Shown: piece after piece, positions 1 through 64,000 of the stretch
Numbering within the stretch: the stretch's first letter is position 1
How the letters are laid out: each line of letters begins with the position of its first letter
Source: Methanosphaera sp. ISO3-F5
GTDB lineage: Archaea; Methanobacteriota; Methanobacteria; Methanobacteriales; Methanobacteriaceae
Length of the DNA: 64,000 nt
Assembly: GCF_034480035.2 (NCBI RefSeq)
Contig: NZ_CP118753.2
Coordinates: forward strand, 1,521,426-1,585,425
Direction of reading: 5' to 3'
Position numbers and translations under genes: made by a program
Notes under the pieces: model-generated
What the model saw: only the letters and a program-made list of their open reading frames with translations
What the model was told of the DNA's origin: nothing
The model's database searches: none

Positions 1-1
1 T

Positions 2-2992
2 GCTTACGACAATTTACGAAACAAAGTAAGCAATGTATGGAACACGATACGAAACACTATAAGTGGGAGCAGTGTAGGTCGAAGTATTAGTAGTAGTCAG
101 ATTGCACAACCATTTATGAATGCAGCCGAAACCATTCGTAGCAAATGGCAGAACCTTATGCAGCATATCCAGAGTAGCAGAGCCAAGCCCACAGTAGACA
201 CGAGTGGTTTTGTATCAGCAGAAGCGAAAGTGGATGAACTAAAACGAAAGGTACAACTTGTAAATCAAAGCAGTGCCAAACCAAGATTTGACTTAACAGA
301 AATGAAAACTGCTGATGGTCAAATTAAGGTCATACTAAGAGACTTACAAAACCTGAAAAACAATTCTGTAGTGAATATGCGAGTTGGTGGAGACGGCAGT
401 GCATTAAACAATCAAGTCTTGATGATGGATAAAATCATCGACCGGAGAAACAAAGTAAATAGCACACCAGTAGAAGTAAAGGTATCTAATGCGGGTCTGA
501 TGACATTAAATGGTGAGATGAGTAGAACTGCACAAGTTACAAGCAGTCTTAACTCACGGTTCGGAACACTTGGTACAAAAATTGGAATGGCATTTACTCA
601 GGCATCTGCTAAGATTAGTGCATTCCAAGCTAAACTAAGTGGTGTAGGTACTCGTATGAACGCTCTTGTAGGTGGTCTTAGTGGTGTGCAAAGTGCTATT
701 ATGGGAGCATTCGGAGCAGTAGGAGTAACAAGTATCAGTAAGTTCACAATTGGAGCTGCTGTTGCAAGACAAAAACTGAATGCTGTAACAACCAGCATCA
801 CCGGAAGTGAAGCTGCTACACAAAGACTGAATAAAGCAATTACCAGTGCAACTAGTGGAGGTATTGTAGGATTCACTAAGGTTGCACAAGCAGTACAACA
901 AATCGGAATCAAATACAACCTAACCAATGCTCAACTGGAAAAAACACCAGCAGTACTAAACAAGATTGGTACACTAGCAAGGGCAATGGGAAAAGATGGA
1001 GAAACTGCTGCAACTATGATGAGTAAAGCTTATGATGGACTTAACGGTAACTTCATGCTACTTAAAAGAAACCTTGGTATCACTGAGGAACAGTTACGGG
1101 CTAATGGTTGGAGTGGAGCTGCAAGTGATGTGGACGGTTACACAAATGCACTGATGAAAGTACTGGATACAAAACCAGAAATGCAGGAATACCTTAACAG
1201 TTTTGAAGGACAACAAGAAAGGTTACAATTAGCAATCGAAGGTGTAGGTCGTAGTATTGGTGAAATAGTATTACCTGTCTTGAATGCTGTTCTTGGTTTC
1301 TTCCTTGAAATGCACAAAAATGCACCGTGGCTAACTACCGCTATTGTAGGTTTTGGTATTGCATTATTAGGTGTTATTAGTGTATTAACCATACTTGCCC
1401 CTATCCTTATGACAATTGAAACATTAGGACTTTCATTATCTGCGATACTCTGGCCGTTATTGATTGTTGCAGCAGTAATAGCACTTATTGCAGTATTGAA
1501 ACATCTGTATGATACGAATGAGGGAGTACGAAAAGTCATGGATAGTGTGGCTGCGGCAATCAAGAACAATCTTATAACTGCTTGGGATAGATTGAAAAAG
1601 ATACTTGCACCACTTGGCAGTACCTTTAATCATTTAATGCAGGTACTCGGTAGACTGGCAAAGGATTTATTAGCAGTGTTTGGTATTACTGGTGACGCAG
1701 CTGATAACTTTGACTGGCTCAGTGCAGTTATATGGGTACTGGGCAAAGCCTTGGAAGCAATCATCACACACATAGTAACAATCATAGAAGTAGTGGCAAG
1801 TATTCTTGTACCTGTTATATCATTGATTGTGAATATTATCTCGAATCTGGTGAATTTCATTATTAGTTTGGCAGAAGCTTTTAGTTTGCTTATGCAGGGA
1901 GATATTGTGGGATTCTTCACTGTAGTAGGACAAGCATTGTTTACGCTTATATGGGATACTATCACAAATATTGGTCAGATGTTCCTAGAAATCTTTAATA
2001 ACTTGAATGTCGTATTTGGTGGAGTACTCACTATGTTATGGCAATGGTTATGGCAATTCATTATGGGATTGGCAAATGGTGCTATGCAAGCAGTGAACGG
2101 ATTCATACAATGGATTAGCACACTTCCAGGCAGATTGTGGGCTTGGCTTTGGAATGCTTTCCTAAGAGTAGTAAACTGGGCTAGCCAAATGGTAGCCAAG
2201 TTCAAACAAGCAGCACTTGATGCTATAAATGGTTTTATTCATTGGATTAGTACTCTCCCGGGTAAGTTGTGGGATTGGCTCATGCAAGCATTAGCAAAGG
2301 CTAAGCAATGGGCAGGCGAGCACATTGAACAATTAAAAGATGCTGCTAAACAATCATTAAGACGATTCATTGAAGAGTTTAAGATTATTGACGCAGTAAA
2401 AGACGCCCTCGATGGTGTGAAACGAGCTATTGAGAACAAAGTTGGTTCACTCGTGGCTGCTATGAAGCAGTTAGCGTGGGATATGTGGAATGGTTTCTGG
2501 GCTCAATTTGGTCTTGGTAGTAATAGGGCTGATAATGTGATTGGTCAGGCTGCTTATGCTAGTGCTATGGTTCAACGTGGTATTGAGCAGGCTTATTCTG
2601 ATGTTGGTTTGGAGGGTGCGTCCTTTGATAATACTATCAGGTCTAGTAAGAGTTTGGTTTATGATGTGAATCATAGTAGTAATGGTACTAAGAGTATATT
2701 GTCTGACATCAAGGACTTACTAAGTGTGGTTGTTGATCAACAAGAAACCACCAATAACAATAATGGCGAGTTGGAGGCAACACTCACACAAGAAGGAACC
2801 ATCACAATACAACACGAAATAAACCTCGCCAATGTACCAGAGGGCATTGATGAGGAAAGCCTGATACAATTGATTCGTGACTTGTTGAATAGTCGTGATG
2901 TAATCAAGGAACTTGTAAGTAATCGTGAATTCCAGGCGATGGATAAGCGAGTTAAACAGAAGATTTTGGGAGAGTATAGTAGGCACATCTAG
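2..2992 (+). CDS. Phage tail tape measure protein (5' partial)
   Basis: The frame is open to the left window edge with no stop before the first internal ATG at 116, so the true start lies outside and about 996 residues are visible. Tape measure proteins set siphovirus tail length and are ejected with the DNA. From the ATG at 116, residues 1-400 are Ala/Ser/Thr/Gln-rich and helical, with a core around residues 220-330 typical of tape measure families. Hydrophobic clusters lie near residues 405-470 and 535-670. A roughly 40-residue Trp-rich unit containing 'WISTLPG' is duplicated (DNA 2090-2290). The position directly upstream of tail-tip genes fits the siphovirus gene order. The overall identity is strong; the exact start is unknown. 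Confidence 0.85.
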   Translation, partial: AYDNLRNKVSNVWNTIRNTISGSSVGRSISSSQIAQPFMNAAETIRSKWQNLMQHIQSSRAKPTVDTSGFVSAEAKVDELKRKVQLVNQSSAKPRFDLTEMKTADGQIKVILRDLQNLKNNSVVNMRVGGDGSALNNQVLMMDKIIDRRNKVNSTPVEVKVSNAGLMTLNGEMSRTAQVTSSLNSRFGTLGTKIGMAFTQASAKISAFQAKLSGVGTRMNALVGGLSGVQSAIMGAFGAVGVTSISKFTIGAAVARQKLNAVTTSITGSEAATQRLNKAITSATSGGIVGFTKVAQAVQQIGIKYNLTNAQLEKTPAVLNKIGTLARAMGKDGETAATMMSKAYDGLNGNFMLLKRNLGITEEQLRANGWSGAASDVDGYTNALMKVLDTKPEMQEYLNSFEGQQERLQLAIEGVGRSIGEIVLPVLNAVLGFFLEMHKNAPWLTTAIVGFGIALLGVISVLTILAPILMTIETLGLSLSAILWPLLIVAAVIALIAVLKHLYDTNEGVRKVMDSVAAAIKNNLITAWDRLKKILAPLGSTFNHLMQVLGRLAKDLLAVFGITGDAADNFDWLSAVIWVLGKALEAIITHIVTIIEVVASILVPVISLIVNIISNLVNFIISLAEAFSLLMQGDIVGFFTVVGQALFTLIWDTITNIGQMFLEIFNNLNVVFGGVLTMLWQWLWQFIMGLANGAMQAVNGFIQWISTLPGRLWAWLWNAFLRVVNWASQMVAKFKQAALDAINGFIHWISTLPGKLWDWLMQALAKAKQWAGEHIEQLKDAAKQSLRRFIEEFKIIDAVKDALDGVKRAIENKVGSLVAAMKQLAWDMWNGFWAQFGLGSNRADNVIGQAAYASAMVQRGIEQAYSDVGLEGASFDNTIRSSKSLVYDVNHSSNGTKSILSDIKDLLSVVVDQQETTNNNNGELEATLTQEGTITIQHEINLANVPEGIDEESLIQLIRDLLNSRDVIKELVSNREFQAMDKRVKQKILGEYSRHI

Positions 2993-3042
2993 CCCCCTAT
3001 TCTCCCACCCTTTTACCTTTATTTTGGGGGTGAAAAAAGAAT

Positions 3043-5367
3043 ATGAAAACAAAAACAATAAGACCGAAAAAGGCAAGGAGTCAAGGGGAAATATTACCTC
3101 ACATTGACAGATTAACAGAATACAGTCACTTCGAGGACTACCATACTAAAAGAAGCAATGGAACAGATACTAAGTTCAAAGACACCACAGTCAAGACAAT
3201 AAACCTAAACGGCAACTGGATAGATGTAGGAATTAGCTTAAAAAGTATAACACCAACTCCACCAGAGGAATGGGTTGCATTACATCCTGGAACAATAGTT
3301 GTACATTTATACAAACTAGAAAACGGAGAACCAGTCGCAAACCTTGCTAATGAGAAAATAGACATTTATATACGAGGCGAATGTAACACAGTAACAACTA
3401 ATGCTACTGGTTTTGCTAGTGTATCCTATGAACCAACACATCTCGGAAAGCACGAGTACAGCATAGAATACAACGGTAACAGTAAAAAGGGATACAAACC
3501 ATGCGACCCGATAACTGGAAGTTTCAGTGTTAGAAAACTCAAAGTAAAAATAACTCATGTATATGATCTCACTCAACAAATTAATTCAAATATTTACATT
3601 TTCCCACACGTACAAGATGAGTTTGATAATGATATGGATGGAGTATTGGAATTGTATCGTGAGGGAGTATCTATTGATGTTGCAACACTAGCAAATGGTC
3701 AATGTAGTTTCATACAAAACTTTAATTTGCCTAATGTGTATGATTATCTTCTAGAATACAAGGGGAATAGTTTAGTTGATAGTGCTACTAAGGAATTCAC
3801 AATTACAGTAGTAGGATTAGATGCTGCAATTATAACAAGAACAACGAATTATGAAGTGGTACAAGGTAATACTCTTGAATTTAAGGTAAGAGTTGTGGAT
3901 GCTAATGAGCATGATATCCTTGTAGATGGAGGAAGTGTACAAATAAGTGAGAATAACATTGTAATTGGAACATATGACCTTGACAGTAACAGAGAAGCCA
4001 TAATCCAGTATACAAACAACACCTTAGGAAATCATGACCTGAAAATAGATTATATTGAAAAAGCAAACGGTATTTACATGGATACGAGTAAAACAGTACA
4101 TGTGAATGTCATTGAAAAATATACTCCTCATATTGTTCGTAGAGCAACAACATACACTACCGAGAGTGGCAAAGGTGTAGAATTAAGGGTAAGGGTATTA
4201 AATGATGATGATGAAGCTGTAGATAGTGGAACAGTAACTTTCAAAGTAGGTGATGATGTATACGGAAGAGTTGCAGTTGATACAAGCAGTGGAGACAACA
4301 AAGGATTAGCAACCTTCACTTTCGTTGAAGATTATATTGCTAGTTACTATGTGGATATTGTGTATAGTGGAAGCAAGTTATACAAGTCAGTTAGCACTCA
4401 AGTAGAGGTAACGGTTGGAAAAATAACCACAGAGATTAACATTTCCGACGGTGATATAATTGATTATATTACAGACAGTGGAAGCAAACAGATCAAGGTA
4501 ACAAATGCAAACAATAACGCAGTAGTCAATGAGGGAAACCTTGTCCTACAACTTAAACAGGAAAAACAGAATGTAACACAGACAATCGGAACATATAATC
4601 TTGCAAATACAACTGGAAACCTAACAATAAATAGACAGAACATCAACTTAGATTCATTATTCACTGCAATGAAAAATACAGGTTACCTCTATTACACAGG
4701 TTACACACTAATAGCAACATATAAGGGAACAAGCAAATACAAAGCAAGCAGTAAAGAAAAACCGTCAATGAACCTTCATGTCCGCAGAAGTGGAATATAT
4801 GCTGTACCAGTCATTCAAGATAGTGCAAACTACAATATAAGCAGTGCATATCCAACAGTACCTGACAATTACTATGGTGCTTATACTATCAGAGTAGACC
4901 ATGACGACACTAACGGTATCCTTTCAACAGTAATAGTAGGAGGAAGGATATATAATGGTGGTATTAATACTCCTGCAACTCTTGGAACAGTCAAAAAAGG
5001 TCAAACAATCTACTTTGTAACAGAATACAAAGCATTAAGACTGCATGATTCAGATAAGAATAAAACAGAAACACAAATTGAAAACTATGTATATGAGGAC
5101 ATTGGAGGACTTAATACTGAATTACATTACAAAATAAATGATGGAAACGAAACAGACACTGCAAATGCTTACATAAATGGAACTTCCTCTTTATACGATG
5201 GTCCTTTGTATACAAAATTCACAGTACCTAATACTTGTCAAGTAGGAGATACAATACAGTTAATATTCTACATTGGAAAAAATGCAGGATATTACCATTA
5301 CTTAGAAGGTGAAGGTAGTGATTCATTTGGTTACAGGTACAAAGTTCAATTCGAGGTGGTTGAATAA
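3043..5367 (+). CDS. Prophage tail-associated protein with tandem Ig-like repeats
   Basis: This 774-residue protein sits between the tape measure and the Dit-like gene. Residues 1-75 form a charged leader. Residues about 80-590 hold several roughly 95-residue beta-sandwich repeats of bacterial Ig-like type, with recurring patterns such as 'GNTLEFKVRVVDAN' and 'GKGVELRVRVLNDDD'. Such repeats are also common in the adhesin-like proteins of methanogens. Residues 600-774 form a different beta-rich C-terminal domain. There is no signal peptide or membrane anchor, which suits a virion structural protein better than a host surface protein. A GGGGGTGA site lies 9 bases before the ATG. The stop overlaps the next ATG by one base, so translation is probably coupled. 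Role inferred: tail or baseplate adhesin. Confidence 0.65.
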   Translation: MKTKTIRPKKARSQGEILPHIDRLTEYSHFEDYHTKRSNGTDTKFKDTTVKTINLNGNWIDVGISLKSITPTPPEEWVALHPGTIVVHLYKLENGEPVANLANEKIDIYIRGECNTVTTNATGFASVSYEPTHLGKHEYSIEYNGNSKKGYKPCDPITGSFSVRKLKVKITHVYDLTQQINSNIYIFPHVQDEFDNDMDGVLELYREGVSIDVATLANGQCSFIQNFNLPNVYDYLLEYKGNSLVDSATKEFTITVVGLDAAIITRTTNYEVVQGNTLEFKVRVVDANEHDILVDGGSVQISENNIVIGTYDLDSNREAIIQYTNNTLGNHDLKIDYIEKANGIYMDTSKTVHVNVIEKYTPHIVRRATTYTTESGKGVELRVRVLNDDDEAVDSGTVTFKVGDDVYGRVAVDTSSGDNKGLATFTFVEDYIASYYVDIVYSGSKLYKSVSTQVEVTVGKITTEINISDGDIIDYITDSGSKQIKVTNANNNAVVNEGNLVLQLKQEKQNVTQTIGTYNLANTTGNLTINRQNINLDSLFTAMKNTGYLYYTGYTLIATYKGTSKYKASSKEKPSMNLHVRRSGIYAVPVIQDSANYNISSAYPTVPDNYYGAYTIRVDHDDTNGILSTVIVGGRIYNGGINTPATLGTVKKGQTIYFVTEYKALRLHDSDKNKTETQIENYVYEDIGGLNTELHYKINDGNETDTANAYINGTSSLYDGPLYTKFTVPNTCQVGDTIQLIFYIGKNAGYYHYLEGEGSDSFGYRYKVQFEVVE

Positions 5368-8252
5368 TGGCAACTGTTAAAAAGTATTCACAGAAAATAG
5401 AAATAACAGCTGGATACACTTGTGGAGGAGATGACAAACAATACAAGTGCTGGGGAGGACTAGACAACCTCAAAACAGCGAATGGACTTGCAACTTGTCA
5501 TGGTAGCGACAACCTAATAGCAGGAATAAACGGTACATACAAGCAACCAGCACCATTAACTCTGAATAATTTTGGTTTTGATTTGTCCGACAATTACAGT
5601 GTAACCAAAGTGGAATTACATTATAAAACACAGAAGTTCATAAATGGAGGTTATTATCCGGACATTGGAGGAGCCACAATAAAACTTCTTGGTACTAATC
5701 AAGCAAACAAAACAGGAAAGGCAGTAAGTCAAAACAAGATAGAAGATATAATAACATGGACGGGAGTAACAGTAGCACAGGTCAATAGTACACAATTCGG
5801 TGTACAAATTGCATTTCCTCAGAATGAGAGTACAACTCCAGGTTATATTAACCTTGAAGATGTTTACCTCCTAGTTTATTATGAGGATAACGGTGCAAAA
5901 ATAACACTTGAATCAAGTTTTAGCAGTAATCCAGTTATAGTAGGAGAACAATTTGAATTAACATGTACAATTCGGAAAACTAGTAATGCAGCATATAATC
6001 GTACCACTTACATTGATCTACCATTGGGAGTTAATCCCTCAGCATTAGGGACTGCTGATGGTAGTGTAACAGTGAGCACAGTAAAATTTGAAAACTATAC
6101 ATTCAAAAGATTAACTTGGAAGCATAACATGCCTGAAGGTAGTCAAACTGATTACTTATCCTATGTTTGTAAAGCAGTTACTCCTAGTGATGATTTCCAA
6201 CCAGAAAAAAACAAAAACCGTCCGAAGCAATGTATTATAACAGATGTAACAACGAAAATAAGCACTACTAACTATTTAACAATCAAGGATATATCAGTAT
6301 CAGTATCCACAGATTTGTACAAGAATAAGGTATCACTCACAGCAGGGAAAGAATACAAAGCATATGCAACAATCAAAATAGTAGACCCTTCACAGACAAA
6401 CAAAGCATTATGGATAGGATTAACCAATGGTGCAACCCTTAACAATAACAATCTAAGTTTCACTGGTTATCTTGCAGATGGATACAATACAAGTAATAGC
6501 AAATACTGGATACGATTTGAACAGAACAGGGACGAAATGACTATCAAAATACCTTTAAAAGTTGTAGCACCAGAATCCGGAACCTATAAAATGACTTTAT
6601 TTGTAACCAATACAGGTCAAACAAAACATTTAAGTCCTGATGTAACAGTGGATTTCCTCGCTCGTGGTGCAGACCTCGGACAACTAGCATTCACTCGTAT
6701 AAGAGTACCTGAAGTCTATACACAGAACATGGGAGATGGAATACCCTATACTTTCGGAAGTCAAGTCAAGTACATTCTCAAAAACAATAAGTACGGAGTA
6801 GAAGATCACGGGGACAATCTAAGAATAGGAGTATATAATAATAGTGAAGCAATAGCAGCAGATGAAGATGAATTTGTAAGTGAAATTATCTGGTGCGACA
6901 AGATGGCAACCACTAAAAGTGAAGAACGAAGTGTTAAATTCACTTATAATGCAGAATATCCATTGTACTTAGTGTATAGTCATGATTATAGTGAGGATGC
7001 TGTTAATCCTTTTGTTACAATGAATTTTAGTGAGCCGTGGCTCGTGGAAACAGGTTATTATCCGACAACACCTATACGAGACCTCCGTATTTATCCAGTA
7101 ATGGCACTTTGTGGTAACTCTAAGTATTGTTGGGGAGAATTCACACCTAGCATAGAGAAAACCGTTCCAGTTGCTTGCTATGATTGGAACGATGGAGGAA
7201 TATTAAAACAAGATATAGGTGTACTGGGAATAGAAGTATTGTTTGATTACAATGTATCTGAGGAGGTTACTTGTCTCGTTGAATTATATCTTGGTTGGAG
7301 TGTAAGAGGAACCAGAGACATCATAATATCCAAAGGGAGTGGAACAGCACGTGCTGGTGATGCTTATGACTTGTTTGGTTTCAAACCTTCAGATTTTGTT
7401 GGAAGAATGAACGCACTACAGGTAAGACTTCAAATATTTAACCAAGATAGCAGTAAACCAAAAATAGAAATCAATAATCTACGAATGAATGTTCGGTATG
7501 TTAATCCTATCAAATGTGGTTATGGATTGTCAGTTGATGGTGAAAAAAGCCAATATTACGGGTTTGTTGTGACTGATGTAGAACACAATAGTGGTACAAA
7601 AAATGAAAGAACATTGTATCAAGTTCCAGGAACAGACAACACTATCATTAATCGTTTGAATGTGGAAAGTAAGGATATAAGTATTAAGATTGTAGTGCCT
7701 GAATGCAATCTCAAGAATACATTTTACTTGATTGACAGAATTGTTGATCTATTCACAAATGAACGAGAATTAAACAGTAACAAACCAATACTTAAAAAAT
7801 TAGTATTTGACCACATTCCAGACCGAGAATTCAGATTTGTAAGAGTAGATAGTTTTGATGACGAAATCAAAGGAAACAGTTATTATGCAAAAATTAAACT
7901 AGAAATACCCGATGGCACAACATATGCAATACAAGAAACAATTACTGGAGCACATGGACAAGCAAGGAGTACAATATTCATCAAACCAGTTATAGTATAC
8001 AAGGCAGATACAGCAGGAAAACTAGTTATAACTGAGAAAAATCTAGGACAGGAATTTATTGTGAATAATAATAAGATCAAGGAGGATAGTATTATCACTA
8101 TTGATTCTGAGAATAGGACGGTTATGCTAGGAAATACTAATATAAGCAGTAGTGTTGATTATAATAGTACGTGGTTCCGCTTGAAAGGTGAATATGCTTT
8201 TAGCAGTACCACTGGGACTGTTCGTAGTGTATCATTTAATGTAAGGAGGTAA
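5367..8252 (+). CDS. Oversized distal tail (Dit-like) protein with carbohydrate-binding-like and Ig-like domains
   Basis: Dit proteins form the ring that joins the tail tube to the tip and are usually about 250 residues; this one has 961. Residues about 715-961 look like the Dit/sipho-tail family: they begin with a 'GYGLSVDG...YYGFVVTDVEH' stretch and continue with beta-rich segments and a 'PDREFRFVRVDSF' region. Residues 1-175 resemble the jelly-roll modules found in phage and surface proteins. Residues 180-430 contain two Ig/DUF11-like beta-sandwich modules, and about 560-700 another jelly-roll. The start overlaps the upstream stop, with GAGGTGG just before it. The extra domains probably bind the cell surface. 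The Dit assignment comes from fold-level resemblance and gene order. Confidence 0.6.
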   Translation: MATVKKYSQKIEITAGYTCGGDDKQYKCWGGLDNLKTANGLATCHGSDNLIAGINGTYKQPAPLTLNNFGFDLSDNYSVTKVELHYKTQKFINGGYYPDIGGATIKLLGTNQANKTGKAVSQNKIEDIITWTGVTVAQVNSTQFGVQIAFPQNESTTPGYINLEDVYLLVYYEDNGAKITLESSFSSNPVIVGEQFELTCTIRKTSNAAYNRTTYIDLPLGVNPSALGTADGSVTVSTVKFENYTFKRLTWKHNMPEGSQTDYLSYVCKAVTPSDDFQPEKNKNRPKQCIITDVTTKISTTNYLTIKDISVSVSTDLYKNKVSLTAGKEYKAYATIKIVDPSQTNKALWIGLTNGATLNNNNLSFTGYLADGYNTSNSKYWIRFEQNRDEMTIKIPLKVVAPESGTYKMTLFVTNTGQTKHLSPDVTVDFLARGADLGQLAFTRIRVPEVYTQNMGDGIPYTFGSQVKYILKNNKYGVEDHGDNLRIGVYNNSEAIAADEDEFVSEIIWCDKMATTKSEERSVKFTYNAEYPLYLVYSHDYSEDAVNPFVTMNFSEPWLVETGYYPTTPIRDLRIYPVMALCGNSKYCWGEFTPSIEKTVPVACYDWNDGGILKQDIGVLGIEVLFDYNVSEEVTCLVELYLGWSVRGTRDIIISKGSGTARAGDAYDLFGFKPSDFVGRMNALQVRLQIFNQDSSKPKIEINNLRMNVRYVNPIKCGYGLSVDGEKSQYYGFVVTDVEHNSGTKNERTLYQVPGTDNTIINRLNVESKDISIKIVVPECNLKNTFYLIDRIVDLFTNERELNSNKPILKKLVFDHIPDREFRFVRVDSFDDEIKGNSYYAKIKLEIPDGTTYAIQETITGAHGQARSTIFIKPVIVYKADTAGKLVITEKNLGQEFIVNNNKIKEDSIITIDSENRTVMLGNTNISSSVDYNSTWFRLKGEYAFSSTTGTVRSVSFNVRR

Positions 8253-8256
8253 CAGT

Positions 8257-11200
8257 ATGAGTATTATACCGAACATTATAATCTTGAATGAAGATGAAAA
8301 AATGATACGATGGCTTGACCCTGACCTATGCAAAGTAGAAGAAAAAACAAGCCTGAACACATGTAGAAAAATAACACTCACCTATCCTTACGAAAACAAC
8401 CTCATAGAAGAAGCTGAAAAACAATGGTACGAACAAGGAAACAAAATATACATTCCTAGTATTAATGGAATTACCAGCTGCCTTTATGTTATCAACACAG
8501 AATACGAAATAGACTTCTGGGACAAAAATACTGTTACAGTAGAAGCAGAAGAGGTATTAACGGAACTGAATTATGATGTAATCAGTTTCCCCTCTGCTTC
8601 TGTTTTTGATGTGAATAAAAAGAACCTTGATGAATGGTTTGGAGCTTATTATGACATTGGTACAATTGATACATTAAATGCAGGAAATAAGAAAGTATCA
8701 CCAGAGGGAATAATGACTCGTATGAGTTTACTTCGTATGATAGAGGAGCAAACAGAACGAGTATTCTTCACAGAGTACACTAATACTGGAAATACTGTTA
8801 AAAGAACATTAAATCTTAAAGATACAGATAAGGAAGTATTTATAGCTCCTACTGACATATTAGACCTTAATTATAATCTTGACAGCTTAGAATTCACTAA
8901 GAGTGAAGAAAACACTTACAATGCAATAGCACCAATATTCAATGTTAATAAAAGCACTGTAAGTGTAGAAGAAATGTCAAATCTTGAAAGTAGTGATGTA
9001 TCTAGTCTTATTGTATCAAAAGCAGGAAACAATACTAAGGGAAATAATGCAAACACTAAACAAATTAAGGAAATATTAGAAGCCATAGCATCATCAGAAG
9101 GAGCAGAAAATACAGGCACAGGTTCAAGTACATCAACTATTCCTACTTTAACCAATCAGAAAACTGGTGATGAATTATTAGAGGAATGGCTTGCTTATGA
9201 GGTGCAAACTGGTGAAGAAATCCCTATGATAATTAAGGAAGATAAGGATGGGAACTTGGTTAAAACTGCTACTTGGAATGCACCTTTTACTAAGAGGTCA
9301 GGTGATTTGCATATGTACTATGAGGGAGATTCACCCTCCGAATATAACAGAGTACATATATATAATCATGAGAAGGACAACGGTAAATTCAAAGTCTGTA
9401 CGAGTACCACTAGTGAGACACAGATGGAAAGTGTTTATAATACCTTAGCAACAAAACTCCTTGGAAAATTAGCTCCCAAATTTGAATTAAAAATTGAAGT
9501 GAAAGACATACAACAATTACTGGGATTACAGAACCTGCAATACAAGGTACATCAAAAATTAGAAGTAAGAGTACCCAACTTTAACTATTATGTTCCCTGT
9601 AGGATAACAGAAACAACTAAGAACCTCCACCTCCCTGGTGAGAATAAGATCAAGATAGAAACAGATGTAACAAGCATATACAAACAATATACTAGCAAGA
9701 TAACAAGCGAAAATGTAATAATCAGTACAAAAGACCTAATACCAGAAATAGGAGGAGTATTAACTGGTGGAGATGACACAGTATTAACCAACAAGAACAT
9801 AACTATCAGTATACGATTAGTTAAAGGGTATGATGAACACACTACAGAAGAAAACAAAAATGTACAACAAAGTTACTCCAAATTTGACCCAGAAACTGAA
9901 ACATACTTATTTAGTAATTCAGAGATTGAAAGACTTGGTAAAGTAATGAGAAACACGAAAATAACTTCAGAAGGTGTTGTCGACAACGATTACAGAGTGA
10001 AAGATGTGCAAGGAAAAATATACAAAGTACCTGTGGATTGGGCTATTGCATTATATTATGCACGAAACCAATTATATATCAATAATGAGCAAATGAGTGA
10101 AGGTTCACAGGAAGAAAAACTAGGACAAGGATACTATGATTCCACAATAGAATGCCACTGGTTCTCTAATGTTAAAGACGAAATAAGAACTCAGGCAAAC
10201 TATGAAGCATCCAAGAAATATTATGTTGCATGGTTTGTATATCTTGCAGAGCTTGAAAGAAATTTCTGGAAACAGAAAGAATTAGGTGTTAGGACACGAC
10301 TTTGTAGTAGTGAAGCTCAGAATGGTCCTACTTGTCTCCCTGCGAGTATGAGTAATGCTACAAGTTATTTCAGAAATTATTATCCAGAATGGTATCTTGC
10401 AAAGAAAATGGGAACATCTGAAGGAGGAACTTATCGTGGTGATGCTGAAAGAGTAATGGAAGAATTAGGATTTAAAATAACCAGAGTTGAAGCAACAGAG
10501 GACAATGTCAAAAATTACCTTAAAAATAATCAGGTAATTAGTTTAAGTATTAATCCAGCCAATCTTGGTGATGATTACTACCAAAACTATTATAAAAAAA
10601 CAAACGAGGGCTCACATGCAATTATACTCTCAGATTGGTATACTCACCATACTGTAAATGACGGTGCTTTGATGGTTAGAGTATATGATACGAACCTTCC
10701 TATCTATAATCCATTGTATGCTTATGAACCTACGAAAACTCTTATTCCTATGCAGACGGAGTGGATGAAGTGGAGTAGTGTAAAACAAGCAATTAATGCT
10801 TTTTATGATTCTACAGGTGGTCGGTGGTTCAATGCTACAGGAGATAGGAAGTCCATGACTATTATTGAAAACACTTCCAAGAATATGGCAAGTGTTACAG
10901 AAATTGAAGCAAAAACAGTTACAACCACTTATTTTGATCCGAGCCTTATGGAGTACAAATTCAAGTTTGATATTGTGAGAACTGCAATACAGGAAACAAT
11001 ACAAAGCATATTGGATAATGACCTAAACACAAACATTATGAACATGTATACTACTGTTATTGCAACTGATGGAAAAGAGTATGAAATAAGTATGCACTAT
11101 CTGCGAGCAATAAGTTATGCTTATATGTACTCCTTTATGGGAACAAAGGATAAGAGTAGTAATAAGACAGTTACAGTATCTGAAAAAAGTAATACTTTGA

Positions 11201-11823
11201 AGTATTATGAACATTTTAACACGGACCTTGAACGAGTAGGAGTGTATGATTGGTTCAGTCCTTGTAAGGCAGAGAATACTAATTATATGACAGGATATGC
11301 AGTTGCTACAATATTATTTAACTTAGGTTTGGCATATAGTCCTAATGACTTCCTAACGAGTGGAGATTCATTAGACAGTATTGCTACGATGATAAAAAAC
11401 AAAGCAACGAAAAATAATAGTTCATTCCTAAATACTTGGATTGTAAGTAACACGAAGGCAAACATCAAACAGTATCTGGGAAAACAGTACCGAGATAATT
11501 ATAATTACACACTAATGTTCGCTTATGCTAGAGGCAATTCCTTAAATAATACAAGCACTCATAATTCTAGTTATTATCCTGTCCTCTTATATAGTGTTGA
11601 TGGTGAAAATATTGAATACATGAACATACTAGGAACAGGAAATAACATAAAAGACAATTACAACACACTAACAAACAATGCAACAAACAATCCATACAGT
11701 ACAACCACTATAGACAACATGGTAACAATGATAAGTAATGCGAAAAACATTGCACCGTCCGGAAGTAGCAATCAAATACTTGTAGTATCGTATTTCACTA
11801 AGAAACAACTGGAGGCAGAATAG
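8257..11823 (+). CDS. Tal-like tail hub protein with embedded cysteine peptidase domain
   Basis: This 1188-residue protein follows the Dit-like gene, as tail-associated lysins (Tal/prophage endopeptidase tail family) do. Residues 1-480 resemble the baseplate-hub part of Tal proteins. Residues about 590-820 form a papain/C39-like domain with probable C693 in 'NGPTCLPAS', H787 in 'GSHAIIL' and D811 in 'VRVYDTN'. Residues 880-1188 are unrecognised. The start is fixed by an AAGGAGGT site eight bases upstream. The inferred role is local cutting of the host pseudomurein during DNA entry. The catalytic triad is read from motif spacing only, so the peptidase call is moderately secure and the substrate is inference. 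Confidence 0.6.
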   Translation: MSIIPNIIILNEDEKMIRWLDPDLCKVEEKTSLNTCRKITLTYPYENNLIEEAEKQWYEQGNKIYIPSINGITSCLYVINTEYEIDFWDKNTVTVEAEEVLTELNYDVISFPSASVFDVNKKNLDEWFGAYYDIGTIDTLNAGNKKVSPEGIMTRMSLLRMIEEQTERVFFTEYTNTGNTVKRTLNLKDTDKEVFIAPTDILDLNYNLDSLEFTKSEENTYNAIAPIFNVNKSTVSVEEMSNLESSDVSSLIVSKAGNNTKGNNANTKQIKEILEAIASSEGAENTGTGSSTSTIPTLTNQKTGDELLEEWLAYEVQTGEEIPMIIKEDKDGNLVKTATWNAPFTKRSGDLHMYYEGDSPSEYNRVHIYNHEKDNGKFKVCTSTTSETQMESVYNTLATKLLGKLAPKFELKIEVKDIQQLLGLQNLQYKVHQKLEVRVPNFNYYVPCRITETTKNLHLPGENKIKIETDVTSIYKQYTSKITSENVIISTKDLIPEIGGVLTGGDDTVLTNKNITISIRLVKGYDEHTTEENKNVQQSYSKFDPETETYLFSNSEIERLGKVMRNTKITSEGVVDNDYRVKDVQGKIYKVPVDWAIALYYARNQLYINNEQMSEGSQEEKLGQGYYDSTIECHWFSNVKDEIRTQANYEASKKYYVAWFVYLAELERNFWKQKELGVRTRLCSSEAQNGPTCLPASMSNATSYFRNYYPEWYLAKKMGTSEGGTYRGDAERVMEELGFKITRVEATEDNVKNYLKNNQVISLSINPANLGDDYYQNYYKKTNEGSHAIILSDWYTHHTVNDGALMVRVYDTNLPIYNPLYAYEPTKTLIPMQTEWMKWSSVKQAINAFYDSTGGRWFNATGDRKSMTIIENTSKNMASVTEIEAKTVTTTYFDPSLMEYKFKFDIVRTAIQETIQSILDNDLNTNIMNMYTTVIATDGKEYEISMHYLRAISYAYMYSFMGTKDKSSNKTVTVSEKSNTLKYYEHFNTDLERVGVYDWFSPCKAENTNYMTGYAVATILFNLGLAYSPNDFLTSGDSLDSIATMIKNKATKNNSSFLNTWIVSNTKANIKQYLGKQYRDNYNYTLMFAYARGNSLNNTSTHNSSYYPVLLYSVDGENIEYMNILGTGNNIKDNYNTLTNNATNNPYSTTTIDNMVTMISNAKNIAPSGSSNQILVVSYFTKKQLEAE

Positions 11824-11824
11824 T

Positions 11825-13978
11825 ATGACAGTACAATATCCTAACAAGCTCAACAAGAAACGAAAAGTATACTTCACAATGGACAATACAAGTAACAAAA
11901 ACTCAACAATTAGGAACACTGTAATAACCAAACTACGAAATGCTGGAATAAATGTAGTGTCAAGACCTGAGGGTAAAGAGATAGGACCTAATTGTTACTC
12001 AAGAACTTTCAGAGACCTAGAGGAAGATGGAATAAAGGATATAATCTTAATAGGATTAGTGAACGGTGTAGACCCTACCAACCTCCGTGAAGTATCATTC
12101 ACCAATTATGATTGGCAAGGAACTCGTTTCAGAAACTTAGGAAATGATGTTATTTTTGCAGCATTTTATGATAGTTGTGACTTTACACGACCAGACGGCA
12201 CATGTTACAATAAAGTGAAAATGCGAAGTCCTACTACTGATGTTCCCACCGGAGGATATTTTTACAACCTGAAAAAGTTTTGTGAAGATAATAAAATTTA
12301 TGCAGTGAATCAGAGTAGTAACCAACATCGTAACCCAGAACGAGCAGATTATACTGGTGAATTGATTGCACAGAGAATCATTGAATTGTTTGATGATGGC
12401 ACGGGGAACACGAACACTAATGATAACAATACAGATACAAACATAAAAAACCCAGACCCTGAAAATCCCACAATAACACCAGCCACTAATACTACAACAA
12501 CCAACACAGATGGAACCACGAAAACAATAACAACAAGGACAATAACACAAACATATACAACTCCTCATTATGAAAAAGTAATCCGAGCAAAAACAGACAG
12601 AAACGGTGCATTCCACATACTCCCAGAGTTACCATATAAGGGAGAGTATACAGCTACTATGAAATTTGCAGGAGACAAAGAACACAGTAGCAGTACAAAG
12701 ACAATACACATCTACAATTACAGTGATAGTAGTCAAGTATTCAAGGAAAGATTAATACAAACAAAGATAACCACGAGTTACAGTGATGGTACAAGCCACA
12801 CAGACACAAACGGTACAACACCAGACAATAAGCATGTAAAACGAGTAATTACAACCGAAACATATAACAATGGAAAACTAACAAAGACAGAGAAACGAAC
12901 AGTCTTTGTAGATAATATAATTCGTGAAGCACCAGAAACTAATACAAATACAACAACCACGACAACAACCACTACACCAACAGACCCAACAGTAAATCCT
13001 AGTCCAACACCGTTACCAAATACTCCAACACCAGTTACTAATGTAGAAAAAGGACACCCATTCCACAAAGTTATACCTCCAGTGAACGGAGTCCCACAAA
13101 TAGCTGCAATGCAGATTGGAGACAAAAACTTCGTATTTGTAGATACTAACAGGTCATATAATTTGACTTATGCTCAGTTCAGAGCAGTATATGACAGAGA
13201 CAGTCAAACAATGCAATTTAATAATTATAAACTAAGTAATTACACAGCATTTGAAAGTGAGGACACAAACACGTGGAATGTATGTGAAAGGCAACAATGG
13301 AACAGTGTAGTAGAAAGCATACATTTTTACAAGGTAAATCATAGACGAGGAGAATGGCCTCAATCATATGTAATTGATTTCCAGAACAAACGGACAAAAT
13401 GCGGAGATACATGGGTAGAATGGAAGAATAGTAGTGGAAAAACTACTATTTGGTTCTGTGCTGACAAACAAAATGGAGAATATGATTGTGGACCTACGAG
13501 CTTAAGTGTTTGTACTCAGGTATTAATGCACTATCACCCTGAAGTTGATCTACCAACAAGAAGTCCTGGCCAGCTAAGGGATATGTTCAATGAACGAGGA
13601 TTCAGTGCTCACAATAAGGGTGGAATGAGTACTGCATTATCAGAGCTAGATGCGGGGAGACCGTGTATATGGCATATTGACTTCCATTATATTGCATTAA
13701 CTATGAGGAGCAAACACAATCAGCAAATTCTTGTAGCAAACAGTGCAGGGGATAGAACCACTTCTAAATATACTTATTATGGGAAACTAATGACTGGTTG
13801 GAATCCATATACTAATTTGAATGGTTCAGCTACTGGTGCTCATACTTTTGTAAAATTAAACTGGAAAATTACTGAAGAATGGAAACAGAAGATCAATACA
13901 TTCTTTAAAAGTATGGGCGGAGCATGGGAAAGACCATTCGCAGATGAAGGAATAAGAAAAGGAACAGGAAATGGTTAA
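11825..13978 (+). CDS. Multidomain prophage protein with C-terminal C39-like cysteine peptidase
   Basis: 717 residues. Residues 1-190 form an unrecognised globular domain with several Cys. A Thr/Asn-rich linker follows, then an Ig-like module (about 245-300), then a Thr/Pro linker (about 371-405). Residues about 415-717 form a papain-like fold with C555 in 'YDCGPTSLSV', H621 in 'DFHYIAL' and N639/D643 in 'NSAGD'. This matches the C39-like pattern of Cys, His about 65-100 residues later, and Asn or Asp about 20 beyond it. GGAGG precedes the ATG, which begins one base after the upstream stop. The 'NSxGD' motif recurs in the endolysin-like gene at 14613. Likely a tail-spike or second wall hydrolase; the substrate is not proven. 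Confidence 0.55.
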   Translation: MTVQYPNKLNKKRKVYFTMDNTSNKNSTIRNTVITKLRNAGINVVSRPEGKEIGPNCYSRTFRDLEEDGIKDIILIGLVNGVDPTNLREVSFTNYDWQGTRFRNLGNDVIFAAFYDSCDFTRPDGTCYNKVKMRSPTTDVPTGGYFYNLKKFCEDNKIYAVNQSSNQHRNPERADYTGELIAQRIIELFDDGTGNTNTNDNNTDTNIKNPDPENPTITPATNTTTTNTDGTTKTITTRTITQTYTTPHYEKVIRAKTDRNGAFHILPELPYKGEYTATMKFAGDKEHSSSTKTIHIYNYSDSSQVFKERLIQTKITTSYSDGTSHTDTNGTTPDNKHVKRVITTETYNNGKLTKTEKRTVFVDNIIREAPETNTNTTTTTTTTTPTDPTVNPSPTPLPNTPTPVTNVEKGHPFHKVIPPVNGVPQIAAMQIGDKNFVFVDTNRSYNLTYAQFRAVYDRDSQTMQFNNYKLSNYTAFESEDTNTWNVCERQQWNSVVESIHFYKVNHRRGEWPQSYVIDFQNKRTKCGDTWVEWKNSSGKTTIWFCADKQNGEYDCGPTSLSVCTQVLMHYHPEVDLPTRSPGQLRDMFNERGFSAHNKGGMSTALSELDAGRPCIWHIDFHYIALTMRSKHNQQILVANSAGDRTTSKYTYYGKLMTGWNPYTNLNGSATGAHTFVKLNWKITEEWKQKINTFFKSMGGAWERPFADEGIRKGTGNG

Positions 13979-14258
13979 TATGGTTAATTGGATATGGAAG
14001 ACCACACACGAGGCAGAACAAGAACCCTCACAAAGAACATGGATTAAAGGACAAAAAAGACAACAAGAACAAGAAAAACCAACCGATAAACAAATTAAAG
14101 AATACATACAAGAATACCTACATAACACGATACAACTAAGACACCTCATCAAAAATAAGGACATACTGTCTCCCAATGGTCAAAAAAGATACATGAAAGT
14201 AAAAGAGAGACAAAAAGAATTAAATAAAATACTAATTGAAAATGGAGTGAAAATATGA
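13971..14258 (+). CDS. Small hydrophilic helical prophage protein
   Basis: 95 residues, very rich in Lys, Gln and Glu, predicted mostly helical, with no transmembrane segment and no recognised domain. It overlaps the end of the peptidase gene by 8 bases, and its TGA overlaps the ATG of the next gene, so it sits in a tightly coupled operon. A second in-frame ATG at 13980 could be the start instead. Its position just before the lysin is where many phages encode tail-completion, chaperone or holin-related proteins, but the lack of membrane helices argues against a holin. Function unknown. Confidence 0.55.
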   Translation: MVNMVNWIWKTTHEAEQEPSQRTWIKGQKRQQEQEKPTDKQIKEYIQEYLHNTIQLRHLIKNKDILSPNGQKRYMKVKERQKELNKILIENGVKI

Positions 14259-14623
14259 AAAAAACAAAAACAAACAACAAGCCAATAGTGGCAGTAGATT
14301 ACGACGGAGTATTAAATCAATACGAGGGGTGGAAGGGAGAAAATCATCTCCCCCAGCCAATCAAAGGAGTTGAACAGTTTTTACAGAAATTAAGTGAGGA
14401 GTATAATGTAGTAATCTTCACTTGCAGAGACAATAAGAAAGTAAGAGAATGGTTAAGAGAATATGAGCTTGATAAGTATGTGTATGCAGTAACTATAACA
14501 AAGCCTCAAGCAGTAGCATACATAGATGACCGTTCTATTCGTTATGATGGTAGTTATAGTGAAGTTTTAGACCAATTAAGTGGTTTTCAAACATGGTGGG
14601 AGGAAGATTACGATGACATTTGA
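14255..14623 (+). CDS. HAD-superfamily phosphatase-like prophage protein
   Basis: 122 residues. Motif I is near the N terminus ('VAVDYDGVLN', two catalytic-type Asp). The motif II region is 'VVIFTCRD', and the C-terminal 'VAYIDDRSIRYDG' matches the acidic motif IV. The small size and lack of a cap domain resemble compact HAD proteins carried by many phages, some of which act as polynucleotide or nucleotide phosphatases. The ATG overlaps the upstream TGA, and GGAG lies upstream. Its place inside a tail/lysis operon is unusual. The substrate cannot be read from the sequence. Confidence 0.7.
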   Translation: MKKTKTNNKPIVAVDYDGVLNQYEGWKGENHLPQPIKGVEQFLQKLSEEYNVVIFTCRDNKKVREWLREYELDKYVYAVTITKPQAVAYIDDRSIRYDGSYSEVLDQLSGFQTWWEEDYDDI

Positions 14624-15641
14624 TTGCAGTAAGATTAAATTAAAGAATGGAAGTAGTGGAACAGAAGTAAAAGAATTACAAGAATTATTAAGAGGGTATG
14701 GTTGTTATGAAGGTAGTATTGATGGCAAGTTTGATAGTGTTACTAGTAATGCTGTTAAAGAGTATCAGAGAATCCTAGGACTAACTGTTGATGGATGGGT
14801 TGGTAGTGAAACCTGTAAGTCACTACACCAGTATCAATCATTATCTCAGGATTTGAAAAAAGGCAGTAACAATGTATATGTGAAGTTAGTACAAAACCGA
14901 CTAAAACAACTTGGTTATTATACTGGAACAGTTGATGGATTATACGGTACACTCACCTTTAATAGTGTGAAACAATACCAAGCAAAACACAATTTATTAC
15001 AAGATGGAGTAGTGGGCAAGGTAACATACAAATCATTACTCACTAACCAGAACACTAATAGTGGCACAAATAACAATCGTAGCACAACCAGTAATGGAAT
15101 ATACACCAACACTCACCTATGTGAAAGACGAGGAGGAGATTGTGGAGGCCAAATAACAGGTTATCATTGTGCATGCTTCTCCATACAACAAGGAATCCGA
15201 ACATTTGGAATAACTGGTTACTCACAAAGAACCATCGGAGGATATGCAGGAACCACAACTGCCGGAACCGGTCACTGGGGAATAGAAACCGCCCTAGCCA
15301 AAATAGCAAAAAATGAAGGAATCAAGCTAAAAGTAACATGGAAAAACCTATCAGACCTAGGCAGTACACAAAAAGAACAATACAAGAAAATAGGAGAAAT
15401 AATAAGCAGTCCTAACAAGTTTGCATTCATTCACCTACTCTACCGTAACCGTTACGGCCACTACGAACACATAAAAACAGTAAACACCAACACTAGTGGA
15501 TTAATTATCCGAAACAGTCTCGGTGACAAGTGCAATAGTCCCGCCTACTGTGGATATAATGAGAGCCGTACTATGAGCACGGAGACAAGTTACATACGTG
15601 GCATATCGCAGAAAAGCGTGTGCATCGTAGAAAAAATATAA
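14613..15641 (+). CDS. Endolysin-like protein: two peptidoglycan-binding domains and a cysteine peptidase
   Basis: The start at 14613 is chosen over the in-frame 14580 because GGGAGG lies about 10 bases upstream; the gene then overlaps the HAD gene by 11 bases. The 342 residues contain two PG_binding_1-type repeats (about 5-65 and 75-140, each with a 'DG.. G..T..AV..YQ' pattern), an Asn/Thr linker, and a papain-like domain with C186 or C188 ('YHCACFS'), H283 ('YGHYEHI') and N301/D305 ('NSLGD'). Methanobacterial viruses lyse cells with pseudomurein endoisopeptidases, which are cysteine enzymes, so this is the best lysin candidate here. Assignment to MEROPS C71 is not claimed, because the Cys-His spacing looks more like C39. 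Confidence 0.7.
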   Translation: MTFDCSKIKLKNGSSGTEVKELQELLRGYGCYEGSIDGKFDSVTSNAVKEYQRILGLTVDGWVGSETCKSLHQYQSLSQDLKKGSNNVYVKLVQNRLKQLGYYTGTVDGLYGTLTFNSVKQYQAKHNLLQDGVVGKVTYKSLLTNQNTNSGTNNNRSTTSNGIYTNTHLCERRGGDCGGQITGYHCACFSIQQGIRTFGITGYSQRTIGGYAGTTTAGTGHWGIETALAKIAKNEGIKLKVTWKNLSDLGSTQKEQYKKIGEIISSPNKFAFIHLLYRNRYGHYEHIKTVNTNTSGLIIRNSLGDKCNSPAYCGYNESRTMSTETSYIRGISQKSVCIVEKI

Positions 15642-15664
15642 AAACCAATTTGGAGGCAATATGT

Positions 15665-15952
15665 ATGAATGAAGAAACACTACAAAAACTAATAACCACC
15701 TACCATGACAACAAAGCAGACATCGAACTACTACAACAACACCTACTCACCATCGAAGACCACATCACACAAGAACTAATGGCAGAAAAACTAGAAAAAG
15801 CACAACAAATCGTAAACAGACTATACACACAAAAACAAGACCCCATCCTCATAGACGTACAAGTCGAAATCAATGAGTTAAGGTACAAGTATGACATCAC
15901 AGACCCTAGAGAAATCATTAATTATGACAATGGGAAGGGATTTGTTCAATGA
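15665..15952 (+). CDS. Small coiled-coil prophage protein
   Basis: 95 residues from the ATG at 15665, chosen because TGGAGG at 15651-15656 is correctly spaced; an upstream in-frame ATG at 15620 lies inside the lysin gene and lacks such a site. Residues 1-60 form a probable amphipathic coiled coil (Leu/Ile heptads with Gln, Glu, Lys). The C-terminal part is short and charged. No membrane helix and no recognised family. As the last gene before a terminator-like hairpin it ends the prophage late operon. Function unknown. Confidence 0.6.
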   Translation: MNEETLQKLITTYHDNKADIELLQQHLLTIEDHITQELMAEKLEKAQQIVNRLYTQKQDPILIDVQVEINELRYKYDITDPREIINYDNGKGFVQ

Positions 15953-15960
15953 TGTTGTTG

Positions 15961-15996
15961 GTTACAGTTTGTAACTGACTTCTTTTCTTTTTTTTA
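15961..15996 (+). terminator. Hairpin plus T-tract ending the prophage operon
   Basis: GTTACA, a 3-base loop (GTT) and TGTAAC form a perfect 6-bp stem at 15961-15975. A pyrimidine stretch follows (CTTCTTTTC and then nine T). It starts 8 bases after the last prophage stop. Archaea mainly terminate on oligo-T tracts, so the T-run may be the active part. Confidence 0.55.
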
Positions 15997-16128
15997 GATC
16001 AACATTTTATTAGATTTTTTTTTACTTTTATGTTGAAACATTAGTATTACTAACACTTGTTATTGTTATGTCAAAACCTTCGTATAAAGTTACTCCCTTG
16101 TAATTTTATACTATATATAAACTTATGG

Positions 16129-16136
16129 TTTATTTA
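16129..16136. repeat. Left target-site duplication of the insertion sequence
   Basis: The 8-base TTTATTTA here recurs exactly at 17664-17671, directly outside the terminal inverted repeats of the element between them, as expected for staggered target cutting. Confidence 0.75.
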
Positions 16137-16159
16137 GGTGTTGTCAAAATGTGTGGTGA
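16137..16159 (+). repeat. Left terminal inverted repeat of the IS
   Basis: Pairs with 17641-17663 in inverted orientation, with 20 of 23 positions identical; the core is AATGTGTGGTGA. Just inside, an AGTTAC tract is shared by both ends, offset by several bases. Confidence 0.8.
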
Positions 16160-16173
16160 AGTTACCTTTTCCA

Positions 16174-17490
16174 TCATAAAAATGCATTTCGAGAATCCCA
16201 TCTTTCAAGCTTCAAATTTAGTCTAGATAAAAATCCACGTAATGTTTTAAATTTATTTTTTAAAGATTTCGGTGCAAGATCACCAAAAATACGTTCAATC
16301 CAATTACTAGTACGTTCAATAAAACTATCTTCAAGAAACATAGTTAAATAACGAGAATAAGGACGAATCTTTTTATCAATAATCTCATTAATAACATCCG
16401 GAAACTCTTCACGCCTACCAGAGAGATTATCCAATATATCTAAAACTTCAAATCTATTGTTTGATTCATAAATTTGATAAATTTCTTCTAAATATTTTTT
16501 ATATTCCTTATGAGTCTTTTTTGAGATATTGTTCTCTTTTACATGATTATATAAGTATTTGTTGATGTTTTGTTTGGTGTGGAATTCACAAAATTGGTGT
16601 TTGAATCCTAAATCTTGTATTGGTTTTCGATAAGCAATATGTAAGTCAGTTGTAATTGCTTTACGGGGTTGATTAAGAGTAGCATTTCGTAAGAAATTAT
16701 AAACTTCCGTACTATTTTCTTCTTCAACTATTTTATAATCCACCAATGTTCTATGATGTACATCAAATAATGCAAAGAAATAAACATAATTATCACTAAT
16801 TTCATCTATTTTAACCCATAAACTATCAAACACATAATATCCAGAATAAGTTTCCAAATTAGACTCATATTTAATAATATAATCGACTATAATGTCCTGT
16901 ACTTCCTGATAAGATACGCATACATTATGTATTCTTTTCATGATCTCCTGTATTCTACGAACGGGAGTACCACAAATAGCATAATAATTCTGTATTATCT
17001 TCATAATACGCTTGGAAACACTGAATTTTCTATCAACTACACTGCTAATATCTGCAGAAAAACCTTTACCACAATTACGACATTCATAACGTTTAATACG
17101 AGCATCAACATTACCAAAAACATTTAAAACAAGCTTTTTAGGATAATAACCATCTTCAACAACATGTTTAGAACCACAATGAGGACAATAACTCCTAAAT
17201 TGAGTAAAAACAACACCATCTTTAGTTTCAAAAACTTTCAAATTATCCGCAATCCGAGATAGCTTAGATTTCACATAATCCTCAGCACAGGAAACTGGAA
17301 GATCATCATCAAAATAATTATCCAAATAATCTACAATCAAATCTTTACAATCAACAGATAATAAATTTACACATTCATCATCAGTATTATCTTTTCTAAT
17401 AACATCAACCAATGGTTCACTAAAAAAACCGTCAAGTTTAAGTTGATGACCAACATAATTAATAATAGGAGAGTTATTTTGTACTTTCAT
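16174..17490 (-). CDS. DDE transposase with N-terminal zinc ribbon
   Basis: 438 residues. Residues about 105-150 form a zinc ribbon: 'CPHCG', then 'CRNCG' about 35 residues later. A helix-turn-helix-like stretch follows at 155-210. The catalytic region has Asp near 223 ('FDSLWVKID'), Asp near 281 ('TTDLHIAYR') and Glu near 399 ('NWIERIFGDL'). The long D-to-E interval with a helical insert resembles the Mutator/IS256 style of DDE domain rather than the DD35E type. A 'CEFHTKQN' motif lies between them. GGAGAG lies about 10 bases before the ATG. The gene fills the element and shows no stop or frameshift. Confidence 0.85.
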   Translation of the reverse strand: MKVQNNSPIINYVGHQLKLDGFFSEPLVDVIRKDNTDDECVNLLSVDCKDLIVDYLDNYFDDDLPVSCAEDYVKSKLSRIADNLKVFETKDGVVFTQFRSYCPHCGSKHVVEDGYYPKKLVLNVFGNVDARIKRYECRNCGKGFSADISSVVDRKFSVSKRIMKIIQNYYAICGTPVRRIQEIMKRIHNVCVSYQEVQDIIVDYIIKYESNLETYSGYYVFDSLWVKIDEISDNYVYFFALFDVHHRTLVDYKIVEEENSTEVYNFLRNATLNQPRKAITTDLHIAYRKPIQDLGFKHQFCEFHTKQNINKYLYNHVKENNISKKTHKEYKKYLEEIYQIYESNNRFEVLDILDNLSGRREEFPDVINEIIDKKIRPYSRYLTMFLEDSFIERTSNWIERIFGDLAPKSLKNKFKTLRGFLSRLNLKLERWDSRNAFL

Positions 17491-17548
17491 AATATAATAT
17501 CTCTCCTTTTTACTATAAAAACTTTATTATCGCTTATTTTTTAAAACA

Positions 17549-17562
17549 CGCCCCAAGGGGCG
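17549..17562. promoter_or_regulatory. GC-rich palindrome in the transposase leader
   Basis: CGCCCC, AA, GGGGCG forms a strong inverted repeat in otherwise very AT-rich DNA, about 60 bases upstream of the transposase start. It could be a hairpin that blocks read-through or translation, or a transposase-binding site. The role is inference. Confidence 0.4.
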
Positions 17563-17640
17563 AATAAAACTAGTAAAAATTAACATTTAAAAAGAATTAA
17601 AAAAGTATTACTTTTTTGCTAAAAAGTAACTGAAAATTCA

Positions 17641-17663
17641 TCACCACACATTCTGACTACATC
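17641..17663 (-). repeat. Right terminal inverted repeat of the IS
   Basis: Inverted partner of 16137-16159. The matching target duplication TTTATTTA follows immediately at 17664-17671. The remaining stretch to pycA (17672-17839) is AT-rich and I see no gene in it. Confidence 0.8.
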
Positions 17664-17671
17664 TTTATTTA
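17664..17671. repeat. Right target-site duplication of the insertion sequence
   Basis: Exact copy of the TTTATTTA found at 16129-16136 on the other side of the element. Confidence 0.75.
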
Positions 17672-17839
17672 GTATTAAAAAAAGTTATTTATTTCTAAAT
17701 TTGGTAAAGAAAAATTTATCTGGTAAATATTGAAATTCTGATTTTTTATGAAAAATTTTAAATAGAACTACTTATAGCAATAGTTTAATTTCAATTTTTA
17801 TTAAAAAAAAATATATCAAAAAGGGGTTTCATATTACTT

Positions 17840-19327
17840 TTACCTTTTTTGATCTTCCAATATTCTCTGCATATATGTATTTACGCTTGTACTAATTGCA
17901 GCTACTTTTTTATTAGGTAAGAATGTAGCATTTAACTCGCTTATTTTTTCTTCATCTTCTTTAACTACTCTTTCTATATCTGCAACCAGTTCTCTTTTAT
18001 TTTCTTCAATAAAGCTCGTGTGTAGATTTGCATCTTGGAAGTTTTTGTTTTTCATTAATGCTTTATGGAATGGTATTGTTGTTGGAACTCCCACTACAAT
18101 GAATTCATTTAATGCTCTTTTCATACGTGCTATTGCTTCTGGCCTATTGTTTGCATGAACAATTAATTTTGCTATCATTGAATCATATATTGATGGGATT
18201 GTGTATCCTGTGTATACTCCACTATCCATTCTTATACCTATACCCCCAGGTGAACGATAACCTACTAGTCTTCCCGGACTTGGTACAAAATCATTTAATG
18301 GATCTTCTGCATTGATACGACATTCAATTGCATGTCCATTTACTTTAACATCATCCTGATTAAATTCTAATTTATCCCCTGCAGCTACTTTTATCTGTTG
18401 TTTTACCAGATCTATTCCTGTTATTGCTTCAGTAATTGGGTGTTCTACCTGTATACGTGTATTCATTTCCAAGAAGTAATATTCTCCATTGGAGTACATG
18501 AACTCTACTGTTCCTGCACTATTATAATCTACACTTTTTGCGGCCTTAATTGCTGATTCACCCATCCTTTCTCTTAGTTCTTCAGTCATGATTGGTGATG
18601 GTGCTTCTTCTATTAGTTTCTGATGTCTTCTCTGGATTGAGCATTCACGGTCACATACATGTATTGTGTTTCCATGATTATCTGCTAGTACCTGGAATTC
18701 TATGTGTCTTGGTCTTTCAATATATTTTTCTATATATACTGTTCCATCACCAAATGTGGATTGTGCTAGGTTTTGAGTAGTTTCTATAGCACGAGCTAGT
18801 TCATCCTCTTCATATACTACTCTCATTCCTATTCCTCCACCTCCTGCGGATGATTTAATAATTACTGGGTATCCTATTTCTTTTGCTCTTTTTTTAGCAA
18901 CTTCAACATCTGTGATTCCTTCTTTATCCCCAGGTACTGTTGGTACTCCAACTTTTTCCATTAATTGTTTTGAAGTTATTTTATCTCCCATAGATTCTAT
19001 TGCATTTTTTCTTGGTCCAATTAATGTTATATTATTTTCATCACATCTTTCTCCAAGTGCTGGATTTTCTGATAGGAATCCGTAACCTGGATGTATTGCA
19101 TCTGCACCTGTTTCAATTGCTATGTCTATAATTTTATCAATATCAAGGTATGATTGTGCTAGTATTGATGAGTTTAATGGTTTTGCTTCGTCAGCATATT
19201 TAGTAAATAAAGCGGTTTCATCAGTATCTGAATAAATTGCCACTGTATCTACATCTAATTCTTTACATGCACGCATAACTCGTATTGCTATTTCTCCACG
19301 GTTTGCGATTAATACTTTATCAAACAT
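17840..19327 (-). CDS. pycA: Pyruvate carboxylase subunit A (biotin carboxylase)
   Basis: ATP-dependent carboxylation of the biotin on the partner subunit PycB; together they make oxaloacetate from pyruvate, the anaplerotic step of autotrophic methanogens. 495 residues: N-terminal biotin-carboxylase domain ('LIANRGEIAIRV'), ATP-grasp with a glycine loop 'GGGGIGMR' near residue 163, 'EMNTRIQVEHPITE' near 287, and the biotin-carboxylase C domain 335-445. Length fits the two-subunit archaeal enzyme and excludes a full single-chain pyruvate carboxylase. AGGGG lies upstream of the ATG. The divergent birA neighbour supports PycA over an acetyl-CoA carboxylase subunit. No PycB gene is in the window. 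Confidence 0.93.
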   Translation of the reverse strand: MFDKVLIANRGEIAIRVMRACKELDVDTVAIYSDTDETALFTKYADEAKPLNSSILAQSYLDIDKIIDIAIETGADAIHPGYGFLSENPALGERCDENNITLIGPRKNAIESMGDKITSKQLMEKVGVPTVPGDKEGITDVEVAKKRAKEIGYPVIIKSSAGGGGIGMRVVYEEDELARAIETTQNLAQSTFGDGTVYIEKYIERPRHIEFQVLADNHGNTIHVCDRECSIQRRHQKLIEEAPSPIMTEELRERMGESAIKAAKSVDYNSAGTVEFMYSNGEYYFLEMNTRIQVEHPITEAITGIDLVKQQIKVAAGDKLEFNQDDVKVNGHAIECRINAEDPLNDFVPSPGRLVGYRSPGGIGIRMDSGVYTGYTIPSIYDSMIAKLIVHANNRPEAIARMKRALNEFIVVGVPTTIPFHKALMKNKNFQDANLHTSFIEENKRELVADIERVVKEDEEKISELNATFLPNKKVAAISTSVNTYMQRILEDQKR

Positions 19328-19430
19328 TGTTTGTTCCCCTTTTTGTTAAATAATTACTAGAATAAATTTACATTAAATTAGTATTTATATATTAATTTAT
19401 TTGATTGATAATATATAGAGTTATAGTTTA

Positions 19431-19452
19431 TTCAATAATTATTATCATTGAA
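19431..19452. promoter_or_regulatory. Weak dyad in the pycA-birA divergent promoter region
   Basis: TTCAAT and ATTGAA are separated by 10 bases within the roughly 300-base gap between the divergent pycA and birA genes. BirA carries an N-terminal helix-turn-helix and could bind here. In DNA this rich in A and T a 6-base dyad can arise by chance. I see no gene in 19328-19631. Confidence 0.25.
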
Positions 19453-19631
19453 AGATATGATGAAAAACAATTTTCAGATAAAAAAGTATATTATAAAAAA
19501 AGAATGTGAATCATAAATTAAAAATCTATTTTAAGACACTAATACAATATAATATTATACTATACATCAATTCTTGATTCATCATAATAATTAAGATTTG
19601 AGAAAAATTGAAAATATTTATAGGGTTTAAG

Positions 19632-20597
19632 ATGATTAGACAACATATACTTAAGAATATTGAAGAAGAATATGCTACAGAATCCGAATTATTAAAAAAA
19701 CTAGAAATTTCCCAAGAGAAATTACTAAAAAATATAGAAATACTTAAAGAAGCAGGGTATAAAATAGTACACAATGATCAAGGGTATAAACTTGAAGATA
19801 CCCCAGATATAATAGAACCATTTGAAGTAAGCAGAGGATTAACCTCAAAATACATTGGACATAACATTCATTTCTATGAAGAACTTGAATCAACAAATGA
19901 CACAGCAAAACAATTTGTTGATAATGATGCTACAGAAGGAACAGTCATAATAGCAGCACACCAGACAGCTGGAAGAACAAGAAAACATGAAGGCTGGGTT
20001 TCACCAGAAGGTGGAATTTACATGACAATCATAGTAAGACCAGAAGTAACATTACTCGAAGCATCAAAATTAACTATTGTAACAGGAGTAGCAATAGCTA
20101 AAACATTAAAAGATGAATTTAATGTAAATGTTGGAATTAAATGGCCAAATGATTTACTGATAGGCCAGAAAAAAATATGTGGTATATTAACTGAAGCAGT
20201 AACCGACTATGATAAAGTTAAAGCAATACTATTAGGTGTTGGTATAGATGTGAATATCGATGAAAAAGATATTCCAAACGAACTAGAACATATTGCAACC
20301 ACTGTACAAAAAGAAACAAACATAACTCTTCAAAGAGCCGAAATAATGAGAAAATTCTTCAAAATATTTGAAGATTTATATGAAGAATATAAGAAAAACA
20401 ATTTCAAATATATAATATCAGAATGGAGAAGATTATCAAGTACAACAGGTAATAGAGTGAAAGTATATAAACATGGTAAAGCAATTAAAGCAGATGCAGT
20501 TGGAATTACCAACAGTGGAGCATTAATAATCGAAACTGATGATGGAAAACTAGAAAAAATCACATCCGGTGAATGTGATATAATAAATGATGACTAA
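19632..20597 (+). CDS. birA: Biotin-protein ligase with N-terminal winged helix (BirA)
   Basis: Attaches biotin to the acceptor lysine of PycB and may regulate biotin genes. From the chosen ATG the protein has 321 residues: a winged-helix domain at 1-60 that starts directly at 'MIRQHIL' as in other BirA proteins, a catalytic core with 'TAGRTRKHEGW' and 'GIKWPNDL', and a C-terminal SH3-like domain. An in-frame ATG at 19608 would add eight residues, but ATAGGG lies about 6 bases before 19632, so the later start is preferred. It faces pycA, an arrangement seen in other Methanobacteriales. It ends convergent to the SelA-like gene. Confidence 0.9.
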   Translation: MIRQHILKNIEEEYATESELLKKLEISQEKLLKNIEILKEAGYKIVHNDQGYKLEDTPDIIEPFEVSRGLTSKYIGHNIHFYEELESTNDTAKQFVDNDATEGTVIIAAHQTAGRTRKHEGWVSPEGGIYMTIIVRPEVTLLEASKLTIVTGVAIAKTLKDEFNVNVGIKWPNDLLIGQKKICGILTEAVTDYDKVKAILLGVGIDVNIDEKDIPNELEHIATTVQKETNITLQRAEIMRKFFKIFEDLYEEYKKNNFKYIISEWRRLSSTTGNRVKVYKHGKAIKADAVGITNSGALIIETDDGKLEKITSGECDIINDD

Positions 20598-20628
20598 CAT
20601 AATAAGTCATCACCAAACACTATTTTTT

Positions 20629-21777
20629 TTAATAATACAATAATTGTTCTACTTTATTCTCCTTAATTACATCAACTGTTTTTTCAAAAGTATCAATAAT
20701 AGCATCTACCATATCATCCATACTTAACTTATCAGAATCCCTACTTGACCAGTCAATACGTACTGTTTTACTAGCCCCCGGCATACCAACAGAAGGAATC
20801 GTTATAATATTATAGTTTTCAAGTAACAGCATAGAATATACAGTAGCAATAATATCAGAAGAAAACTCATTAGAAACTTTTTCATCAACTACCTGTTTAA
20901 TCTGTTCTTCTTTAAACATGAAACCAGTAGGAGTATCCAATGGCATGAAATCATTATCATTCAATTTACTTATTAATTCATCTTTTTGACTATAAGCTTC
21001 CTTAATCCTATCCGGAGAATATTTTTCCAAACCTTTTATCATACCAACAACTAATGGAGCCTGAGCCTCCCAACCATATTGATTAACAGTTAATTTAATT
21101 TCATCAATTAATTTAGCACTGCCCGCCATTAATCCCCCACGAGGACCTTCCATAAGCTTATCAGTACTTGTAACACTCAAATCTGCACCTAAATCTATTG
21201 CTCTTGGTTGATTATATACTGCTCTTCTTAGTCTTGCACCAGATGCATCATCAACAAATACTAAAATATCTTTTTCTTTTGCTTTATTAATTACAAATTT
21301 AAAATCATCAACACTTATAGCTTCATAATCCATTGTTGTACCAGTAATAACTACTAAGGAAGTATTATCAGTTATTATAAAATCATCCTTATCAGTGTAC
21401 TCAATATAATTTGCACCTACTAGTTTTGCAGTTCTTGGTATGGAAGGATGTCCTGGTTGTTCTGCAAGAAAATGTACTATATCAGTACCTGGCTTTACAT
21501 ACGTAATTATTAATGCGGCTATCCCACTAGTAGTTCTGTTTAATGGCAATACCTTTTCTCCACCAAGATGTTCTATGCCTAATTTCTGGATTTGATCATC
21601 AAATACTGCTGGTCCAGCATATGTTTCAAGTAATGAAACATCCTCTGGTGTTATGTCAAATCCACCAGCTAACCCTGTTAAGTCTATTAAACTATCTATT
21701 CCTTCAGTTTGAATTTTGTTGTTGATAATTTTCAGTCCTTTTTCTCGTTTTCTAATTTCATCTAAAACTAATTTCAT
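20629..21777 (-). CDS. SelA-like PLP-dependent protein, MJ0158 family
   Basis: 382 residues of fold-type I PLP enzyme. The probable Schiff-base lysine lies in 'TSTDKLMEGPRGG' and the cofactor-binding Asp in 'VFVDDASGAR'. It resembles the archaeal family of SelA-like proteins (MJ0158/UPF0425), which look like bacterial selenocysteine synthase but are too short and lack its N-terminal tRNA-binding region. The family is not the archaeal Sep-tRNA:Sec-tRNA synthase and its substrate is unsettled. The C terminus ends 'EQLLYY'. It stands alone between birA (convergent) and a small gene upstream. Confidence 0.8.
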   Translation of the reverse strand: MKLVLDEIRKREKGLKIINNKIQTEGIDSLIDLTGLAGGFDITPEDVSLLETYAGPAVFDDQIQKLGIEHLGGEKVLPLNRTTSGIAALIITYVKPGTDIVHFLAEQPGHPSIPRTAKLVGANYIEYTDKDDFIITDNTSLVVITGTTMDYEAISVDDFKFVINKAKEKDILVFVDDASGARLRRAVYNQPRAIDLGADLSVTSTDKLMEGPRGGLMAGSAKLIDEIKLTVNQYGWEAQAPLVVGMIKGLEKYSPDRIKEAYSQKDELISKLNDNDFMPLDTPTGFMFKEEQIKQVVDEKVSNEFSSDIIATVYSMLLLENYNIITIPSVGMPGASKTVRIDWSSRDSDKLSMDDMVDAIIDTFEKTVDVIKENKVEQLLYY

Positions 21778-21847
21778 AATAAAAACCTTAAAAAAAAGAT
21801 GTTAAAAAAAATAAAATTTATATTTATAGGATATGGAAGTTAAAATA

Positions 21848-22168
21848 TTATTCTACATTTACTGTAAATACATCAGCAAATAATTCTATGATTATTTCAA
21901 GTTGTTCATCACTAAAGCTAATTATGGTAACTTCACCATCTTCTTTGACAAAGTATTCTGCATTAACTATTGCACCATCTTCATTCATATATAAATAAAT
22001 ACCATCAGTGATTCCAATTTCTGCATCATTTAAATAAATTTCAAATTTTATAAGCATTTCAACAGATTTTACTTCATCAAATCCACTTCCGGGATTTTTT
22101 CTATGCTCTTCCAGAGACTTTGTAAGTTCAATCATCCTATTTTCTAATCTTTCCACATTCTTTGTCAT
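21848..22168 (-). CDS. Small acidic conserved-type protein of unknown function
   Basis: 106 residues from the ATG at 22168. An in-frame ATG five codons earlier is disfavoured because AGGGG lies inside those codons, six bases before 22168. The N-terminal third is a charged helix; the rest alternates short strands and ends in a hydrophobic-acidic helix. No signal peptide, membrane segment or catalytic motif is visible. I do not recognise the family. Confidence 0.7.
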   Translation of the reverse strand: MTKNVERLENRMIELTKSLEEHRKNPGSGFDEVKSVEMLIKFEIYLNDAEIGITDGIYLYMNEDGAIVNAEYFVKEDGEVTIISFSDEQLEIIIELFADVFTVNVE

Positions 22169-22222
22169 ATAATCCCCTATCATTACAATAAATTACTATT
22201 AATAATATTATCTATTTAAGAG

Positions 22223-22294
22223 TTAATAAAACTTATTATTATACATCCAACAGTATTCCCAAAATCCAAGATGCGACATATCATACACCTGCAT
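22223..22294 (-). CDS. Candidate 23-residue aromatic micro-ORF
   Basis: An ATG-to-TAA frame of 23 residues, unusually rich in Trp, Tyr, Phe and Met ('MSHLGFWEYCWMYNN' inside it). It lies in a short patch with clearly higher C/G content than the flanking AT-rich spacer. AGGGAG is present but 14 bases upstream, which is long. It ends 55 bases before the gene starting at 22168, so it could be a leader peptide or a small protein. Compositional contrast is the main support. Confidence 0.3.
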   Translation of the reverse strand: MQVYDMSHLGFWEYCWMYNNKFY

Positions 22295-22434
22295 TAGTAC
22301 AAATCTGTCTCCCTAAAAAAAAATAACTAAATACTTATAAAATAATTTATAAAAATTTATACATATTTATAACTTAGTTTATGATTAAAACATAAAATAA
22401 TCATAATATAAGATTTTTATTGGGAGGTAGATAC

Positions 22435-23985
22435 TTGACTGATAAAAAATCTAAATTAGCAGCCGGAAGTATTATTACCTTATTAGGTTCAATAATACTC
22501 CGATTTGGTGGATTTATTTATCGATTTATATTAAGTAGACTATTATCAACAAGTGGTTATGGTATTGTTGGATTAACATTACCCTTCCAGAACATGTTTA
22601 TCATAGGAGCATCAGGAGGAATTCCCCCTGCTATTGCAAAGTATGTATCACAGCATAAGGCATTAGATGAAAAGGAAATGGTTCATAGAGTAACAGTTAC
22701 TGGTATGAAAATGATGATATTCTTTTCATTAATTGCTGCGATATTAATGTTTTTAATATCCGAGCCAATAGCAATAGGTGTTTGGAATAAACCAGAAGCA
22801 TTATTACCATTAAGACTAGTTTCAGTTATAGTACCGTTTAGTGTGATTGTAGGATCATTTAGAGGAGTTTTCCAAGGATTCTATCAGATGAAAAACATAT
22901 TTTATAGTAAGTTTATTGAACAGGTATTTACTATAATAATAGCTTCAGCACTGGTAATTATAGGATGGTATGCTGCAGGTGCTGTACTTGGTACTGCATT
23001 AGGGTTTTTAGTATCATTATTTGGTTCATATTACTTGTTCAGAAAAGATATTCAAGATGCATACTTGAATGAGAATTTTCCAAAGGTTTCATTTAAGGAA
23101 GAACTGGAACTGATGAAACAAATTCTTAAATTCTCTATACCAGTAGTAATTTCGGGTATTGCAGAAATTTTCCTATATGATACGGGAACCTTCTTCATAG
23201 GAATGTTCTTACCAACATTTTTCGCAGGTTTCTATACAAATGCAAGTGCTATTGCACGTATACCATTAATACTTGCAAATAGTGTTTCAATGTCAGTTCT
23301 TCCTGCAACCAGTGAAGCCGATAGTTTAAAAGATAAAGAATTATTAAAAATGTATATGCATCAGTCTTATAGGTATACCACATTAACATCATTACCTGTA
23401 TCTGCCTTTATAATGGTTTATGCTGTTCCAATGATGATATTATTATTTGGAAGGGATTATGCTCAGGGTGCTGAAGCTTTATGGATTTTAGTTCTTGGAA
23501 TGTTTTTCTTTTCAATATATCTTATTAGTTGTAGTATGTGTCAAGGATTAGGCAAGCCAACATTTCCGATGTATGCATTAATAATTGGTGCAATAATAAA
23601 TGCTGTTTTAAGCTTTTTATTAGTGCCATTATATAATATTTCAGGTGCTGCAATAGCTACTACTGTTGCAACATTTATTTTAATGTTACTAACTATTATT
23701 GAATTAGTGAAACTGTCATCAATACATCCACCATATAAAGACCTGTTAAAAATGTTTGTAGCTACGGGATTGATGATTTTTGTTATGTATCTAATTCCAC
23801 ATACAATAATTGGAATGTTTATTGGATTAGTACTTGGAACAATAGTATACATTATTGTCATTCTTTTATTGAAAGCTATTAAAAGTGAAGATGTTGTGTT
23901 TATAGAACATTTTGTTAATAAAACCGGTCCACTTAAAAAATATTTAATAAAAATAGTTGAACTTATAAAAATTTATTTAAAATAA
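22435..23985 (+). CDS. MATE-like oligosaccharide/lipid flippase (SpoVB/MurJ-like)
   Basis: 516 residues with about 14 transmembrane helices in the polysaccharide-biosynthesis (MVF/MOP) fold. N-terminal 'LSRLLSTSGYGIVGLTLPFQN' and 'GIPPAIAKYVSQ' are typical of the SpoVB/Wzx group, which flips undecaprenyl-linked sugar or wall precursors. In a pseudomurein organism it may move wall precursors across the membrane, which is inference. The start is TTG at 22435 with GGGAGGT seven bases upstream; the in-frame TTG at 22420 overlaps that site and is rejected. Two T7 runs follow the stop. Confidence 0.85.
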   Translation: MTDKKSKLAAGSIITLLGSIILRFGGFIYRFILSRLLSTSGYGIVGLTLPFQNMFIIGASGGIPPAIAKYVSQHKALDEKEMVHRVTVTGMKMMIFFSLIAAILMFLISEPIAIGVWNKPEALLPLRLVSVIVPFSVIVGSFRGVFQGFYQMKNIFYSKFIEQVFTIIIASALVIIGWYAAGAVLGTALGFLVSLFGSYYLFRKDIQDAYLNENFPKVSFKEELELMKQILKFSIPVVISGIAEIFLYDTGTFFIGMFLPTFFAGFYTNASAIARIPLILANSVSMSVLPATSEADSLKDKELLKMYMHQSYRYTTLTSLPVSAFIMVYAVPMMILLFGRDYAQGAEALWILVLGMFFFSIYLISCSMCQGLGKPTFPMYALIIGAIINAVLSFLLVPLYNISGAAIATTVATFILMLLTIIELVKLSSIHPPYKDLLKMFVATGLMIFVMYLIPHTIIGMFIGLVLGTIVYIIVILLLKAIKSEDVVFIEHFVNKTGPLKKYLIKIVELIKIYLK

Positions 23986-23998
23986 TTAAATAAATCTC

Positions 23999-24015
23999 TT
24001 TTTTTACCTTTTTTT
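23999..24015. terminator. Oligo-T tracts after the flippase gene
   Basis: Two runs of seven T separated by ACC lie just after the flippase stop and before the convergent transglutaminase-like gene. Oligo-T is the usual archaeal termination signal. Confidence 0.4.
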
Positions 24016-24049
24016 GAATTATTATTATCATATGATCTTACAGGGATTA

Positions 24050-24622
24050 TTAAAACTCAAAGTCTGTTGTAATTTCAGATATATTCCTACATTTCTCGAG
24101 AATTCTTACCAGCCTATCATCCAAATCTGTATGATTGTCATGAAAATCAATTTCGCCAAATTCTGCTCGAATTGAATATGCAAGACATTCTTCATCTATG
24201 CTAAAATGTGCTTTTACTTTTTCTTTATTTCCCCGAGCATCCAGTCTGATCCATTTATTTAAATCTTTTAAATACACAGTATTTAATGCATGAATTATAT
24301 GACCTTCACTTGTATCATCGGCTCTTGTAAGCAGTTGATAACTGATACCTGATGGAATTTGATTTGCTCTTAGAAGTGCTGCTAGAAGACATGATTTTGT
24401 CCAGCAGATTCCTGTTTTATTTTTTAGTACATCACTAGCAGTTCTTGAAACTACCTCTGTTTTAATGTCCCATGAATGAGAAATTTCATCTCTAACAAAT
24501 AAGTAGCATCTTTTAATGTAATCAGTCTCGTCTTCAGATTGATTTATTAATTCTTGATGCTTGTCTTGAATAAGAGGATTGGTATAATCAATACTCTGTG
24601 TTTCCATCAAATATTCTTCCAT
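24050..24622 (-). CDS. Transglutaminase-like cysteine protein
   Basis: A compact transglutaminase-core domain with Cys in 'GICWTKSCLLAALLR', His in 'HIIHALNTVYL' and Asp in 'WIRLDARG', the normal Cys-His-Asp order and spacing of bacterial/archaeal TGc proteins, many of which are proteases or amidases. No signal peptide is present from the chosen start. Upstream in-frame ATGs reach 24679 but would overlap gatD and add a hydrophobic segment lacking a ribosome site; ATGs at 24622 and 24607 follow weak GGGAAG and GGAAG sites. It is the last gene of the murT-gatD run, so a role on wall peptides is possible but unproven. Confidence 0.7.
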   Translation of the reverse strand: MEEYLMETQSIDYTNPLIQDKHQELINQSEDETDYIKRCYLFVRDEISHSWDIKTEVVSRTASDVLKNKTGICWTKSCLLAALLRANQIPSGISYQLLTRADDTSEGHIIHALNTVYLKDLNKWIRLDARGNKEKVKAHFSIDEECLAYSIRAEFGEIDFHDNHTDLDDRLVRILEKCRNISEITTDFEF

Positions 24623-24671
24623 ACTATTCTTCCCACACATTAGAATAAAAATATAAAAACTTTTAATGGAT

Positions 24672-25397
24672 TTAACCATATAATTTCATTACTTTTTGAT
24701 GTGCCTTCATTTCTATTGAATCATCTAATGGTTCTAATGAATCAATTTCATATTTATTTTGTAAAGCTTTTAATATGAGATAATCTGCTAAATGTGGATT
24801 TTTTGGTAATATAGGTCCATGAAGGTATGTTCCAATATAATTTTTGTAAACTATTCCTTCTTTCATATCATGATCATTATTACCCTTGCCGACGAGCACA
24901 TCACCTAATGCATCATATTGGCTGTGAGTTCTGCCACCATGATTTTCAAATCCAACAATTGTTTTGGGTTCAATGTTCAAAGTACTTTTAATGATTATGT
25001 TTCCTATTATTCTTTTACCCTTACCTGATTTACTTATGTAATCTAGAATGTTTAATCCTTGGATAGTGTTGCCATGTTTATCTATGTATTCTGAACCTAA
25101 GAGTTGATAACCGCCACATACTGCTAATACTACTTTATTTTCTTCAATTAAATCCTTAAATGTTTGTTTATACTTTAGAAAGTCCTGGTATACTAATTGT
25201 TGGTTTCTGTCTGAACCGCCACCCATGAAAAATATATCTCCATCAGTTAAGGAGGGTTTATCCTTATTTTCAGAAAAGTTTTCTACATGGACTGTTATTC
25301 CTCTTTTCTCGGCTCTTTTTTTAAGACATTTGATATTTCCTGTATCTCCATATAAATTTAATAGTTCAGGATATAAATGAACAATATTTAATTGCAT
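24672..25397 (-). CDS. gatD: GatD-like glutamine amidotransferase
   Basis: 241 residues of the CobB/CobQ-like class I amidotransferase fold. The nucleophile Cys is in 'LAVCGGYQLLG', the catalytic His is probably in 'YLHGPILPKNP', and 'GFENHGGRTH' is typical of GatD/CobQ-like proteins. In Staphylococcus, GatD supplies ammonia to MurT to amidate the alpha-carboxyl of D-isoglutamate in lipid II. The start at 25397 lies two bases after the murT stop with CGGAG upstream; longer starts would overlap murT. The tight pairing with the Mur ligase indicates a MurT/GatD complex, here probably acting on a pseudomurein peptide precursor. Confidence 0.85.
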   Translation of the reverse strand: MQLNIVHLYPELLNLYGDTGNIKCLKKRAEKRGITVHVENFSENKDKPSLTDGDIFFMGGGSDRNQQLVYQDFLKYKQTFKDLIEENKVVLAVCGGYQLLGSEYIDKHGNTIQGLNILDYISKSGKGKRIIGNIIIKSTLNIEPKTIVGFENHGGRTHSQYDALGDVLVGKGNNDHDMKEGIVYKNYIGTYLHGPILPKNPHLADYLILKALQNKYEIDSLEPLDDSIEMKAHQKVMKLYG

Positions 25398-25398
25398 A

Positions 25399-26742
25399 CT
25401 ATTTGCTCCGTTTAACTTTATCATCAATATAGTCCCTGGTTTCGAAGATAGCTGTGTAAGTTGGCAGCACATATACTATTTCAACATCATCTTCAATTGC
25501 TGTATCTACACATTCAGTCCATTTTTGGAATATGTGAATTTTTTCTAATGCCACGTCATCATATTTCTTTTTTAATGCAATCTCTTCTGCCCGGATACCA
25601 CTACAGTAATAGTTTGTTATTGTTTCATCATTTATGCAGTACGTGTTTGCATCCCATATCCATGAGATGTCTCGTCCATCTGCCATGTTGTCATTTAATA
25701 TGTGGACTATTGTTTTTTCTCTGTTATCGTTTGATATTATCCTAGTTGCTTGACTTAATCCTATAGGATTTTTTGTAAGTATTATCTTTATTTTCTTATT
25801 TTTATATTCGAATTCTTCCATTCGACCTAACTCAAATGAAAATTCTTCAATACTTTTTAAAGTATGATTAGTTTCTATGCCTAGTTGATTCATTAGTGCA
25901 AAGACACCACATACATTATATGAATTATATAATCCTATATAAGGGAAGTTTACAGTGCACTGTTGATTATCATGATTTATTGTAATTTTCTGTGATATAT
26001 CTGATTCGTTTACATCAATTACTGTATAGTCTTTATCATTATTTGAAAAATTACAATGGGTACAATGATAATTTCCTAAATGACCATAAGTATTTTTAGT
26101 ATATTCTATTTCTTCACCACATAAAGGACATTTATTTATTGTTAAATTTGTTTCCAATATCTTATTTGAAGTAATATCCATACCAAAAGTTATAACTTTA
26201 TTGTTTATCATTTTAGAAAACTGATAAACATAGGGGTCATCGGCATTAAGAATTAATTTTACATCAGGTAAAAGTTTAATACTTTCAAATACCTCTGAAA
26301 TAATTCCCTCAATTTCACCATACCTGTCTAGCTGATCTCTAAAAAAATTTGTGATTAAAATATAATCTGGTTTTAAAAATGAGGTTATTCTGTCTAATGA
26401 TCCTTCATCTACTTCGAAAATTCCATAATCATAGTAATCTCTAGTATTTCGTACATATGTTGTTGCAACACCTTGAATCATATTTGCTCCTTTGAGATTA
26501 GATAATACTGTGTAATTTTCCAGTATTTTATTGATTAAGTTGTTGGTTGTGGTTTTTCCATTAGTTCCTGTTACTAATATTATCTTATCACATTTATCAT
26601 TAATAACTTTTAAAAATGATTTATTAACAAGTAAGGCTACTCTACCAGGAAAAGCTGTTCCACTTTTGTTAAAAATATTTAAAAAGAAGATAGATGATTT
26701 TCCAATAATTAAAGCAAAATAATTCAAGATTTTATTTAACAT
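25399..26742 (-). CDS. murT: MurT-like Mur ligase with zinc-binding insert
   Basis: 447 residues. N-terminal hydrophobic segment, then the Mur ligase P-loop 'VTGTNGKTTTNNLI' near residue 57, the central domain with 'ITNFFRDQLDRYGE', a Cys4 zinc insert ('CPLCGEE' and 'YHCTHCNF'), and a C-terminal DUF1727-like domain. This is the MurT architecture rather than MurC-F. It acts with the downstream GatD as an ATP-dependent amidating ligase. GGTAGGG precedes the ATG. Methanobacteriales make pseudomurein with Mur-like ligases, so this pair is a strong candidate for that pathway; the exact amidated residue is unknown. Confidence 0.87.
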   Translation of the reverse strand: MLNKILNYFALIIGKSSIFFLNIFNKSGTAFPGRVALLVNKSFLKVINDKCDKIILVTGTNGKTTTNNLINKILENYTVLSNLKGANMIQGVATTYVRNTRDYYDYGIFEVDEGSLDRITSFLKPDYILITNFFRDQLDRYGEIEGIISEVFESIKLLPDVKLILNADDPYVYQFSKMINNKVITFGMDITSNKILETNLTINKCPLCGEEIEYTKNTYGHLGNYHCTHCNFSNNDKDYTVIDVNESDISQKITINHDNQQCTVNFPYIGLYNSYNVCGVFALMNQLGIETNHTLKSIEEFSFELGRMEEFEYKNKKIKIILTKNPIGLSQATRIISNDNREKTIVHILNDNMADGRDISWIWDANTYCINDETITNYYCSGIRAEEIALKKKYDDVALEKIHIFQKWTECVDTAIEDDVEIVYVLPTYTAIFETRDYIDDKVKRSK

Positions 26743-26942
26743 ATTTTCCCTACCTTAATACATATATTATGTAAAGAAAACAATATAAATCTTTTTAAAA
26801 ATAGTAATTAAACTTGTAATAAGCTAATTTTTAATAAAAATATTCAGATTATAATTTAAATAAATTATATAATAATTTGTATAATAAAAATAGAGTTTAT
26901 CAATTATTATTAAAAAAATAAAAAAATTAGAAATTAAGAATA

Positions 26943-29042
26943 CTATAATTTAATCTTAATATCTAATGCACTAGAACCTTCTTCATAACAGAAGACAGGG
27001 TTAATATCTAATTCTTGTATTTCAGGGAAATCAAGAGTTAATCTTGCAACACGTTTAAGTGTGTCTTTAACAGCAACAATATCACATGGAGCATCTCCAC
27101 GGTAACCTTCAAGTAATTTGCTAACTTTTGTACTGTTAATTTGTTCTTCAATAGCTTCTTCTGTTAAACCAGAACCTAATTTGAAGTTTACATCATTGAT
27201 GAGGTTAACATATATTCCACCCATTCCAAATCCTATGATTGGACCGAATTGAGCATCACGTAACATACCGACAAGTACTTCCTGTCCTTTTGGCATCATT
27301 TTCTGTACTTCTACTCCGTCAGGTACTACATCAGGATGTGCTTCTTTAGCTCTTGCAATGATTTCCTCGAATTTTTCTTCTACTTCTTCTTTAGAGTTGA
27401 TGTTTACTTGTACTCCACCAATATCGGTTTTGTGTAAGATTTTATCGGATGCTATTTTAAGCACTACAGGGTATTGCATGTCTTCTGCTGCTTGTCCTGC
27501 TTCTTCTTTGGTAGTTGCAAGAACTATTGGTGCTGCTGAGATACCATATGCTTTTGCTACTTGGTATGCTTCACTTCCAATTAATGCATCTTTACCTTTT
27601 GCTTTAACAGATTCTATGATTTTTTCTGCTTCTTCTTTGTTTATTCCTTCAAGGTTATCTATTGCTGATTCTCTTTGTTTTTGTTTGATTTCAGAGAATT
27701 CTGCCATTCCTTTAAGAGCTGTTACTGCTGTTTCTGGGAATACAAATGTTGGAATGTCATGTTCACGTAGTACAAGGTTTTCTTCTACGAATGTAGGTCC
27801 TCCCATGTTTACTACCATGATTGGTTTATTGAATTTGTTTTTAGCATCAACTATTGCTTCTCCTACTTCTTTTGGTTTGTAAGATGCTGTTGGACATGCC
27901 ATGATTATTGCACTGTCTATGTAGTCTTCTGCTAATACAATTTCTAATGTTTTTTCGTATGCTTCTGGTGATGCATCTCCTAATACATCTATAGGGTTGT
28001 GAACACTTCCTTCATCAGGGATTACTTCTCTGAGTTTTGCCATTGTTTCATCGGTTAGTTCAGCTAATTCTAATCCTTCTTCTTCTATTTTATCTGCGGT
28101 TAGTACTCCTCCACCACCAGCGTTTGTAATTACTGCTATGTTTTTACCTTCTGGTAGTTCTGATTTTGAGAATGCTATTCCCAGGTCGAATAAATCTTGC
28201 ATGGATCTTGCTCTCATTACTCCACAGTTTTCAAATGCTGCATCGAATGCAAAGTCGTTTCCTGCTAATGCTCCAGTGTGTGATGATACTGCTTTTGCTC
28301 CTGCCTGACTTGATCCTGATTTAAGTAGTATTACTGGTTTTTTCTGGGTTACTTTTTTCATTACTTCTAAGAATCTTTCTCCTTCACTGATTCCTTCTAA
28401 GTATCCTAGAATTACATCAGTTTTATCATCATCAGCTAATTCTTCTATTACATCTATTTCTGATAAATCTGCTTTATTTCCTAAACTTACTACTTTACTG
28501 AATCCTATTCCTTCGGATACACTCCAGTCTATGATTGCTACTGTCATTGCACCACTTTGTGATACAAATGCTATGTTTCCTGCTTCTGGCATGATTTGTG
28601 CGAATGATGCGTTAAGTGGTGTGTGTGCATCTAAGCTTCCTAGACAGTTTGGTCCTTGAACGTTCATATCATATTTTTTAGCGATTACGGATAGTTCTTC
28701 TTCTAGTTTTACTCCGTCTCCACCAACTTCTTTAAATCCTGCGGTTAAAACTATGACATTTTTTATTCCTTTTTGACCACATTCTTCTAGAGCTGCATTT
28801 GTGAATTTTGAAGGTATTGCTACTACTGCTAAGTCACATTCGCCTTCTATGTCTAATACTGTTTTGTATGCTTTTAATCCTAATATGTCTCCATCTGCTT
28901 TGATATTAATAGGATATATTTCTCCTTTATAGCCATAGGTTTTTAAGTTATCTGTAACTATGTAACCTAGTTTTCCTTTTTGATTTGATGCGCCTATTAC
29001 AGCCACTCCTTTAGGATTGAATAATCCAGTGAGATCTCTCAT
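26943..29042 (-). CDS. ADP-forming acyl-CoA synthetase (acetate-CoA ligase, fused alpha-beta)
   Basis: Interconverts acyl-CoA, ADP and phosphate with the acid, CoA and ATP; acetyl-CoA is the usual substrate. 699 residues from 29042, where GGAG lies upstream; the 30-codon in-frame extension to 29132 has no support. N-terminal CoA-binding domain ('VAVIGASNQKGKLG'), succinyl-CoA-ligase-like domain with the phospho-His in 'SSHTGALAG' near residue 256, and a C-terminal ATP-grasp domain ('KTDIGGVQV'). In many archaea the two subunits are separate; here they are one chain. In a methanogen that needs acetate it may serve energy recovery or acetate assimilation, which is inference. Confidence 0.88.
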   Translation of the reverse strand: MRDLTGLFNPKGVAVIGASNQKGKLGYIVTDNLKTYGYKGEIYPINIKADGDILGLKAYKTVLDIEGECDLAVVAIPSKFTNAALEECGQKGIKNVIVLTAGFKEVGGDGVKLEEELSVIAKKYDMNVQGPNCLGSLDAHTPLNASFAQIMPEAGNIAFVSQSGAMTVAIIDWSVSEGIGFSKVVSLGNKADLSEIDVIEELADDDKTDVILGYLEGISEGERFLEVMKKVTQKKPVILLKSGSSQAGAKAVSSHTGALAGNDFAFDAAFENCGVMRARSMQDLFDLGIAFSKSELPEGKNIAVITNAGGGGVLTADKIEEEGLELAELTDETMAKLREVIPDEGSVHNPIDVLGDASPEAYEKTLEIVLAEDYIDSAIIMACPTASYKPKEVGEAIVDAKNKFNKPIMVVNMGGPTFVEENLVLREHDIPTFVFPETAVTALKGMAEFSEIKQKQRESAIDNLEGINKEEAEKIIESVKAKGKDALIGSEAYQVAKAYGISAAPIVLATTKEEAGQAAEDMQYPVVLKIASDKILHKTDIGGVQVNINSKEEVEEKFEEIIARAKEAHPDVVPDGVEVQKMMPKGQEVLVGMLRDAQFGPIIGFGMGGIYVNLINDVNFKLGSGLTEEAIEEQINSTKVSKLLEGYRGDAPCDIVAVKDTLKRVARLTLDFPEIQELDINPVFCYEEGSSALDIKIKL

Positions 29043-29264
29043 AAAAATTTCTCCATAAAGTATTTTTTCATATCCAATAAAAACAAACTCAAAAAGTATT
29101 TTGTTTTCAATATGAAATTCATGATTTATCATGATTAATAATTATCATGTACTATATGGTTATATTTATGTGAGTATAGATATATAAAGCTTTTTTATAT
29201 ATTGATTATTTTAAAAAATAGTTAATTAAAAAATTGTAATAAAAAGAGGGGATTATTAGAAATA

Positions 29265-31418
29265 TTAAAGTATCATACTTAAACTTATTCGATTTTTTTC
29301 ATAATCTACAGAGATAACTCTTACTTCTATTATATCTCCAACACTCACAATATCCATAGGATGCTTTACAAATTGTGTATCAGATAATTCTGATATATGA
29401 ACAAGTCCATCCTGATGCACTCCAATATCAACAAAAGCACCAAAGTCTACAACATTTCTTACAACACCCTCCAAAATCATACCCTCTTCTAAATCTTCAA
29501 TATCAAGTACGTCAGAACGTAGCTGTGGTGCATCCAATTCTTCACGTGGATCTCGTCCAGGTTTTCTTAATTCATTAATAATATCTTTAAGTGTCCATTC
29601 ACCTACTCCAAGTTCCCCTGATAATTTCTCCAAATCATCCACTTGCAGGTTTACTCCACCATTTTTCACATCAAAAAGATCATAACCATACGTGGTCAGT
29701 AAGGATAATGCCGTGTCATATGATTCAGGATGTACACAAGTACTGTCTAATATGTTTTTTGGCTCATAAATTCTCATAAATCCTGCACACTGTTCAAATG
29801 TTTTAGCTCCAATCCCCGGCACTTTTAGTAGTTGGTTTCTATCTTTAAATGAGCCATGTTCTTCCCTATATGCTACGATATTGTTTGCAACTTTTTTTGA
29901 AACTCCAGCTACATGTTCCATTAGTGCTGCTGATGCTGTGTTAAGGTCAACTCCAACATTATTCACACTTCTTTCCACTATACCATCCAATGATTCTCCT
30001 AATTTTTTCGGATTCATATCATGCTGATATTGTCCTACCCCTATTGATTTAGGATCTATTTTAACCAGTTCTGCTAAGGGATCCTGTAATCTTCTTGCAA
30101 TTGAGATTGCTCCCCTTTCTGTCACATCATATTCAGGGAATTCTTCCCGAGCCAAGTCACTAGCAGAATATACTGATGCTCCTGCTTCGTTAACTATCAC
30201 ATATTTGACTTTTGTATTTTTAATAATGTCTACAATTATTTGTTCTGATTCACGTGAGGCTGTTCCATTTCCTAATGCTATCAGGTCCACATCATATGTT
30301 TTTAAGAGATTTTTAACAATTTCTTTTGTTTCAGATACCTTATTTTGTGGTTCTGTTGGATATACTACAGCAGTATCTAATACTTTCCCATACTGGTCTA
30401 TGACTGCTAGTTTACATCCTGTCCTAAAAGCTGGGTCCCATCCGAGTACTGTTTTTCCAGTGATTGGTGGCTGCATTAATAATTGTTCAAGGTTTTTCTT
30501 AAATACTTTTATTGATTTATCTTCTGCTACTTCTGTTAGAATTGAACGTATTTCTCTTTCTATTGCTGGTGCTATTAATCTTTTATATGAATCTTTTATT
30601 GCATCTTGTATGAATTCTGTAGTATATTTATTGTATTCCTGTTTATCATAATCTGTTGAGTAGTTGATTAATATTTCATCTTCGAGGAAGTATTTTATAT
30701 TTTCTAGTGGTGCTTCAACTTTAACATTCAATATTTTTTCTTTTTCTCCCCTGTTTATTGCTAGTATTCTGTGTTGTACTATGTCGGAGATGTTTTCTGA
30801 ATAATCATAGTACATTTCGTATTCTGATTTTGTGTCTTTTTCCTTGGGTGAGATGGATATTTTCCCTTTTTTGATTGTTATATCACGTATAAACCTTCTA
30901 AATGATGCTTTATCAGATATTATTTCTGCAATTATATCGTTTGCTCCCTGTTTTGCTTCATCTATTGTTTGTACTTCTTCATTCAAGTACTTTTCAGCCT
31001 CTGAATCTATGGAATGATCCAGTTTTTGATCATAAATAGTGTATGCTAATTTTTCCAATCCTTTTTCTCTTGCCTTACTTGCTCTTGTTGTTTTTTTCTG
31101 TTTGTATGGTCGATATAAATCTTCTAATTCAACCATTGTAGTGGCTTCTTCTATCTCTTTTTCTAGTTTTAATGTGAGTTTTCCTTGCTTTTCTATGTTG
31201 TTAAGGATTTGTCTTTTTCTTTCCTCTAACTTTTTAAGATACATTAATCTTTCATTAAGACTTCTTAATAGTTCATCATCTAATCCACCAGTAGCTTCTT
31301 TCCTATATCGTGCAATAAATGGTATTGAATTATCATCATTAATTAATGTTATTGCAGCATCAGCCTGCCATGGCTTAATATCTAATTCACTTGCTATTAT
31401 TCGTTCTATATCCATCAT
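29265..31418 (-). CDS. tex: Tex-like S1 RNA-binding protein
   Basis: 717 residues with the complete Tex layout: N-terminal helical domain, YqgF-like RNase-H fold near 320-450 ('GWDPAFRTGCKLAVID'), two helix-hairpin-helix motifs near 490-560 ('LLKVPGIGAKTFEQCAGF'), and a C-terminal S1 domain from about 645 ('VVRNVVDFGAFVDIG'). Tex is a nucleic-acid-binding factor linked to transcription and toxin expression in bacteria and is much commoner there, so bacterial origin is likely. It is monocistronic here. A methionine one codon later could be the true start; no strong ribosome site distinguishes them. Confidence 0.92.
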   Translation of the reverse strand: MMDIERIIASELDIKPWQADAAITLINDDNSIPFIARYRKEATGGLDDELLRSLNERLMYLKKLEERKRQILNNIEKQGKLTLKLEKEIEEATTMVELEDLYRPYKQKKTTRASKAREKGLEKLAYTIYDQKLDHSIDSEAEKYLNEEVQTIDEAKQGANDIIAEIISDKASFRRFIRDITIKKGKISISPKEKDTKSEYEMYYDYSENISDIVQHRILAINRGEKEKILNVKVEAPLENIKYFLEDEILINYSTDYDKQEYNKYTTEFIQDAIKDSYKRLIAPAIEREIRSILTEVAEDKSIKVFKKNLEQLLMQPPITGKTVLGWDPAFRTGCKLAVIDQYGKVLDTAVVYPTEPQNKVSETKEIVKNLLKTYDVDLIALGNGTASRESEQIIVDIIKNTKVKYVIVNEAGASVYSASDLAREEFPEYDVTERGAISIARRLQDPLAELVKIDPKSIGVGQYQHDMNPKKLGESLDGIVERSVNNVGVDLNTASAALMEHVAGVSKKVANNIVAYREEHGSFKDRNQLLKVPGIGAKTFEQCAGFMRIYEPKNILDSTCVHPESYDTALSLLTTYGYDLFDVKNGGVNLQVDDLEKLSGELGVGEWTLKDIINELRKPGRDPREELDAPQLRSDVLDIEDLEEGMILEGVVRNVVDFGAFVDIGVHQDGLVHISELSDTQFVKHPMDIVSVGDIIEVRVISVDYEKNRISLSMIL

Positions 31419-31569
31419 ATTATCATTTTATAAATTTTTAAGAAAGTTTGTATATAATATTATTTTAAAATTAAAGCATAAAATTATTTTGATAATACTC
31501 TATATCATGGAATATAATAAGTATATCATATCACCTAATATACTATTATAATTTAATTAAGGTGGATAA

Positions 31570-32391
31570 ATGGCAAATGATAAACCTTCATTAAAAAGAC
31601 AAAGAACCTATGAACAAAAATCAAACACGCTTAAACTGCCACAATTCAACATAAATAATATACCCCCAATTCCGACTAATACTGCGTTGCTAATTGTAGC
31701 AGTAATAGCCTTGTTAATTACTATGATTCTAACAGTAAACATACAGGATAATAACAACATTACAGAAAACACCACCCCTACTGGAACTGTTACTCCAACA
31801 ATAGTACTGGGTAATTCATCATATGGTAATGTTATTAAGGAAGGACCATATGGTAATGTTGACTCTAATGTTAAAATAGCATATATTCTTGGTGTTCATC
31901 CTAGGGAAAAAGGTGCACATAAGTTACTGGAACAAGCATTTAATGAGAAAAAAAATAATCTTAGTTACTGTTATTACCTTTATAAAATTAATGTCACAGA
32001 AGATTCTAAAGATTTTTCACAAAGCAGATCTAATGGTCAACAACTAGCTTATGATTATGCTGTACCTGATATGATTGAAAATAATTTTACATTTGCAGTG
32101 GATAGTCATTATAGTAATGGTCATTGGGGAGTTACAAGGTTTATTTTTACTCCAAGAGAGAATAATATTCTTTCCAGTGAGTTAGGTCATGCTATGGCAG
32201 AAAATTTTGAATGGTTAACTTATTATACTCCATATGATCCAACAAGTCCTGATTATGTGACTGGACCATTAAATGATGGTGGAGTAGCTGCTGTAATATA
32301 TGAAGCTTATACTGAGGATGAGAATAGTACCACCTTAGAACATAATCGAGAATTAATTTCTTTTATTGATGGTTGGAATTTCAATAAATAA
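31570..32391 (+). CDS. Membrane-anchored M14-like zinc hydrolase candidate
   Basis: 273 residues: a basic, Pro/Asn-rich cytoplasmic N terminus, one membrane helix at about 38-56, a Thr/Asn-rich spacer, and an outside domain. In that domain 'GVHPREKG' gives H110 and E113 (an HxxE zinc pair), 'VDSHYS' gives H180, and 'IYEAYTE' gives E245. This order and spacing resemble the M14/AspA-AstE carboxypeptidase-like fold (HxxE, His, Glu). If active it would trim peptides or wall stems at the cell surface. The assignment rests on motif positions, not a search. AAGGTGG lies before the ATG. Confidence 0.55.
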   Translation: MANDKPSLKRQRTYEQKSNTLKLPQFNINNIPPIPTNTALLIVAVIALLITMILTVNIQDNNNITENTTPTGTVTPTIVLGNSSYGNVIKEGPYGNVDSNVKIAYILGVHPREKGAHKLLEQAFNEKKNNLSYCYYLYKINVTEDSKDFSQSRSNGQQLAYDYAVPDMIENNFTFAVDSHYSNGHWGVTRFIFTPRENNILSSELGHAMAENFEWLTYYTPYDPTSPDYVTGPLNDGGVAAVIYEAYTEDENSTTLEHNRELISFIDGWNFNK

Positions 32392-32489
32392 ATATATAAT
32401 CCTTTTCTCCATCAAATTCTTTTTTTTCTAAAATATAAATCCTCAAAAAAATAATTAATAAAAAAAAATAGGTTTTGTAGAAATAGGAT

Positions 32490-33617
32490 TTATTTTGTTT
32501 CATTCTTTACTGAAAAATCTATTTTTCCTATTCCATCATCTGTTATGGTCATTTGATCACAATTAGGATTAAGGCTGCTTAATAATGATTTTCCATCAAC
32601 ACTATCCATAAATTGTGGAAGATATCCTGAAATATATACTGGATAAACATTTGCTGTTATATTTTCTCCATGAACATCAAAGTCAACAAAATATGCAGAA
32701 TGTGTTGCTGTATTACTTTGATCAAACATGAAATTACCAAGATTATAAAAGATAGGTTTACCATTATATACTTCTATTCCCTGTGTGACATGCGTATGAG
32801 CCCCAACTACTGCTGATGCTCCAGCATCTATTGCAAGGTGTGAAATTTTTATCTGGTTTTCATTAGGACTTCTTGAGTATTCATTACCATAATGCATATA
32901 AACGATGATTATGTCTGAACCATTAGCTTTTGCTTGTTTTATTTGTTCAACACTTTCTGTATCATCCCATGCAGAATAACCCGGAGAGTTATCTCCTGCA
33001 ATTGGCATTACTTCCTGAGAATATTCTTGGAAGTTTTCACTATCCATATAATTGAATATTGTAATTTTATGTCCTTCTTTTTCTATTGTGATTGGTTTTG
33101 TTGCTTCAGCTTTGTTTTCTCCTGCACCGATATGTGCTATGCCATTGGAGTCAAGGTTTTTTATGGAGTCTCTCATACCGGTTACTCCATAGTCAAATAC
33201 GTGATTGTTTGCATTAGCTGATATTACCATACCGCTTGTAGCGTTTAGTAATGGTATATATTCTGGACTTGCTTTTAATGGAACATCTGGTTTAACTGCA
33301 TCTCCACTAGTTGTGAAAGGATTTTCTGTGTTTACTAGTAGTATATCAGTGTCTGATGTTACGTTGCTCACATGCCTGTAAGGACTAGAGTCTAATGATA
33401 ATACTCCAGGCATATTTCGTCCAAACATCACATCACCTGTTACTGTAATGGACAAGTTTCCCTTTTCTATTTTATTTGTTGGTTCTAGTACTTTTTCTAC
33501 ATCTCCACTAGCTATATTTTGAGCTATATTCAAATAGGGGCTGTCAAGTGCAACTAACAGGATTCCTAGAAGCAGTACTAGAAGTATTATTATAATTATT
33601 TTATTTTTATTGTTCAA
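32490..33617 (-). CDS. CapA-family (PGA_cap) metallophosphatase-like protein
   Basis: 375 residues with an N-terminal membrane helix (about 5-25) and an exported calcineurin-like domain. Motifs: 'VTGDVMFGRNM', 'LLVNTENPFT', 'ANNHVFDYG', 'VYMHYGNEYS', 'VVGAHTHVTQG' and 'FYNLGNFMFDQ', all typical of the CapA/PGA-cap family first linked to poly-gamma-glutamate capsule synthesis. No CapB or CapC genes are nearby, so capsule production is not implied; the protein may act on a cell-surface polymer. It is transcribed away from the NSS transporter's stop and convergent to the M14-like gene. Confidence 0.85.
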   Translation of the reverse strand: MNNKNKIIIIILLVLLLGILLVALDSPYLNIAQNIASGDVEKVLEPTNKIEKGNLSITVTGDVMFGRNMPGVLSLDSSPYRHVSNVTSDTDILLVNTENPFTTSGDAVKPDVPLKASPEYIPLLNATSGMVISANANNHVFDYGVTGMRDSIKNLDSNGIAHIGAGENKAEATKPITIEKEGHKITIFNYMDSENFQEYSQEVMPIAGDNSPGYSAWDDTESVEQIKQAKANGSDIIIVYMHYGNEYSRSPNENQIKISHLAIDAGASAVVGAHTHVTQGIEVYNGKPIFYNLGNFMFDQSNTATHSAYFVDFDVHGENITANVYPVYISGYLPQFMDSVDGKSLLSSLNPNCDQMTITDDGIGKIDFSVKNETK

Positions 33618-33702
33618 GTTACCACTTAATTTTAATTATATAATTATATATTATGTTTTTTATTAGAAAAAATAGTTTTGAAAAAGATAAGTGAAAAGAT
33701 AA

Positions 33703-35181
33703 TTAAATATCTTCTCTGGAAGGTAATATTGTTAATACCAATGGTATTACAACAAAGATTAAAGCAATTATGAGTTGTAATATTATATCTAAGGATGATT
33801 GAGTTTTAAACAAGTCTATCATACCTATTATCCACATTACTGATAAGAATATAGGCAGTAAATATTTTATAACAAATACCCATGTTTTTCCAACTTTTAC
33901 TGTTGAGTATTCATTTAATACAGGCAGTAATTTTTCAACTCCATAACTCCATCCAAATATTAATGATTGTAATATTACAACCAGAATTATTCCAAATTGA
34001 TTAATAAATCCATCAGCTATGGTCAATATATAATTTCCTGATGCCGTAGTATATACTAATGACATCAATGCACCAAATATACATAGTATAGTTACTGATC
34101 TTACACGAGGCAATCTGAACTTTCTTGACACAGCCAGTGTCATTGGTTCCAGGAATGCTAATGCCGATGTTATTCCTGCAAAAAATACACATAGGAAGAA
34201 TATTGGTGCAATTATATATGCCATGTCACCCATTACATTAAATATTTCCGGGAACACAACAAACAGTAATCCCGTACCACTTGTTGCAATGTCATGAATT
34301 GGCAGTCCACTTGTTAATGACATAAATCCAAGTATACTGAAAACTCCGAATGCAGTGAATATTTCAAAGCTTGAATTTGATAAAACTACTACTAAAACGT
34401 TATCAACTAATTTAGATTTTTCTGGAAGGTAACTTGCATATGTTACTGCAATTGCCTGTCCCATTGATAATGAGAATATTATTTGTCCAAATGCTGCTAA
34501 CCAGACATTAATATATAATAGTAGACTCCAATCCGGATTTAATAGTGCTGTTACTCCAGTCCACATTCCAGGTAATGTGAATGCATAGATTACAATAATT
34601 GCCATCATTATGAATAGTAATGGAATTAATATATTCACTACTTTTGATATCCCTTTATCTAATGCTTTATGTGATATGTACCATAATAAGACCCATATTA
34701 GTATTGTTGCAATTAATGTAGGAATTACGAATGATGTGATTCCTTGAAGATTATTTGAGCCTACCACTATATTGGTCATGAAATATGCGTCAGGGTTTGT
34801 TCCCCATCCCTTAAATAAGCTCAGTACCAAGTATATCATATCCCATCCCATTATCACCACATAGTACGTTAATACTAGAAATACTAGAAATGCCGTTATC
34901 CAACCTATTACTTCTAGTTGTGGTCTTATCTTTTTTAGTATGTTTGATAATGAGTTCTTGAATGTTGCTCCCAATCCATATTCCAAGATTAAGAAGGGTA
35001 TTCCCATTATTAGTATTGCTACAACATATGGTATAAAGAATGCTCCTCCACCATTTGAGTATAACACGTAACTAAATCGCCATATATTTCCCAATCCTAC
35101 TGCTGCCCCTATCATCGCCATTAGGAATGAAAAGGTACTGTTCCATTGATAATTATCTTTTTCGTGTGATGTTTTGGACAT
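33703..35181 (-). CDS. NSS-family sodium-dependent amino acid transporter
   Basis: 492 residues with about 12 membrane helices. The first helix carries the family hallmark 'AAVGLGNIWRFSYVLYSNGG', which forms the sodium and substrate sites. The fold is LeuT-like and these proteins import amino acids or related compounds with sodium. GGGGGAG lies four bases before the ATG. The neighbours give no hint of substrate. The 358-base gap upstream (35182-35539) holds only AT-rich promoter DNA of the divergent gltX; I see no gene in it. Confidence 0.92.
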   Translation of the reverse strand: MSKTSHEKDNYQWNSTFSFLMAMIGAAVGLGNIWRFSYVLYSNGGGAFFIPYVVAILIMGIPFLILEYGLGATFKNSLSNILKKIRPQLEVIGWITAFLVFLVLTYYVVIMGWDMIYLVLSLFKGWGTNPDAYFMTNIVVGSNNLQGITSFVIPTLIATILIWVLLWYISHKALDKGISKVVNILIPLLFIMMAIIVIYAFTLPGMWTGVTALLNPDWSLLLYINVWLAAFGQIIFSLSMGQAIAVTYASYLPEKSKLVDNVLVVVLSNSSFEIFTAFGVFSILGFMSLTSGLPIHDIATSGTGLLFVVFPEIFNVMGDMAYIIAPIFFLCVFFAGITSALAFLEPMTLAVSRKFRLPRVRSVTILCIFGALMSLVYTTASGNYILTIADGFINQFGIILVVILQSLIFGWSYGVEKLLPVLNEYSTVKVGKTWVFVIKYLLPIFLSVMWIIGMIDLFKTQSSLDIILQLIIALIFVVIPLVLTILPSREDI

Positions 35182-35539
35182 GTATCTCCCCCATCAAGTA
35201 AAATATGATATGTTATATCTATATTATACATTATACTTTTTTGATATATGAATTTTATAATAATTAACTCCTATTAATTTAAAATATTAATAAAATGATT
35301 CAAATTACTCTTCAATAAAAAAACTTTTAATTTAGGAAATTATACTAGCATCTTACCCTTCAAATGAAGATTAATAATTACATTATCCCACATAATACCA
35401 GATAACACTCATTATTATAAGGTTTTTTAACAATTTTTTTATAGTTTTTAAAACATAAATTATATTATAATAAATAATTATATTAAAAAAAAAAATATTT
35501 TTTTAAAATATCATTTCTATTAATAAATGGAGGATATCA

Positions 35540-37231
35540 ATGGATATTGAAGAAACTATTTATAAATATGCTCTGACAAATGCTGTTGAGCATGGAAATA
35601 ACTGTCAAACAGGATCAGTTATAGGTATGGTTATGAGTAAACATCCAGATATGAGAAAAGATCCTAAAACAGTTAGCCAACTTGCAGGAAAATTAGTTGC
35701 AAAAGTAAATGCAATGAGTCCTGAAGAACAACAAAAAGAACTTGACCAACTTGGTGGAATAGAAGAACATAAAAGAGCACCAGAAAAACCAAAAGGTTTA
35801 CCTGAATTAGAAAACATAAAAGATGGAAAAGTAAAACTAAGGTTTGCTCCAAACCCATCAGGCCCATTACATATTGGTCATGCACGAGCAGCAATATTAA
35901 ACCTGCTATATCAGAAAAAATATGATGGAAAACTTGTTCTAAGAATTGAAGATACCGATCCAAAAAGAGTAGAACCTGATGCTTATACTGCAATTCCTGA
36001 AGATCTTGCATGGCTTGGTATTGAAGCTGATGAAGCATATATTCAAAGCGACAGACTAGATATTTACTATGAATATGCTGTAAAAGCAATCGAATGTGGT
36101 GCAGCATATATGTGTACATGTGATGGTGGAGACTTTAAAAAGCTAAAAGATAATTGTGAACCTTGTCCATGTCGTGACCATAGTGTTGAAGAAAACATGG
36201 AATTATGGAACAAATTCCCAGAAATGGATGAAGGAGAAGCTGTTCTCCGTGTGAAAACAGACATAACACATAAGAATCCTGCTATACGTGACTGGGTTGC
36301 TATGAGAATTGTTAACCAAGAACATCCAAGAATTGGTAATAAGTATAAAATTTATCCTATGATGAACTTCTCCGTAACAGTAGATGATCATTTACTTGGA
36401 ATAACACATGTTCTTCGTGGAAAAGATCACCTTGCAAATAGTGAAAAACAAGCATATCTCTATGAACACTTCGGATGGGATATTCCTGAATTTATTCACT
36501 ATGGCCGGCTTAAAATGGATGATGTCCTCTTAAGTACTTCTAAAGCACGTGAAGGTATAGAAAATGGTACTTATAGCGGATGGGACGATCCAAGATTAGG
36601 TACTATCAAGGCAATTGCAAGACGTGGAATTAAAAAAGAAGTTTTATATGAACTTATAGAAGAAATTGGTACCAAACAGGCTGATGCAACAATTAGTTGG
36701 AAAAAAATTTACGGTTTAAACCGTAACATCATAGAAGAAGAGACAAATAGGTACTTCTTTATCCCAGAAGCCGTTAAAGTAGATATTGAAAATTTACCTG
36801 AAGATAAAAAGGAATTAACTGTTGAACGCGAACTTCATTATAATGAACCAGAAAAAGGTTTCAGAACCCTTAAATTCAATGGTAGTGCATATATCCCTAA
36901 AGATGATTATGATCAAGCAGTAAACAATAACAAACCATTAAGATTAATGGATTTAGTTAATATTACTGTAACTGGTGATTCAGCAATGTATGATAGTGAC
37001 TCATTAGAAGAAGCACAAAGTAAACATGCACGTATTATCCAATGGTCTCCAGTAGATGAATCTATCAGTGCAAAGGTTGTAATGCCAGATAATAGTGTTG
37101 TTGAAGGATATATTGAAGCAGACAGTAAAGATGTTCATGTTGATGACATGGTACAACTTGAAAGATTTGGATTTGCAAGAGTAGATAATATAACAAAAGA
37201 TGGAATTACATTCTATTACACACATAATTAA
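35540..37231 (+). CDS. gltX: Glutamyl-tRNA synthetase, archaeal type
   Basis: Charges tRNA-Glu (and, in methanogens, tRNA-Gln for later amidation by GatDE). 563 residues, with the roughly 90-residue N-terminal helical extension of archaeal and eukaryotic enzymes, the class I 'HIGH' signature in 'GPLHIGHARAA' near residue 108, a Cys cluster near 193-212 ('CTCDGG', 'CEPCPCRDH'), the 'KMSKS'-type loop as 'LLSTSKA' near 331, and the beta-barrel anticodon-binding domain typical of the GlnRS-like group. TGGAGG lies before the ATG. Twelve bases separate it from dapL, so the two are probably cotranscribed. Confidence 0.95.
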   Translation: MDIEETIYKYALTNAVEHGNNCQTGSVIGMVMSKHPDMRKDPKTVSQLAGKLVAKVNAMSPEEQQKELDQLGGIEEHKRAPEKPKGLPELENIKDGKVKLRFAPNPSGPLHIGHARAAILNLLYQKKYDGKLVLRIEDTDPKRVEPDAYTAIPEDLAWLGIEADEAYIQSDRLDIYYEYAVKAIECGAAYMCTCDGGDFKKLKDNCEPCPCRDHSVEENMELWNKFPEMDEGEAVLRVKTDITHKNPAIRDWVAMRIVNQEHPRIGNKYKIYPMMNFSVTVDDHLLGITHVLRGKDHLANSEKQAYLYEHFGWDIPEFIHYGRLKMDDVLLSTSKAREGIENGTYSGWDDPRLGTIKAIARRGIKKEVLYELIEEIGTKQADATISWKKIYGLNRNIIEEETNRYFFIPEAVKVDIENLPEDKKELTVERELHYNEPEKGFRTLKFNGSAYIPKDDYDQAVNNNKPLRLMDLVNITVTGDSAMYDSDSLEEAQSKHARIIQWSPVDESISAKVVMPDNSVVEGYIEADSKDVHVDDMVQLERFGFARVDNITKDGITFYYTHN

Positions 37232-37243
37232 GGACGTGAAAAT

Positions 37244-38479
37244 ATGGCAGTAAATGTAAATGAATATTATGAAAATATACAAAATAATTACTTATTTGTA
37301 GAAATAGCAAGACGTGTAGATAAATACCAGGAAGAAAATCCTGATGCTGATCTTATTAAGATGGGTATTGGTGATGTGACAAAACCTTTAGTAAAAAGTG
37401 TTATTAAAGCATTCCATAATGCTGTTGATGAAATGGCTGATGCTGATAAATTCAGAGGTTATGGTCCTGAACAGGGTTATGACTTTTTAATTGAAGATGT
37501 TATTGAAAATGATTTTAAACCATTAGGTGTTGAACTTAAAAATAGTGAAGTATTTATTAGTGATGGTGCAAAATGTGATACTGGTAATTTCCAGGAATTG
37601 TTTTCACAGGACAATATTATCGCTGTAACTGACCCTGTATATCCTGTATATGTAGATAGTAATGTTATGGCAGGACGTAGCGGTAAACCTACTGATGATG
37701 GTTTCTATGAAAACATTGTATACTTACCTTGTACTGCTGAAAATGATTTTGTTCCAGAGCTTCCAAAAGAAGATGTGGATATTATATACTTATGTTATCC
37801 TAACAATCCTACTGGTACTACTTTAACAAAAGACCAGTTAAAAGTTTGGGTAGATTATGCTCATGAAAAAAATGCTTTAATATTATTTGATGCTGCTTAT
37901 GAAGCATTTATTTCCACAGACAATGTTCCTCACAGTATTTATGAAATTGAAGGAGCTAAAGAAGTTGCTGTTGAATTCAGAAGTTATTCAAAAACTGCTG
38001 GTTTTACCGGTACCCGTTGTGGTTACTGTGTTGTTCCTGAAGAAATATTTATTAAGAATTCCAAGGGCGAAGATGTTCAGTTAAATCCTTTATGGAACAG
38101 AAGACAATCCACTAAATTTAATGGTGCTTCTTATCCTGTTCAGAGAGCTGCTCAGGCAATTTATACTGATGAAGGTAAGAAAGAAATTCGTGAAAATCTT
38201 GATTATTACTTAGAAAATGCTAAAGTTATTCGTGATAATCTTGAAAAGATTGGATTAAAAGTTTATGGTGGTGTTGACAGTCCATATATCTGGTTTAAAA
38301 CACCTGATGATATTGATTCCTGGACTTTCTTTGACATTTTACTTGACCAAGCAAATGTTGTAAGTACTCCTGGTGCTGGTTTTGGTCCTAGTGGTGAAGG
38401 TTACATACGATTAACTGCTTTTAACACTTATGAAAAAACTGTCGAAGCAATGGAAAGAATTAAAGAATTAAAATTCTAA
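37244..38479 (+). CDS. dapL: LL-diaminopimelate aminotransferase
   Basis: Converts tetrahydrodipicolinate directly to LL-diaminopimelate, the short route to lysine used by methanogens; lysine is also a pseudomurein cross-link residue. 411 residues of fold-type I PLP enzyme, with '[10 protein letters not shown]' near the N terminus, '[11 protein letters not shown]', and the Schiff-base lysine in '[15 protein letters not shown]'. The ribosome site is GGACGTGA before the ATG. Second gene of a likely gltX-dapL operon. A long oligo-T tract follows about 60 bases after the stop. Confidence 0.95.
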
Positions 38480-38850
38480 TTTAAAAATTGTTTAATTAAA
38501 TAACCAAAAATTTATATATAATTTATTTTTAATTATTTTTTTTTATGAGCTAATACTCTTTTTTTTTAGGATATATTCAACTGTAACAGTAATAATTTTA
38601 AGTAATATTTAAATACTATTAATTTTAAACATAATATTATTAAGTTATTAAATTAATAATCAATTTTAATTTTTTTAAAATAAAATTATGATTTAATGAT
38701 AAATTTTATATTAGTAATAATACTGAAAGGTAATAATATTAAATATAAAATAACGAATATATTTCAATTAATTAAATTTAAAAGGAAAAAACAGAAACCC
38801 AGTATAATAAATACTATGTTTCAAATTATTAATATCAAGGAGAACTAAAT
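38480..38850 (+). promoter_or_regulatory. Long AT-rich upstream region of the histone gene
   Basis: 371 bases without an apparent gene. T-rich stretches just after dapL (T10 near 38530 and T9 near 38562) suit termination. A BRE/TATA-like CCAAAAATTTATATATAAT at about 38503-38521 could promote a transcript of unknown purpose or a long histone leader. AAGGAGA precedes the histone ATG. The real histone start site cannot be placed from sequence alone. Confidence 0.35.
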
Positions 38851-39057
38851 ATGAGTGAAATACCAAAAGCACCAGTTACAAGAATAGTTAAAAGTGCAGG
38901 TGCAGAAAGAATAAGCAAAGAAGCAGAAGAAAAAATCGTTGAAGCAGTAGAAGCATACACAGCAAAACTCGCAGCAGCAGCTATCGACTTAGCAAAACAC
39001 GCTGACAGAAAAACTATTCAACCAGAAGATGTAGAATTAGCTTTAAAACACTTCTAA
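38851..39057 (+). CDS. Archaeal histone (HMf-like)
   Basis: 68 residues forming one histone fold with three helices and no tails. It begins 'MSEIPKAPVTRIVKSAGAER', and the 'RKTIQPEDVELALKHF' end is nearly canonical for Methanobacteriales HMf/HMt proteins. It dimerises, wraps DNA and polymerises into hypernucleosomes. The gene stands alone, with a strong AAGGAGA site. T-rich DNA follows the stop. Confidence 0.97.
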   Translation: MSEIPKAPVTRIVKSAGAERISKEAEEKIVEAVEAYTAKLAAAAIDLAKHADRKTIQPEDVELALKHF

Positions 39058-39067
39058 GCTAACTACT

Positions 39068-39080
39068 CTTTTTTCTTTTT
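39068..39080 (+). terminator. Oligo-T tract after the histone gene
   Basis: CTTTTTTCTTTTT begins about 10 bases after the histone stop, as expected for strong archaeal termination of a highly expressed gene. No hairpin is needed or seen. Confidence 0.45.
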
Positions 39081-39210
39081 CAACTCCAGAGAATATATTA
39101 ATATAATTATAAAATAATCCTATTTTTTAGAGAAATACTATTTTTAAAGTTTATAATTCAAAAAAAAGCCCTTTACTATTTATCCGATCAAATATTAAAA
39201 AAATGGGTGA

Positions 39211-39474
39211 TTAAAAGTTATTAGAAGCTAAATTATCTTCTAATACCTGAATGATATTACGTGCTACTTGTGGTGTCATAACTACTTGTGCAACACATTC
39301 TTGAATCATTTCAACGTTACCAAATTCATCACTTGCTAATTTTTCTTCAAGAAATGCTACTCTTATTTGATCTTGTGAACCAACACATACTGCTCCGGAT
39401 ACTGGTTTACTTGGTTCATCATTGAATTTAATTTTTGGCATTTGTCCATCATTTAAATTATTTACATCATCCAT
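39211..39474 (-). CDS. DUF3467-type small protein
   Basis: 87 residues from the ATG at 39474, placed by GGAAG about nine bases upstream; an ATG seven codons earlier lies inside the upstream gene. The protein has the DUF3467 pattern: a short N terminus, a beta-rich middle, and a 'VVMTPQVARNIIQVLEDNL' C-terminal helix. Function unknown in all lineages I can recall. It overlaps the end of the winged-helix gene by eight bases, so the two are translationally coupled and probably act together. Confidence 0.72.
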   Translation of the reverse strand: MDDVNNLNDGQMPKIKFNDEPSKPVSGAVCVGSQDQIRVAFLEEKLASDEFGNVEMIQECVAQVVMTPQVARNIIQVLEDNLASNNF

Positions 39475-39997
39475 AGTTAATACTTCCTTTATCATAATCT
39501 TGGTTTATATATTGTGTTAAAATTATATTTGAATCAAATGTATTTGATGAAAAAATTTTTGTTCCTTTATTGACCATATCCACATAATCTTCTTTAGTAA
39601 CAGATATTTCTCCTCTTTCTATTTTTTCTATTTCTGAGTCAATATCCATTTCATAATCAAAACTATCCATGAATTTTTCAAATTCATCATCAGTTAATGC
39701 TTCACCAATAATTTCCTCTGATTTTTCTAATTCATCATTCATTATTATATCTGCTAACATTATCTGAGTTTTTACGAGCGTTTTTACTATTTTAGATTTT
39801 AAATTGACAGTATAAGATAATCCTTCTTTATTTAATATTCCTAATTCCACTATATCTTTTATAAAGGAGTCTAATGTTACACGTGATATATTAGCTCCTA
39901 CTGCCATTTCTTTTTTAGAGTATGTTCTTTCAGGATTTGTTAACACGTAATTGATTACTTTTACTTGCGGATATTTGCCAAATATTCTTTCATACAT
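39467..39997 (-). CDS. Winged-helix transcription regulator
   Basis: 176 residues. Residues about 8-65 form a winged helix ('VINYVLTNPERTYSKKEMA', recognition helix around 'ISRVTLDSFIKD'). The rest is an acidic helical domain of unknown type, rich in Glu and Asp, possibly for dimerisation or protein contact. A weak AGGA precedes the ATG. It shares a 107-base divergent region with the small gene at 40105. Probably a local regulator; target unknown. Confidence 0.65.
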   Translation of the reverse strand: MYERIFGKYPQVKVINYVLTNPERTYSKKEMAVGANISRVTLDSFIKDIVELGILNKEGLSYTVNLKSKIVKTLVKTQIMLADIIMNDELEKSEEIIGEALTDDEFEKFMDSFDYEMDIDSEIEKIERGEISVTKEDYVDMVNKGTKIFSSNTFDSNIILTQYINQDYDKGSINYG

Positions 39998-40104
39998 AAA
40001 AAATTCATTCCTAATTTTTTTTTAACACTTTGTTTTCAAAAAAAATAAAATGTACAATAATTGAACATATTATTATATAAGATAAACATCATATATAAAA
40101 GTAT

Positions 40105-40380
40105 ATGAAAAGCAATGATGAATTGGAAAAGGATATACTATCAACACTATTCAAACATGGATGCATAGGAAAACATCATACTCCAATAATAAACTTATGT
40201 AAAAACTTAAACCAATACTCATGTAAAGAAATTAAACAAGGAATTAAATCTTTACGTAAACAACAATTAATCAACTTATACAAAACATACCATGGAATTG
40301 ATGTAAGAATTATCCCATCCAACTTAAAAACCGTAAAAAACATAATTGACGAAGAATACTATAATCCAAACCCATATTAA
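40105..40380 (+). CDS. Small winged-helix-like protein, probably leaderless
   Basis: 91 residues, basic, with a compact helical pattern resembling a winged-helix DNA-binding unit ('EIKQGIKSLRKQQLINLYKT' as the probable recognition and wing area). No ribosome site precedes the only in-frame ATG. A TATA-like TTATATAA at about 40073-40080 would place the transcription start within a few bases of the ATG, so the message may be leaderless. It diverges from the winged-helix/DUF3467 pair. Function unknown. Confidence 0.55.
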   Translation: MKSNDELEKDILSTLFKHGCIGKHHTPIINLCKNLNQYSCKEIKQGIKSLRKQQLINLYKTYHGIDVRIIPSNLKTVKNIIDEEYYNPNPY

Positions 40381-40806
40381 TCATTACGCAAATAACCACC
40401 ACATCATATTAATTATTTTTTTAATTCATAAATTACTTTTAATTCAAAATAATAAAAAAAGTATTGTTTAAAATAAATATTTTAAAATAACAATAATCAT
40501 ACTTATTTAAAAATTAAATATTTAAATTATCATAATTAAGAAACTAATTCTAAAATTCTTATAAGATTAAATAGAAAAAAAATGATTTAACAAGCTCTTA
40601 ACACTAATAAAAAAAAGGATATTATAAATATAAAGAGAAACTAATAATAATTTGGATAAACAATAATAGCATAACATTTTTCTATAACAGAAATATTTTA
40701 AAAGAAAAATTTTTTTTTGAATACAACATTATGAGATTATGCTATTTAAAAAAGTATAAACCAGGAAAAGGGTTTATTTAAGGATTGTAATAAATAAGGT
40801 GATAAA
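40381..40806. other. 426-base AT-rich intergenic region
   Basis: Almost pure A/T sequence with no open frame of note. The only structured element is the inverted repeat near 40756-40777 just ahead of the tandem membrane-protein genes. I see no RNA-like GC-rich fold. Confidence 0.5.
40756..40777. promoter_or_regulatory. Inverted repeat upstream of the tandem membrane-protein pair
   Basis: ATAAACC and GGTTTAT form perfect 7-base arms with an 8-base spacer, ending 29 bases before the ATG at 40807. CTATTTAAAA just upstream could be the TATA box, which would put the dyad across the start site: an operator-like position, or a leader hairpin. Confidence 0.45.
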
Positions 40807-41088
40807 ATGTTAGAAGAATATTTGCCATTTATAGGTTTAATAATATTTGGTAATATAGAAAACCTAATCTTAGCTTCTCATGGAGTAGTAAAAGGAGCTA
40901 ACCCAGTTAAATTAGCCATTGCAAGTATATGTTTTGTAATAATGTGGGTAGTTCTAGGAACACTTGGAACTGTAGTATTTATGGAATATGCTTCAGTTAT
41001 TGAATTAATTGGTGGACTTGCCATTGTAATACTCGGTCTTCAATCAATGGTCGGAGCATTCAAATACAACGATGATGATGGTTACTAG
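40807..41088 (+). CDS. Three-helix small membrane protein A (MntP/LysE-like half?)
   Basis: 93 residues with three membrane helices: residues about 5-25 ('FIGLIIFGNIENLILASHG'), 33-55 and 60-82 ('IELIGGLAIVILGLQS'). The acidic 'NIEN' in helix 1 and the Gly-rich third helix vaguely resemble half of a six-helix MntP/LysE-type exporter. GGTGAT precedes the ATG. A paralogue follows directly, so the functional unit is probably a two-subunit pair. The transporter assignment is speculative; the membrane topology is clear. Confidence 0.7.
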   Translation: MLEEYLPFIGLIIFGNIENLILASHGVVKGANPVKLAIASICFVIMWVVLGTLGTVVFMEYASVIELIGGLAIVILGLQSMVGAFKYNDDDGY

Positions 41089-41097
41089 GTGAATTTT

Positions 41098-41385
41098 ATG
41101 TCTTTTTTTAGCGAATACAAAGAATATATGGGATTATTAATCTTTGGAAACATAGAAAACTTAGTTTTAGCATCACAAGGTGCTGTAGCTTGTGTAAATC
41201 CAGTAATATTAGGTGTTTTAACAATTATTGCTGTAATAGCATGGTTTGTTATAGGTACTCTAGGTACAAAAATAGCTATTAAATATGCTAGAGTTATAGA
41301 ATTCATTGGCGGATTAGCCATATTTATATTAGGTCTTCAATCCATTTTTGGAGCATTACCTTTAGTTTTACAACAATTCTTATAA
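41098..41385 (+). CDS. Three-helix small membrane protein B, paralogue of A
   Basis: 95 residues from the ATG at 41098. An in-frame GTG at 41089 is part of the AGGTGA ribosome site that overlaps the upstream stop. It aligns along its length with its neighbour: 'GLLIFGNIENLVLASQGAV' against 'GLIIFGNIENLILASHGVV', and 'IEFIGGLAIFILGLQSIFGA' against 'IELIGGLAIVILGLQSMVGA'. The two tandem copies with conserved helices suggest a heterodimer, possibly of opposite orientations. Substrate unknown. Confidence 0.7.
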   Translation: MSFFSEYKEYMGLLIFGNIENLVLASQGAVACVNPVILGVLTIIAVIAWFVIGTLGTKIAIKYARVIEFIGGLAIFILGLQSIFGALPLVLQQFL

Positions 41386-41454
41386 AGGGGAAAAGGATTA
41401 TAATAATTTATTACTATCCTAAAACTTTTTTTTAAATAAAATAATAGATAAAAA

Positions 41455-44400
41455 TTAAGTATTATCTGTTATGGTAACAATGGAACTATCATCAATACTT
41501 AACTTTCCTGAGAATCTTAGGTAACTGATTACTTCATTAATCTTGTTTGATGTTTTAGCAGATAATGATTTAAAACCAAATAGTTTTGATACTTCTTTAC
41601 TTAACTGATTTATTTTTACAGATGAATTTAGTATAAGTACTTGGTTTATTGCTTCTACTATTTCATCATCAGAAATGTAGTCTATATTTGGTTTGTTTCT
41701 TTTTCGAACTGTTACATCTTTTTTAAATATATAATAATAATTATTTTTAACGTATATTTCATGTGATGTTTGTAATAATGTATTTATCATTGTATCGATT
41801 CTTGTTTTAAATTTTTTTGTTGCTTTTACGTTATATACTGTTTTTAGTCTATTGTATATTTCATTTCTATGTATTGGTGCTTCTGTTTGTATAATGTCTT
41901 CTATTATTTTAATTACTTGTGTTTCTGGTATTGAATAGAAGTCTTCTGTTTCTATTTCGTTTTCGTAGTATATGTATTGATTTTCTGTTGTTGCTTCTGT
42001 TTTTTCTACTTTTTTTACTTCTATTTTTGATTGTATTTTATCAGTTATACCCTCTTCTTTTTGAGTTTCCTGTTTGTCTTCTTCCAGTATGGCTTCAATT
42101 TGTTCCTTATTCTCTTTATTTTCTGTTTTATCTTCTTTTAGTGTTTGATTTGTTGTGTTTTGAATATTTTTTGGTTTTGGTTGTTCGTTTTTGTTGTCTG
42201 TTGTGTTGTTATTTTTATTTGAAGAAGGTCTTATTTCGCTAATATCTCGTATTTTTGGAGGACCTTCTACTTCATCCAATACTTCAAATATTTGTGCAAA
42301 TTCATCTTTGGATTTATTAGGTTTATCTTCTAAGATATTGTTTTCTTGTTGGGATAATTCATTTTCTTGTACTTGATTATTACTTTCAATATTATTTTTA
42401 ATAGCATCTATATTTGATTCATTTTTTTGTTTAATAACCTTGTTTTCAATATTAGAATTAACCCCCTCAATTTGATCAAGACTTTTAATTGAACTCTCAT
42501 TCTTTTGTTTAATAGCCTTATTAACTGCCACTAACAATTTTTGTTTAGCACTTTCCCTGTTATGATACCAGTCAGTTGACCAAATCCTATAAAAATTCCA
42601 TCCTAAACCTTCAAGAATGTTCTGACGTATCCTATCTCTTTCTCTTGCAGAAGAATAATTATTATACTCTGATCCATCACATTCTATTGCCAGAACATAC
42701 TCATCATCATTGCTCGGATTATATACTGCCAAGTCTATACGATAACCCGCACAACCTACTCTTTTTTCAACATTAAATCCTTTATGTGTTAAGAAGTTAT
42801 ATACTGATTCTTCAAATTCAGAGTCAAATCCTTCTTCATCAACATAATCTGAAGGGAACTTACCATGCTCTGCATAATAAAGATATGTCTTAAGTACTTG
42901 AACACCCTTAGGAGTTCTAGGTGACAAATGCATATCAGCCGATTTGAAATTACAGAAAACAACACATTTTTCCTTTGCACGTGTAGTGAGAACATTAAGT
43001 CTTCGTTCTCCACCCTCATTGTTTAATGGACCAAAACTAATAGATAAGTTATGTTCATTATCAAATCCATAACCCACGCTTATAAGCATAACATCCCTTT
43101 CATCACCCTGAATATTCTCAATATTCTTTACAAAGAAAGATTTATCACCAGTAGTGTTAAAATATGGATCAAGTTCAGGATTTTCCTGTAACCTATGTTC
43201 TAACTCTTCCAGTATAGCATTCTTTTGTGCTACACTGAACGTTCCAATACCGAGACTTTTTGTAAAACCATATCTGCCAAAATGTTCTAAGGCATACTGT
43301 ACCACTTCCTGAGCTTCTCCAATATTTTGTCTTGTTTTTCCTTTATCATAAACATTGTTTGGATTATATTGAAGTTTAAGTCCTAATTCCTTAGAATCTC
43401 TCATCGGTGAAGGATATATGAATAAATCATTGTTATAGAATTCAAGGTTTGAAACTGCTATTAATGATTCATGCCTACTACGGTAATGACATTTTAACAT
43501 ACGGTATGGTAATACACTTTTACAGAAATGCAGAATACTTTCAACATCTTGCACATGCATATCCTCAGCTTCCTGTGATTCTACATTAGTTTCAACATCA
43601 AAGAATGCTGTTGGTGGTAATTGTTTAGTATCCCCCATAATAATGTAATGTTTTCCTCTTAATAATGCACCTATGGCATCCTCAATTTTTACTTGACTAG
43701 CTTCGTCAAATATCACATAATCAAAGTAGGATTCATATGTTTTTGTATCAAGGTACTGTGCAATAGATAATGGACTCATAAGTAAGCATGGTTTTATATC
43801 TGTTACAGTATCCGGACATTCATTCAGTACTTGTCGTATAGACTTATGGTTTCGTTTCTTATTCATTTCATGAACAAGTATGCCCAGTTGTGATGTTGGT
43901 ATTATGCTTCCGGCAATGTTTGGTCTCTTTGCATCCAGTATCTGTTTTACTCTGTATCTGTTAAGATTTATTGTTTCAAGATCCAATTCTTTAAATTGTT
44001 TAATGTTTTTCTCATAAATATTGGAGTTAAAGTTTTTCAGCACCTCACTTTTATCAAATACTTCTTTCAATATATTATTAGCAAAGTTATATTCAAATAA
44101 TGGTACTATTGCCTCTGATTTAACTTTATCCTGCTTTATCAGGTTAATTAATTCTTTAGTGTACTTATCATTAAATTGACTGCAGTACGTATTGAATTGA
44201 CTCCAATTACTTAGTGAGAGTATGTTTTCGGATATTCCTTGTATTAATTCGTTAAATTCCTGTATTCTTAATGAGTTAATGTTTCTTTTACTTAATTTAT
44301 CTTTGAAGTGTAGTACTGAATTAAGATATTCATAGTCTTCAATTAATTCATTACTTGCCGTTTCCAAGTTATTTATAGAGAATTGTAATTCTCGTTTTGT

Positions 44401-46848
44401 ATCCTCATCAACATTCAGTACTGTTTGATTATCGTTTTTTGCAAACTTAGAAATATTATCATATTCACTGACTAATTGTGCGAAATCTGTGTTAACATTA
44501 TCCCATGACTTAAAGTATGATTTAGCAAGGGTGTTGTTTTCATCAATATAATTTTTCAGTTCTTTTTGATTGTTTAATGAATCTATTTTACTTTTTAGTT
44601 CATCCAGTGTCTTGAAATATTCTTTATTATATAATTTTGATATTTTATGGTTTATTTCATTGACTTCATCAAATACTCCTACTAATCTTTCAAGTACGTA
44701 TATGAGTTTTTCTTCACTGATATTCTGGTTTATTGCATATGGTATTACTTTGTTTCTTACACTTCTTACATCATTATCCCATTTTAGTAAATTATCAAAG
44801 TCTTTTGTTATTGTTTCATCATTCACGTCTTGCAGGTAGTAACTTTTTAGTTCATTTTTGGATCGTTTATAATCCTTATTCATGAATTTTGTGAATGAAT
44901 CCTTGTTTGATCTGAATTGATAAAATTTTTGATGAATATCTGGGTCATTTAATGCTTGTTTTACTGGTGACTCGTTTTTGAGTCTGTTTGCTTCTTTTAA
45001 TTGAGATAATAGTACTTGTACCTCTAAATGGAACATTATGTCATATGATATTTCTAATGAATTTACCTGAATTATTAATTCATCAAATCTTTCCTTTATT
45101 GGTCCAATATCTATCTTTGTAATGTCAATAGTGCTGTTACTGTAATTATTCTGGTATTCTTGTACTGCATTTACTATTTCTTTGAGTTTTGTTTCATCTG
45201 ACTGATAGTCTTGATCAGATAGTAATAGTTTTCCTTGTTGGATGAATTTCTTTATTCCAGAGTAATTTGTTGGCTTTTTTATTCCTGTTATTTGTGAGAA
45301 TTTTTCAATATCGTCAACGATATTCCTCATGTTCACATCAATTTCGGATGATTTTGAGTTGATATTATCAACTTCATCAGGTGATATGTAATTAATGTTT
45401 GTATAGTTCCATGGGTTATTTTTAATAGGGTATATTAAATTGTAAATTTCTGCTATTGCATCTATATTTGATATTATTTCTGTACGTTTTTGTGATGTGA
45501 ATTCTTTTAGATTTGGTAAGTTGAACTTGTAAACTTTTTGTCCTAACTGTTCTAATTCCTGATATTTATATTCATACATTCCTATTAAATCGTATATTGA
45601 TAGATTAGTGTTTCCATATTTTGTTCTGATTAATTCTCTGTAATCGTTTAATGTTTGAATGGATTGTTTTAGTTTATCATAATCCTCATATTCTTTGACT
45701 TCTATCTTATCTTGTATTAAAGAGTTGTTTAAGTCATCCAGGAATGCTCTTTTACGGGTTTTATTACTATGTAATTCAAGACAATAATCCCCTAATCCTA
45801 TGGTATCCATCCTCTTTTTTACTACATCAAGTGCTGCCATTTTTTCACTTACAAATAGTATTTTCTTATTGTTTGCAAGTAATTCAGAGATAAGGTTTAC
45901 GATTGTCTGTGATTTTCCTGTTCCTGGTGGTCCTTCCACTACTAAACTATGTCCTTTCTTTGCATCTTCTATAACAGCTATTTGTGAAGAATCCGCATCT
46001 ACCACATTATATACTTCTAATGGATTTAGTTCTTCATCAATCTTTTTTATATTAAAAGAGTCAAAGGATTCTACTTCACTTAGCCCGAATAATCTTCCTA
46101 TTTCACTATTATTTATGTTTTCGGACCAGTTTTCTAATGTTAAGTCTTTGAACATTACAAATTTCTTGAAACTGAATGTGCTGACATACACTTTATCTAA
46201 TACTGTCCATCCATCCTTAATTTCTATTTGACGTTTAACATCATTAATGTATTCCACTAAATCATTCTGTGATTCAATGTTTTCTCTTTCAGGCAGGTAA
46301 ACTCCTTGATCTTGTAGTTTATGTTTGAGTGATAGGTTTAGTGATATGTCTTCTCCAGTCCAATGTAATTTAAATGGTGAACCTACAGAGCGTCTTGATA
46401 ATTCTACAGGTACTAGTATTAATGGTGCTAAATGTGCAGAATTATCCTTTTGTTGAGTCCATTCTACAAATCCTAATGCTAAAAATAGATTATTATATCC
46501 TAAATCCTGTACACTTGTCCTGTAATATTGGAATAATGAAAATAATCTTTTCTGTAAATCTTTTTCTGAAAGTGTTGTTTGTAATTGTAACTCCTCTTGT
46601 TGATCTGTTTCAACTGGAACATACCATGTTTCGTCCTCTTGTTCTCCTGATGATTTGGGTAAAAAACTAAGTTTGTTTCTATTTGAAACTAATGAATTAT
46701 ATAAATCAGTTAAGTCTATATCAACAATAGGAATTGTTCTAGCAACTTCTTTAAAATTAAGCAGATTATTCCTTAAACCCATATCTAATAGGTTTTGTTG
46801 TAAAGTTGAGAATACATCATTAAAGTCTAAGTTAGAACGTTTTTCCAT
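41455..46848 (-). CDS. DUF4011 / SF1 helicase / Vsr-like nuclease / DUF3320-like fusion (defence candidate)
   Basis: 1797 residues. Residues 1-270 match the DUF4011 type ('LLDMGLRNNLLNF'). The SF1 helicase core has Walker A 'GPPGTGKSQT' near 302-312 and Walker B 'VIFDEASQV' near 1045, followed by 'GDTKQLPP'; a long helical insertion (about 370-1000) lies between the motor motifs. Residues about 1335-1430 form a Vsr/DUF559-like nuclease ('YRIDLAV', 'LAIECDG', 'RDRIRQNILEGLGW'). A Gln/Asn/Glu/Lys-rich linker follows (about 1430-1640), then paired winged-helix-like DUF3320-type modules. Single-gene helicase-Vsr fusions of this layout are reported antiphage genes. Defence is inference; the domains are clear. 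Confidence 0.85.
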   Translation of the reverse strand: MEKRSNLDFNDVFSTLQQNLLDMGLRNNLLNFKEVARTIPIVDIDLTDLYNSLVSNRNKLSFLPKSSGEQEDETWYVPVETDQQEELQLQTTLSEKDLQKRLFSLFQYYRTSVQDLGYNNLFLALGFVEWTQQKDNSAHLAPLILVPVELSRRSVGSPFKLHWTGEDISLNLSLKHKLQDQGVYLPERENIESQNDLVEYINDVKRQIEIKDGWTVLDKVYVSTFSFKKFVMFKDLTLENWSENINNSEIGRLFGLSEVESFDSFNIKKIDEELNPLEVYNVVDADSSQIAVIEDAKKGHSLVVEGPPGTGKSQTIVNLISELLANNKKILFVSEKMAALDVVKKRMDTIGLGDYCLELHSNKTRKRAFLDDLNNSLIQDKIEVKEYEDYDKLKQSIQTLNDYRELIRTKYGNTNLSIYDLIGMYEYKYQELEQLGQKVYKFNLPNLKEFTSQKRTEIISNIDAIAEIYNLIYPIKNNPWNYTNINYISPDEVDNINSKSSEIDVNMRNIVDDIEKFSQITGIKKPTNYSGIKKFIQQGKLLLSDQDYQSDETKLKEIVNAVQEYQNNYSNSTIDITKIDIGPIKERFDELIIQVNSLEISYDIMFHLEVQVLLSQLKEANRLKNESPVKQALNDPDIHQKFYQFRSNKDSFTKFMNKDYKRSKNELKSYYLQDVNDETITKDFDNLLKWDNDVRSVRNKVIPYAINQNISEEKLIYVLERLVGVFDEVNEINHKISKLYNKEYFKTLDELKSKIDSLNNQKELKNYIDENNTLAKSYFKSWDNVNTDFAQLVSEYDNISKFAKNDNQTVLNVDEDTKRELQFSINNLETASNELIEDYEYLNSVLHFKDKLSKRNINSLRIQEFNELIQGISENILSLSNWSQFNTYCSQFNDKYTKELINLIKQDKVKSEAIVPLFEYNFANNILKEVFDKSEVLKNFNSNIYEKNIKQFKELDLETINLNRYRVKQILDAKRPNIAGSIIPTSQLGILVHEMNKKRNHKSIRQVLNECPDTVTDIKPCLLMSPLSIAQYLDTKTYESYFDYVIFDEASQVKIEDAIGALLRGKHYIIMGDTKQLPPTAFFDVETNVESQEAEDMHVQDVESILHFCKSVLPYRMLKCHYRSRHESLIAVSNLEFYNNDLFIYPSPMRDSKELGLKLQYNPNNVYDKGKTRQNIGEAQEVVQYALEHFGRYGFTKSLGIGTFSVAQKNAILEELEHRLQENPELDPYFNTTGDKSFFVKNIENIQGDERDVMLISVGYGFDNEHNLSISFGPLNNEGGERRLNVLTTRAKEKCVVFCNFKSADMHLSPRTPKGVQVLKTYLYYAEHGKFPSDYVDEEGFDSEFEESVYNFLTHKGFNVEKRVGCAGYRIDLAVYNPSNDDEYVLAIECDGSEYNNYSSARERDRIRQNILEGLGWNFYRIWSTDWYHNRESAKQKLLVAVNKAIKQKNESSIKSLDQIEGVNSNIENKVIKQKNESNIDAIKNNIESNNQVQENELSQQENNILEDKPNKSKDEFAQIFEVLDEVEGPPKIRDISEIRPSSNKNNNTTDNKNEQPKPKNIQNTTNQTLKEDKTENKENKEQIEAILEEDKQETQKEEGITDKIQSKIEVKKVEKTEATTENQYIYYENEIETEDFYSIPETQVIKIIEDIIQTEAPIHRNEIYNRLKTVYNVKATKKFKTRIDTMINTLLQTSHEIYVKNNYYYIFKKDVTVRKRNKPNIDYISDDEIVEAINQVLILNSSVKINQLSKEVSKLFGFKSLSAKTSNKINEVISYLRFSGKLSIDDSSIVTITDNT

Positions 46849-47011
46849 AAAATCCCTGTAAAAATGTGATGTTAAATATCTTTGTTAAATGAGTTAAAAT
46901 TTTTTTGTTATTAAGAAATTATTCTATTATTTCATATGTTAGTAAAGAATAATAAAATTTTAGTATTGGAAACTGTAAACATTAGAATAGTGTGGATTAA
47001 TGGTGATAATT

Positions 47012-47329
47012 ATGAAGGAAGTTATTGACAGAATTATTAAATTTAGGGATGACAGAGATTGGAAACAATTTCAGACTTTAGAAAATTTGGCTAAATCAAT
47101 ATCCATTGAATCTGGTGAGCTTTTAGAAAACTTTCAGTGGGATGATGAATATGATGTTGAACATGTAGAGGAAGAATTAGCTGATGTGTTAATATATTCT
47201 TATCTTATGGCTATTACAATGAATGTTGATATTAAGGAGATTATGCTTAAAAAAATAGAAAAGAATGAGATTAAATATCCTGTTACTAAATGTAGGGGAA
47301 AATCTACTAAGTACACAGAACTTATTTAA
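47012..47329 (+). CDS. MazG-like nucleotide pyrophosphohydrolase
   Basis: 105 residues from the ATG at 47012, which has GGTGAT just upstream; an in-frame ATG four codons earlier includes that site. It is an all-helical MazG/RS21-C6-like protein with the metal-binding pattern 'SIESGELLENFQW' (ExxE) and 'EEELADVLIYSYL' (ExxxD). It hydrolyses non-canonical or excess NTP/dNTPs to monophosphates. Its last eight bases overlap the end of the convergent HerA-like gene. It sits in a group with nucleases and helicases, so dNTP control during phage attack is possible but unproven. Confidence 0.85.
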   Translation: MKEVIDRIIKFRDDRDWKQFQTLENLAKSISIESGELLENFQWDDEYDVEHVEEELADVLIYSYLMAITMNVDIKEIMLKKIEKNEIKYPVTKCRGKSTKYTELI

Positions 47330-48941
47330 ATTTTAGTTGTCCGAAGAGTCCTCTTGTAATTTGTCTTGTTGCTTCTCTTACAATAGTGTTTGTTGCTGAT
47401 TGTACTATTTTATCTATTTCTGATTTGCCTGAATTGCGTGAGGATCCAGTGTTTCTTCTTTTTGTGGTTGTGTTCGGATTGAAGTCAAGGTCATTTATTG
47501 TTTGTTGTATAGTGTCTTGTAGTGAGAATCCTTTCTTTTCTTCTTGTTCTGGTTGTTGATTGACTGGTTCGTGTTGTATTTCATGAACTTCTGGTTCCTG
47601 AACTACTGGTTCCTGTACAGCTGGTTCCTGTACTACCTGTTCCGGTACTGTTTCTTTTTTCTGGGATAATAATTCATATGCTGATTCTCTATCTATAGCT
47701 TGCACATACTTCTCCTTATTACATGAAATATTAATTAGTTCCTGTCTATATGAATCATCTATTGCACCATTATAACTTTGTGGTGGAATTATATCCACTT
47801 TTTCAACGATACCCGGAACTCCTTCCTCATCCAGCAAGGAAACTAATGCTTCACCTATACCTAAACTTGATATAACATCCTGCGTATTGAACGCCGGATT
47901 TGGTCTGAATGATTCTGCAGCAACTTTAACTGCTTTCTGATCTTTAGGAGTGTATGCTCTTAATGCATGTTGTATCCTGTTACCTAACTGTGAAAGTATT
48001 TCATCAGGTATGTCTGCAGGACTTTGAGATATGAAATATAATCCCACTCCTTTTGAACGAATTAATCTTACAATTTGTTCTATTTTCTTCTGGAATACTG
48101 GACTCATCCCATCAAATAATAAGTGTGCTTCATCAAAGAAGAATACAAATTTAGGTTTTTCTAGGTCACCTACTTCTGGTAAAGTTTCATATAATTGAGT
48201 GAGCATCCATAATAAAAATGTTGAATATAAATCAGGAGCTAATGATAGTTTAACTGCATCCAATACATTTATTATTCCTTTTTGTTCATCATCACATTGA
48301 ATAAAGTCTTCAAGTTCTAATGATGGTTCTCCAAAGAAGTTATTTCCTCCTTGTTCTTCTAGGGTTAATAATGATCTTATTATTGTATTTGCACTTCTTG
48401 TTGATATACTACCATATTGTGATTCATACTTATCCTTATTTTCTGTTACGTGATTTATCATTATTTTTAAATCTTTGATATCAATCAGTAATAATGATTC
48501 TTCATCTGCTACTTTGAATACTATGTTTAATACTCCTTCTTGAGCTTCTGTTAGGTTTAGTATTTTGGATAGTAAATTTGGTCCCATTTGTGATATTGTG
48601 ACTCTTATGGGTATTCCTTTTTCACCGAATAAGTCCCAAAATTCAACAGGGTATGATTTGAAATTGTATCCCTTATTTTTTAAATCATATTTTTCGATTC
48701 TTTCAGTGATTTTCTCATTTGCTTCTCCAATTTTTGAAAGTCCGGATATGTCTCCTTTCATGTCTGCTAGAAATACTGGCACACCCATGTCACTAAATGA
48801 TTCAGCTATTGCCTTTAATGTTATTGTTTTTCCTGTTCCTGTTGCTCCAGCTATTAATCCATGCCTGTTTGCTAGCTTAGGTAATAGTGTCACGTTTTTA
48901 TTTTCATTACTTCCTATTAGTATTGTATTTTCTGTGTACAT
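47322..48941 (-). CDS. HerA-like ATPase, DUF853 (YjgR) family
   Basis: 539 residues. P-loop 'GATGTGKT' near 32, Walker B 'FVFFFDEAHLLFDG' near 272, and sensor-like 'YFISQSPADIPDEILSQLGNRIQHALRAY' segments typical of DUF853/HerA-FtsK-type hexameric ATPases. Residues about 420-475 are a low-complexity linker with short 'VQEP' repeats, and the end is basic. No NurA nuclease gene is adjacent, so it is unlikely to be the canonical HerA of end resection. A multimeric DNA translocase is the best reading. It overlaps the convergent MazG-like gene by eight bases. Confidence 0.82.
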   Translation of the reverse strand: MYTENTILIGSNENKNVTLLPKLANRHGLIAGATGTGKTITLKAIAESFSDMGVPVFLADMKGDISGLSKIGEANEKITERIEKYDLKNKGYNFKSYPVEFWDLFGEKGIPIRVTISQMGPNLLSKILNLTEAQEGVLNIVFKVADEESLLLIDIKDLKIMINHVTENKDKYESQYGSISTRSANTIIRSLLTLEEQGGNNFFGEPSLELEDFIQCDDEQKGIINVLDAVKLSLAPDLYSTFLLWMLTQLYETLPEVGDLEKPKFVFFFDEAHLLFDGMSPVFQKKIEQIVRLIRSKGVGLYFISQSPADIPDEILSQLGNRIQHALRAYTPKDQKAVKVAAESFRPNPAFNTQDVISSLGIGEALVSLLDEEGVPGIVEKVDIIPPQSYNGAIDDSYRQELINISCNKEKYVQAIDRESAYELLSQKKETVPEQVVQEPAVQEPVVQEPEVHEIQHEPVNQQPEQEEKKGFSLQDTIQQTINDLDFNPNTTTKRRNTGSSRNSGKSEIDKIVQSATNTIVREATRQITRGLFGQLKFK

Positions 48942-48999
48942 ACTTTTCCCCTTTATTTTTTGTAGTGTATTATGTTATCTCTTACTAAAATACTTTATT

Positions 49000-50154
49000 C
49001 TACAGATTATATATTGCTTCTTTAAGTCCATTTAATGCTTCTTTAAGCATTTCTCTTGGACATGCAACATTTAATCTGAGGAATTTATCTCCATTGTCTC
49101 CAAATTGTTTTCCTGGTGATGTGTAGACACCATATTCTTTGTTTAAATAATTGTTAAATTCTTCTGATTTAATGTTTAATTTTGTGCAGTCTAACCATAA
49201 TAGGTATGTAGCTTCTGATGGTACTAATTTTATTTGTGGTATGTTTTTTTTAAGATATTCATCCACATATAATTTGTTTTGATAAATATATTCATTTAAT
49301 TGTTTTAACCAGTCTTCACATTCATTAAATGCTGTTATTGTTGCAACTATGGCGAATAGATTTATATTTGATATGCTTTCTAATGTAAATCGTGTATTTA
49401 TCATGTCGTATAAATTTTTGTTAGGTATATGAACTATTGAGCTTTGTATTCCTGCTATGTTAAATGTTTTTGTTGGGGCCATACAAGTTATTATATTATC
49501 ATTGTTTGTTGTGATAGTTTCAAATGGTATGTATTGTTTTCCAGGATTTACTAGATCACAGTGAATTTCATCCGAGATTAGGATTACTTCATGTTTTTTA
49601 CATAATTTGTCGATTTTTTGTAGTTCATCTGTATTCCATATTTTTCCTATGGGGTTATGTGGATTACATAGTATCATCATTTTTGTTTCTTTTCTTGATA
49701 ATTTTTCTTCTAAATCTTCGAAGTTTATTGAGTAATTGGTTCCATCATATTCTAGTTGATTTTCTAATACTTTTCGGTTATTGTCCTGAATTACATAGAA
49801 GAATACATGATATACTGGTGTTTGTATTAATATGGTATCATTTTCTTCTGTTAATTCCCTGATTATACTTGATATTGATGGCATTACTCCTACTGAAGTG
49901 ATTATTTCTTCCTGATTCATGGTGAAGTTATGTTTTCTTTTCCACCAGTTTATGTAGGATTCATAGTATTCATCTGGTATTAATGTATATCCGTATATTC
50001 CATGATTTACTCGTTGATTTAATGTATTTTGTATTTCTGGTGCTACTTTAAAATCCATGTCTGCTACCCACATGGGTATTTGTGTGTCTATGTAGTCCCA
50101 TTTTACACTGTTTGTATTTCTTCTATCGGTTATTGTGTCAAAATCATATTTCAT
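49000..50154 (-). CDS. PatB/MalY-type aminotransferase (probable cystathionine beta-lyase)
   Basis: 384 residues of class I/II PLP aminotransferase, MalY/PatB branch: it starts 'MKYDFDTITDRRNTNSVKWD', has 'PMWVADMDFKVAPEIQ', the 'NPHNPIGKIW' loop, 'SDEIHCDL' for cofactor binding and Schiff-base Lys in 'APTKTFNIAGIQ'. These proteins cleave C-S bonds of cystathionine or cysteine and give homocysteine or sulfide, pyruvate and ammonia. It follows the cupin and a small ORF on the same strand. The exact substrate is not shown by sequence. Confidence 0.88.
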   Translation of the reverse strand: MKYDFDTITDRRNTNSVKWDYIDTQIPMWVADMDFKVAPEIQNTLNQRVNHGIYGYTLIPDEYYESYINWWKRKHNFTMNQEEIITSVGVMPSISSIIRELTEENDTILIQTPVYHVFFYVIQDNNRKVLENQLEYDGTNYSINFEDLEEKLSRKETKMMILCNPHNPIGKIWNTDELQKIDKLCKKHEVILISDEIHCDLVNPGKQYIPFETITTNNDNIITCMAPTKTFNIAGIQSSIVHIPNKNLYDMINTRFTLESISNINLFAIVATITAFNECEDWLKQLNEYIYQNKLYVDEYLKKNIPQIKLVPSEATYLLWLDCTKLNIKSEEFNNYLNKEYGVYTSPGKQFGDNGDKFLRLNVACPREMLKEALNGLKEAIYNL

Positions 50155-50186
50155 ATTTTAACCTCTATTATTTGGAGTTGTGTTGA

Positions 50187-50387
50187 TTATTTTTTTGATT
50201 TTTTCTCTAGATATTTGTTTAAAAGTTTTTTTGAGTATTCGTCTGTTTCTACTTTTTCTAAGTATTCGTCGAGGTTTTCTTCTGTTAAATGACTCTTGGA
50301 TATTTTATTATTTTCTTCAGAATCTTTATTTGATTGTTCTATTTCTAGGTCTTTAATTTTGTTAACTAATTTATTTGTTTGGTTCAT
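50187..50387 (-). CDS. Possible small acidic helical protein
   Basis: 66 residues, dominated by Glu, Lys, Asn and Ser, almost entirely predicted helical. It fits between the cupin and patB genes on the same strand, with short spacers on both sides. No ribosome site is obvious before its ATG, and no family is recognised. The strong charge periodicity argues for a real protein; the missing site argues against it. Confidence 0.4.
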   Translation of the reverse strand: MNQTNKLVNKIKDLEIEQSNKDSEENNKISKSHLTEENLDEYLEKVETDEYSKKLLNKYLEKKSKK

Positions 50388-50461
50388 GTTATATATTATG
50401 GAATTATATTATAAAAAAAATTTTGTTAAAAAAGGAGTGATTGTTGGTGGAGATTTTGTTT

Positions 50462-50782
50462 TTAGGATTTTATCATTGATAGTATCATTTTAAATCTTTC
50501 TTTGGCGTGTAATGCGTGTGGTATATTTGCTGGCATTATTATTATTTCGCCTTGTTTTAGTGTGTACTTTTTTGAGTCTATTGTTAGTTCTAGTGTTCCT
50601 TCAAGTACTTGTACTAGTGCATCGAATGGTGCTGTGTGTTCTGATAGTCCTTCTTCTTTATCAAATGCAAATATTGTGATTGTTCCTGTTTCTTTTTTGA
50701 TTATTTCTTTACTTACTACTGCTTTTTCTTGGTATTCTACCAAATTTGCTAGTTCGAATATGTTTGCTGTTTCTAATGACAT
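50462..50782 (-). CDS. Cupin-domain protein
   Basis: 106 residues forming one cupin barrel. Motif 1 is 'LSEHTAPFDALVQVLEGTLEL', with a single clear His and no HxH pair, and motif 2 is 'GEIIIMPANIPHALHAKERF'. The first motif thus departs from the full metal-binding set, so metal binding may be weak or altered. GGTGAA precedes the ATG. Likely a small-molecule sensor or enzyme. Confidence 0.85.
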   Translation of the reverse strand: MSLETANIFELANLVEYQEKAVVSKEIIKKETGTITIFAFDKEEGLSEHTAPFDALVQVLEGTLELTIDSKKYTLKQGEIIIMPANIPHALHAKERFKMILSMIKS

Positions 50783-50858
50783 TTATTTCACCTTTTTTAG
50801 TTGTTTGTATATGTAGACAAATATTTAAGTTTTTGTTACTTTGGTGGTTAATATTTTT

Positions 50859-51410
50859 TCATATTATTAGTTCTAATTCATTTTTGTTTATGTGGGCTAT
50901 TATTCCTTTTGTTTCTAGTTGTTTTATTTCGTGTGTTATTTTTTCATTATTTATTCCATATTTGTTTTTTAGTTGTGTTATTAACCATTTGTATGGTATT
51001 TTTGTATCTGCAAATTTGCTTGTTTTGATTTCTTGGAGTATTGTGGATTTGATGTTATTATTTTGTAATGGTTGTATGTTTTTGGAGTTTGTGGGTAATG
51101 ATATTGTTTCTTTGTATCCGTTTGAGTAGTTTATTTCCATGTTTGTTATATTGTATTGGTTTTTTAAGAGAAATTGTGTCCAGGTTATTGCATTTACTTC
51201 ATTGTATTGTTTATGATAGTTGTTGTGGCATTTTTTGCATAATGTTATTCCGTTGTTTAGTTCTGTTGTTAAATAGGGGTATTGGCTTATTCCGAATATG
51301 TGATGTGCTTCTAGTTCTTTTTTTGATCCACAGAGTATGCATCGTTTTGAGTCTCTTTTTTTAATGTCAGATGCCCACATTTTGGATATGAAGTATTTGT
51401 TGTTTGTCAT
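50859..51410 (-). CDS. HNH endonuclease-domain protein
   Basis: 183 residues from the ATG at 51410; an ATG four codons upstream contains the GGAGGAA site itself. Residues about 20-80 form a zinc-supported HNH domain: 'CILCG', 'LEAHHIFGISQYPYL', 'NNGITLCKKCHNNYH'. The rest is a winged-helix-like C-terminal region with 'KWLITQLKNKYGINNEKITHEIKQL' features. It could be a nicking/defence nuclease or a mobile HNH gene; it has no phage packaging genes around it. Codon use is AT-rich like its neighbours. Confidence 0.8.
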   Translation of the reverse strand: MTNNKYFISKMWASDIKKRDSKRCILCGSKKELEAHHIFGISQYPYLTTELNNGITLCKKCHNNYHKQYNEVNAITWTQFLLKNQYNITNMEINYSNGYKETISLPTNSKNIQPLQNNNIKSTILQEIKTSKFADTKIPYKWLITQLKNKYGINNEKITHEIKQLETKGIIAHINKNELELII

Positions 51411-51555
51411 TTCTTCCTCCATATTATTATATTTTTTATTATTTTTAATTTTATAACATATATTTTATAGGTTATTTCGATATTTATTAAAAATTATATA
51501 ATAATATATAAAAAATGATATTAATATTTTACTAAAAAAGTAATAAAAATGTGGG

Positions 51556-51870
51556 TTAATCAGCATCTTCATCCAATGCCTCAATATAAAAACTAACCGG
51601 CCTAAAACCATCATTACAAGAAATCATAGCAGACCTACTATCCTTCATCCAACCATCATAAATATTCTCCCCACCATAAGCAAGAGTCATAACAAATGAA
51701 GAAATACTTTCCCATGCACTATCACAAAAATCATCAGGCTTTTTCCAACCATTAGCAATAAAAACCATACCCTCCCTCATATCACAGGGATTCTCTAAAG
51801 GATTTTCATATTTTTCAATCAAATCATCATAACAAGCTTTTCTAACAACAGTAATCTTAACTTTCTTCAT
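51556..51870 (-). CDS. TIGR04076-family small protein
   Basis: 104 residues from the ATG at 51870, preceded by GGTGGTGG; in-frame GTG codons further up are part of that site. It matches the TIGR04076 pattern: 'KVKITVVRKACYDDLIEKY' at the N terminus, 'NPCDMREGMVFI' in the middle, 'FCDSAWESISSFVMTLAYGG', 'GWMKDSRSAMISCNDGFRPV' and a short strand. Conserved Cys residues suggest metal or redox chemistry, but no function is established. Confidence 0.75.
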   Translation of the reverse strand: MKKVKITVVRKACYDDLIEKYENPLENPCDMREGMVFIANGWKKPDDFCDSAWESISSFVMTLAYGGENIYDGWMKDSRSAMISCNDGFRPVSFYIEALDEDAD

Positions 51871-51916
51871 AACCACCACCCAAAAAAAATAGAGAATAAT
51901 AAAAAAATAATAATAA

Positions 51917-52381
51917 TTAATTAAGCCATTCCCCTATTTCATCATCAGAAACACTTCTAGTTAATCTTTTAGCATCCACCCAATTATTTTCAGGATAAGC
52001 AGATTTAAGATCATTAAAAGAACCTGTTTCACCAGTAGAACCTGAAGTTACAAACACATAAATATTTTTATCACAAATATTATTCTCTTCAATAAATGTG
52101 TTAATTATAGTCGGAGCCGTATACCACCACACAGGAAATCCAAGAATAATAGTATCATAACCTGTGACGTCAATTTCAGATTCTATTTCCGGCCTAGAAG
52201 ATTTATCATTCATTTCAATACTTGACCTACTGTTTTTATCATTCCAATTTAAATCAGCACTAGTGTATAACTGTTTAGGAACAATTTCAAAAATATCTGA
52301 GTCAACAACATTGTGAATCTTTTCTGCGATGCTTTTTGTTACACCACTAGCAGAGAAATATGCGATTAAATTTTTTGTCAT
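51917..52381 (-). CDS. Flavodoxin
   Basis: 154 residues from the ATG at 52381; GTGAT lies upstream and also encodes a rejected in-frame GTG start. Flavodoxin fold: FMN phosphate-binding loop 'YFSASGVTKSIAEKI' at the N terminus, 'GFPVWWYTAPTIINTFIEE' and 'VFVTSGSTGETG' around the isoalloxazine ring. It belongs to the longer-loop flavodoxin/NADPH-reductase-like group seen in anaerobes. Probably an electron carrier or quinone/flavin reductase; partner unknown. Confidence 0.88.
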   Translation of the reverse strand: MTKNLIAYFSASGVTKSIAEKIHNVVDSDIFEIVPKQLYTSADLNWNDKNSRSSIEMNDKSSRPEIESEIDVTGYDTIILGFPVWWYTAPTIINTFIEENNICDKNIYVFVTSGSTGETGSFNDLKSAYPENNWVDAKRLTRSVSDDEIGEWLN

Positions 52382-52513
52382 AAATATCACTTCTATTATT
52401 ATACAATATATTATTTGTAATAATAGTTAAAAAAAGTTATATAAAAAAATAATTCAAAAAAAAGATGTTACAAGAAAAGATATTTCTTGTTTATAAGAAA
52501 AAAAGTATTCTAT

Positions 52514-53197
52514 TTAATCATAGAATTTTCCGAGGAATTCTTTCATCCTAGTATTTTCTGATGAAAATACTTCTTCAGGTGTTCCATTTTCTATGATATA
52601 TCCATCATCCATAAATACTATCGTATCTGCAACATTACGTGCAAAAGTCATTTCGTGTGTAACTATAACCATAGTCATTTTTTCAGCTGCTAAATCCTTA
52701 ATTACCTTAAGAATTTCACCAGTTAATTCTGGATCTAATGCTGAAGTTGGTTCATCAAAGAATAATATATCAGGATTCATTGCTAAAGCTCTTGCAATAG
52801 ATACCCTTTGTTGTTGTCCACCAGATAATTCACATGGATAAGCATCTTCCTTATCAGATAAATCCATCTTTTTAAGTAAACTTCTAGCTTCCTCGTATAC
52901 TTCTTCTTTATTTCTTTTCTGAACTTTTAGTGGAGCGTTAGTAATATTTTTCATTACTGAATGGTGTGGGAACAAGTTAAAGTTTTGAAATACAAGACCA
53001 AATGTTCCGTCAAAATTTATTTTTCCACTATCATATGTTTCCAAGTTAGTTACACATCTAAGAAGGGTGGATTTTCCTGAACCTGATGGTCCAATTATAC
53101 ATAAAACCTCACCTTTATTGACATCAAGAGAAATATCTTTTAGAACAACGTTCTCATCAAAACTTTTCTTAAGATTTTTTATTTCTAATAAACTCAT
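52514..53197 (-). CDS. Polar amino acid ABC transporter, ATPase
   Basis: 227 residues. Walker A 'GPSGSGKST' near residue 35, signature 'LSGGQQQR', Walker B 'ILFFDEPTSALD' and switch His in 'IVTHEM'. Closest to the GlnQ/ArtP group that powers uptake of polar amino acids. The ribosome site is GAGAGGG. It is the last of three genes in the order binding protein, permease, ATPase. Confidence 0.93.
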   Translation of the reverse strand: MSLLEIKNLKKSFDENVVLKDISLDVNKGEVLCIIGPSGSGKSTLLRCVTNLETYDSGKINFDGTFGLVFQNFNLFPHHSVMKNITNAPLKVQKRNKEEVYEEARSLLKKMDLSDKEDAYPCELSGGQQQRVSIARALAMNPDILFFDEPTSALDPELTGEILKVIKDLAAEKMTMVIVTHEMTFARNVADTIVFMDDGYIIENGTPEEVFSSENTRMKEFLGKFYD

Positions 53198-53209
53198 GAT
53201 ATCCCTCTC

Positions 53210-53860
53210 TTAATCATAATAACTTAGTCTTTTTTCGAAACGTTCCATTATAAATGCTACTATTACATTGAATACATAATAGAACACACCTGCTACTAGT
53301 AATGCACTGATTGATGCATCTGCTGCAGCAATTTGTTTTGCTACTGTGAACATTTCAGGAATTGCAATTACGAATGATAATGATGTATCTTTAACGAGTG
53401 TTATGACCTCATTTGTTATTGAAGGTAATACTATCTTGATTACTTGAGGTAATATAATAATAAAGAATGTTTCTATTCTATTATATCCTAGTACCTGTGC
53501 TGCTTCATACTGTCCTTTAGGAATTGATTCAATTCCTCCCCTAAATATTTCTGCAAAGTAAGCTGCATAGTTAATTGAAAAAGCAATGATAACTGCTATC
53601 ATCCTGTAATCAGGTGATAACGTCATTCCAAAAATATAGTAAGGTCCAAAGAATACTACTATTAACTGTAGCATCAATGGTGTACCTCTCATAATAGAGA
53701 TGTAAATTTTCATTAACCATTGTAGGGGTTTAAAACTACTCATTCTTCCCCCAGCGATAAGTAATCCTAGAGGAATAGAGAATAATAAGGTAAGTAAGAA
53801 TATCTCTATTGAAGTAATCATTCCTTCAGATAATTCAGAGATAACTGTACTTAATAACAT
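53210..53860 (-). CDS. Polar amino acid ABC transporter, permease
   Basis: 216 residues with five membrane helices and the ABC-coupling loop 'AEIFRGGIESIPKGQYEAAQVLG', the EAA motif of the HisM/GlnP family. It pairs with the ATPase twelve bases downstream and the binding protein thirty bases upstream. A single permease gene implies a homodimer in the membrane. Confidence 0.92.
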   Translation of the reverse strand: MLLSTVISELSEGMITSIEIFLLTLLFSIPLGLLIAGGRMSSFKPLQWLMKIYISIMRGTPLMLQLIVVFFGPYYIFGMTLSPDYRMIAVIIAFSINYAAYFAEIFRGGIESIPKGQYEAAQVLGYNRIETFFIIILPQVIKIVLPSITNEVITLVKDTSLSFVIAIPEMFTVAKQIAAADASISALLVAGVFYYVFNVIVAFIMERFEKRLSYYD

Positions 53861-53889
53861 ATTATTATTCGCCTATAAATTTTAAATAT

Positions 53890-54696
53890 TTATTTTGCAT
53901 CAGATATTAATGATTCAGGAACTCCGTAATCAGCATATTTTTCTGCTATTTTTGCGATGGTTCCATCTTTTTGCATTTCATCTAAAGTAGATTGTACTTT
54001 ATCTTTTAAATCATTATTACCTAATTTGAATCCAATACCATAATCTTCTGATGTGATATTTTCTCCTAATATTTTGTAAGTGCTTTCACCATGTTGTTTT
54101 ACTTGGTATTTTGCGGTGTTATAATCCATTGCTACTGCATCACATGCTCCAGAAGCTAAGTCGTTGAATGCTGTGTTATAATCTGCAATTTCTACTAAGC
54201 CTTTGAATGTGTCTGCAATTGTTTTATTGTCACCTTTAAGTGCACTTAATGCTGAGGAATCTTTTTGTGTTTCCACTTGTTTATCTTTTAAGTCAGCTAA
54301 ACTGTTAATTCCAGCATCTGATTTTACAACTATAACTTGTTTGTTGTCTATGTATGGTTTAGACCATGTGTATTTGTCTTTTCTTTCATCAGTTATACTG
54401 AATCCATTCCAGATACAGTCAATTGTTCCGGAACTTAGTTCGCTGTCTTTTGCATCCCAGTCAATTGGTTGTGCTTTGAAAGTCCATCCATTTCTTTTAC
54501 ATACTTCTTCTGCTAATTCTAAATCAAATCCTGTGTAGGATCCATTATCTGCTTTAAATCCATAAGGAGGGAATTCTGCATCAAAACCTACGATAAGTGT
54601 TTTATCATCATTTGCAGAAGATCCTTCAGCACTTACTACTGCTACTAATGCGAGGATAAGTACTAAAACTCCTATTAATATTCCTATTTTTTTCAT
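53890..54696 (-). CDS. Polar amino acid ABC transporter, extracellular binding protein
   Basis: 268 residues of family-3 solute-binding protein. Residues 1-24 form a hydrophobic leader ('MKKIGILIGVLVLILALVAV') that acts as signal or anchor; there is no lipobox Cys. The mature part starts with 'LIVGFDAEFPPYGFKADNG' and carries 'GFDLELAEEVCKRNGW' and 'DYNTAKYQVKQHG', typical of amino-acid binders. GGTG precedes the ATG. It heads the three-gene operon; no regulator sits beside it. Confidence 0.92.
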   Translation of the reverse strand: MKKIGILIGVLVLILALVAVVSAEGSSANDDKTLIVGFDAEFPPYGFKADNGSYTGFDLELAEEVCKRNGWTFKAQPIDWDAKDSELSSGTIDCIWNGFSITDERKDKYTWSKPYIDNKQVIVVKSDAGINSLADLKDKQVETQKDSSALSALKGDNKTIADTFKGLVEIADYNTAFNDLASGACDAVAMDYNTAKYQVKQHGESTYKILGENITSEDYGIGFKLGNNDLKDKVQSTLDEMQKDGTIAKIAEKYADYGVPESLISDAK

Positions 54697-54944
54697 TTAA
54701 AAAACACCATATATAATTTATAATATGATTAATAGAAAAGAAATCTAATCTATTGATAATAGTTATGTTTCTTTCAATATTTATTTATTAGCATAAATAC
54801 TCAGTAAAAAATTTTCATTACTTATCTAATTTTTTAAAAATTATTTAAAGTAATATTAATATAATAAAAAATATTATCATAAAAAGAAAAGATAAAAGAA
54901 TTAAAAAACAAAGTATAACCATAGTTTTATAGAGGAATAAATAT

Positions 54945-55718
54945 ATGTCAATAAAATTAGTATCATGGAATGTAAATGGAATACGAGCAGTAAGTAAAAA
55001 AGAAGAATTCTGGACATGGTTTGAAAATACTGATGCAGACATCATAAATTTTCAGGAAGTACGTGCAGAAGAAGAGAAAATACCTAAAAAGCTATTAAAC
55101 ACTGAAGGTTTCTCCCATCATTTTAACGAAGCAGAAAAAAAAGGTTATAGTGGTGTTGGAACATATACTAAAATTGAACCCGTCAATATAGAAAAGGGAC
55201 TGGGAATAGAAGAATTAGATAATGAAGGCAGAGTTCTTAAAATAGAATATCCTGACTTTATCCTATTTAACATATATTTCCCAAATAGTGGTACTGGTGC
55301 TAAAAGACTTGACTACAAAGTAGAATTCTGTGACGCATTACTTGATATTGTTTTAGAGTTGAAAAATAGTGGAAAAAATGTTGTGATAACTGGTGATTAT
55401 AATATAGCACATCACCCAATTGACGTGTATAATCCAGCAAATTGTGAAGGAAAATCAGGTTACTTACCGGAAGAAAGAGCATGGCTTGATAAACTGGAAG
55501 AAGCAGGATTTGTTGATACATTCAGAATGTTTGATGAAGGAGAAAACAATTTTACCTGGTGGAGTTACCGTACACGAGCAAGAGATAGAAATGCTGGTTG
55601 GAGACTAGATTATTTCTATGTTAACGAAGAAATTAAGGATAATGTTAAAAAGGCAGAAATATTAGACCAAGTATTTGGTTCTGACCACTGCCCTGTAACA
55701 TTAGAACTAGAATTTTAG
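54945..55718 (+). CDS. xthA: Exodeoxyribonuclease III / AP endonuclease
   Basis: 257 residues of EEP-fold nuclease that cuts at abasic sites and removes 3' blocks. Metal and catalytic residues: Asn and Glu in 'SWNVNGIRA' and 'INFQEVRAEEEK', 'YFPNSGTG', the Asp/Asn pair in 'VITGDYNIAHHPID', 'GWRLDYFYV' and the final 'GSDHCPVTLEL'. GAGG is present before the ATG. It lies near ung, giving both steps of uracil-initiated base excision within three kilobases. Confidence 0.93.
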   Translation: MSIKLVSWNVNGIRAVSKKEEFWTWFENTDADIINFQEVRAEEEKIPKKLLNTEGFSHHFNEAEKKGYSGVGTYTKIEPVNIEKGLGIEELDNEGRVLKIEYPDFILFNIYFPNSGTGAKRLDYKVEFCDALLDIVLELKNSGKNVVITGDYNIAHHPIDVYNPANCEGKSGYLPEERAWLDKLEEAGFVDTFRMFDEGENNFTWWSYRTRARDRNAGWRLDYFYVNEEIKDNVKKAEILDQVFGSDHCPVTLELEF

Positions 55719-55724
55719 AAATAA

Positions 55725-56105
55725 TTAATTAATTGTATCAGAATTCTGATTATATGCTTTTGCCACACATTTCCATTCGCCATCCATTTTCAGAAGTAAC
55801 AATGCATCAGTAAAATCTATTCTACCTCCCCATCCTTCTTCTAAAACACGGACAACTGCTAATGTTTCTTCAAGTAATAACACATCAATTCTTGCATTGA
55901 AGTTATCACCTGCAGATACTGTATCCACATTATTATAGAACTGTTCAATAGAACCATGTTCTAATTCACCATCAAGATATCCGAACAATACAGCTTCGTC
56001 GATAAATAATTCTTTAGCATAAGTACTGTCTCCTTCTGCTACACTTTTAACAAATTTCATTGCAGCTTTTTCAACTGCTTCATATTCTTCAATTTTTGAT
56101 CTCAT
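55725..56105 (-). CDS. NTF2-like protein, putative lumazine-binding type
   Basis: 126 residues of the SnoaL/NTF2-like cone fold, closest to the 'putative lumazine-binding' family: an N-terminal helix 'EAVEKAAMKFVKSVAEGD', 'LFIDEAVLFGYLDGE', then a beta sheet ending 'DALLLLKMDGEWKCVAKAY'. The ligand or enzyme role is unknown. It is divergent from the HxlR regulator at 56223, with a palindrome midway, so it is probably a target of that regulator. Confidence 0.78.
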   Translation of the reverse strand: MRSKIEEYEAVEKAAMKFVKSVAEGDSTYAKELFIDEAVLFGYLDGELEHGSIEQFYNNVDTVSAGDNFNARIDVLLLEETLAVVRVLEEGWGGRIDFTDALLLLKMDGEWKCVAKAYNQNSDTIN

Positions 56106-56149
56106 AACTTTTTACCTCTTACACAGAGTTTATTAGAGAAACTATAATT

Positions 56150-56179
56150 ATATTTTGTAATTCCAGAATTACCAAATAT
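56150..56179. promoter_or_regulatory. Palindromic operator between the NTF2-like gene and HxlR
   Basis: Two 14-base arms (56150-56163 and 56166-56179) around a 2-base centre match at 13 of 14 pairs; the inner GTAATTC/GAATTAC is perfect. The dyad is almost equidistant from the two divergent start codons (about 44 bases each), and TATA-like A/T blocks lie on both flanks. This position and symmetry fit binding of the dimeric HxlR protein encoded next to it. Confidence 0.7.
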
Positions 56180-56222
56180 ATTTTTAAATGATAGAATATA
56201 ATAATAGAATATAGGTGTAGTT

Positions 56223-56600
56223 ATGAAGAATGAGGATATTTGTCCAGTAGTTGATACATTAGAATTTTTTAATAGAAAATGGATTTTATGTATACTTATG
56301 GACATGTTCAGGGGAAATAAACATTTTTCAGAGTTTCAGGAATCAAATCCGTCCTTAAATAATTTTACTCTTGCTCAAACATTGAAATACAGGGAACAGA
56401 ATGATTTAATCATTAAAATTCAAGATGAAAATAATAGATTAAATACTGAATATCTATTAACATCAAAGGGTAAAAAAGTGAATAAAATATTATATGAAAT
56501 GACATTATTTTCACTGGAAGAATTAGAGTGTAGTAAATTAAGTTCTGATAAAAAAGAAGAAATATTAAAAGAGTATAAAGAATCACTCGGCATTAATTAA
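56223..56600 (+). CDS. HxlR-family winged-helix regulator
   Basis: 125 residues. The family hallmark near the N terminus is 'ICPVVDTLEFFNRKW', whose Cys is the redox-sensing residue in several HxlR/YodB members, followed by the winged helix 'MFRGNKHFSEFQESNPSLNN' and 'TSKGKKVNKILYEMTLFSLEEL'. It probably controls itself and the divergent NTF2-like gene through the palindrome between them. GGTGTAG lies upstream of the ATG. It overlaps the convergent ung gene by four bases. Confidence 0.88.
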   Translation: MKNEDICPVVDTLEFFNRKWILCILMDMFRGNKHFSEFQESNPSLNNFTLAQTLKYREQNDLIIKIQDENNRLNTEYLLTSKGKKVNKILYEMTLFSLEELECSKLSSDKKEEILKEYKESLGIN

Positions 56601-57268
56601 AGTTTCCAATTTATTTCTTCTATATTGTTTTCTTTTAAGAAATTGTTTGCTAGTTTGAAATGATTACATCCCATAAATCCTCTTCTTGCAGAAAAAGGGC
56701 TTGGATGGGATGTGATAAGTACTAAATGATTCGGATTTGAGAGTAATTCTTTTTTTTTCTCTGCTTGTTTTCCCCATAACATGAATACGATGGGTTGTTC
56801 TTGTTTATTTATTTCTTTAATAACATTATCTGTGAATTTTTGCCATCCACATTTGCTATGTGAGTTTGCATTTGATTTTTCTACTGTTAACACGGTATTT
56901 AATAAGAACACTCCCTGTTTTGCCCATTTTTCTAGACAACCATTATCTGGTATTTCATACCCATATTCGTCCCTAATTTCTTTGAAAATGTTTGATAATG
57001 ATCTTGGTATTGGTTTTCCTACAGGAGTTGAAAATGATAAACCATGTGCTTGTCCAGGTTCGTGATATGGATCTTGACCTAATATCACTACTTTTATTTT
57101 AGATAATGGTGTGAACCTAAATGCGTTGAAAATATCATCATATGGTGGGTAAATTGTTTTTGTTTCATATTCTTTTTCAACAAATGCTTCTATTTTCTGG
57201 AAATATAAGTGTTTATATTGTTTTTCTAGAAATTTATCCCAGTCATTATTTAGTTTTTTATTTAACAT
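56597..57268 (-). CDS. ung: Uracil-DNA glycosylase, family 1
   Basis: 223 residues with the water-activating motif 'GQDPYHEPGQAHGLSFS', the 'LLNTVLTVEKSNANSHSKCGW' region, 'VFMLWGKQAEKK' and the DNA-intercalation loop 'SHPSPFSARRGFMGCNHF'. It removes uracil from DNA. Family 1 is mainly bacterial, eukaryotic and viral, while archaea usually use family 4 or 5, so transfer from bacteria is likely. It forms a minus-strand run with the PNPOx-like gene. Confidence 0.93.
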   Translation of the reverse strand: MLNKKLNNDWDKFLEKQYKHLYFQKIEAFVEKEYETKTIYPPYDDIFNAFRFTPLSKIKVVILGQDPYHEPGQAHGLSFSTPVGKPIPRSLSNIFKEIRDEYGYEIPDNGCLEKWAKQGVFLLNTVLTVEKSNANSHSKCGWQKFTDNVIKEINKQEQPIVFMLWGKQAEKKKELLSNPNHLVLITSHPSPFSARRGFMGCNHFKLANNFLKENNIEEINWKL

Positions 57269-57274
57269 TTTTCA

Positions 57275-57745
57275 TCACTTTTCTGTTACAATTTTTCCAG
57301 TCATATGGTCTATTTCTAATTCTAGTACTAATGCATGGTCAAATGCTGCGTCCATTTCCATCTTAGTATATTCTTTTGATGGGAAATATTTATCTCCCAA
57401 TATGGTTAATTTTTCATATTTCTCCTTTTCATCTTCGATTATACGTATTTTACCAAAGACTATTACACTCTTGAATATATAGTACCATTCATTTTCTACT
57501 TTTTCGCCTTCATTTATTACACTGAATGATACTTTGTCATGTTTTTTTATGGAATCTACTTTATGTCCTTCCATTGCTGAGTGAAATATTATTTTTTTAT
57601 CATGATATACATAGTTCATTGGTAGTGTGTAGGGATATTCATTTTCTCCACTTACTGCCAGAAAACCTCTTTGTTGATTTTCTAGAATTTGTATGCATTC
57701 CTTGTTGGATAGTTCTTGTTTGTTTCTTCTCATCTTTCTGAACAT
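57275..57745 (-). CDS. Pyridoxamine 5'-phosphate oxidase-like FMN protein (NimA-like)
   Basis: 156 residues of the split-barrel FMN-binding fold: 'MRRNKQELSNKECIQILENQQRGFLAVSG' at the start, 'YPYTLPMNYVYHDKKIIFHSAMEGHKVDSI' in the middle and 'ALVLELEIDHMTGK' at the end. These features are typical of the NimA/nitroimidazole-resistance group of anaerobes, which are general flavin reductases. It ends 6 bases upstream of the ung start on the same strand. The substrate is unknown. Confidence 0.85.
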   Translation of the reverse strand: MFRKMRRNKQELSNKECIQILENQQRGFLAVSGENEYPYTLPMNYVYHDKKIIFHSAMEGHKVDSIKKHDKVSFSVINEGEKVENEWYYIFKSVIVFGKIRIIEDEKEKYEKLTILGDKYFPSKEYTKMEMDAAFDHALVLELEIDHMTGKIVTEK

Positions 57746-57764
57746 GGTACCAATACCTTTTAGT

Positions 57765-58376
57765 TTATATTTCTAGTAGTTGATTTATGTCATCTATTAT
57801 TTTTATTGGATATTCGTCTTCGTATGTTTCTTTGTTTCCTTGTCCCCATGTTACTATTACTGCATCTATATCCACGTTCTTGGCTGTTTGTATGTCTTCT
57901 TGTTTGTCTCCTATGTATAGTATTTCTTCTTTGTTGTATGAAACATCATTTAATATTCTGTTTATTACCACTGGTTGTGGTTTAAATCCTCCATCTGGAG
58001 TGTATCCTGTTATGTGTGTGAATGGTATTTCCTTAAAAAACTTTTCAACATATTCATTTAATTGTTTTTCTGACCTATTTGAGCATATTGCTACTTCATT
58101 ACCTTCACTGGTTAATTGTTTTAATACTTTTTTTACTCCGGGATATGGTTTCGTGTATTTCTTTTCATCATTTTCTAGATTTTCGCCATAAGTTACTAAT
58201 ACATCCATATCTTCTGTCATATTTGTCGTGAAATCTGTATAATCTATATCACTTAATGATTCATATTCATATTCGGGTAGATTATGTTGTCTGAGTGCTT
58301 TGTTATATGCAATTACTGAATCATAGAATGTGTTTACTAGTGTTCCATCAAAATCAAAGATATAATATTTTTTCAT
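57765..58376 (-). CDS. HAD phosphatase, phosphoglycolate phosphatase-like
   Basis: 203 residues: nucleophile motif 'FDFDGTLVNT' at the N terminus, a helical cap domain, 'AICSNRSEKQLNEY' (motif II), Lys near 'GGFKPQPVV' (motif III), and 'LYIGDKQEDIQTAKNVD' (motif IV). This is the Gph/PGMB-like cap-C1 class. It acts on a small phosphorylated metabolite; 2-phosphoglycolate from DNA repair is possible next to ung and xthA, but that is inference. Confidence 0.87.
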   Translation of the reverse strand: MKKYYIFDFDGTLVNTFYDSVIAYNKALRQHNLPEYEYESLSDIDYTDFTTNMTEDMDVLVTYGENLENDEKKYTKPYPGVKKVLKQLTSEGNEVAICSNRSEKQLNEYVEKFFKEIPFTHITGYTPDGGFKPQPVVINRILNDVSYNKEEILYIGDKQEDIQTAKNVDIDAVIVTWGQGNKETYEDEYPIKIIDDINQLLEI

Positions 58377-58396
58377 AAGAAAACCTTTACTTTTTT

Positions 58397-58969
58397 TTAT
58401 CCAGTTTCTATTTTTTTAATAATTTTTGCAGGTACACCAGCAACTACTGTGTTTTCAGGAACATCTTTTGTTACAACTGCTCCTGCAGCTACTACAGCTC
58501 CGTCACCAATTGTAACTCCTTGAAGTATTGTTACATTAGAACCTATCCATACTTTGTTTCCTAACCGTATTGGTTTTGGATGTAAATTTCCTCTATGTTC
58601 AGGATTCATTTCATGATTTAATGTAGCAAAAACAGCATTATGTCCTATAAGACAATCATCACCTATGTATATTCCTCCCTGATCCTGCATTTTACATCCA
58701 GCATTTATGAATACATTTTCACCAATATGAATATTTTTTCCACAATCAGTATTAAATGGAGGTATTAAACGTAATGTATCATTTACTGGTTGATTTGTTA
58801 GTTCTGAGAACATTTCTCTTATTTCTTCGAGTGTATGGTATTCATTGTTTATTTTCATCGTAATTTTAAGTGCTTCCTGTAACATTTCATCAAAAAACAC
58901 ATGATCTTCTGAAGTTGAGTCTATTTCTTTCTGGTTTTTCATATCTTCATAGAATTGTTCTAAATCCAT
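58397..58969 (-). CDS. Left-handed beta-helix acyltransferase (Maa/LacA-like)
   Basis: 190 residues: an N-terminal helical maltose-acetyltransferase-type domain (1-60) followed by hexapeptide repeats ('IGENVFINAGCKMQDQGGIYIG', 'VWIGSNVTILQGVTIGDG'). The catalytic His is in 'ATLNHEMNP' and the C-terminal 'VVAGVPAKIIKKI' is standard. It transfers an acetyl group from acetyl-CoA to a sugar or related acceptor. AGGGGA precedes the ATG. A paralogue starts divergently 86 bases away. Confidence 0.88.
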   Translation of the reverse strand: MDLEQFYEDMKNQKEIDSTSEDHVFFDEMLQEALKITMKINNEYHTLEEIREMFSELTNQPVNDTLRLIPPFNTDCGKNIHIGENVFINAGCKMQDQGGIYIGDDCLIGHNAVFATLNHEMNPEHRGNLHPKPIRLGNKVWIGSNVTILQGVTIGDGAVVAAGAVVTKDVPENTVVAGVPAKIIKKIETG

Positions 58970-59055
58970 ATAATTAATCCCCTATTTTCGTTATTTATAT
59001 GTTTATTTAACCATATATATAATTATAAGAAAAAAATATATTGGTATGATATAAT

Positions 59056-59607
59056 ATGAATTGTGAAGAAGTACGTGTAGATATGAGAGAGATGTCTGGT
59101 GAAGAATTACAGCAAGCAATTAAAATGAACGAAATTGTATTTAAGCTAAATAACACAATGCCAGGCAGTGAAGAATATAACAAATTGTTAAAAGAGCTTC
59201 TTGGTGATAATATTGGAGAAAATAGTAACATTGTTGCTCCAATATCCGGAGCTGCCTATGACCATATTAAGATAGGCAATAATGTATTTATTAACAGTAA
59301 TTCATTATTAATGGCCAGAGGTGGAATAACTATTGAAGACAACGTGATGCTTGCAGCTAACGTTCAGGTTATTTCTAACAATCATGATGAATATGACCGG
59401 CAGGTACTTACATGTAAACCAGTACTAATTAAGGAAGGTGCTTGGATTGGAGCAGGTGCTACAATATTACCCGGAGTAAGTGTTGGTAAATATGCTATTG
59501 TGGGAGCTTGCGCTGTGGTTACTAAGGATGTGCCGGATTATGCTGTTGTAGTGGGCACTCCTGCAAGAGTTGTGAAAACATTAGATAAAGAAAAGTTTGA
59601 AAAATAA
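59056..59607 (+). CDS. Left-handed beta-helix acyltransferase, divergent paralogue
   Basis: 183 residues with the same layout: an N-terminal helix pair, then hexapeptide repeats ('GNNVFINSNSLLMARGGITIEDNVMLAANV'), 'VISNNHDEYDRQVL' with the probable catalytic His, 'GAWIGAGATILPGVSVGKYAIVGACAVVTKDV' and 'VVVGTPARVVKTL'. It differs enough from its neighbour to suggest an old duplication or separate acquisition. The two share an 86-base promoter region with TATA-like sequence. Confidence 0.87.
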   Translation: MNCEEVRVDMREMSGEELQQAIKMNEIVFKLNNTMPGSEEYNKLLKELLGDNIGENSNIVAPISGAAYDHIKIGNNVFINSNSLLMARGGITIEDNVMLAANVQVISNNHDEYDRQVLTCKPVLIKEGAWIGAGATILPGVSVGKYAIVGACAVVTKDVPDYAVVVGTPARVVKTLDKEKFEK

Positions 59608-59609
59608 GT

Positions 59610-61691
59610 TTAGAAGAATTTATCTAATGTTATAACATTATTATTATTCTTTCTTTTTTTACTATCTTTTATTATGTTATATGCTCTTTTATAGTATTTT
59701 CTTTGTATTCTTCCATTTATTCCTGTTAAACTATAATGTTTAAATATGTCATTAAATACTTCAATCACATCATATTTTTGTACTTTTAATAAGTCATTGT
59801 CTAGGAATTCGTAAGCATTATTTATTGCATCAATTACTTGTTCATTAGTAAAATGTCCTTGAAAATCATTTAATACATCCCAGGACAATTTTTCTACCGG
59901 TTTATAGTATGGAATATAATGTGAATCAATAAAATACATGTTTAGATTTATTATTACGATTTTAACTTCATTTTCCAAGAACTTTGTAAAATCATTAGTG
60001 TAAGTGTATGTTTGTGATTGAGCTATTAAAGATTCAACTAATTGATCATGATTTTTGCTTTTTATAGCCATTTCTATGTGTTTTTGGAAAAAATTTATTA
60101 CATTATCAAAGATATCATCATTTTTACTTTTTTGTATATAATCCTCATATTCTTCATATATGAACTTTTGAAGTATATTGTTAAGTATATCCATGTGCCT
60201 GTTTTCTTTAAAATAATTTTGACCCTTCTGTGTTAATTCGAGTATGTCTGATTGGATATTTTCTAATGGTACTTCCTTTTTGATTCTTTGTATTAATTCA
60301 TACTTTGTTCCTGATATTTTACAGTTATGTTTTTTAAGAATAGCTTTTAGTTCTTTATTTAAGTAATTTGTTGCCTCGTTTTCCCATTTTTTTGGATTCA
60401 TATTGAATGTTACATATTCTTCGTTTATCATATAATTTTGAAGATCTTTATAATTTAAGTTATGTTCTCTTGCAATGGTATGAAATATTTCATCACCATA
60501 ATTATGGAACATTAATTTTTTTATTACTTCAAATGTTGCTAATTTAGTTAAATATTCTGCATTATGATAGCCTATCTTCTCTTTTTTACCTGTTAAGGAA
60601 TGTTTATAAGATTGTTTTTCTTTTAACATATATTCATATACATATTTTTCTTCTGTTATTTCATCTAAGTCAAATAATTTGTATCCACAGGTTGTACAAT
60701 AGTTTTCAAGGAAAGGCTTGTTTTCAAAGCAGTATGGGCAGTACTCTCCAATAATAGTTTTCTTAGTTATTCCTGTGTTTTTGTTATTTATTAAGTATTC
60801 TAGTCTTAGTTGTATGGAGTCTTGGTCTACCTTATTTGTTCTTAGTTCTAATTGGATTTGGTTTTGTATATTTCTTGCTTCTTTTGAGGTTATTATGTTT
60901 TCTTCAATGTTTTCTTTTAATATTTGTGATGGTGAATCAACTGTTCCTATTATTTCTTCTATGCTGTTTTGTTTCCTTGGAAGGTTGTGTCTTAGTAGGA
61001 ATAACCATCGTTGGATTTCCATGTCTTGATCTATAATAGTGGAAACTATGTCATCAAAATAGTTTTCTTCCATGTTTTTTCGTGCAATTTCACATTTATT
61101 CTTATCTTCATCACGTATGTTTGTATAATATACTGTGAAATTTGTTTTATTGAAAATTTTGAAGGATAATGTTGCACATATGTTTGGATCATAGAGGTTT
61201 GTTTGTTTGAGTTTGTCCTGTTTTTCTTCTGTTTTGTTTGATTGTGCTGTTGATAGTTGTATGTAGAAATTTATTGCACTAACTAGTAGTGTCTCGTTTA
61301 ATTGTTTTGCATATCCTAATTTTATTAATACATCAACTAATAGTTTGTTTGGTTCATATATGCTTATTCTATGAGCATTTTCATATTCTTGTTTAATTTC
61401 TTTTGAGAATAATCTATATCTTCTGTATCCTTCTAGTATATAGATATTTGTTAGTAGTTTATGTGATTTGTTAAGTTCATTGTATGTTACAAAGCCCACT
61501 ACTTTTTCATTAAAGATTAATTCCTTAAACTGATCGCATTCGTTTAATCTTATTTTAAAACTACTATTATTTATTGACTCATAGATGTATGAATAATCCT
61601 TTTTTAGTAGTTCTATGATGTTAATTTTTGTAGTATTTTTTTCTATGGTTTTTCCACCATTTTCTCTGTATTTGAAATCAATATTTGTCAT
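59610..61691 (-). CDS. GNAT-like / zinc-ribbon / SAP-domain protein of unknown function
   Basis: 693 residues. Residues about 45-145 resemble a GNAT fold ('VVGFVTYNELNKSHKLLTNIYILEGYRRY'). Residues about 316-342 form a Cys4 ribbon ('CPYCFENK' and 'CTTCGYKLFD'). Residues about 440-472 form a SAP-like DNA-binding helix pair ('LKAILKKHNCKISGTKYEL'). The remaining helical regions are unrecognised. The mix suggests a nucleic-acid-bound modifying or sensing protein. It overlaps nothing but ends three bases from the convergent acyltransferase stop. No partner gene is evident. Confidence 0.6.
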   Translation of the reverse strand: MTNIDFKYRENGGKTIEKNTTKINIIELLKKDYSYIYESINNSSFKIRLNECDQFKELIFNEKVVGFVTYNELNKSHKLLTNIYILEGYRRYRLFSKEIKQEYENAHRISIYEPNKLLVDVLIKLGYAKQLNETLLVSAINFYIQLSTAQSNKTEEKQDKLKQTNLYDPNICATLSFKIFNKTNFTVYYTNIRDEDKNKCEIARKNMEENYFDDIVSTIIDQDMEIQRWLFLLRHNLPRKQNSIEEIIGTVDSPSQILKENIEENIITSKEARNIQNQIQLELRTNKVDQDSIQLRLEYLINNKNTGITKKTIIGEYCPYCFENKPFLENYCTTCGYKLFDLDEITEEKYVYEYMLKEKQSYKHSLTGKKEKIGYHNAEYLTKLATFEVIKKLMFHNYGDEIFHTIAREHNLNYKDLQNYMINEEYVTFNMNPKKWENEATNYLNKELKAILKKHNCKISGTKYELIQRIKKEVPLENIQSDILELTQKGQNYFKENRHMDILNNILQKFIYEEYEDYIQKSKNDDIFDNVINFFQKHIEMAIKSKNHDQLVESLIAQSQTYTYTNDFTKFLENEVKIVIINLNMYFIDSHYIPYYKPVEKLSWDVLNDFQGHFTNEQVIDAINNAYEFLDNDLLKVQKYDVIEVFNDIFKHYSLTGINGRIQRKYYKRAYNIIKDSKKRKNNNNVITLDKFF

Positions 61692-61776
61692 AGGATATAA
61701 CCAACCTTTTATGTATTTAGTTATGTAAGAAATAGAATTAATAATGTATAGATTAGTAAAAATATGAAAAAAAAAG

Positions 61777-62091
61777 TTAAATTAACGGTACAATAGAGTA
61801 CACGGCAATTAATATGATTACTGTTAATATTACTATAGCTCCTAATGGTACTTTCTTCCAGGCCATTCCTGCTGCTACTATTGCACCTATTAGTCCAATA
61901 TACCATAATTGATTATCTACTGTTAGAACTCCTGGTATAATCAGAGCACTTAGTGCTGTGTATGGTATTAAGCCTAGAAATTTTTCCTGTTTTCGGGTGA
62001 AATTTATTCGTCCAACAAATATTGCTGGTATTAGCCGGGGGATAAATGTTACAATAGCACATCCTAGTATTATGAGAGTTACTGTGTCCAT
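61777..62091 (-). CDS. azlD: Branched-chain amino acid exporter small subunit (AzlD)
   Basis: 104 residues with three to four membrane helices: 'LIILGCAIVTFIPRLIPAIFVG', 'FLGLIPYTALSALIIPG' and two C-terminal helices. Pattern and size match AzlD, the small partner of AzlC. It follows azlC with a gap of two bases, so translation is coupled. Together they export branched-chain or similar amino acids, by analogy with BrnFE. Confidence 0.87.
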   Translation of the reverse strand: MDTVTLIILGCAIVTFIPRLIPAIFVGRINFTRKQEKFLGLIPYTALSALIIPGVLTVDNQLWYIGLIGAIVAAGMAWKKVPLGAIVILTVIILIAVYSIVPLI

Positions 62092-62093
62092 TA

Positions 62094-62744
62094 TTATTCA
62101 CTTACTCCTTCAAATTCGTTTAATATATAATCATCATCTACTATGTACACTCCTATTAATGCACCTAGTAATGTTGCTACGATTAATGACCAGTTTCCTA
62201 TGATAAATTGTAGAACTATGTTAATTAATGCTGTTACCAATACAAGTAAACCAATTTGCTTATTTTCCTTAATTGAAGGTACTAATATTGCAACAAATAA
62301 TGCATATAATGATATGTTGAAACTGTTTGCTACTATTACTGGCAGTAAGTCTAGTATAATGACTCCTATTATTGCACCAAGTATCCATGATAGCCATGAT
62401 GTTAAGGATATTCCTATGTATGTCCATATGGATGAATCTTTCATTAATGAAAAAAGAGCGAATGATTCATCAGTTACTAAGTGGGCAGATAGTGCATTTA
62501 ATAGTGGTGATGATTTTTCTGCCTTGTTATATACGCAGACGTTCATTACAAAGTATCTTAGGTTAACTACAAAATTAGTAAGTATTATTGCTATTGCACT
62601 TGCTCCATTTGCTAGCATGGATGCTGCTATTATTTCGCCTGCACCAGCATATACAAATATTGAGAAGGAGACTGTTTGTAATGGATTGAATCCTGCTTTT
62701 ATTGCTAGAGCAGCATAGCCTATACCCATTGGTATGTATCCCAT
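62094..62744 (-). CDS. azlC: Branched-chain amino acid exporter large subunit (AzlC)
   Basis: 216 residues from the first conventional ATG at 62744, with six to seven membrane helices and 'YAGAGEIIAASMLANG', 'NLRYFVMNVCVYNK', and 'TDESFALFSL' motifs of AzlC. The homologous N-terminal segment normally continues upstream: in frame, codons 62801-62747 encode 'SEFIYGFKKAIPI', as expected for AzlC. AAGGAG at 62815-62810 sits eight bases before an ATA codon at 62801, and no ATG, GTG or TTG occurs between the in-frame stop at 62816-62814 and 62744. The real start may therefore be ATA at 62801 (235 residues). Confidence 0.85.
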   Translation of the reverse strand: MGYIPMGIGYAALAIKAGFNPLQTVSFSIFVYAGAGEIIAASMLANGASAIAIILTNFVVNLRYFVMNVCVYNKAEKSSPLLNALSAHLVTDESFALFSLMKDSSIWTYIGISLTSWLSWILGAIIGVIILDLLPVIVANSFNISLYALFVAILVPSIKENKQIGLLVLVTALINIVLQFIIGNWSLIVATLLGALIGVYIVDDDYILNEFEGVSE

Positions 62745-62884
62745 TGTTATTGGGATTGCTTTCTTAAATCCATATATAAATTCACTTTTTCTTGATGTTA
62801 TAGTAATAACTCCTTAATATAAAAATAGATATATGTTTAAAATAGTATAAATATTTTATTTTTAATTTAATTTATTCTATGACA

Positions 62885-63276
62885 TCAAGGTTTGATACTT
62901 AATATTTCTTTGTATTCTGTTTCTATTTGTTTTTTTAGTTTATCACTACGTAAATCGTCTTCTAGAACATATAATCCATACATTACCATTTCATATAATA
63001 CTTTATTGAATTTTTCTCCTTTTGGTGTTAGATGGTATTCTGATTTCTTATTTGAATTTGTATTGGTTATTTTATATATTAGTTCTTCTTTTTCAAGAAA
63101 ATTTAAGGTATCTGTTAAAACTACATTACTTAATTCTGGTTTATCCTCTTTGAATTCGCTGAAGTGTGTTTTTCCCATGAAGATATCCTTCAATATTCCA
63201 AACACCCTTTTCTGCTTAGTAAATTTATTACTCCATTTACTGGACATGCTTTTTCACCAGGTTTTCCTACCAACAT
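62885..63276 (-). pseudogene. Frameshifted HxlR-family regulator
   Basis: The intact part reads from an ATG at 63247 for 120 residues and starts inside the winged helix, lacking the family's N-terminal Cys-Pro motif. In the +1 upstream frame, an ATG at 63276 with AGGGAG six bases before it encodes 23 residues including 'ACPVNGVINLLSRK', which aligns with 'ICPVVDTLEFFNRK' of the HxlR protein at 56223. Joining the two frames at about 63207 (AGAAAAGGGTG, one T missing before the G run) restores a full HxlR protein. The break may be a mutation, a sequencing error or a phase-variable site. Confidence 0.75.
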
Positions 63277-63325
63277 ATCTATCTCCCTATTAATATATTG
63301 TTTTAAATGATATATCAAAAGATAG

Positions 63326-63339
63326 TTAGTTTAAACTAA
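63326..63339. promoter_or_regulatory. Perfect 14-base palindrome upstream of the HxlR pseudogene
   Basis: TTAGTTTAAACTAA is fully self-complementary. It lies in the divergent region between the HxlR gene (start 63276) and the small gene at 63391, a position that mirrors the operator at 56150-56179. It is probably the operator of this regulator. Confidence 0.5.
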
Positions 63340-63390
63340 TAATTTATTCATATTGTCCATACCATAAAAATAATGCTATAAGTGATTACT

Positions 63391-63663
63391 ATGACATATT
63401 ATATAATAAATGGAAGAAATAATTTTAATACAAAACAATTACTTGAAAAAGGAATAAAAAGCATAAAAGAAGATGCTGAAATTAAAAAAATCAATTTATA
63501 CCAATTTATAAACTATGATTTATATGAAAATGAAATTTTCACTGAAGAACATAAAAGAAAAGTTAAGGAAGAACAATTCCCTAAAGACCTAGAAAATACA
63601 TATAATTATGGTGTTACAATAGCCGGTGGTGAAAATAATGCATTATACAGGTCCAGTGTATAG
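63391..63663 (+). CDS. Small protein upstream of a radical SAM enzyme
   Basis: 90 residues from the ATG at 63391, which has GTGAT upstream; an in-frame GTG at 63382 is part of that site. Basic and acidic residues alternate; no membrane segment, Cys or known motif is visible. It overlaps the start of the radical SAM gene by 26 bases, so the two are tightly coupled, which suggests a partner or substrate-delivery protein. It is divergent from the HxlR pseudogene, with a palindrome between them. Confidence 0.65.
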   Translation: MTYYIINGRNNFNTKQLLEKGIKSIKEDAEIKKINLYQFINYDLYENEIFTEEHKRKVKEEQFPKDLENTYNYGVTIAGGENNALYRSSV

Positions 63664-64000
63664 ACACCCATTAGAAATTAATACTCCACTCCTAGAAATA
63701 ACTTATGGCTGTTCATGGAACAAATGTTCATTCTGTAATATGTACAAGTCTGTTAGATTTAATGCATCACCCCTATCCGATATTGAAGAAGATTTACAGG
63801 AAATGAGTGAAATATATCCCAAATCTTTAAAAAATATTGTGTTAGTAAATGGCGATCCATTTGTTCTGCCAAGCAATAAATTGTTGGAAATAAGTGATTT
63901 AATCAGAGAATATTTTCCGGAGGTTCGTAGATTATCTTGTCAAGCTTCAGTTCGTAACATTAAAAGTAAATCATTAGATGAACTGAAACAGTTATCAGAA
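63638..64000 (+). CDS. Radical SAM enzyme (3' partial)
   Basis: The first 121 residues are visible; the frame runs off the right edge. The ATG at 63638 is preceded by GGTGGTGA inside the upstream gene. The N terminus has the cluster motif 'YGCSWNKCSFCNMYKS', with Cys spacing of four then two residues instead of the common three and two, followed by 'IVLVNGDPFVLP' (SAM-binding GGE-like region) and 'LSCQASVRNI'. It is probably of the YgiQ/HemN-like 'elongator-type' radical SAM group. The reaction cannot be named. Confidence 0.8.
   Translation, partial: MHYTGPVYRHPLEINTPLLEITYGCSWNKCSFCNMYKSVRFNASPLSDIEEDLQEMSEIYPKSLKNIVLVNGDPFVLPSNKLLEISDLIREYFPEVRRLSCQASVRNIKSKSLDELKQLSE

Follow-up and report, generated by a model that had tools for sequence, protein, structure and literature searches.

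To our knowledge, only a handful of endolysins, PeiW, PeiP and PeiR, underlie what is known of pseudomurein-degrading enzymes, and the passage of tailed viruses through the archaeal pseudomurein wall has been little studied. PeiR, from the M. ruminantium provirus phi-mru (PDB 8z4h, 8z4n), is a C39-type pseudomurein endoisopeptidase that cuts Glu-gamma-Thr-pNA and lyses methanogens (PMC6189367). PeiW and PeiP are pseudomurein endoisopeptidases of family C71 that cut a Glu-Ala type of link, while PeiR cuts a Glu-Thr type. Among other viral lysins, that of MSTV1 matches C71 (PF12386, 1.4e-9) and that of Drs3 joins binding repeats to a transglutaminase.

In phi-mru and vir075 a papain-superfamily enzyme on Tal is accompanied by a C39 lysin of the PeiR type, which makes a papain-superfamily tail enzyme plus a lysis enzyme an existing pattern among methanogen viruses; a literature search returned no statement of this pattern. 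The Tal proteins of vir075 (L006:8001-11096) and of the M. ruminantium provirus (L107:4499-7852) end in a transglutaminase-like domain, a feature that has apparently gone unremarked. Among bacterial viruses, Staphylococcus phage phi11 supplements its endolysin with a pair of virion lysins, Gp44 (Tal) and Gp49 (PMC5380687). In M. smithii and M. stadtmanae, group-III adhesin-like proteins of the host have been described that combine pseudomurein-binding with transglutaminase domains (PMC11532034).

The locus described here encodes three domains of the same superfamily as PeiR. PeiR is a single stand-alone lysin, whereas here PeiR-like domains lie in a Tal-like tail-tip protein (Tal) and in a protein of 717 residues (the 717 protein), both with a PeiR-like alpha/beta, putatively binding part ahead of the peptidase, and the lysin comes from another branch. 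The Tal domain is Transglut_core in phi-mru and vir075 but C39 in this case, and no third enzyme of the 717 type was found in the stretches examined of those two viruses. The predicted function as pseudomurein endoisopeptidase and the Cys-His-Asp arrangement are shared with PeiW and PeiP, but Tal, the 717 protein and the lysin show no match to C71. Phi11 likewise combines two virion lysins and an endolysin in one virus, yet it attacks the murein of a bacterial host with unrelated catalytic types, whereas here one fold occurs three times. The group-III adhesin-like proteins resemble the 717 protein and its host relatives in their Ig-like parts, wall-binding part and C-terminal papain-superfamily domain; they are host-anchored and of the transglutaminase type, whereas the viral 717 protein is of the C39 type and has no signal-like N-terminus. 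A papain-fold Tal domain and a papain-fold lysin thus already occur together in methanogen viruses, and what is new is the presence of three related peptidases in one archaeal virus, two of them probably virion-borne. The statement in the original prediction that one phage rarely needs three such hydrolases was too strong, as phi11 has three lysins and vir075 and phi-mru each pair two enzymes.

The tail-tip and lysis module

The window, i.e. the whole 64,000-nucleotide stretch of DNA that was analysed, corresponds to positions 1521426-1585425 of a 2.68-Mb Methanosphaera genome. It contains, in series, genes for a tape measure protein (TMP), an Ig-like protein, Dit, Tal, the 717 protein, a 95-aa ORF, a HAD-like protein, the lysin and a small gene (Table 1). 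The span originally assigned to the three peptidases, 10030-15641, proved correct. Tal and the 717 protein are encoded within the tail-tip order TMP-Dit-Tal-717, the gene position of virion-associated lysins, and the Tal-position protein of Drs3 matches Prophage_tail. The HAD-like gene was retained in five viral relatives at 47-67% identity, always between the 717 gene and the lysin. We interpret these genes together as a tail-tip/lysis module belonging to a siphovirus-like provirus of a Methanosphaera species; it would provide two virion-associated pseudomurein peptidases for entry and one endolysin for exit. We assign this explanation, taken jointly, a probability of roughly 0.7; within it the enzymatic activities, the location of the 717 protein on the virion and the bond specificities are predicted.

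Table 1. Coordinates in the window of the module genes and of their predicted domains and residues
Feature	Position	Strand	Basis
Dit (distal tail protein), tail-tip module marker	5367..8252	+	SPP1_Dit 1.3e-8; phrog_202 6.6e-7
Tal-like tail-tip protein, 1188 aa	8257..11823	+	directly 3' of Dit; N-terminal half resembles Tal-position proteins of vir075, Drs3, MSTV1
Tal aa ~550-613, alpha/beta segment ahead of peptidase	9904..10095	+	E-H-E-E-H in model
Tal C39/PeiR-like peptidase domain, aa ~680-830	10294..10746	+	Peptidase_C39_2 7.3e-4; PeiR 3.2e-5; Foldseek PeiR 2.6e-9
Tal predicted catalytic residues	C693 10333-10335; H787 10615-10617; D811 10687-10689	+	conserved 8/9, 9/9, 8/9
Tal C-terminal module, aa 880-1188	10894..11820	+	secondary-structure order same as aa 540-879 in model
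717-residue protein	11825..13978	+	directly 3' of Tal in all five complete viral relatives; no signal-like N-terminus
717 N-terminal Rossmann-like domain	11825..12394	+	conserved in viral relatives; also in Methanosphaera proteins with signal-like N-termini
717 aa ~444-518, E-H-E-E-H segment ahead of peptidase	13154..13378	+	model; layout as in Tal; no Pfam match
717 C39/PeiR-like peptidase domain, aa ~545-717	13457..13975	+	PeiR 1.7e-17 as profile; best fold matches C39 peptidases
717 predicted catalytic residues	Q549; C555 13487-13489; H621 13685-13687; N639 13739-13741	+	conserved 90/90
HAD-like gene between 717 and lysin	14255..14623	+	HAD_2 6.4e-4; same position in five viral relatives
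Lysin, 342 aa from ATG 14613	14613..15641	+	ribosome-binding site before 14613; two PG_binding_1, 3.8e-35; lysis PHROGs
Two PG_binding_1 repeats of lysin	14655..15035	+	Pfam
Lysin catalytic domain, aa ~176-342	15138..15638	+	22oc 'P210' 1.3e-28 single, 3.5e-60 as profile
Lysin predicted catalytic residues	Q180; C186 15168-15170; H283 15459-15461; N301 15513-15515	+	conserved 68/68, 68/68, 68/68, 66/68
Small gene 3' of lysin	15665..15952	+	kept at that place in five viral relatives

To the right of the small gene the module is followed by a transposase and then by host-type genes. In the DNA to the left of the window, an integrase-like ORF adjoins an apparent ribosomal protein L3 gene and is followed by more virus-like ORFs (named by eye). 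A search for attachment sites gave just one 15-base T-rich match and the exact sites were not found, nor did comparison with a same-species genome resolve an empty integration site. The transposase (16174-17664 of the window) borders the provirus on the right; about 64 bases at 17600-17664, likely an insertion-sequence end, have four or more copies in G117, a genome of the same species.

Three C39-like peptidase domains

A predicted papain-like domain of the C39/PeiR type is present in all three proteins, with structural models available for Tal and 717. The residues originally named were all found in Cys-His-Asn/Asp order at their positions and, apart from the alternatives C188, D305 and D643, are conserved across relatives; the order lies far beyond chance, and a fortuitous arrangement was ruled out by this conservation. 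In alignments, C693 of Tal, C555 of the 717 protein and C186 of the lysin all coincide with PeiR C90, which is replaced in the PeiR-C90A structure. A Gln stands upstream of each Cys, at a distance of five residues in Tal and of six in the other two proteins, as would be expected of an oxyanion hole of the papain type, and the combination of this Gln with the Cys-His-Asp/Asn order, a C39 trait, occurs in all three proteins. The predicted models of Tal and 717 matched PeiR and C39 peptidases, i.e. a papain-like fold, and the lysin was connected to this fold by profile. PeiR was matched by Tal at 2.2e-8 and by the 717 profile at 1.7e-17, and the lysin profile returned 'P210' (3.5e-60). Of the three families put forward for comparison, C39 in its PeiR form was borne out, whereas Pfam searches of the window proteins at E<=1 gave no match to C71 (PF12386) for any of the three and none to a C70 family. 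Among characterised proteins PeiR stands closest to Tal and 717 in sequence, and closest to Tal in predicted fold as well.

Relatives of Tal at 29-44% identity retain the active site: Q688, C693 and D811 each occur in 8/9 and H787 in 9/9, the sole exception being a visibly decayed copy. In the AlphaFold2 model of residues 540-1188 (pLDDT 74.9) a helix starts at C693 and a strand at H787, and D811 closes the strand that follows. Foldseek analysis of this model returned PeiR as the best match (E 2.6e-9, TMt 0.75), followed by the peptidase domains of C39 transporters, and the alignment covered the whole of PeiR, its binding part included. Against the curated Pfam C39 profiles (PF03412/PF13529) Tal scored 20.6 vs 24 and 18.8 vs 22 bits; since such scores fall below the cut-off, we describe the proteins as C39-like and do not file them as C39. 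According to the model, the segment ahead of the peptidase probably resembles a pseudomurein-binding repeat; as Tal, the 717 protein and the lysin gave no match to Pfam PMBR (PF09373), we infer its binding role from the alpha/beta layout, which in the Tal and 717 models resembles that of PeiR.

The C-terminal module of Tal, absent from the original prediction, was also considered. It preserves C1003 in 8/9 relatives and Y1107 and N1123 in 9/9, and has no His at the place expected for a peptidase, so that the modelled region may represent a second, decayed binding-plus-peptidase unit. Its assignment as a fourth papain-like domain was suggestive, yet it was set aside, as hhalign gave 8% and C1003 falls in a low-confidence loop of the model.

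The 717 family keeps Q549, C555, H621 and N639 in 90/90 homologues, and its match to PeiR rose from 0.089 as a single sequence to 1.7e-17 as a family profile. In the AlphaFold2 model (pLDDT 75.5, mostly >85 across the C-terminal domain) the catalytic residues are placed as in Tal, and the best Foldseek matches were C39 peptidases (E 2.8e-4, prob 1.00). The protein itself had no match to PF03412/PF13529; the corresponding protein of the relative L109 passes the PF03412 cut-off (31.1 vs 22 bits). From its modelled layout, the segment at aa ~444-518 is probably wall-binding. The N-terminal domain had only weak Foldseek fold matches, neither it nor its host relatives had a Pfam match, and the attempt to name an enzyme for it was dropped on these grounds.

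Lysin residues are numbered from ATG 14613, a start codon preceded by a good ribosome-binding site. Q180, C186 and H283 occur in 68/68 members of the family and N301 in 66/68. Where alternative residues had been proposed, C186, N301 and N639 were those retained, while C188 (16/68), D305 (15/68) and, in the 717 family, D643 (24/90) were not. The catalytic domain matched 'P210' (PDB 22oc) with Cys and His aligned, and a literature search did not yield the origin or function of this protein. PeiR was a weak second with the lysin profile, and with a value of only 0.078 homology to PeiR is weak for this protein. No match to PF03412/PF13529 was found, and profile comparison points to a papain-like C39 fold. 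A first scan of genome contigs for the lysin gave no match.

Profile-profile comparison clearly linked the 717 and lysin families (97.3%, E 1.9e-11) and brought their Cys, His and Asn columns into register. The similarity behind the 'NSxGD' end motif that the original prediction ascribed to both is hence real, but only its Asn is conserved within each family. Tal and 717 were in turn related at 91% (E 1e-6). A recent duplication within the virus is not favoured as the source of the three domains, since they fall into separate families, each with relatives of its own, and an old common origin is likely.

Recurrence in related viruses

Relatives of the module were collected by IMG/VR scans and ORF mapping. 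The order Dit-Tal-717-HAD-lysin was found in five rumen viral contigs, followed in each by ORF110. All three active sites are intact in four of them (3300028833_000219, 3300021387_000014, 3300021255_000119 and 3300031867_005805). In the fifth (3300031760_000133) the C39 domain of Tal (L110:1481-4861) has lost its Gln, Cys and Asp together, with the 717 and lysin sites intact. A further contig, 3300026549_000111, encodes 717 and lysin and a Tal that has no C39 domain; the loss of the site in one relative and of the domain in another suggests that some lineages can do without the Tal enzyme.

Partial sets were observed in 3300028833_004140 (Tal and 717, then contig end) and in a provirus of another species, G116 (Tal beside 717, then contig end). 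In 2802429591_000003, which matches genome G108, Tal-C39 and 717-C39 occur with a lysin that joins PG_binding_1 to a PeiR-type C39 domain. Contig 31 of G108 (L099, L100; IMGVR 2802429591_000003) bears two related tail/lysis modules in opposite orientation, both with Tal, 717-type and PG_binding+C39 lysin genes, one Tal being split inside its C39 domain.

Within the DNA read, the full set was present in just a handful of the ~40 viral contigs that hold the lysin domain, and is thus uncommon but recurrent. Related sets are kept at about 35-65% identity; some of the contigs are closely related, with two almost identical in 717, and so not fully independent. These data describe a modular set that few viruses with this lysin domain carry but that is maintained, and its recurrence in related rumen viruses suggests that it is real and probably functional.

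Proposed roles of the three enzymes

The original suggestion of action at entry, at the spike and at lysis appears plausible, coming from an archaeal provirus tail/lysis module with three distinct domains. The Tal peptidase at the tail tip would open the wall locally for DNA injection. The front parts of the 717 protein would hold the host surface while its C-terminal peptidase cuts wall cross-links, and the lysin would bind the wall through its PG_binding_1 repeats and break it in the last stage of infection. The Cys of each enzyme would attack a peptide or isopeptide bond, aided by the His, the Asn/Asp and the upstream Gln.

The relatives of the 717 protein bear on where it acts. Its C-terminal module is present in 57/139 genomes of the family, Methanosphaera assemblies among the named ones, mostly in host-encoded proteins of ~525-890 aa; those scanned contain Ig-like domains and C39 matches, and 4/6 host copies examined have signal-like N-termini, in contrast to the viral ones. 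Relatives of the N-terminal domain occur in Methanosphaera proteins with signal-like N-termini (L233:5929-8139, L235:2155-2943). Viral 717 copies form one clade apart from the host copies with 99% local support, for which reason a recent capture of the domain from the present host is not favoured. From its gene position the 717 protein is probably, beside Tal, a further peptidase-bearing component of the tail tip or spike, and as such would reuse host-type surface modules.

A more elaborate scheme can be offered only tentatively. Methanosphaera viruses would possess a staged set of three pseudomurein peptidases that share one superfamily and differ in the bond or layer they attack. The second of them would be a host-like wall-remodelling enzyme carried on the virion and built from two modules also found in host surface proteins, and Tal would combine an active binding-plus-peptidase unit with a decayed one in tandem. 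The different bonds cut by PeiR and by PeiW/PeiP make differing bonds for the three enzymes possible.

The occurrence of both the N-terminal and the peptidase modules in host proteins also fits a different role, in which the 717 protein derives from a host surface protein and is made in the infected or lysogenic cell as a factor that alters the host wall, for example to keep out other viruses or to assist lysis, with Tal and the lysin acting as proposed above; a gene lying between Tal and the lysin is compatible with this as well. We consider this unlikely, because the viral protein lacks the signal-like N-terminus of several host copies, every complete relative has its gene immediately behind that of Tal and MSTV1 encodes a tail-repeat protein (PTR 1.2e-6) at the same place.

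That the lysin is the only active wall enzyme, with the Tal and 717 domains persisting as structural or binding relics of peptidases, would agree with the Tal copy that has lost Gln, Cys and Asp and with the decayed appearance of the Tal C-terminal module. A relic would not keep its active site in 90/90 homologues, as in 717, or in 8/9 at the divergence seen for Tal, and we regard this possibility as very improbable.

The lysin repeats are of the bacterial PG_binding_1 type, although encoded by an archaeal virus. Among the lysin ORFs with this catalytic domain 18/68 carry PG_binding_1 and many others PMBR-like repeats (the loci being partly redundant), and vir080 gave a weak PMBR match. Use of the lysin, and perhaps of the other enzymes, as weapons against bacterial peptidoglycan would accord with these repeats and with the bacteria-killing peptidoglycan hydrolases made by some archaea, but is scarcely credible given the position in a tail/lysis module, the relation to PeiR, the usual joining of the same catalytic domain to PMBR-like repeats and the survey of those archaeal hydrolases, which found only two homologues in pseudomurein-making classes (PMC12352652).

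With two virion-associated enzymes and an endolysin as the preferred explanation, one virus offers a pair of candidate enzymes for entry and one for exit, all with exact predicted catalytic residues, so that entry and exit could be separated with three point mutants. The relative with the decayed Tal site provides a natural comparison for the Tal enzyme. The domains also widen the set of candidate lytic enzymes for Methanosphaera, of interest for gut and rumen methane. Among host proteins, 717-type C39 proteins are encoded in tandem in Methanobrevibacter (L106:8477-12285, L108:8473-12150) and are candidate wall-remodelling enzymes.
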